From positions 4,760 through 25,004 of the IMG/VR virus record IMGVR_UViG_3300030389_000305: 20,245 nt of DNA; one strand, 5' to 3'. Positions 1-20,245 of this stretch are shown piece by piece; within the stretch, counting starts at the first letter, position 1, and every line of letters begins with the position of its first letter. Under the pieces are notes generated by a model. That model was not told the DNA's origin. It saw only the letters and a program-made list of their open reading frames with translations, and did no database searches. A program made the translations under genes and the position numbers. This DNA is from a virus.

Positions 1-1116
1 ACAATTGAATTAGAAAAAGGTAAAAATGTATCTGGAACAGTATCTAATAAAGCATTAAGAGATGCGGAAAAACAAGCAATAAAAATTGCAAAATTAAGAG
101 CAGGTGTATTTACTGAAGAAGATTTTAAAAAAGGCAATGTTCACTCACTAAGTATTGGTAGACAGAAACCAATAGATGAAAATTTATTTAGAAAATTAAG
201 AGATGAAATATTTCGTGATAATTTAAGACAATATGGATTTGAGCAAGGAATATTAAAAGGGCCTGTAACTACTACAGATCTAACAACATTCCAAGGAGTT
301 ACTCCAGAGGGGGATAAAGGAAAAGAAGCAGCTACATTAGACAAGTACAAATTAGATCTAGGAATAATAACTCAGAAAGAATTTGAAGCTAGAGAAATAA
401 GAAGAGAAGCTAGTGTAATACTTGAAAAGATGAAATTAGATAATAAAGAGTTTGATATGGATTTAGGGCAGATTATTGCGAAATTAACAGAGGCTAAAAG
501 TGGTGCATTTAATTTTAAAGAAGAAATGAGAAAAGTTGTAGAAGCTGCAACTGATTTAAAATCTAATGTTGGAGAACTTGCAGTTAATGCTGTCAACAAA
601 CTTGCAGATGGATTTGCAGAACTTGCTGTATCAGGTAAAGCTAGTTTTGGCGATTTAGCAAGATCAATATTAGCTGACTTACAAAGAATGATAATTAAGG
701 CATTATTCTTTAAAGCGTTATTTGGATTGTTTCCAGGCTTACAAACTTTCTTAGGATTTGAAAAAGGTGGTGTTGTTGAGAAAAGTGCTAAAGGTAATGT
801 ATTTGCAAGAAATAATGTACAGCCTTTTTATCGAGGGGGAGTTGTTGACAAGCCAAGCATTTTCCCAATGTCAACAGGGGTTGGCCTTATGGCAGAAAAA
901 GGGCCTGAAGCGATCATGCCGTTGAAGCGTGGTAGAGGAGGCAGATTAGGAGTTGAAGCTTCTGGTGGAGTTGGTAATGTTGTGGTAAATGTAGATGCAT
1001 CAGGTTCTTCTGTTGAGGGCGATAACGCTCAAGCATCAGCACTTGGCAAGATGCTAGGGGCTGCTGTACAGGCAGAACTTGTAAAAGCAAAAAGACCAGG
1101 AGGCATACTAGCTTAA
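1..1116 (+). CDS. H: Tail tape-measure protein, C-terminal part (lambda gpH-like), 5' end outside window
   Basis: The frame is open from base 1, so the ATG at 430 is internal; 371 residues are visible before the TAA. The first ~200 residues are charged and helical, as expected for a rod that sets tail length and later helps DNA cross the host envelope. A hydrophobic patch (MIIKALFFKALFGLFPG) follows, then glycine-rich GGVV motifs and GVGLMAEKGPEAIMPLKRG, the hallmark C-terminal motif of lambda-family tape measures. A glycine/valine tail ends the protein. The gene is directly followed by homologs of M, L, K, I and J, which is the lambda order. Family assignment is firm; the missing N-terminus means total length is unknown. 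Confidence 0.9.
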   Translation, partial: TIELEKGKNVSGTVSNKALRDAEKQAIKIAKLRAGVFTEEDFKKGNVHSLSIGRQKPIDENLFRKLRDEIFRDNLRQYGFEQGILKGPVTTTDLTTFQGVTPEGDKGKEAATLDKYKLDLGIITQKEFEAREIRREASVILEKMKLDNKEFDMDLGQIIAKLTEAKSGAFNFKEEMRKVVEAATDLKSNVGELAVNAVNKLADGFAELAVSGKASFGDLARSILADLQRMIIKALFFKALFGLFPGLQTFLGFEKGGVVEKSAKGNVFARNNVQPFYRGGVVDKPSIFPMSTGVGLMAEKGPEAIMPLKRGRGGRLGVEASGGVGNVVVNVDASGSSVEGDNAQASALGKMLGAAVQAELVKAKRPGGILA

Positions 1117-1119
1117 TTT

Positions 1120-1479
1120 ATGGCAAACTTTAATACAACAGTAAATTTAGAACCTGATTTTGGAGTTACTAAAACTTCAAAGCCAATAAAACGTGTCATA
1201 CGTTATGCAGATGGATATGAGCATCGTTTGATCTTTGGAGTTGCTGAACATCAAAATCCAAAAGTATATTCTTTAACTTTTGAAAATATTACGGAAACAG
1301 AAAGCGACACACTGGAAGGATTTCTTGATGCTCGTGCCTTAGATAGTGCAAGTTTCGATTTTACACCTCCTAATGATGTACAAGGCAAATATGTTTGTGA
1401 TAATTGGACTAAACGTATTCCTTTTCCTAATAGAGCTACAATAAATGCAACATTTAGACAAGTTTTTGAACCTAGTTAG
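1120..1479 (+). CDS. M: Minor tail protein, lambda gpM-like
   Basis: This 119-residue protein matches the gpM family in length (lambda gpM is about 109) and in landmarks: RYADGYEHR at 28-36, a hydrophobic VYSLTF strand, the aromatic/proline box FDFTPP at 79-84, and the closing strand TFRQVFEP. In lambda, gpM is needed late in tail-tip assembly, just before the tail tube polymerises. The gene starts 3 bases after the tape-measure stop. An AGGAGG at 1098-1103, inside the end of H, is the likely ribosome-binding site although the 16-base spacing is long. It is translated as part of the tail-tip operon. Confidence 0.85.
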   Translation: MANFNTTVNLEPDFGVTKTSKPIKRVIRYADGYEHRLIFGVAEHQNPKVYSLTFENITETESDTLEGFLDARALDSASFDFTPPNDVQGKYVCDNWTKRIPFPNRATINATFRQVFEPS

Positions 1480-2055
1480 ATGGCAACTACTCCTGTATTT
1501 AGCGATTTACAATCTATAAACCCATCTGCAATTATTGAGTTATTTACATTGCAATTATCTACAGCTATACATGGTTCTAATACAATCTACAGATTTCATA
1601 ATGGTTCTAGTCTTAATGCAAATGGAGAAATTGTATGGGCAGGTAACTCATATTTACGTTTCCCTGTAAAGGCAGAAGGTTTCGCATTTCAACGTGGTCA
1701 ACTTCCAAGACCAACATTAACAATATCAAATTTATCATCTGCACCAAGTATATCTGCATTACTTTTAACTGTTAATGAAACTACTCCGGGAAATGATTTA
1801 AGTGGAGCTGTAGTGACTAGAATTAGAACACTTGCAAAATTTATTGATGCTGTTAATTTTGCAGATCGAACAAATGCCACGGCAGATAATACAGCAGAGT
1901 TTCCACAAGAAATATATTATATAGATCGTAAATCAGGAGAAACACGAGATATTGTATCTTGGGAACTTGCAGCAGTATTTGATTTGGCAGGTGTTCGTGT
2001 TCCAAAACGTCAATGCACACGATCTGAGTTTCCATCAATAGGTACATTTAGATGA
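1480..2055 (+). CDS. L: Minor tail protein, lambda gpL-like, lacking the Fe-S ligand tail
   Basis: The ATG directly abuts the stop of gpM (TAGATG). The 191-residue product has the gpL body: an early strand region, GQLPRPTLTISN at 73-84 and DRKSGETRD near 149-157. The end VRVPKRQC (172-179) corresponds to the lambda segment carrying the first of four cysteines that hold a [4Fe-4S] cluster. Here the protein stops 12 residues later and contains only C179, so three of the four known ligands are absent. Reading on past the stop in the same frame gives no cysteines. The family call rests on position between M and K plus these motifs; loss of the cluster domain is seen directly. Confidence 0.82.
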   Translation: MATTPVFSDLQSINPSAIIELFTLQLSTAIHGSNTIYRFHNGSSLNANGEIVWAGNSYLRFPVKAEGFAFQRGQLPRPTLTISNLSSAPSISALLLTVNETTPGNDLSGAVVTRIRTLAKFIDAVNFADRTNATADNTAEFPQEIYYIDRKSGETRDIVSWELAAVFDLAGVRVPKRQCTRSEFPSIGTFR

Positions 2056-2771
2056 ATTGGAAAGAAGAGGCACTTGTTCATGCGAAAGACCAAGATCCTA
2101 AAGAGTCTTGTGGTTTATTATTGAATATTCGAGGAAAAGAAAAATATTTTCCTTGTCGTAATCTTTCTATGACAAACCATCAATGTTTTATTCTTGATCC
2201 AGAAGATTATGTTAAAGCAGATTCTATTGGAGATATAACAGCAGTAGTTCATAGTCATCCCACTACACCTCCTAATGCAAGCCAAGCAGATCAAATTTCT
2301 TGTGAGCAAAGTAATCTTCCGTGGCATATTGTTAATCCAAAAACAGAAACTTGGGGTTATTGCGAGCCTTGTGGATACAAACCACCTTTACTTGGCAGAC
2401 CTTGGGTTTGGGGTGTTACTGATTGTTTAAGTTTAGTGACGGATTGGTACTTAGAAGAAAAAGGAATTAAGTTAATTAAAGCAACAAGACCTGTAACACC
2501 TGAAGAATTTGAAGAGAATCCTGAATCAAAAGAAGATGGTGATTTCAATAATTATTTGCAAAAAATAGGATTTCGTTTGTTAGAGCCAAATGAAAAATTA
2601 TTAAATGGCGATGTGCTTCTTATGAGTATTTTAAATCCAGGATTAAATCATGTCGCTATATATCTAGGAGATAATATTTTACATCATTTAGCAGATAGGT
2701 TAAGTTGTAGAGAGCCATACTCTGAGTGGTTATTAAAATGTACAGGAGGTCGTTATCGATATGATGCGTAA
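2052..2771 (+). CDS. K: Tail assembly protein with JAMM and NlpC/P60 domains, lambda gpK-like
   Basis: The start overlaps the gpL stop (ATGA). This 239-residue protein has two enzymatic domains. The N-terminal half is a JAB/MPN metalloprotease-like domain with E18, H67-S-H69, S77 and D80, the complete JAMM zinc-binding pattern. The C-terminal half is NlpC/P60-like, with the catalytic cysteine in TDCLSLVTDWY (C125), histidine H200 in GLNHVAIYLGD, and H211/H212 as third-position candidates. In the lambda family gpK acts at the tail tip and the NlpC/P60 domain is thought to cut peptidoglycan during DNA entry. All catalytic residues look intact. It is the only peptidoglycan-active protein recognised in the window. 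Confidence 0.92.
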   Translation: MNWKEEALVHAKDQDPKESCGLLLNIRGKEKYFPCRNLSMTNHQCFILDPEDYVKADSIGDITAVVHSHPTTPPNASQADQISCEQSNLPWHIVNPKTETWGYCEPCGYKPPLLGRPWVWGVTDCLSLVTDWYLEEKGIKLIKATRPVTPEEFEENPESKEDGDFNNYLQKIGFRLLEPNEKLLNGDVLLMSILNPGLNHVAIYLGDNILHHLADRLSCREPYSEWLLKCTGGRYRYDA

Positions 2772-3378
2772 TATTAACTTTCATGGAGAACTCGCTGATT
2801 TTATAGGATATAAATCATTAGAGGCAAAAGTCTCTACTGTAGCTGAGACAATGAGATTTATTATATGTAATTTTCCTAAAGCTGAAGCGTATATGGCAAA
2901 AAGATACTATAAAGTGATATTAGGAACGCATGAGGTTGACGAGTCAGAGTTGCATTATCCTATGGGTAATTCTGATATAAATATTGTTCCTGTGATTAGT
3001 GGATCTGGTGGTAATTTTGGAAGAATACTTTTTGGAGCAGCTCTGATAGGAGCATCATTCTTTTTCCCCGGAGCAGGTTTGTTTGGTACTACAAGTTTTT
3101 CGGGTGCTGCTGCTGGAGCAGGTCTTGGTACATTTGCAGGTACAGCTTTATCTGCTGTTGGTGCTGTGATGGTTTTAGGCGGTGTAAGTGATATGTTATT
3201 TCCCTTACCAAAAGAACCTGATTTTTCAAGTGAGGGAGATCCTAGAATATCATTTAATTTTTCTGGAACTCAGAACACATCAAGAGCAGGGACTCCTGTT
3301 CCAATTGTATATGGAGAAATTTTTACAGGATCTGTCGTGATTTCTGCTGCTATAGATACTGAGCAGGTACAAGCATGA
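2761..3378 (+). CDS. I: Tail assembly protein, lambda gpI-like
   Basis: This 205-residue protein starts inside the end of gpK (11-base overlap) behind AGGAGG at 2744-2749. The first ~78 residues are a small alpha/beta domain ending in INIVPVISGSGG, as in gpI, where it resembles a ubiquitin-like fold. A long Gly/Ala-rich hydrophobic stretch (about 88-145) follows, then FNFSGTQN...GTPVPIVYGE (165-186), the typical closing motif. gpI works with gpK, gpL and gpJ at the tip and is not fully understood biochemically. ATGs occur at both 2761 and 2764, so the true first residue may be either. Confidence 0.87.
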   Translation: MMRNINFHGELADFIGYKSLEAKVSTVAETMRFIICNFPKAEAYMAKRYYKVILGTHEVDESELHYPMGNSDINIVPVISGSGGNFGRILFGAALIGASFFFPGAGLFGTTSFSGAAAGAGLGTFAGTALSAVGAVMVLGGVSDMLFPLPKEPDFSSEGDPRISFNFSGTQNTSRAGTPVPIVYGEIFTGSVVISAAIDTEQVQA

Positions 3379-6300
3379 CAAAAGAAAATAAAAAAATTAT
3401 TAGAGGATCTTTTGGAGGCAGACCATCTCCTCCCCCTCCTCCTACAAGAACTCCAGATACCTTACATAGTAGACAGTTTGTAACTATTCAAGATTTGATT
3501 TCTGAGGGGGAGATTGAAGGATTTGCAACTGCTTCAAAAGAAGGACGTAGTAAAAATACAACTGCATATAATAATGCTGCATTAAAAGATGTTTTTTTAA
3601 ATAAAACACCAGTATTAAAATCAAATGCAAATTCTGCAAGCCCTGCATCGACAGATTTCAATCATCAAGATGTTACATTTGTTCCAAGATTTGGTACATC
3701 AAATCAATCATTTATTCCAGGCATTGAGACAAGTGAATCGCCTACAAACGTAGGAGTTACAGTTACGCAATCATCGCCTGTAACAAGACAGATAACTAAC
3801 ACAGATGTTGATGCAATAAAAATTACTTTAACTTGGCCTCAGTTGCAAGTAGTTACTAACGATGGAGATATTTTAGGAACTACTGTTGATTATAAAATAC
3901 AAATACAATACAACTCAGGAGGTTTTAGCGATATTATTACTGACACAGTAAGTGGTAGATCCGCTGATGCTTATCAAAGAGATTTACGAGTAACAATAAA
4001 TGGTTCTTTTCCAGTAGATATTAGAGTTGTAAGGGTCACGGCAGATGCATCGGATAGTAACACTCGTGATGATTTTCAATTTACAAGCTTTTCAGAAATT
4101 ATTGATAATAAATCTCCTTATTTAAATAGTGCATATGCACATCTAAGACTTGATTCACAAAAATTTAGTTCTATACCGCAGAGAATGTATAGGATTAGAG
4201 GCATAAAAGTAAGAATACCTGGAGCTGGTGCATCTGGATCTGGAACACCAACTGTTGATAATGCTACAGGCAGAATAGTGTATCCAGATGGTTATATTTT
4301 TAATGGAGTTATGGGTGCTGCTGTTTATACAAATTGCCCTAGTATGGTGCTACTTGACCTTCTCACAAATACTAGGTATGGTCTAGGCTCTCATATTATA
4401 GATAGTAATTTAGATTTATTTAGCTTTGTAGCAGCTAGTAAATATGCTAATGAGTTAGTTGATGATGGTACAGGTTCAGGTAGTACAGAGGCAAGATTCA
4501 GTTGCAATGTAAATATACAAAAAGAAAGTGAGGCTTTTGATGTCATTAATGATTTGTCATCAGTAATGAAATGTATGCCTATATGGACGGCAGGTGCAAT
4601 AACAATTACTCAAGATAAACCTGTAGATCCAAGTTATTTGTTTAATCTAGCCAACATTGCGTCAACAGGTTTTAATTACACAGGTAGTAGCTTAAAACAA
4701 AGACACTCTGTTGTGAAAGTGAGTTACTTTAATATGGACTCTCGTGAGATAGATTATGAGGTTGTAGAAGACAGCACAGCTATAAGTAAGTTCGGGGTTT
4801 CGATTAAAAATATAAAAGCATTTGGTTGCACTAGTCGCAATCAAGCTGCTCGTCTAGGACGCAGTATACTTTTTGCTGAACAAAGGGAGTCGGAGGTAAT
4901 TTCATTTACAACTTCTATAGATTCGGGAGCAATAGTTAGACCCGGAAGTGTTATTGCAGTTAATGATCCTGTTCGAGCAGGGGCAAGAAGAGGTGGTCGT
5001 GTTATTGCTGCTACTACAACAAAAATCACTATAGATTCATTTGGTAGTACATCATTACCTGATATAAGTGATAATCCAAAAATAAGTGTAATTTTACCTG
5101 ATGGCAAAGTTGAAGAGCGAAATATCACAAGTTATACAGGAGGAAACGAAGTAAATGTTAATACTGCTTTTTCTCAGACTCCGAATGTAAATACAATTTA
5201 CTTATTAACTAGTACAAGTTTAGAAACACAATTATTCAGAGTAATAACTGTAGAAGAACAAGATGATGTGACTTACCAAATTTCAGCATTATCATATGTT
5301 CCGGGCAAGTATGCATTTATAGAAGATGGGACAGCACTTCCAACTAGAACTGTTTCTCTACTAACAGAATTAAAAGATCCACCAGGCAACTTGGTTGTTG
5401 ATGAGACAACAGTAGTTATAAATAATATTGCTAGGAGTAAAGTAATTATTAGTTGGCAGCCTGTACAAGGTGTTTCTAAATATTTAGTAAGTTATAAATT
5501 TGAGAGTGGAAACTATGTATCAGCAGAAACTTATTCTCCTGATTTTGAGATATTAGATACACAGAAAGGAACTTATGAAGTACAAGTATCTTCTTATAAT
5601 GCATTGTTAGAATTATCTCCAAATTCAACAAGTAAAATATTTGTTGCCGAGGGAAAAACAGGAATTCCTGATAATGTTACTAATTTAACTGTAGAACCTA
5701 TAAATGAGCAATTTATAAGACTTAGATTTAATCAAAGTACTTCTGTAGATGTGGTTCATGGGGGTCGAGTATATGTAAGGCATACAAATCAAACAGGAAA
5801 CAATGCTACTTTTGAAACTTCACAAGATATTATCCAGGCGGTTGCAGGTAATTCTTCTGAAGTAATCTGTCCAGCTTTAACAGGAAGTTATCTCCTTAAA
5901 TTTCAAGATGATGGTGGTAGATTTAGTGCTACAGCAGCAAAAGTAGAACTTACTCTTCCAAATCTTGCTGATTCAGCAATAGTCAAAACAGATAGAGAAG
6001 ATACTGATGGAACTCCATACAATGGAACAAAGTCAAATGTAGTATATGATTCAACTCTTGGTGGATTAAAACTTATAGATCCAGTCGCAAATGCTACTGG
6101 TACTTATGATTTTGTAGATACTCTTGATTTGGGTGGTACATTTTCACTTGTCTTAAAAAGACATTTTCAAGGCACAGGTTTTTATACAGGAGATCAATTT
6201 GATAATAGAACAGATTTTATTGATACATGGACAGATTTTGACGGAACAGAAGCGAATGATGCAAATGCAAAAATAGCTGTACGCACAACAACAGATGATC

Positions 6301-6725
6301 CTAGTAGTTCTCCAACCTATGGGTCATTTAATGATTTTGCAAATGGAAGTTTTAGAGCTAGAGGTTTTCAATTCAGAATTACTTTAGAAACCGCAGATTC
6401 TGCACAAAATATGAACTTACAACAAGCAGGTTATTCTGCAACTATGTTGTCTAGAACAGAGCAATCTTCGTTAATATCATCAGGAGCGAGTGCAAAAGCG
6501 GTGTCATTTACAGCACCATTTTTTACAGGCACATCAGGACTTGGAAATGCAAATAGTTTTCTACCATCTGTTGGAATTTTTCCACAAAATATGGAAACAG
6601 GAGATTATTTTGAAGTTACTAATATATCAGGAACTGGTTTTACAGTTCATTTTAAAGACTCAAGCAATGCTAGTATAAGTAAGAATTTTACCTATAGTGC
6701 TACCGGGTTTGGTAAAGGGGGTTAA
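3375..6725 (+). CDS. J: Tail tip / host-specificity protein, lambda gpJ-like
   Basis: This is the largest gene here (1116 residues), coupled to gpI by an ATGA overlap. A basic, proline-rich leader (five prolines at 19-23) precedes LISEGEIEGF (41-50), the gpJ start signature. Further landmarks are RYGLGSHI, VIND...MKCMPIW, QRHSVVKVSY and AFGCTSRNQAARLG (482-495), all of which align with lambda J. About 665-860 looks like two fibronectin-III-like beta domains. The last ~250 residues (GFQFRITLETAD, ending in TGFGKGG) are beta-rich and unlike the coiled-coil/receptor-binding end of lambda J. It is inferred to form the central tip trimer on which the fibers encoded downstream assemble. Confidence 0.92.
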   Translation: MTKENKKIIRGSFGGRPSPPPPPTRTPDTLHSRQFVTIQDLISEGEIEGFATASKEGRSKNTTAYNNAALKDVFLNKTPVLKSNANSASPASTDFNHQDVTFVPRFGTSNQSFIPGIETSESPTNVGVTVTQSSPVTRQITNTDVDAIKITLTWPQLQVVTNDGDILGTTVDYKIQIQYNSGGFSDIITDTVSGRSADAYQRDLRVTINGSFPVDIRVVRVTADASDSNTRDDFQFTSFSEIIDNKSPYLNSAYAHLRLDSQKFSSIPQRMYRIRGIKVRIPGAGASGSGTPTVDNATGRIVYPDGYIFNGVMGAAVYTNCPSMVLLDLLTNTRYGLGSHIIDSNLDLFSFVAASKYANELVDDGTGSGSTEARFSCNVNIQKESEAFDVINDLSSVMKCMPIWTAGAITITQDKPVDPSYLFNLANIASTGFNYTGSSLKQRHSVVKVSYFNMDSREIDYEVVEDSTAISKFGVSIKNIKAFGCTSRNQAARLGRSILFAEQRESEVISFTTSIDSGAIVRPGSVIAVNDPVRAGARRGGRVIAATTTKITIDSFGSTSLPDISDNPKISVILPDGKVEERNITSYTGGNEVNVNTAFSQTPNVNTIYLLTSTSLETQLFRVITVEEQDDVTYQISALSYVPGKYAFIEDGTALPTRTVSLLTELKDPPGNLVVDETTVVINNIARSKVIISWQPVQGVSKYLVSYKFESGNYVSAETYSPDFEILDTQKGTYEVQVSSYNALLELSPNSTSKIFVAEGKTGIPDNVTNLTVEPINEQFIRLRFNQSTSVDVVHGGRVYVRHTNQTGNNATFETSQDIIQAVAGNSSEVICPALTGSYLLKFQDDGGRFSATAAKVELTLPNLADSAIVKTDREDTDGTPYNGTKSNVVYDSTLGGLKLIDPVANATGTYDFVDTLDLGGTFSLVLKRHFQGTGFYTGDQFDNRTDFIDTWTDFDGTEANDANAKIAVRTTTDDPSSSPTYGSFNDFANGSFRARGFQFRITLETADSAQNMNLQQAGYSATMLSRTEQSSLISSGASAKAVSFTAPFFTGTSGLGNANSFLPSVGIFPQNMETGDYFEVTNISGTGFTVHFKDSSNASISKNFTYSATGFGKGG

Positions 6726-6749
6726 CATGAGGACAATTAGTAATTAACT

Positions 6750-7523
6750 GTGGCTGACGTAACTAATTACACTATTGAAAATGCTTCTGGTGCGAATGTT
6801 CGTATAGATTTAAATGCTGTTTTTGCCGCAATTCAATCTAGTAATTCTAAATCAACTGATTTAGCAACTAGTCAATGTGTGGCAGGTATGCCGTTTCTTA
6901 ATACAACAACTAATATTTTAAAGATAAGAAACTCTTCTAATAATGGATTTACTGAAATTGGAAATATTAACGTAGCAAATTTAGGTCTACTACCAGCAGG
7001 TGGTGGAACAATGACAGGTCAACTTTTAGGAGATGATGCAGGGAATGCCGCTGCACCTGCATATGCTTTTGACACGGATACAGATTTAGGATTATTTAGA
7101 AAATCTGCAAACGTCATGGGTTTTGCATCAGCTGGAGTTGAAAAATTGATAATGGATGCAAATGGTGTAACTTTACAAGCACAAAGTGATCTTAGATTTG
7201 CAGATAGTGACAGTTCTAATTACGTTGGTTTTCAAGCACCTGCAACAATATCATCTAATTTTATTTTGACATTACCTAATTCAGATACAAGTGTTGCAGG
7301 TTACGCATTAGTTAGTGATGGGTCGGGTAATTTAAGTTGGGGGGCTGCTGGAGCTGGTGCTGTAGGAGGTGGTAATGATGAAATTTTTTGGGAAAACTCG
7401 CAAACAATTACTGCTGATTATGCAATAACAAATAATAAAAATGCTGGAAGTTTTGGGCCTATAACAATAAACTCAGGAGTTACTGTAACAGTTGGTTCTG
7501 GAGAGACATGGACAGTAGTATGA
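6750..7523 (+). CDS. Tail fiber protein with the shared C-terminal module (opening fiber)
   Basis: This 257-residue beta-rich protein begins at a GTG, because an in-frame TAA at 6741 leaves no earlier start. GAGG at 6729-6732 is a distant possible ribosome-binding site. The middle contains phage fiber language (GGGTMTGQL, AYAFDTDTDLGLFRK, FILTLPNSD, DGSGNLSWG). The last 52 residues, from GGGNDEIFWEN to the stop, are 40/52 identical to the end of the fiber at 12129-13373. Role as a tail-attached adhesin is inferred from motifs and position right after gpJ. The receptor is unknown. Confidence 0.72.
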   Translation: MADVTNYTIENASGANVRIDLNAVFAAIQSSNSKSTDLATSQCVAGMPFLNTTTNILKIRNSSNNGFTEIGNINVANLGLLPAGGGTMTGQLLGDDAGNAAAPAYAFDTDTDLGLFRKSANVMGFASAGVEKLIMDANGVTLQAQSDLRFADSDSSNYVGFQAPATISSNFILTLPNSDTSVAGYALVSDGSGNLSWGAAGAGAVGGGNDEIFWENSQTITADYAITNNKNAGSFGPITINSGVTVTVGSGETWTVV

Positions 7524-7536
7524 GTATGTATATAAT
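7509..7536 (+). promoter_or_regulatory. Candidate sigma70-type promoter for the short-fiber cassettes
   Basis: TGGACA at 7509-7514 (5/6 to consensus) and a perfect TATAAT at 7531-7536 are separated by 16 bases. The -35 lies within the last codons of the opening fiber and the -10 in the 33-base gap before the next gene. AAGG at 7543-7546 would then serve the ATG at 7557. Most neighbouring genes overlap, so a promoter-bearing gap here is notable. No transcription data are available. Confidence 0.5.
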
Positions 7537-7556
7537 TAATCTAAGGTTATAAAAAA

Positions 7557-8102
7557 ATGAGTACACTTAAAGTCAACAGCATAATACCAACAGCAGGAGT
7601 ACCAACAGGCGGTGGCGGTGGAATAACTCAAATTGTTACCAATACCAAAGATGATACAGCTTCATTTAGTGCAAGTACAGGTAGTCCATCAAGTTTGGAA
7701 AGTATTTTTAATATATCTATTACTCCTACAAGTTCCTCTCATAAAGTTTTAGTTAAATTTATTATGACAGTTGGAGTTAACACCAGTACTGCGGTTACTG
7801 GTGCTTTATGTAGAAAAATTGGTGGTGGTTCTGAAACTATTTTAGGTTTAGGAGAAGCCGATGGAAGTAGAGATAGAATTACATTTGGAGCTGCTGTAAA
7901 CAATGCTCACAATATAAGTACTTTGAATATTGAATTTCTTGATAGTCCAGCTACTACAAGTGCTTGTAAGTATTATCTTAAGTTAGATCAAATGTCAGGT
8001 GCATCTACAGCTTATTACATAGGTAGATCAGCAGTAGATAGTAACTCAAGTAGCTATGCAAGAGGTTTTTCTCAAGCATTACTTTATGAGGTGTCAGCAT
8101 GA
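7557..8102 (+). CDS. Short tail fiber / adhesin, MSTLKVN family, copy 1
   Basis: This 181-residue protein opens with MSTLKVNSIIPTAGVP and a run of five glycines. A beta-rich domain follows, with the SITPTSSSHKVLVKF strand pair typical of small marine phage fibers. The same N-terminal tag recurs at 8454 and 9301, which suggests a common docking element holding different receptor-binding domains on the tail. LDSPATTSACKYYLKL near residue 137 matches LDSPSTTSATTYKV in copy 3, so copies 1 and 3 are also related in the body. Adhesin function is inferred from this pattern and position; there is no known catalytic motif. Confidence 0.68.
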   Translation: MSTLKVNSIIPTAGVPTGGGGGITQIVTNTKDDTASFSASTGSPSSLESIFNISITPTSSSHKVLVKFIMTVGVNTSTAVTGALCRKIGGGSETILGLGEADGSRDRITFGAAVNNAHNISTLNIEFLDSPATTSACKYYLKLDQMSGASTAYYIGRSAVDSNSSSYARGFSQALLYEVSA

Positions 8103-8119
8103 TTACTTCCGTGTATAAT
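8091..8119 (+). promoter_or_regulatory. Weak candidate promoter before the first fiber-associated gene
   Basis: A perfect TATAAT lies at 8114-8119 in the 34-base gap between genes. GTGTCA at 8091-8096 (4/6 to the -35 consensus) is 17 bases upstream. It mirrors the arrangement at 7509-7536. A chance match is plausible in AT-rich DNA. Confidence 0.3.
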
Positions 8120-8136
8120 TTAATTAAAACCTGATT

Positions 8137-8457
8137 ATGTCCTTAGATCACGAAGCCATACGCAAAGCCTATCCAAATGCTGTAACGATTGATGATAGCA
8201 CTGGAGCGTTTGATGCAAGCGGTAATTCTGTAAGTCTTGACCAAAGCAAAATTGATGCTGCAAGAACAGCATTAGACGCTGAAGCTGCTGCTATTAAATA
8301 TCAAACAGATAGAACAACTGATGGATCGACTACATATGCTTCTATAGGAGATCAGTTAGATATGTTATATAAGGATATAGTTGCTGGAACTGTCACAACA
8401 TCTGGCACATGGGCAACTCACATCAAAGCTGTAAAAGACGCTAATCCCAAGCCATGA
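8137..8457 (+). CDS. Small fiber-associated protein, copy 1
   Basis: This 106-residue acidic helical protein has an N-terminal SLDHEAIRKAYPNAV segment, a short beta stretch, and a helix-rich end with YASIGDQLDMLYKD (67-80) and HIKAVKDANPKP at the terminus. That ending matches the protein at 8978-9304 and a C-terminal motif that I recall from many phage proteins encoded beside tail fibers. Its position between fiber copies 1 and 2, with an ATGA overlap into copy 2, suggests a chaperone or structural partner for one of them. No residue pattern proves the activity, so function is inference. Confidence 0.65.
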   Translation: MSLDHEAIRKAYPNAVTIDDSTGAFDASGNSVSLDQSKIDAARTALDAEAAAIKYQTDRTTDGSTTYASIGDQLDMLYKDIVAGTVTTSGTWATHIKAVKDANPKP

Positions 8458-8978
8458 GTACATTAAAAGTTAACACAATACTAGAAGCTGATGGAACTGC
8501 GTTTCCTTTTCCGCAAGGATTAACAGAGGTAGATAGTTGGAGAATTACAAGTACTTTAAGTAATTTTGGAGATAATTTTATTACTGCAAATTGGGAAAGA
8601 AATGATACATATTTTGAAAAGATTGGTACAGGTTTAACAGAATCAAGCGGAACTTTTAGTTTTCCTTCTACTGGGAAATATTTACTTATGTATAATGGAC
8701 AAGCTACTGGTAATAGTGATAGATATATTGGTATCAAATCATATTTAAGCACTAATAATGGTAGCTCTTACGGTGCTGTTAATGAAAATTACGGAAGTGC
8801 TTACAATAGCGGTGGGAATACTTATGCTAGTTTTGCTCTAATGGATATAGTTGATATTACAGATATTTCAAACTACAAATGGAGATACATGGCTAGTTCA
8901 ATTGGAACTTGTAATTATAGTGGTGTCTCTTCAGAATCAAGAAATGGCTTTACTGTTTATAAATTTGGAGAAACATAA
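8454..8978 (+). CDS. Short tail fiber / adhesin, MSTLKVN family, copy 2
   Basis: This 174-residue protein is coupled to its upstream neighbour by ATGA. It starts MSTLKVNTILEADGTAFP, like copy 1 for the first seven residues, and then diverges. The body WERNDTYFEKIGTGLTES...FPSTGKYLLMYNGQA looks like a jelly-roll, TNF/C1q-like beta domain of the kind found in phage receptor-binding proteins (fold inferred by eye). The end is rich in Ser, Tyr and Gly. The switch from a conserved N-tag to a new body is the expected signature of a modular receptor-binding protein. Confidence 0.67.
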   Translation: MSTLKVNTILEADGTAFPFPQGLTEVDSWRITSTLSNFGDNFITANWERNDTYFEKIGTGLTESSGTFSFPSTGKYLLMYNGQATGNSDRYIGIKSYLSTNNGSSYGAVNENYGSAYNSGGNTYASFALMDIVDITDISNYKWRYMASSIGTCNYSGVSSESRNGFTVYKFGET

Positions 8979-9304
8979 TGAAGCTTAATGGAAGACCCGA
9001 TCATATCGAAGATTATCTTGTAACTGTAAGGTTAGGAGGTTGGTTTGGTTGGTCTGATTCTAAAAATAAAATTTATGCAAATCTTATAGTGCATGATGGT
9101 GGATCTAAGCCTACAGAAAAAGAATGTACTGACGGACTTGCTGCTCTACAAGCTGCATGGGATTTAGAAAACGATAGTTACAAATCTCAAAGAAGAGCAG
9201 AGTATCCAAGTCTTCAAGATCAACTAGATGACATTTATCATAATGGAATAGATGCTTGGAAAGCTACTATTAAAACAATCAAAGACAAGTATCCAAAATC
9301 ATGA
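8978..9304 (+). CDS. Small fiber-associated protein, copy 2
   Basis: The start overlaps the previous stop by one base (TAATG). The 108-residue product has an N-terminal domain unlike copy 1 (YLVTVRLGGWFGWSDSKNKI), then a helical region and YPSLQDQLDDIYHNG (76-90) with IKDKYPKS at the end, the same C-terminal motif as the protein at 8137. It overlaps fiber copy 3 by ATGA, repeating the fiber-partner-fiber order. Role as a fiber assembly factor or co-structural protein is inferred from this arrangement only. Confidence 0.65.
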   Translation: MKLNGRPDHIEDYLVTVRLGGWFGWSDSKNKIYANLIVHDGGSKPTEKECTDGLAALQAAWDLENDSYKSQRRAEYPSLQDQLDDIYHNGIDAWKATIKTIKDKYPKS

Positions 9305-9810
9305 GCCAACTTAAAGTCAATTCAATCGTTCCTGTCGGTGGTCTTCCAAGTGGGGCTAGTGGTGGAGGAATTATTCAATGCGTATCTACAACTAAAACAG
9401 ACACATATTCACAATCAAGCACCTCTTTTACTGATATAACAGGTCTTTCAGTTTCAATAACACCAAGTTCAAACAGTAGCAAGGTTCTAGTAGTCGTAAG
9501 TATTTTTGTTTCTGTTGCAGATGCTTGTTTATTAAGAGTTTTAAGAGGTAGCACAGCCATTGGTGTTGGAACAGCTAATGATGGAGGCTCAGACAATACT
9601 GGTTTTGCAATGGCAAGAATGTCCGCTTCAAATTTATCAGATACTCATAACTTAATTCATTTAGATTCTCCATCAACCACAAGTGCAACAACTTACAAAG
9701 TTCAAGGCAGACCGACTGAAAGTAGTGCAAATTTATTTGTAAATAGAAGAGGAAGTAATAACACTTATGGAGCAGTTTCTTCAATTACAGCATTTGAAAT
9801 AACAGGATAA
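9301..9810 (+). CDS. Short tail fiber / adhesin, MSxLKVN family, copy 3
   Basis: This 169-residue protein starts MSQLKVNSIVPVGGLPSGAS, close to copy 1 through the first ~20 residues including the glycine run. It continues CVSTTKTDTYSQSSTSFTD and LSVSITPSSNSSKVLVVVS, fiber strands also seen in copy 1. LDSPSTTSATTYKVQG near 120 matches LDSPATTSACKYY in copy 1, so these two are the closest pair. The stop overlaps the next start (TAATG). No enzymatic motif is present. Confidence 0.68.
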   Translation: MSQLKVNSIVPVGGLPSGASGGGIIQCVSTTKTDTYSQSSTSFTDITGLSVSITPSSNSSKVLVVVSIFVSVADACLLRVLRGSTAIGVGTANDGGSDNTGFAMARMSASNLSDTHNLIHLDSPSTTSATTYKVQGRPTESSANLFVNRRGSNNTYGAVSSITAFEITG

Positions 9811-10151
9811 TGGCAATCATTCCAGGCTCTAAAAATTTTGATGTATACAAAAGATCAGATTTTGGTTTACGTCTTACTCTTAAAGACTCTACAAGTTCTG
9901 CAATAGATTTAACAGGATATACTGTTTCTGCTCAAGTGTGGGATACAGATAGAAAAGTCAAATTTGCAGATTGGGGTATAACTTATACAAACAGAACCGG
10001 AGGTATTGTTGATATTAAACTTACAGACACGCAAACAGATAATTTTATTGTTGGGACTTTGAAATATGATGTCAAATTGACCGAGCCTAGCGGAGATGAA
10101 TACTATTATATAAAAGGAAACCTAAATGTATTTGAGGGTTATACAGCATGA
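9810..10151 (+). CDS. BppU-like baseplate / fiber-connector protein
   Basis: This 113-residue beta-sandwich-like protein has the pattern LRLTLKDSTSSAIDLTGY (20-37), VSAQVWD, then LTDTQTDNF (71-79), GTLKYDVKLTEPSG and a final FEGYTA. That layout matches the N-terminal domain of upper baseplate proteins (BppU-type) and small proteins that marine phages place just before long fibers. It probably links fibers to the tail tip. It starts one base inside the upstream stop and overlaps the next gene by ATGA, so it is translated with them. The family call is by motif memory. Confidence 0.6.
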   Translation: MAIIPGSKNFDVYKRSDFGLRLTLKDSTSSAIDLTGYTVSAQVWDTDRKVKFADWGITYTNRTGGIVDIKLTDTQTDNFIVGTLKYDVKLTEPSGDEYYYIKGNLNVFEGYTA

Positions 10152-10366
10152 GTACTCCGAATAAAGTCGAAGTATCACAAGTCTCAGATGTTACAACTGT
10201 AGAGATAACTACAGTTGGGCCTCAAGGTCCAGCTGCTAGTGGTTTTGAATTTAATGGAGACAACAAAGTTAATGGTTCAATTCCTGTATTTAACTCTTCA
10301 ACAAGTAGATTTGAAGCAACTGCAACCCACACCATTCTTACACTAGTCGATGGAGGTAATTTCTGA
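10148..10366 (+). CDS. Small fiber-linked protein with a collagen-like GPQGPAA motif
   Basis: This 72-residue protein has an N-terminal strand VEVSQVSDVTTVEITTVG, a short collagen-like GPQGPAA (29-35), and a polar end (IPVFNSSTSRFEATATH). VEITTVGPQGP resembles the head of longer collagen-containing phage fibers, so this could be a stand-alone docking or neck piece. ATGA overlap upstream and a TGATG overlap with the 578-residue fiber downstream suggest stoichiometric production. It is not a recognised named family. Confidence 0.55.
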   Translation: MSTPNKVEVSQVSDVTTVEITTVGPQGPAASGFEFNGDNKVNGSIPVFNSSTSRFEATATHTILTLVDGGNF

Positions 10367-12102
10367 TGGCAAACACAATTAGAATTAAAAGATCTACAGG
10401 ATCATCAAACCCAACCTCGTTAGAAAATGCGGAAGTTGCTTTTAGAGAAGGCGATGAAGTACTAATCTATGGTAAGGGGAGTGGGGGTGCTGGAGGTTCA
10501 GCTACAAGTATCATCCCTATTGGAGGTAAAGGTGCATTCTTTGATAAGGCAACAGTACAGAATGCAAACAAAGTTTTAGCAGGCCCCGGATCAGGGTCTG
10601 ATGCTGCACCTGCATTTCGAGTTCTCGTTGCCGCCGATATTCCTTCCCTAAATTCCTCCAAGGTCAGTAATTTCAATGCCGCAGTTCAGAGCAATAAATT
10701 AAATGAGCTTACTGCTCCTGATGGTGCTGTAAGTGCAAATAGTCAAAAAATTACAAATTTAGCAGATCCTACTTCTGATAACGATGCTGCAAATAAAGGT
10801 TATGTAGATTCTGTTGCACAAGGACTTGATGTTAAAGACTCAGTTAAAGTTGCAACAACAGCAAACATCACATTATCTGGAACACAGACTATTGATGGAG
10901 TTGCGGTTTCTGCTGACGAAAGAGTACTTGTAAAAAATCAAAACACAGCCTCAGAGAACGGACTTTATCTTTGTAAAGCAAGCACTTGGACAAGAACAGA
11001 TGATTTAGCGGCAGGGGCTGATGCCGCAGGTGCTTTTGCTTTTGTTGAGCAAGGTACTGTTAATGGAGATAATGCTTTTGTATGTAGTTCTGACAAGGGA
11101 TCTGCGGTTACAGGGACTAATAATCTTACCTTTGTGCAGTTCTCCGGGGCAGGTCAAGTTATAGCAGGGGATGGTTTAGATAAGTCTGGTAATACTCTAT
11201 CTGTCGATTTGAAATCAAATGGTGGACTTGTTATTGAATCTACTGAAATTGCTATTGATCTTGCTGCTAGTTCTATAACAGGAACTTTAGCAATTTCTGA
11301 TGGTGGTACAGGTGCAACGAGTGCTTCGGCTGCAAGGACAGCTCTAGGTGTTGCGATTGGATCAGATGTACAGGCTTTTGATGCACAACTTAGTGACATA
11401 GCTGGTTTAACTCCTACAGATAGTAATTTTATCGTTGGTAACGGATCTAATTTTGTTCTTGAATCAGGAGCTACAGCTAGAGCAAGTCTTGGAGTCGCTA
11501 TTGGAAGTCAAGTACAAGCTTATGATGCTGATTTAGATAATTTATCAGGTTGCCAATCAGGAGGATCTGCGGCACTTGCTGCTTTAACTGAAGCAGAGAT
11601 ACAAATACTAGATGGAGCAACTTTATCGACAACCGAGTTAAATTATGTTGATGGTGTTACTTCTGCAATACAAACTCAATTAGATGCAAAACAAGCTTTA
11701 GATGCTGACCTAACTGCTTTATCAAGCTGTCAGTCTGGTGCTGCAACCGCACTTGCATTACTTACATCAACAGAGGTAGCAATTTTAGATGGAGCAACTG
11801 TAACGACTGCTGAATTGAATATTTTAGATGGAGTTACATCAACAACTGCTGAATTAAATATCTTAGACGGAGTTACATCAACAGCAGCAGAATTAAATAT
11901 TCTTGATGGTGTTACTTCTACAACTGCTGAATTAAATTTATTAGATGGGGCAACATCTGCGACTTCCACAACTTTAGCGGCGGCAGATCGAATTATAGTG
12001 AATGACAATGGAACTATGAAACAAGTTGCTTTTACTGATCTAGTTACATTTTTGGAAAATGGAAGTGTCTCAGGTTTAGATATAGATGGGGGGAGCTACT
12101 AA
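10366..12102 (+). CDS. Long tail fiber with ELNILDG repeats
   Basis: This 578-residue fiber starts MANTIRIKRSTGSSNPTSL, which resembles the N-terminal docking domain of major-tropism-determinant-type fibers. Recognisable fiber segments follow: KITNLADPTSDNDAANKGYV near 127-146, TLAISDGGTGATSASAARTA near 312-331, and LGVAIGS twice. The C-terminal third is repetitive: a 47-residue unit (DADL..LS.CQSG...LDG.T...ELN..DGVTS) occurs twice and ends in four 13-residue ELN(I/L)LDG units. Such repeats are expected to form a rigid trimeric shaft. No catalytic or chaperone domain is seen at the end. The start overlaps the previous stop by one base. Confidence 0.82.
   Translation: MANTIRIKRSTGSSNPTSLENAEVAFREGDEVLIYGKGSGGAGGSATSIIPIGGKGAFFDKATVQNANKVLAGPGSGSDAAPAFRVLVAADIPSLNSSKVSNFNAAVQSNKLNELTAPDGAVSANSQKITNLADPTSDNDAANKGYVDSVAQGLDVKDSVKVATTANITLSGTQTIDGVAVSADERVLVKNQNTASENGLYLCKASTWTRTDDLAAGADAAGAFAFVEQGTVNGDNAFVCSSDKGSAVTGTNNLTFVQFSGAGQVIAGDGLDKSGNTLSVDLKSNGGLVIESTEIAIDLAASSITGTLAISDGGTGATSASAARTALGVAIGSDVQAFDAQLSDIAGLTPTDSNFIVGNGSNFVLESGATARASLGVAIGSQVQAYDADLDNLSGCQSGGSAALAALTEAEIQILDGATLSTTELNYVDGVTSAIQTQLDAKQALDADLTALSSCQSGAATALALLTSTEVAILDGATVTTAELNILDGVTSTTAELNILDGVTSTAAELNILDGVTSTTAELNLLDGATSATSTTLAAADRIIVNDNGTMKQVAFTDLVTFLENGSVSGLDIDGGSY
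11803..11958 (+). repeat. Four tandem 39-bp repeats (13-residue TTAELNILDGVTS units)
   Basis: Units lie at 11803-11841, 11842-11880, 11881-11919 and 11920-11958 inside the long fiber. The peptides are TTAELNILDGVTS, the same again, TAAELNILDGVTS and TTAELNLLDGATS. Third codon positions differ between copies (for example gat/gac, gtt aca/gtt act). Degenerate relatives occur upstream near 11590-11670 and 11766-11802. Copy number changes would lengthen or shorten the fiber shaft in 13-residue steps. Confidence 0.9.
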
Positions 12103-12128
12103 AAGCTAATTATTAGGAGGGCTAACCA

Positions 12129-13373
12129 ATGTCAAACGTAATCAAACTTAAAAGAGGTTCTGGTAGTGATCCAAGTGCTAGTGATTTAGTCGTTGGAGAA
12201 GTTGCTCTTAGAACAGATTTAGGTAAATTATTTACAAAAAAAGATGATAATTCTGTTGTTGAAATAAGTGGTGAAGTAGAAGACGGAGACATAACCACAT
12301 CTAAAATTGCTGACGATGCAGTTACTTATGCAAAAATACAAAACGTATCAGCAACAAACAGGATTTTAGGTAGAGATTCAAGTGGTGCAGGGGCTATTGA
12401 AGAAATAACTCCAGCTAATCTTCGCACAATGTTAAACGTGGAAGATGGAGCTACCGCCGACCAATCAGCTAGTGAAATAAAAAGTGCTTATGAATCTAAT
12501 AGTGATACGAATGCCTTTACCGATGCTTTACTTTCTAAATTAAATGGTATTGCAGCTTCAGCTACTAACGTCACAAATAATAATCAGCTAACTAACGGTG
12601 CCGGCTATATAACTTCAACTCTTACCGAAGAACAAGTAGAGGATTTCGTAGGAGGTATGGTAACTGGTAACACCGAGACCGGTATTACGGTTACTTATCA
12701 AGATTCTGATGGAACGCTCGACTTTGTTGTAGCTTCACAAACGGATAATAACTTTACTACTACTCTTAAAAATAAACTTGATGGGATAGCTAGTGGAGCT
12801 ACCAACGTTACTAATACGAACCAATTAACAAACGGAGCGGGGTTTATAACGGCAACGTTAACTGATGAGCAAGTAGAAGATATAGTTGGAGGTATGCTTT
12901 CCGGTAATACTGAAACTGGAATAACCGTTACATATCAGGATAGTGACGGTACTATAGATTTCGTAGTAGCTTCGCAAACCGATAATAATTTTACAACTAC
13001 TTTAAAAAATAAGTTGGACGGGATAGCTGCCTCTGCAACTAACGTAACTAATAATAATCAAATATCTAACGGAGCCGGTTACGTTACTTCAAGCGTTATT
13101 AATTCATTAAATGCTAGTAATTTATCTTCGGGAACTATTCCGGACGCACGTTTTCCTTCTACATTACCAGCAGTTGATGGATCAAATTTAACAGGAATAT
13201 CGGCTGGTGCTACAGGTGGTGGATCGGATGAAATATTTTATGAAAATGGTCAAACTGTAACGACTAACTATACTATTACTAATGGCAAAAATGCTATGTC
13301 TGCTGGGCCTATAACAATTAACAGCGGTGTTACTGTTACTGTAGGATCAGGAGAAACTCTTACAATTGTTTAA
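12129..13373 (+). CDS. Tail fiber with two 79-residue repeats and the shared C-terminal module (closing fiber)
   Basis: This 414-residue fiber follows a strong ribosome-binding site, AGGAGGG at 12115-12121. The N-terminus VIKLKRGSGSDPSASDLVVG...LGKLF is an Mtd-N-like docking domain related to that of the previous fiber. TMLNVEDGATADQSASEIK and AYESNSDTNAFTD follow, segments I recall from cyanophage fibers. Two nearly identical 79-residue repeats lie at residues 138-216 and 217-295, with a partial third. IPDARFPSTLPAVDGSNLTG leads into the last 52 residues, 40/52 identical to the end of the fiber at 6750-7523. The repeat region uses more G/C-ending codons than its neighbours, which hints at separate origin. 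Confidence 0.82.
   Translation: MSNVIKLKRGSGSDPSASDLVVGEVALRTDLGKLFTKKDDNSVVEISGEVEDGDITTSKIADDAVTYAKIQNVSATNRILGRDSSGAGAIEEITPANLRTMLNVEDGATADQSASEIKSAYESNSDTNAFTDALLSKLNGIAASATNVTNNNQLTNGAGYITSTLTEEQVEDFVGGMVTGNTETGITVTYQDSDGTLDFVVASQTDNNFTTTLKNKLDGIASGATNVTNTNQLTNGAGFITATLTDEQVEDIVGGMLSGNTETGITVTYQDSDGTIDFVVASQTDNNFTTTLKNKLDGIAASATNVTNNNQISNGAGYVTSSVINSLNASNLSSGTIPDARFPSTLPAVDGSNLTGISAGATGGGSDEIFYENGQTVTTNYTITNGKNAMSAGPITINSGVTVTVGSGETLTIV
12540..13094 (+). repeat. Two full and one partial 237-bp coding repeats, conserved in protein but scrambled in codons
   Basis: Unit 1 is 12540-12776, unit 2 is 12777-13013, and a partial third unit of about 27 codons starts at 13014. Each full unit encodes 79 residues from L(N/D)GIA to TTLKNK. 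Most peptide positions are identical, including NTETGITVTYQDSDGT and DFVVASQTDNNFTTTLKNK. Many identical residues nevertheless use different codons (tct/agt, gat/gac, gga/ggt, tca/tcg, ctt/tta, aaa/aag). Confidence 0.92.
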
Positions 13374-13376
13374 AAC

Positions 13377-13607
13377 ATGAGAAGTATTATTGAAAAACAA
13401 ATCCTTGAATGGAAAGAAGAACTTGCAAAACAAGTACAGACAAAAAATCAAGCAGAGAAAGTTTTAAGTGATACTAATCAAAAAATACTTATGATTGAGG
13501 GTGGGATACAGGCACAGGAGATGTTGTTGAGGAAAATCGAGTCAGCATCCCAGCAAGCAAGTAAAGTGGAGCAAGACCCAAAATCAAAGCAAAAACCATC
13601 AAAGTAA
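13377..13607 (+). CDS. Small coiled-coil protein of unknown function
   Basis: This 76-residue, very hydrophilic protein is almost entirely predicted helix. Residues 1-60 follow a heptad-like pattern (IIEKQILEWKEELAKQV... LLRKIESASQQ), and a Lys/Gln/Pro tail ends in KQKPSK. No signal peptide or TM is seen. It begins 3 bases after the closing fiber with no obvious ribosome-binding site, so it is probably translated by readthrough of the same ribosomes. It could be a fiber accessory or the first gene of the envelope block. I do not recognise the family. Confidence 0.6.
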   Translation: MRSIIEKQILEWKEELAKQVQTKNQAEKVLSDTNQKILMIEGGIQAQEMLLRKIESASQQASKVEQDPKSKQKPSK

Positions 13608-13649
13608 TTGGGGTTAATGCTTTTAAAAATGCTTCTTTAATTAAATCCA

Positions 13650-13874
13650 ATGTTTCAAAAAATCTCTAATATTTTGAGTATAGCTTCATTTGTACTCATA
13701 GTCAGCACTTTAATCTCAGCATTTTTTGGTTACAAATATGTAACCTCAGAACAATTTAAAACAAAGATAATGAATGAAGTTTTAGGTAATGTTCAAGGAC
13801 TTATGCCAAAGATTCTTGACGCAGAAATACCTGAGATGACAGGGCCATCAATGCAACTACCTAAGTTAAAGTGA
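13650..13874 (+). CDS. Small single-pass membrane protein
   Basis: This 74-residue protein has one clear membrane segment at about 8-28 (ILSIASFVLIVSTLISAFFGY), followed by a polar, partly amphipathic region and a proline-rich end (AEIPEMTGPSMQLPKLK). The lack of a small-residue cleavage motif after the hydrophobic stretch favours a retained anchor over a cleaved signal. Its stop overlaps the GTG start of the zinc-ribbon gene (GTGA). Function is unknown. Context among other membrane and secreted proteins suggests a role at the host envelope. A holin cannot be excluded. Confidence 0.6.
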   Translation: MFQKISNILSIASFVLIVSTLISAFFGYKYVTSEQFKTKIMNEVLGNVQGLMPKILDAEIPEMTGPSMQLPKLK

Positions 13875-14032
13875 ATTGTTATTGGTGTAATAGTGAATTA
13901 ATACCAAGTGGAGATATAGATATTGATGAATCTATGCCAACTTATCCTGAGTTTTCAGTAATGACTAATTTATCTTGTTCTAAATGTTATTCGCAAGTAG
14001 AAGTATTGAAAAAAAGAGATGCCTTCGATTGA
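13871..14032 (+). CDS. Small zinc-ribbon protein, GTG start
   Basis: This 53-residue frame starts at GTG 13871, overlapping the previous TGA (GTGA), and ends at TGA 14030-14032. The peptide opens (M)NCYWCNSELIPSGD, giving CxxC at residues 3-6, and LSCSKC gives a second CxxC at 36-39. This is the layout of a four-cysteine zinc ribbon, and I recall very similar short WCN-type proteins in many cyanophage genomes. It overlaps the next gene by 14 bases in another frame. Binding partner and function are unknown. Confidence 0.72.
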   Translation: MNCYWCNSELIPSGDIDIDESMPTYPEFSVMTNLSCSKCYSQVEVLKKRDAFD

Positions 14033-14678
14033 AATACAAGAAATTGTAATACCCGAAATACAATCTATTACTGTTCCAATTTTTGTACCATCGACTTCAA
14101 CTTCTTTAGATGTCCCTTTACCAAATATAAATTTACCGGGATGTGTTAAAACTCATCGTGATATAAGACCGACTAATACTGCAATTGTTGAAGATGATGT
14201 AAACGGCTCATTTTATTCTTGTCCACCTGGTTATGAGATACCATCTTATGTGCCTATAGATTACAATTCTAAAAAATTAGAAATAGTAGAACAAAAACAA
14301 GAACAAAAACCTGCACAGAAAGTTCCAGAATCAAAGTTTGAACAACCACAAATCCCAGAGCAAAAAAAACAAAAAGAAACTGTAAAATTAGTTGAATGTC
14401 CAGGAGACGGTAATTTAAGAGTAGGTCAATATGCTTCAGAACTTAAACTAGAGATTGTCGTATCTCATCGCAGATCGGATGATGGGCTTAAATGCTATGA
14501 GGTCTATGAAAGTGTTCCGTTCATCTCTCAGTACTTACCTCCTCTTTCTACTGTTGTTAGCACTACTGCTATTGGACTTATCGCTGCGAGTTCTCCAATC
14601 TTACTCTCAGTTATTAAGCCTCTCGTGAAAAAAATAGTAGGACGTTTTAGTAACAAATCTACTACTGAGAAGGAATGA
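14019..14678 (+). CDS. Proline-rich protein with C-terminal membrane anchor (conserved cyanophage hypothetical)
   Basis: This 219-residue protein starts with hydrophobic/proline strands (IEIQEIVIPEIQSITVP), then NINLPGCVKTHRDIRPTN and GSFYSCPPGYEIPSYVP. A Gln/Lys/Pro/Glu-rich linker (about 88-122) joins this to a second domain with VECPGDGNLRVGQY and LKLEIVVSHRRSDDGLKCYE. A membrane segment lies at about 176-198, followed by a basic tail. Cysteines 42, 68, 127 and 159 could pair. There is no N-terminal signal, so tail anchoring is likely. I recall similar proteins in cyanophage genomes, always uncharacterised. The gene converges with the minus-strand operon, overlapping its last gene by 17 bases. 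Confidence 0.68.
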   Translation: MPSIEIQEIVIPEIQSITVPIFVPSTSTSLDVPLPNINLPGCVKTHRDIRPTNTAIVEDDVNGSFYSCPPGYEIPSYVPIDYNSKKLEIVEQKQEQKPAQKVPESKFEQPQIPEQKKQKETVKLVECPGDGNLRVGQYASELKLEIVVSHRRSDDGLKCYEVYESVPFISQYLPPLSTVVSTTAIGLIAASSPILLSVIKPLVKKIVGRFSNKSTTEKE

Positions 14679-15453
14679 TTTTATGTGTATGCGGAATAAC
14701 TTGATTAGCTTTTGGAACTAAATAAACATCCTTACATAAATTAAAAAATGGGCTATCTTTGGTCAACATTATTCCCTCTTGTTTTAATTTTCCACATTCA
14801 CGAATTCGAGCTATCTGCCAATCTAATCGTTTATTTTCTAGGACTTGCTTCTGTATAGATATCTGCGTATCAGCAGCAGACTTGCATTGATTCTGTAAAC
14901 CACGATCTAAAGGAATACTAAAACTTGCAGATATACCAAAATTTAAGGCATAACTATCTTTATTTGTTCCTGAGTAATTTAATTGTTCATATAGCACATT
15001 CCCCGGATTATCAGGCACACCATCTTCATTTGCGTCTGTTGGATCGTAAACTGGTGTAGAATAATAATCCCGATAAGGTTTTAAATAATTTGCTCCAAAT
15101 GTTGTGAAGGGGCTAATTGTGAGTGTCGGCCCTTGGCAAACAATATTTCCCCCATATTGATTAGTGACCATGTTACCTGTAAGCGATTGGATTGCCATAT
15201 TGGTCACAGATCCATTATTAGATTGGCTTACAGCATTAGCAAAGACTTGCGTTGGATATAAAAGAATTACTGAGAGAATACTGAGGTACTTGTAATTACG
15301 CTTTGTGATTCTATATTTCTTTGTATTGTTGTCACGTTTGAGACTCCACCGGGGCCTCGATAAGTCTCCGTAAATTGGAATGCGTTTCCAGAATTTGAAT
15401 CGCTTAATGTGAATACTGGTTTGTTTTCTGCCGATAAATCTAGCCCTGTCCAT
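14662..15453 (-). CDS. Secreted cysteine-containing protein (export cassette gene 4); true start probably near 15309
   Basis: The frame runs from an ATG at 15453 (263 residues), but residues 1-48 overlap the upstream gene and look like a shadow. From about residue 49 there is a convincing signal peptide: basic TKRNYKY, hydrophobic LSILSVILLYP, and cleavage at QVFA-N. No ATG, GTG or TTG lies just before it; an ATC at 15309-15307 is the best placed codon. The mature part has GSVTNMAIQ, VCQGPTLTISPF, a calcium-loop-like DANEDGVPD (140-148 in the long numbering), FGISASFSIPLDRGLQ and a helical end. Cysteines 106, 190, 220 and 240 could form two disulfides. Similar proteins occur, I believe, in other cyanophages. 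Function is unknown. Confidence 0.66.
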   Translation of the reverse strand: MDRARFIGRKQTSIHIKRFKFWKRIPIYGDLSRPRWSLKRDNNTKKYRITKRNYKYLSILSVILLYPTQVFANAVSQSNNGSVTNMAIQSLTGNMVTNQYGGNIVCQGPTLTISPFTTFGANYLKPYRDYYSTPVYDPTDANEDGVPDNPGNVLYEQLNYSGTNKDSYALNFGISASFSIPLDRGLQNQCKSAADTQISIQKQVLENKRLDWQIARIRECGKLKQEGIMLTKDSPFFNLCKDVYLVPKANQVIPHTHKIIPSQ

Positions 15454-15707
15454 GTATAAGTTTGACCACCTACTGTCCCATTAACATTCGTTGTGTCGGG
15501 AGCAACTGATCCATCGGTTGAGACACCCAATCCAGTAACAGTATACTCATAAGAATTACCATGATAATCTGTAGAAGTGATAGTCTCATTGATAGATGTG
15601 GTTGTATTGGTGGTGCTACTAACTGTCCCGGTAGTGAAGTTAGGCACAATAGGTTGAGCATTGACAGGTACACTAAATAAAAAAACTAGCAGTAAAAGTT
15701 TTTTCAT
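15267..15707 (-). CDS. Secreted beta-rich protein (export cassette gene 3)
   Basis: This 146-residue protein has a textbook signal peptide: MKKLLLLVFLFSVPVNA with cleavage after A17. The mature part is Thr/Ser/Asn-rich and strand-forming (SINETITSTDYHGNSYEYT, GQTYTWTGLDLS, QFTETYRGPGGVSNV) and has no cysteine. It ends SVITSTSVFSQ. It starts 3 bases after the stop of the previous exported protein, and its signal peptide is strikingly similar to that protein's. The predicted destination is the periplasm or cell surface. No catalytic motif is visible. Confidence 0.68.
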   Translation of the reverse strand: MKKLLLLVFLFSVPVNAQPIVPNFTTGTVSSTTNTTTSINETITSTDYHGNSYEYTVTGLGVSTDGSVAPDTTNVNGTVGGQTYTWTGLDLSAENKPVFTLSDSNSGNAFQFTETYRGPGGVSNVTTIQRNIESQSVITSTSVFSQ

Positions 15708-15710
15708 AAA

Positions 15711-16217
15711 TCATCTTATAGTTAGCTCCGTTACAAACTGTCCTGTAACAGTAGATCCAGAATCTCCCTCATGTAATCCTGTGATCCCATGACCTGATGT
15801 AATAGAACCTGCAAAACCATCTCCACTTCCAGCTACAGTTGAAATTACACTTCCGAAGTTAGGAACTGTTCCAGCAGTAATAGTGCTATTGCTGCTTGGA
15901 ATCGTATCTGCTGCTGTGAATGATTCTGTTAGTGACCATGTACTTGCACAGTTAGCAGGGTCTTCTCCACATCCATTAATAGAGTAATCTCCAGCATTTA
16001 AAGTAACTGCACCATTACTTACAGTTAAACCTCCGATCTGATCGTTTGAATCACTTGTTCCGATATTACTCCCAGACGCACTATACGATGCCCCAATCCG
16101 TGTGGCCTGTGTCATAGCTGCGTCAACTTTTACGCTTACGCTCGATGTAAATTTTGAAGTGATGTCAGCGTGAACTGGGGCTGCTATTAAAAATAATAAT
16201 GGAAGTAGTTTTTTCAT
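15711..16217 (-). CDS. Secreted beta-rich protein (export cassette gene 2)
   Basis: This 168-residue protein starts MKKLLPLLFLIAAPVHA, a Sec signal peptide with predicted cleavage between A17 and D18. The mature chain begins DITSKFTSSVSVKVDAAMTQ and is rich in Ser, Thr and Gly with alternating strand character. C83 and C90 lie close together in NGCGEDPANCAS and may form a disulfide, which would fit an oxidising periplasm. The start overlaps the upstream membrane-protein gene (ATGA), so both are translated together. I do not recognise a functional family. Confidence 0.68.
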   Translation of the reverse strand: MKKLLPLLFLIAAPVHADITSKFTSSVSVKVDAAMTQATRIGASYSASGSNIGTSDSNDQIGGLTVSNGAVTLNAGDYSINGCGEDPANCASTWSLTESFTAADTIPSSNSTITAGTVPNFGSVISTVAGSGDGFAGSITSGHGITGLHEGDSGSTVTGQFVTELTIR

Positions 16218-16579
16218 TTTTGTGTTTTAGGGTCGATTACTTCTGCACCTTCTATTTTAATAGGTGTTATTACCCTTATAGTCTGCACCATACCTTGATT
16301 TTCGGCAACTTTATCGTCTTTCTTGCTACCTTTTTTGGCTTGCTCTAGCCCGAAAGAACTAAGGGCGGTTGCTAACAAGCTGGCTGGAAATGTTATATCT
16401 TGCTTTTCTCCTGTTGTGATGCCTGGAATCTTAGGCAAGTAGTTGCTTGTAACTAGAAGTCCACTCCAAAAAACTACCAAAAGCCTTACTGCAACTGAGA
16501 TGTACTCAAACTGTTCTTCTTTGTCACTTACTTTTTCTTTCAATTTCTGCAAAAGATTTTTAGGTTTCTTAGCTGTCAT
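16214..16579 (-). CDS. Small membrane protein, holin-like topology (export cassette gene 1)
   Basis: This 121-residue protein has a basic N-terminus (MTAKKPKNLLQKLKEKV), a strong membrane segment at about 27-47 (VAVRLLVVFWSGLLV) and a weaker hydrophobic helix at 63-79 (TFPASLLATALSSFGLE). A highly charged stretch (AKKGSKKDDK) and a polar tail follow. Two membrane helices with charged ends resemble a holin, but this is topology only. It is the first gene of the minus-strand operon, and its stop overlaps the start of the first secreted protein. Its start region carries a short direct repeat (16573-16597). Confidence 0.62.
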   Translation of the reverse strand: MTAKKPKNLLQKLKEKVSDKEEQFEYISVAVRLLVVFWSGLLVTSNYLPKIPGITTGEKQDITFPASLLATALSSFGLEQAKKGSKKDDKVAENQGMVQTIRVITPIKIEGAEVIDPKTQK

Positions 16580-16597
16580 AACCTTTTTCTGTCATAA
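16573..16597. repeat. Direct repeat CTGTCATAA x2 at the divergent start region
   Basis: CTGTCATAA occurs at 16573-16581 and 16589-16597. On the minus strand each copy reads TTATGACAG, so both contain an ATG. The inner one is the start of the membrane-protein gene. The outer one opens an eight-residue frame (MTEKGYDS) that stops just inside that gene. The repeat lies in the 43-base gap between two divergent genes. Confidence 0.55.
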
Positions 16598-16621
16598 TAG
16601 ACATATATAGAGGACTCGTAA
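16593..16621 (-). promoter_or_regulatory. Candidate promoter of the minus-strand export operon
   Basis: On the minus strand TTTACG and TATTAT are separated by 17 bases within the short divergent gap. They match sigma70 elements at 4/6 and 5/6. The downstream start is at 16579. The gap also has to hold control elements for the divergent plus-strand gene. Boundaries are approximate. Confidence 0.3.
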
Positions 16622-16622
16622 A

Positions 16623-16853
16623 GTGGTAGAAGTAATAGCAGCAGTTGGGGGAGCAATGATGACAGCTTGTTTTGTATCTGTAGGATCTATTTCTTATAGA
16701 GGAAGACAATCAAGAGATGATCTCGTGCGAAATACAACTGCTATAGAATTATTAACAACAAAGATAGATGATATGCATGATGACATGAAAGAAGTATTTC
16801 ATCGATTAAAAGAAGTAGAACTAGCAGTAGCAGAGATTAAACCAAGAAGATAG
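16623..16853 (+). CDS. Small TM plus coiled-coil protein
   Basis: The GTG start at 16623 is chosen because AGAGGA at 16609-16614 lies 8 bases upstream. The 76-residue product has an N-terminal membrane segment (about 3-24, VIAAVGGAMMTACFVSVGSI), a basic SYRGRQSRDDL stretch, then a heptad-rich helix (TTKIDDMHDDMKEVFHRL... VELAVAEIK). This is the architecture of a membrane-tethered coiled coil, compatible with a spanin-like or signalling role, but there is no lipobox partner. It is divergent from the export operon and may be co-regulated with it. Confidence 0.6.
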   Translation: MVEVIAAVGGAMMTACFVSVGSISYRGRQSRDDLVRNTTAIELLTTKIDDMHDDMKEVFHRLKEVELAVAEIKPRR

Positions 16854-16885
16854 CCTCTTCAATTATGACCAGTAGAAGAGGCTAT
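16850..16885. repeat. 11-bp perfect inverted repeat at a gene end
   Basis: ATAGCCTCTTC at 16850-16860 pairs perfectly with GAAGAGGCTAT at 16875-16885 around a 14-base loop. The left arm contains the stop codon of the upstream gene. No T-run follows on either side, so it is not a classic intrinsic terminator. It could be an mRNA-stabilising hairpin or a binding site. Confidence 0.7.
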
Positions 16886-16938
16886 AGCTCTAGATGGATA
16901 GGTTGAGCTACTATAAGACTAGCAATCTACTAATTACA

Positions 16939-17100
16939 ATGCTAAAAATTATTGAGCCTATACTTTTTGCTTTCCTTCGTGGAAAAGCAATAAAAAAACT
17001 CGCACTTGATATAGTACGAGCTATGGTTAAAAAAACTGACAATACAGTAGATGATCGTCTTTGTGATGTTTTAGAAAAAGCTTTATTTCCAGGTAGATAA
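16939..17100 (+). CDS. Small helical protein (conserved cyanophage-type hypothetical)
   Basis: I prefer the ATG at 16939 (53 residues, MLKIIEPILFAFLRGKAIKK) over the in-frame ATG at 16894. The latter would add 15 residues of unlike composition derived from DNA next to the hairpin. The protein has a hydrophobic amphipathic N-terminus, a basic middle and an acidic VDDRLCDVLEKALFPGR end. I recall short proteins with a similar KLA...VDD...EKALFPG layout in cyanophages. There is no clear ribosome-binding site for either start. Function is unknown; membrane association is possible. Confidence 0.55.
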   Translation: MLKIIEPILFAFLRGKAIKKLALDIVRAMVKKTDNTVDDRLCDVLEKALFPGR

Positions 17101-17178
17101 TTATTTACCTAATTTAACTTTTACTTTTTTTGTTTTCTTCTTTTTTGAAGATCCGTAACCTCTTGTTTGTGTATGCAT
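17101..17178 (-). CDS. Candidate 25-residue highly basic microprotein
   Basis: The frame from ATG 17178 to TAA 17101 encodes MHTQTRGYGSS followed by a lysine-rich tail that includes KKKKTKK. About 10 of 25 residues are Lys. Its stop immediately abuts the stop of the convergent gene. Short RGYG/Lys-rich peptides are familiar from cyanophage annotations, but no ribosome-binding site is visible. Poly-A/T DNA can make lysine-rich frames by chance. Confidence 0.35.
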   Translation of the reverse strand: MHTQTRGYGSSKKKKTKKVKVKLGK

Positions 17179-17234
17179 TTTAATAGTTAAGTAACTGCTT
17201 CTATATTAAAATAAAAAACCATACAAATCTACAA

Positions 17235-17432
17235 ATGCATCGACTAAATTTTGTAAAATGTCCTAACTGCAATACTCTTTCAAGACAGAAAGTCATACAA
17301 TCTGATAGAAACTCAGAGCATATAATTATTAGAAGAAGATTATGTTTTAAGTGCGAACACGTTTGGCATACAATACAATATCCAGAGCAAACTATAGAAG
17401 ACAGAAAAGCACAGTATATACGGAATAACTAG
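17235..17432 (+). CDS. NrdR-like zinc-ribbon protein
   Basis: This 65-residue protein carries CPNC (C9, C12), then an Arg-rich strand IIIRRRLCFKC (C37, C40) and HVWHT. The spacing and the RRR-C pattern match the N-terminal zinc-ribbon DNA-binding domain of NrdR, the repressor of ribonucleotide reductase genes. The ATP-cone domain that NrdR uses to sense nucleotides is absent. It could bind DNA as a phage regulator or act as a protein adaptor. The gap upstream is AT-rich with no clear ribosome-binding site. Confidence 0.65.
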   Translation: MHRLNFVKCPNCNTLSRQKVIQSDRNSEHIIIRRRLCFKCEHVWHTIQYPEQTIEDRKAQYIRNN

Positions 17433-17436
17433 ACTT

Positions 17437-17476
17437 TTCGTAAAATTTGGTTATTGTTAGGGTGGAGGACACTCTA
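17437..17476 (+). promoter_or_regulatory. Leader of the following gene: shared TTCGTAAAATT box and strong ribosome-binding site
   Basis: TTCGTAAAATT at 17437-17447 recurs at 19930-19940 in the other main non-coding gap, both times followed within about 15 bases by TAGG. GGAGG at 17464-17468 sits 8 bases before the ATG at 17477. That spacing decides the start and rejects the upstream TTG at 17447. Function of the box is unknown. Confidence 0.4.
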
Positions 17477-17794
17477 ATGAAAATTGAAATGCCTTGGTCA
17501 GGGTGGTTTAACAAACAAGCAAAAAAAAGACGAAAAGTTGAGCCTTGGGTATTAGCAACCATTTCTCTTGAAGAAGAATTTGAAGTTGAAATGATATTAA
17601 GAGAAGTATTTAATTATATAGATCCTGATGATATTCCCGATCTTATAAGTGCTTTTGCAATGGAGAATTTTAGATTAACAAAAATAATTAATCAAGCCGG
17701 GGATCATATAGATAAAATTTATGATGAATATGATAAATCTATATCTTCTTCTCCCAAAAATAAGCACAATCCTTCGCCCAAACTCCCCCACTAG
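17477..17794 (+). CDS. Acidic helical protein of unknown function
   Basis: The ATG at 17477 follows GGAGG with ideal spacing, giving 105 residues. A basic N-terminus with tryptophans (MPWSGWFNKQAKKRRKVEPW) leads into an acidic helical body (ISLEEEFEVEMILREVF, PDDIPDLISAFAMENF) and a polar tail. The C-terminal SSSPKNKHNPSPKLPH is encoded in DNA that also encodes the end of the convergent minus-strand gene (56-base overlap). The basic/Trp start followed by acidic helices could suit a host-protein-binding factor, but this is a guess. Confidence 0.55.
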   Translation: MKIEMPWSGWFNKQAKKRRKVEPWVLATISLEEEFEVEMILREVFNYIDPDDIPDLISAFAMENFRLTKIINQAGDHIDKIYDEYDKSISSSPKNKHNPSPKLPH

Positions 17795-18053
17795 CTTTTC
17801 CTTCTGGCATACCTAATCCGCATTCAGATTTAATAACTAACCAATGAATACATTCAATACATATTGGATGGTTTCTACTTAGACATCTTGCATCTGCATA
17901 TAAATATTCTGCTTCAATGAGAGCAGGTTCTAATTCTTTTGCTTTTAAAGGCAAGTTTATTTTACCTTTTTTTGTTTTTATTTTTACTCGCCAAACACTA
18001 GGCTTTTCTTCATATAGAACCATGCGACCTGCATGGTATCTAAGAGAGGCCAT
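17739..18053 (-). CDS. Cysteine-cluster protein (cyanophage-type hypothetical)
   Basis: This 104-residue protein has an N-terminal strand region (PSVWRVKIKTKKGKINLP), a helix (ELEPALIEAEYLYADA), then a cysteine cluster C57, C65, C68, C78 and C96. They lie in ARCLSRNHPICIECIHWL, ECGLGMPEGKASGG and AKDCAYF. The CIECIHW...CGLG.PE...G...AKDC pattern looks like a conserved metal-binding module that I recall from cyanophage small proteins. The start overlaps the upstream stop by one base (TAATG). It is the last gene of the minus-strand small-gene operon. Confidence 0.65.
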   Translation of the reverse strand: MASLRYHAGRMVLYEEKPSVWRVKIKTKKGKINLPLKAKELEPALIEAEYLYADARCLSRNHPICIECIHWLVIKSECGLGMPEGKASGGVWAKDCAYFWEKKI

Positions 18054-18235
18054 TACTTATGCCAAATTTTATCTTCATATCCATCCGGAGGTGTGCTAAT
18101 CCAGTATCTAGTACCATTTATAACTCTAAAGACATGAACTCCGCAACATACAATCTGTCCTAATTCTTGTTGCTGCTTCTTCTGCTTCTGATTTTGTCTC
18201 ATATAATCTACCGACATAAACTTTTTTTCCATCAA
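18053..18235 (-). CDS. Small hypothetical protein overlapping its upstream neighbour
   Basis: Sixty residues from ATG 18235; a second ATG gives MRQNQKQ. The N-terminal half is Gln/Lys-rich (RQNQKQKKQQQELG) and overlaps, in another frame, the end of the gene at 18126-18323. The C-terminal half GVHVFRVINGTRYWISTPP looks like a genuine folded strand region. Its stop is coupled (TAATG) to the next gene, supporting this frame. It may instead be the second half of a frameshifted single gene with its neighbour. Confidence 0.45.
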   Translation of the reverse strand: MMEKKFMSVDYMRQNQKQKKQQQELGQIVCCGVHVFRVINGTRYWISTPPDGYEDKIWHK

Positions 18236-18323
18236 AATACCAAGGTCTAAATTTTGCTGTTAGTCCATAATATATCGGGTTGACTCCGATTTGTCCTTTG
18301 CAGACTAAATGTGTGATATACAA
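18126..18323 (-). CDS. Small hypothetical protein, TTG start
   Basis: Sixty-five residues starting at TTG 18323, the only usable start because TAA precedes it two codons upstream. The body VNPIYYGLTAKFRPWYFDGK and VYVGRLYETKSEAEEAAT reads as a small strand-helix domain, like those that bind nucleic acid or decorate longer proteins. The last residues (RTDCMLRSSCL) share DNA with the Gln-rich start of the following gene. It begins 3 bases after the upstream stop, consistent with translational coupling. Confidence 0.5.
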   Translation of the reverse strand: MYITHLVCKGQIGVNPIYYGLTAKFRPWYFDGKKVYVGRLYETKSEAEEAATRIRTDCMLRSSCL

Positions 18324-18326
18324 GAT

Positions 18327-18824
18327 TTAACTTCGCCTGATATGTATAGTGCTAGAACTTTGATTATGAAAAATAACAGTACCTGTTGATGTACCAAGAC
18401 TATTTCCATAAACAATTGTTTGTAAGTTTTGTTTTTCTTGAACAATATCTGATGGTTCTGATTTTTGTATAGCTTTAGAGTTTTGCCCAGCTATATATCC
18501 TTTTTTGTATTGTCTTTTCATATCGTCTTCTGTATATCCGTTTCTTTGTCCATCTAAATATCCCTCGTTATATTTTGCGTTTAAATGTCGATCTAGTTCT
18601 CTTTGATATTGTTGTTTAACATCGTTAATACCTTTTTGGTATGCATTATTTATAGCTTTTTGTATATCTTCCTGTGATGCAGGTGGCATTCCTTTATACA
18701 AATGCACACTTACCTGTTCTCTATTAATAGCTCTAATAAATTTACGAGCAGCTACAAGTGCCTCGTTTTCATTAGGATTACGAGTTGCTAAGTTCCATAA
18801 TTTTTGTAGTTTTTCTGCTGTCAT
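18327..18824 (-). CDS. Protein with DUF2786-like N-terminus and helical repeats
   Basis: This 165-residue protein begins EKLQKLWNLATRNPNENEA followed by LVAARKFIRAI, the pattern of the DUF2786 domain (a helix, NPNEnEA turn and AArkf helix). That domain is frequent in phage and plasmid proteins of unknown function. Residues ~55-120 contain three related helical pieces (AYQKGINDVKQQY, KYNEGYLDGQRNGY, QYKKGYIAGQNS). The end is Ser/Thr-rich (SLGTSTGTVIFHNQSSST). Its ATG overlaps the upstream stop (ATGA). Function is unknown. Confidence 0.62.
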   Translation of the reverse strand: MTAEKLQKLWNLATRNPNENEALVAARKFIRAINREQVSVHLYKGMPPASQEDIQKAINNAYQKGINDVKQQYQRELDRHLNAKYNEGYLDGQRNGYTEDDMKRQYKKGYIAGQNSKAIQKSEPSDIVQEKQNLQTIVYGNSLGTSTGTVIFHNQSSSTIHIRRS

Positions 18825-18988
18825 TTTTTCTTAAATTTTCCGTATCTAAGTTCTAAATCGTATCGAGCAATCATATTAAGTTGTTCTTCTTTTGTATACA
18901 TCAATATTATTTTTGCACGATCTTCCACAGGAAATAATTTAAGATACCAAGGGTGTCTAAATATAAATTCTTTTTGTTCTTCGTTCAT
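18821..18988 (-). CDS. Small hypothetical protein (55 residues)
   Basis: The frame from ATG 18988 to TGA 18821 encodes MNEEQKEFIFRHPWYLKLFP followed by a helical region with KEEQLNMIARYDLELRYG and a lysine-rich end. The stop overlaps the start of the DUF2786-like gene (ATGA), and its first 32 bases overlap the end of the previous tiny gene. This coupling, together with balanced composition including Trp and His, supports a real gene. No family is recognised. Confidence 0.6.
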   Translation of the reverse strand: MNEEQKEFIFRHPWYLKLFPVEDRAKIILMYTKEEQLNMIARYDLELRYGKFKKK

Positions 18989-19064
18989 CTTTCCATAATT
19001 TGATAAGTGTTTCGAGTTCTTTAATGCGAGCAGTAGCTGCTGCGATCTTTTGTTCTGTTGTCAT
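18957..19064 (-). CDS. 35-residue helical microprotein
   Basis: The frame from ATG 19064 to TAG 18957 encodes MTTEQKIAAATARIKELETL then IKLWKDERRTKRIYI. It is a single amphipathic, coiled-coil-like helix with a basic end. The start overlaps the upstream stop (ATGA), which argues for translation. It overlaps the following gene by 32 bases in a different frame. Function is unknown. Confidence 0.5.
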   Translation of the reverse strand: MTTEQKIAAATARIKELETLIKLWKDERRTKRIYI

Positions 19065-19324
19065 GCGTTATAAAGATCTTTGATTTGTTGATCTGTCCAA
19101 CCATATCGATCAATAAGTCTGTTATATGCAAAATATTTATTTTTTCCTCTTTTAGAAAATAAATTTTCAACACATTCTTTTTGAAAATCTAATGCAATCC
19201 ATTTTGCTCTTACTTCGGGTGGTAACCCTTCTTCTGGTTCCCAATATTCAAAAATGATTTTTGTTTTCATGTCCCAATATATTTGTCCCTCATATGGGTT
19301 GCTTGGAAAAATGATTTGCTTCAT
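19061..19324 (-). CDS. Small hypothetical protein
   Basis: This 87-residue protein has an N-terminal strand motif FPSNPYEGQIYWDMKTKIIF followed by EYWEPEEG and AKWIALDF. The NPxxGQ.Y.D...KW pattern is common in short phage adhesin-like domains. A helical end follows (YFAYNRLIDRYGWTDQQIKDL). ATGA overlaps link it to genes on both sides. No function can be assigned. Confidence 0.6.
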   Translation of the reverse strand: MKQIIFPSNPYEGQIYWDMKTKIIFEYWEPEEGLPPEVRAKWIALDFQKECVENLFSKRGKNKYFAYNRLIDRYGWTDQQIKDLYNA

Positions 19325-19551
19325 TTAACTACCTCATACTTACAATCGCCCCATCTTGCTTTTATATATTTAATTGCTTTAGCTTCAGATTCTGCGTGTG
19401 TTGTGAGTTTCATAGGTGCATTACCAACACCATTTACAATAAATGTAAATTTCTTTGTTTTTTTGTCTTTTTTGGGTCTTGTAATACCTTCCATATCAGG
19501 TGGCATATCAAGTAATTCTTTATCAACAAAATTATTCAATTTCATTGTCAA
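19321..19551 (-). CDS. Small basic hypothetical protein
   Basis: Seventy-six residues: an acidic start (MKLNNFVDKELLDMPPDMEG), a basic stretch (RPKKDKKTKKFTF), then a compact strand-helix-strand unit (FIVNGVGNAPMKL, ESEAKAIKYIKARWG, CKYEVVK). That last unit resembles small domains of phage host-takeover proteins, but I cannot name it. It starts within the end of the previous gene (31-base overlap) and ends in an ATGA overlap with the next. The second Met (two codons in) is an alternative start. Confidence 0.58.
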   Translation of the reverse strand: MTMKLNNFVDKELLDMPPDMEGITRPKKDKKTKKFTFIVNGVGNAPMKLTTHAESEAKAIKYIKARWGDCKYEVVK

Positions 19552-19807
19552 CCTCCTGTCTTTCCCATTTTTTAAAGTCTTTAATATTCATAGTTTTTGC
19601 TTTGTTTACCTCGTAATTGTGTTTAATGATGATTATTCTTATATTTTCATCAACCCAATCAGACCTAAGATAAGCAGTATGATCATCACAATACTGCACA
19701 AGATGATCATAGCCCCGGATGTTCTTATCTAATTTTTTTTCAAGCCATAAAAGTCTTTTCTCTCTTAGCTTTCGTAATTTGATTACTGATTTAGTTGAGT
19801 CTGCCAT
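19532..19807 (-). CDS. Small basic helical protein, first gene of the minus-strand small-gene operon
   Basis: This 91-residue protein has a strongly basic helix (SVIKLRKLREKRLLWLEKKL), a middle with YDHLVQYCDDHTAYLRSDW, and an acidic end (WERQEVDNEIE). The basic helix could contact nucleic acid, but no defined DNA-binding motif is seen. It lies directly downstream of the palindrome-rich gap at 19808-20035 and probably begins the transcript. No ribosome-binding site is obvious before the ATG. Confidence 0.58.
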   Translation of the reverse strand: MADSTKSVIKLRKLREKRLLWLEKKLDKNIRGYDHLVQYCDDHTAYLRSDWVDENIRIIIIKHNYEVNKAKTMNIKDFKKWERQEVDNEIE

Positions 19808-20035
19808 AATAAAAAAGTTGGGGACTAACAGATACGTTTGCTTATATATAAGCTTATGAGGCAGGTAAAACTTTTCAGAAAAACTGCCTTTGACTCTCTC
19901 ATATATCCTCGATGGGAACTCGTATCATCTTCGTAAAATTGTGTATAAGTAGGCTATACAGAGTCATTAGCCTCAAGATTACAAAGGAGCAGCAAATTAA
20001 CTAGCCCATGCAAACTAGCGATCATGCCCCAATTG
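19808..20035. promoter_or_regulatory. Longest gap in the window: palindromes, hairpins and possible leader peptides
   Basis: This 228-base gap contains GCTTATATATAAGC (19840-19853, perfect palindrome) overlapping ATAAGCTTAT (19848-19857). It also has an AGGCAG/CTGCCT pair (19859-19864/19884-19889, loop 19), the TTCGTAAAATT box (19930-19940), TATAAG (19944-19949), and a hairpin AGGCTA/TAGCCT (19951-19956/19968-19973). A free AAAGGAG lies at about 19983-19989 on the plus strand. The TATATA core could be a -10 element for the minus-strand operon. It looks like a control region, but no single element is proven. Confidence 0.45.
19856..19936 (+). CDS. Candidate 26-residue plus-strand microprotein
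   Basis: ATG 19856 to TAA 19934-19936 encodes MRQVKLFRKTAFDSLIYPRW then ELVSSS. Composition is balanced (Trp, Tyr, Phe, Arg) rather than low-complexity, which is unusual for a chance frame in AT-rich DNA. There is no ribosome-binding site, and it sits alone on the plus strand inside the control region. It could be a leader peptide or a small regulator, or chance. Confidence 0.28.
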   Translation: MRQVKLFRKTAFDSLIYPRWELVSSS

Positions 20036-20245
20036 TTAAAAGTCGATTTCGTCTGAACCAATAGGTGCATCAGCAGGGGACATATTTAAATTCCTACCTG
20101 CGTCTATTGATCTATTGTCAGACTCATAAATCTCCTTTTGTTTTTTATAGTCTGTCTCAATCTTTAAAGCAAGGAATTTTTTACCATTTGGATTATTTTT
20201 AGGTGTATTTGTGTAACCTGATGCTCTTAATGGAATAAAGTCTCC
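20036..20245 (-). CDS. C-terminal part of a protein with acidic, SSB-like tip (start outside window)
   Basis: The frame is open to the window edge on the minus strand; 69 residues are visible before the TAA at 20038-20036. Visible segments are GDFIPLRASGYTNTPKNNPN, GKKFLALKIETDYKKQ, and a polar, probably disordered end (MSPADAPIGS) finishing in DEIDF. An acidic tip with terminal Phe is typical of single-stranded-DNA-binding proteins, where it recruits partner proteins. The rest is too short to confirm an OB fold. It may belong to the replication region beyond the window. Confidence 0.5.
   Translation of the reverse strand, partial: GDFIPLRASGYTNTPKNNPNGKKFLALKIETDYKKQKEIYESDNRSIDAGRNLNMSPADAPIGSDEIDF

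Follow-up and report, generated by a model that had tools for sequence, protein, structure and literature searches.

In phage T7, the interval between the tail fibre and large terminase genes holds the holin 17.5 and the spanins 18.5/18.7, and these genes, with Rz/Rz1 of lambda, combine a small membrane protein with two envelope proteins encoded in overlapping frames. The two-component Rz/Rz1 spanin includes an outer-membrane lipoprotein with a lipobox cysteine, and overlapping or embedded genes are common, though not universal, in such pairs. Endolysin-type lysis genes such as P60 gp37, S-PM2 p156-p157 and PSS2 gp098 encode recognisable peptidoglycan hydrolases. Kongari (2018) lists P-SSP7, Syn9, P-SSM2, P-HM1, Syn1 and others as spanin-less (PMC6139136); that survey counts 20 Prochlorococcus/Synechococcus phages among those lacking an identifiable spanin and suggests that the outer membrane of these hosts may simply be fragile (PMC6139136). 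Two sets of hypothetical proteins, P-SSP7 gp42-gp45 and Syn9 gp165-gp167 (PHROG 650, 564 and 848/1755; DUF6450, DUF6322), belong to families homologous to the gene block described here, and no study naming a function for Syn9 gp165-gp167 was found in the literature searched.

The window, by which we mean the whole 20,245-nucleotide stretch of viral DNA analysed, carries this block after its tail-fibre genes, as in P-SSP7. Four minus-strand open reading frames, g0 to g3, lie in a row from 16579 to 14662 (Table 1), as the first-pass annotation had reported; g0 and g1 overlap by 4 nt and g1 is separated from g2 by 3 nt. The gene order is g1-g2-g3 in Syn9 and DUF6450-g2-g3 in P-SSP7, and both phages share the dual-coding overlap of g2 and g3. 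P-SSP7 differs from the window in lacking g1, and its block shares a strand with the tail-fibre and terminase genes. The block is beyond chance because it recurs, conserved in sequence, in hundreds of phages. We assign a probability of about 45% to the reading that it disrupts the host envelope late in infection, as a lysis module without homology to those already known. An envelope-spanning lysis complex is the best supported of the four options offered at first pass. The sequences show the export signals, the dual-coding start, conservation over three tail types, the co-occurrence of g0, g2 and g3 and the T7-like position in P-SSP7, whereas we infer that the genes act late, how their products are arranged in the membrane, which partners they touch and that they cause lysis.

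Table 1. Genes of the exported-protein block and its neighbours in the window (a slash marks the signal peptide cleavage site).
Feature	Position	Strand	Description
g0	16214..16579	-	121 aa; DUF6450 (PF20048), phrog_2714/721; small membrane protein, holin-like layout
g1	15711..16217	-	168 aa; phrog_564; Sec-exported, cleavage APVHA/D; likely distant paralogue of g2
g2	15267..15707	-	146 aa; phrog_650, DUF6322 (PF19847); Sec-exported, cleavage VPVNA/Q
g3	14662..15453	-	263 aa; phrog_848/1755; basic N-segment of ~54 residues, signal peptide TQVFA/N
g2/g3 overlap	15267..15453	-	187 nt, different reading frames (dual coding)
Convergent neighbour	14019..14678	+	phrog_570; Pro/Glu-rich, C-terminal TM
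Neighbour	16623..16853	+	phrog_26178; N-terminal TM and charged helical tail
Neighbour	16894..17100	+	phrog_2738; small hydrophobic protein
Neighbour	13650..13874	+	phrog_568; 74 aa, single TM; linked in siphovirus relatives

The g0 protein matches DUF6450 at 59.1 bits (curated cut-off 25) and consists of a basic N-terminal tail, a transmembrane segment, a short loop, a second and weaker hydrophobic segment and a basic tail. A hydropathy scan gives one strong transmembrane segment at residues 27-45, and the second stretch, around residues 63-80, can be discerned in the sequence yet falls under the scan cut-off. The earlier description of g0 as a two-helix protein therefore holds in part, being favoured by this weak stretch and by the two TMHMM segments annotated in its homologue P-SSP7 gp43, but not by the scan. 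A class II holin is small and has two transmembrane segments with both termini inside; g0, with its 121 aa, basic tails and one strong and one weak segment, is a candidate. DUF6450 is present in 10/10 panel phages that carry g2/g3; in T4-like phages it is encoded elsewhere, on the opposite strand, yet in the panel always together with g2/g3, so an operon led by the membrane protein, as in the window, is not general.

The signal peptides of g1 and g2 are of the classical type. That of g3 is also clear but is set back to residues ~57-72, since the 187-nt overlap with g2 places a basic N-terminal segment ahead of it. The three Sec-exported proteins of the first-pass annotation are borne out by most relatives, in which a simple in-house rule (hydrophobic stretch plus (-3,-1) motif, not SignalP) recovers signals in 149/156 distinct g1, 135/155 g2 and 153/161 g3 sequences (87-96%). 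No lipobox was found in g1-g3 (cleavage VHA/D, VNA/Q and VFA/N, with no Cys at +1), and therefore none is a canonical o-spanin or supplies the lipoprotein of an Rz/Rz1 pair; g2 is entirely without Cys. Membership of g2 in DUF6322 is clear (88.5 bits, curated cut-off 30.6; phrog_650 at 3e-38), whereas its NCBIfam match to maltoporin (E 0.005, 15.8 bits against a cut-off of 765) is noise. g1 is likely a distant paralogue of g2 by profile comparison (hhalign 96.7%, a score that comes partly from the shared signal-peptide region), and its family is named 'OMP1 protein' in S-RIM8. Homology of g3 to g1 or g2 was rejected (hhalign 1.4% and 0.3%); g3 has four family-conserved Cys and a DxNxDGxxD loop. 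Pfam gives no hydrolase domain in g0-g3, the matched PHROGs have no assigned function, as the first reading had supposed, none of five proteins matches a PADLOC defence model at E<=0.1, and profiles of g1 and g3 hit nothing among PDB sequences.

The structure model of g2 (mean pLDDT 76.7, pTM 0.40) is dominated by two beta strands of 23-24 residues, and that of g3, of low confidence (mean pLDDT 56.1), has a long helix of 42 residues at 184-225. Neither has a Foldseek hit in the PDB at E<=0.001 (best E 0.017). The best VIA-align Z-scores, 4.8 for g2 (lysenin pore stem; rmsd 5.5, 52 aligned residues) and 3.4 for g3, are not significant and were set aside as evidence because they reflect the long hairpin and the long helix. 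Set beside a type II inner-membrane i-spanin, which has a periplasmic coiled coil, g3 shows a basic N-segment, a hydrophobic segment and then the part with the modelled helix, but the hydrophobic segment looks cleavable.

The overlap of g2 and g3 was overlooked at first pass. ATG 15453 is the g3 start, and it creates both the dual-coding stretch and the basic segment ahead of the signal peptide; no other ATG, GTG or TTG lies between it and the signal peptide in the window. The overlap frame is stop-free in 155/155 distinct relatives, against 0.2-10% expected by class, and its length is 166, 172 or 187 nt in 186/189 relatives. Of the 155 distinct sequences, 154 begin the g3 start codon with A and one with G, and this base is kept at the wobble position preceding an invariant Trp codon whichever amino acid g2 has there. 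The basic charge of the N-segment exceeds the level forced by g2, and P-SSP7 and DSL-LC02 also have a GTG or ATG start inside the overlap, although the annotated starts of P-SSP7 gp45 and DSL-LC02 g3 miss the signal peptide. No clear drop in synonymous change was seen over the overlapping part of g2 in three groups (4-fold-site differences, upstream versus overlap, 0.245 vs 0.296, 0.583 vs 0.505 and 0.502 vs 0.451), so the case for dual coding rests on the absent stops, the start codon and the charge. That g3 is instead translated from a non-standard start near its signal peptide, the open overlap being a by-product, would fit the poor sequence conservation of the N-segment but is scarcely credible given those three features and the in-overlap starts of P-SSP7 and DSL-LC02. 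A programmed frameshift from g2 to g3 is not needed, since the conserved ATG/GTG start accounts for the open frame.

Relatives of these genes are found in ~450 records of marine cyanophages, among them siphoviruses, T4-like myoviruses and T7-like podoviruses, which agrees with the homologues in other cyanophages predicted at first pass; serial export, by contrast, had been taken for a rarity and is very common in marine cyanophages through these genes. All matching phage records are cyanophage, marine virus or uncultured, and one scan of a genome contig collection returned no bacterial relative, on which basis we rejected an origin of g3 in the host or another bacterium. DUF6450, g2 and g3 are jointly present in 10/17 panel phages and jointly absent from the other 7/17. 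In small podo- and siphoviruses the block adjoins the structural genes on their tail-fibre side; in T4-like phages it is close to hsp20 and replication genes and away from known lysis genes, and in the freshwater phage DSL-LC02 it is beside psbA/psbD. The genes at 13650, 14019 and 16623 had been described as membrane-anchored flanks of the same envelope-directed region; each has one hydrophobic segment in the hydropathy scan, but all are on the plus strand. phrog_570 occurs in 9/10 module phages of the panel, with P-SSP7 gp42 alike in layout only. The phrog_26178 product has the layout of P60 gp38 and Syn5 gp47, which lie ahead of the small terminase; the phrog_2738 product is of the same family as Syn5 gp48, and a match to this family also follows the g3 homologue of P-SSP7.

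The lysis reading is favoured by synteny, because P-SSP7 gp43-gp44-gp45 (DUF6450, phrog_650, phrog_1755) lie between the tail fibres and the small terminase, matching the T7 holin/spanin interval, and P60, which lacks the module, has its gp37 endolysin in the corresponding place. It is favoured further by the co-occurrence of g0, g2 and g3 and by their complementarity with endolysins: free-standing members of four tested families occur in 0/10 module phages and 4/7 module-less ones (one by published annotation), counts that cover few enzyme families and are not independent because the phages are related. P60 alone had a GH19-type endolysin, T7 alone a free-standing amidase and S-PM2 alone a free-standing lysozyme, C39 peptidase was confined to S-PM2 and PSS2, and a Pfam scan of selected ORFs found no muralytic family in P-SSP7 and MED4-117. 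ACG-2014f, S-CREM1, S-CBS3 and S-SRM01 have an S-PM2-type lysozyme and no g3. Many carriers are listed as spanin-less, and the overlapping envelope-protein genes recall spanin pairs, though such overlap is not spanin-specific and here is partial, with the start of the second gene within the first and Sec-type signals on both products; no sequence homology to the T7 or lambda lysis genes was found. A T4-like late motif, mostly 29-36 nt before the start, precedes g1 in 22/60 myovirus upstream regions (4.0 expected), an enrichment that could partly come from shared ancestry in AT-rich DNA. The kinds of phage record matched and the lack of a bacterial relative in the one contig scan point the same way.

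The window cluster would be one copy of a widespread marine-cyanophage module that frees progeny through a late action on the host envelope. In this picture Sec exports g1-g3 into the periplasm, while g0 would lodge in the inner membrane in the manner of a class II holin. g2 and g3 would act in the periplasm, g3 possibly remaining attached to the inner membrane before it is processed, and would breach the wall and outer membrane as infection ends. Against this reading, the lack of a hydrolase domain leaves the wall-cutting step without explanation, Syn5, S-CBS4 and Pf-WMP4 have neither module nor tested enzymes, DSL-LC02 has the module together with a lysozyme/C39 cassette, which rules out strict exclusivity, and both the T4-like placement and the lack of a significant fold match count too. 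It is doubtful that the holin-like DUF6450 protein and its Sec-exported partners, two of them in overlapping frames, open the cell alone, as a system that has no classical endolysin or lipoprotein spanin and is common to the three tail types of marine cyanophage.

The exported proteins, three in number, lacking enzymatic domains and very common in phages that compete for hosts, could instead alter or cover the surface of the infected cell, for superinfection exclusion or receptor blocking, g0 being an unrelated membrane partner; long strands like those modelled in g2 would be apt for assemblies at the surface or outer membrane. We consider this unlikely: the late-promoter-like motif upstream in T4-like relatives weakens superinfection exclusion, one of the first-pass options, co-occurrence with a holin-like protein counts against surface remodelling, and the anticorrelation with free-standing endolysins is not predicted by it. 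Virion decoration, another of those options, or tail-associated fibres would fit the position after the tail-fibre genes in P-SSP7 and the window, the fibre-like S/T-rich beta composition and weak, non-significant Foldseek matches to phage collar/tail proteins. Tailed virions assemble in the cytoplasm, so Sec export itself weakens this idea; it would require the cleavable signals kept in most relatives to serve another purpose. The virion proteome of S-SM1 has been measured (PMC3037559), and the g2 region is labelled 'hypothetical protein' in the record of that phage. We regard a virion role as quite improbable. Less probable still are lumenal effectors supporting photosynthesis or thylakoid integrity during infection: cyanobacterial Sec also serves the thylakoid lumen, the distribution is limited to cyanophage and marine virus records, photosynthesis genes abound in T4-like carriers and the DSL-LC02 block has its psb neighbours, but the genes also sit on the tail-fibre side of the structural genes in small podo- and siphoviruses and have no relative in the genome collection searched.

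The lysis reading is directly testable, because S-TIP37 and Syn9 carry module genes and genetic tools exist for S-TIP37, Syn5 and Syn9 (PMC8776855). The analysis also reveals a conserved gene start in an overlapping frame that the P-SSP7 and DSL-LC02 annotations missed. The means by which phages of Prochlorococcus and Synechococcus open their hosts are poorly assigned, and a concrete co-inherited gene set can now be named that is common to most 'spanin-less' marine cyanophages of the panel. P60, S-PM2 and PSS2, which do have a classical endolysin or lysozyme, lack this set. These hosts are the ocean's commonest photosynthetic bacteria, and cell release by their phages feeds ocean carbon cycling.

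The window covers 20 kb of an IMG/VR virus record that is 25 kb long, and the closest named-isolate relatives of its tail-tip protein J are Prochlorococcus siphoviruses, MED4-117 and P-HS2/MED4-184. The first-pass annotation had placed an operon of four minus-strand ORFs from 16579 to 14662, coordinates that were confirmed exactly. These genes, here called g0 to g3, are listed in the table with other features of the window, and the gene layout in MED4-117 is the same. None of the four matched families has an assigned function in the databases.

Features of the window, with family matches and gene junctions
Feature	Coordinates	Strand	Family	Remarks
Tail-tip protein J	3375-6725
Tail-fibre-like protein	10366-12102			Tandem TTAELNILDGVTS-type repeats, 11730-12008
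ORF	13377-13607	+
Hydrophobic ORF, 53 aa	13489-13650	-		Partly overlaps ORF 13377-13607
Small protein	13871-14032			Paired CxxC motifs
Neighbour ORF	14019-14678	+	phrog_570	Convergent to g3
g3	15453-14662	-	phrog_848/1755	ATG at 15453, 187 nt inside g2
g2	15707-15267	-	DUF6322/phrog_650	3 nt after g1
g1	16217-15711	-	phrog_564	4-nt overlap with g0
g0	16579-16214	-	DUF6450
Small protein	17235-17432			Paired CxxC motifs; NrdR-like zinc ribbon match just over cut-off

Searches by tblastn matched 402 phage records for g1, 401 for g2, and 443 for g3, all named as Synechococcus, Prochlorococcus, cyanophage, marine virus, or uncultured. T4-like phages such as Syn9 (gp167-gp166-gp165) and S-RIM8 keep the g1-g2-g3 order, with the trio on the strand opposite to most surrounding genes. 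Textbook Sec signals are present in g1 (MKKLLPLLFLIAAPVHA, cleaved before D) and g2 (MKKLLLLVFLFSVPVNA, before Q), and a signal of the same type in g3 (LSILSVILLYPTQVFA, before N) is preceded by a basic segment of ~54 residues. By a simple rule rather than SignalP (a 9-residue hydrophobic run plus a -3/-1 motif), signals were found in 149 of 156 distinct g1 relatives, 135 of 155 for g2, and 153 of 161 for g3. Proteins exported by Sec in cyanobacteria end up in the periplasm or the thylakoid lumen, and either may be the destination of g1-g3.

Of the 189 relatives with both genes, 186 have a g2/g3 overlap of 166, 172, or 187 nt. Across it the g3 frame is stop-free in 155 distinct g2 sequences, a state that synonymous shuffling reached in 10%, 1.5%, and 0.2% of cases for the three overlap-length classes. 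The g3 start codon opens on the wobble position of a g2 codon, which encodes Ser, Thr, Gly, Gln, Glu, or Lys depending on the phage; the shared base is A in 154 sequences and G in one, so that ATG or GTG is kept. Among the siphovirus relatives nearest the window, hardly any sequence has an alternative start ahead of the g3 signal peptide. Mean net charge of the g3 N-terminal segment exceeds the level forced by g2 in three groups (12.5 vs 8.5, 7.6 vs 4.3, and 9.2 vs 6.5), by about one standard deviation in each. No clear reduction of synonymous-site variation was seen in the overlap. Separately, g2 codons ~41-80 (15470-15590) have very low 4-fold-site variation (0.02-0.12) in the window's own clade and not in the other two groups; this could be due to a recent sweep, to gene conversion, or to an RNA element.

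The AlphaFold2 model of g2 (mean pLDDT 76.7) has two long strands, 26-48 and 122-145, and that of g3 (mean pLDDT 56.1, below 50 in the N-terminal 102 residues) has a beta region and, after it, a helix of 42 residues. Fold searches with both models gave no significant match. Four cysteines of g3 are invariant among phages of three tail types, a pattern consistent with disulphides outside the cytoplasm.

Co-occurrence was surveyed in 17 phages, mostly from a published list of phages without an identifiable spanin (PMC6139136), plus MED4-117 and T7. DUF6450, phrog_650, and phrog_1755 occur together in 10 of these related phages (P-SSP7, Syn9, MED4-117, P-HM1, P-SSM2, P-SSM4, Syn1, Syn33, S-SSM7, and Syn19), and all three are absent from P60, S-CBS4, S-PM2, Syn5, PSS2, Pf-WMP4, and T7. 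The g1 family tracks this module except in P-SSP7, and phrog_570 is found in nine of the ten.

Within the panel, a GH19-type endolysin (phrog_181) was found in P60 only, Phage_lysozyme in S-PM2 only, Peptidase_C39_2 in S-PM2 and PSS2 only, and Amidase_2 only in T7 and one 925-aa ORF of Syn33. A lysozyme gene of PSS2 has been published (PMC2784084); counting PSS2 on that basis, free-standing enzymes of these kinds occur in 4/7 module-less vs 0/10 module phages (one-sided hypergeometric p about 0.015, by hand, ignoring relatedness). Endolysin absence was tested for these four families and by Pfam scans, with no muralytic match at E<=1e-5 among selected ORFs of P-SSP7 (28) and MED4-117 (36). Four more lysozyme phages (ACG-2014f, S-CREM1, S-CBS3, and S-SRM01) lack g3, in a second set, also holding S-CAM7 and DSL-LC02, that is not an unbiased sample because it was picked for carrying lysozyme. 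S-CAM7, with an S-PM2-type lysozyme, shows no more than a g3-like stretch broken by three stops (record 31410-31868), which may be a decayed copy. The freshwater cyanomyophage DSL-LC02 has both module and lysozyme, together with the same g2/g3 overlap (64 nt, ATG start); its lysozyme and C39 peptidase genes lie within about 7 kb, and the annotated start of its g3 (gene at 7872-8411 of the analysed stretch) is probably wrong in the way described below for P-SSP7 gp45. In module-less, T4-like S-PM2, p156-p161 (3535-6230 of the analysed stretch) cluster a C39-type peptidase, a lysozyme, an RlpA-like protein, and one whose LSSC sequence may be a lipobox, an arrangement that looks like a classical lysis region; the lysozyme ORF seems to extend upstream of its annotated start.

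In P-SSP7, gp43 (DUF6450), gp44 (phrog_650), and gp45 (phrog_1755) occupy the interval flanked by tail-fibre genes and the small terminase. This is the interval that holds holin 17.5 in T7, with spanins 18.5/18.7 directly past the small terminase, and the endolysin in T7-like, module-less P60. The annotated start of gp45 (gene at 38627-39238 of the record, 7545-8156 of the analysed stretch) is a GTG without a signal peptide; it is probably too late, since no stop closes the frame upstream and starting at a GTG 112 nt inside gp44 restores both a signal peptide (SVSPVLA before EG) and the conserved overlap. A T4-like late motif, NATAAATA, has been described for S-PM2 (PMC2984593). Of 60 distinct T4-like regions upstream of g1, 22 carry it in the 150 nt preceding the gene vs 4.0 expected, mostly 29-36 nt ahead of the start, and it is absent there in the siphovirus groups.

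Late lysis or envelope disruption is the most likely reading of the module, at a probability of about 0.45, with rivals weighted lower. The module proteins contain no hydrolase domain, and the wall might be cut by tail-associated enzymes or an unrecognised protein. The spanin survey, which found no spanin in these phages, raised a possibly fragile host outer membrane and proteins of other topologies that might serve as spanins (PMC6139136). In the proposed scheme, g0 would be the holin-like component, and g2/g3 would make up the envelope component.
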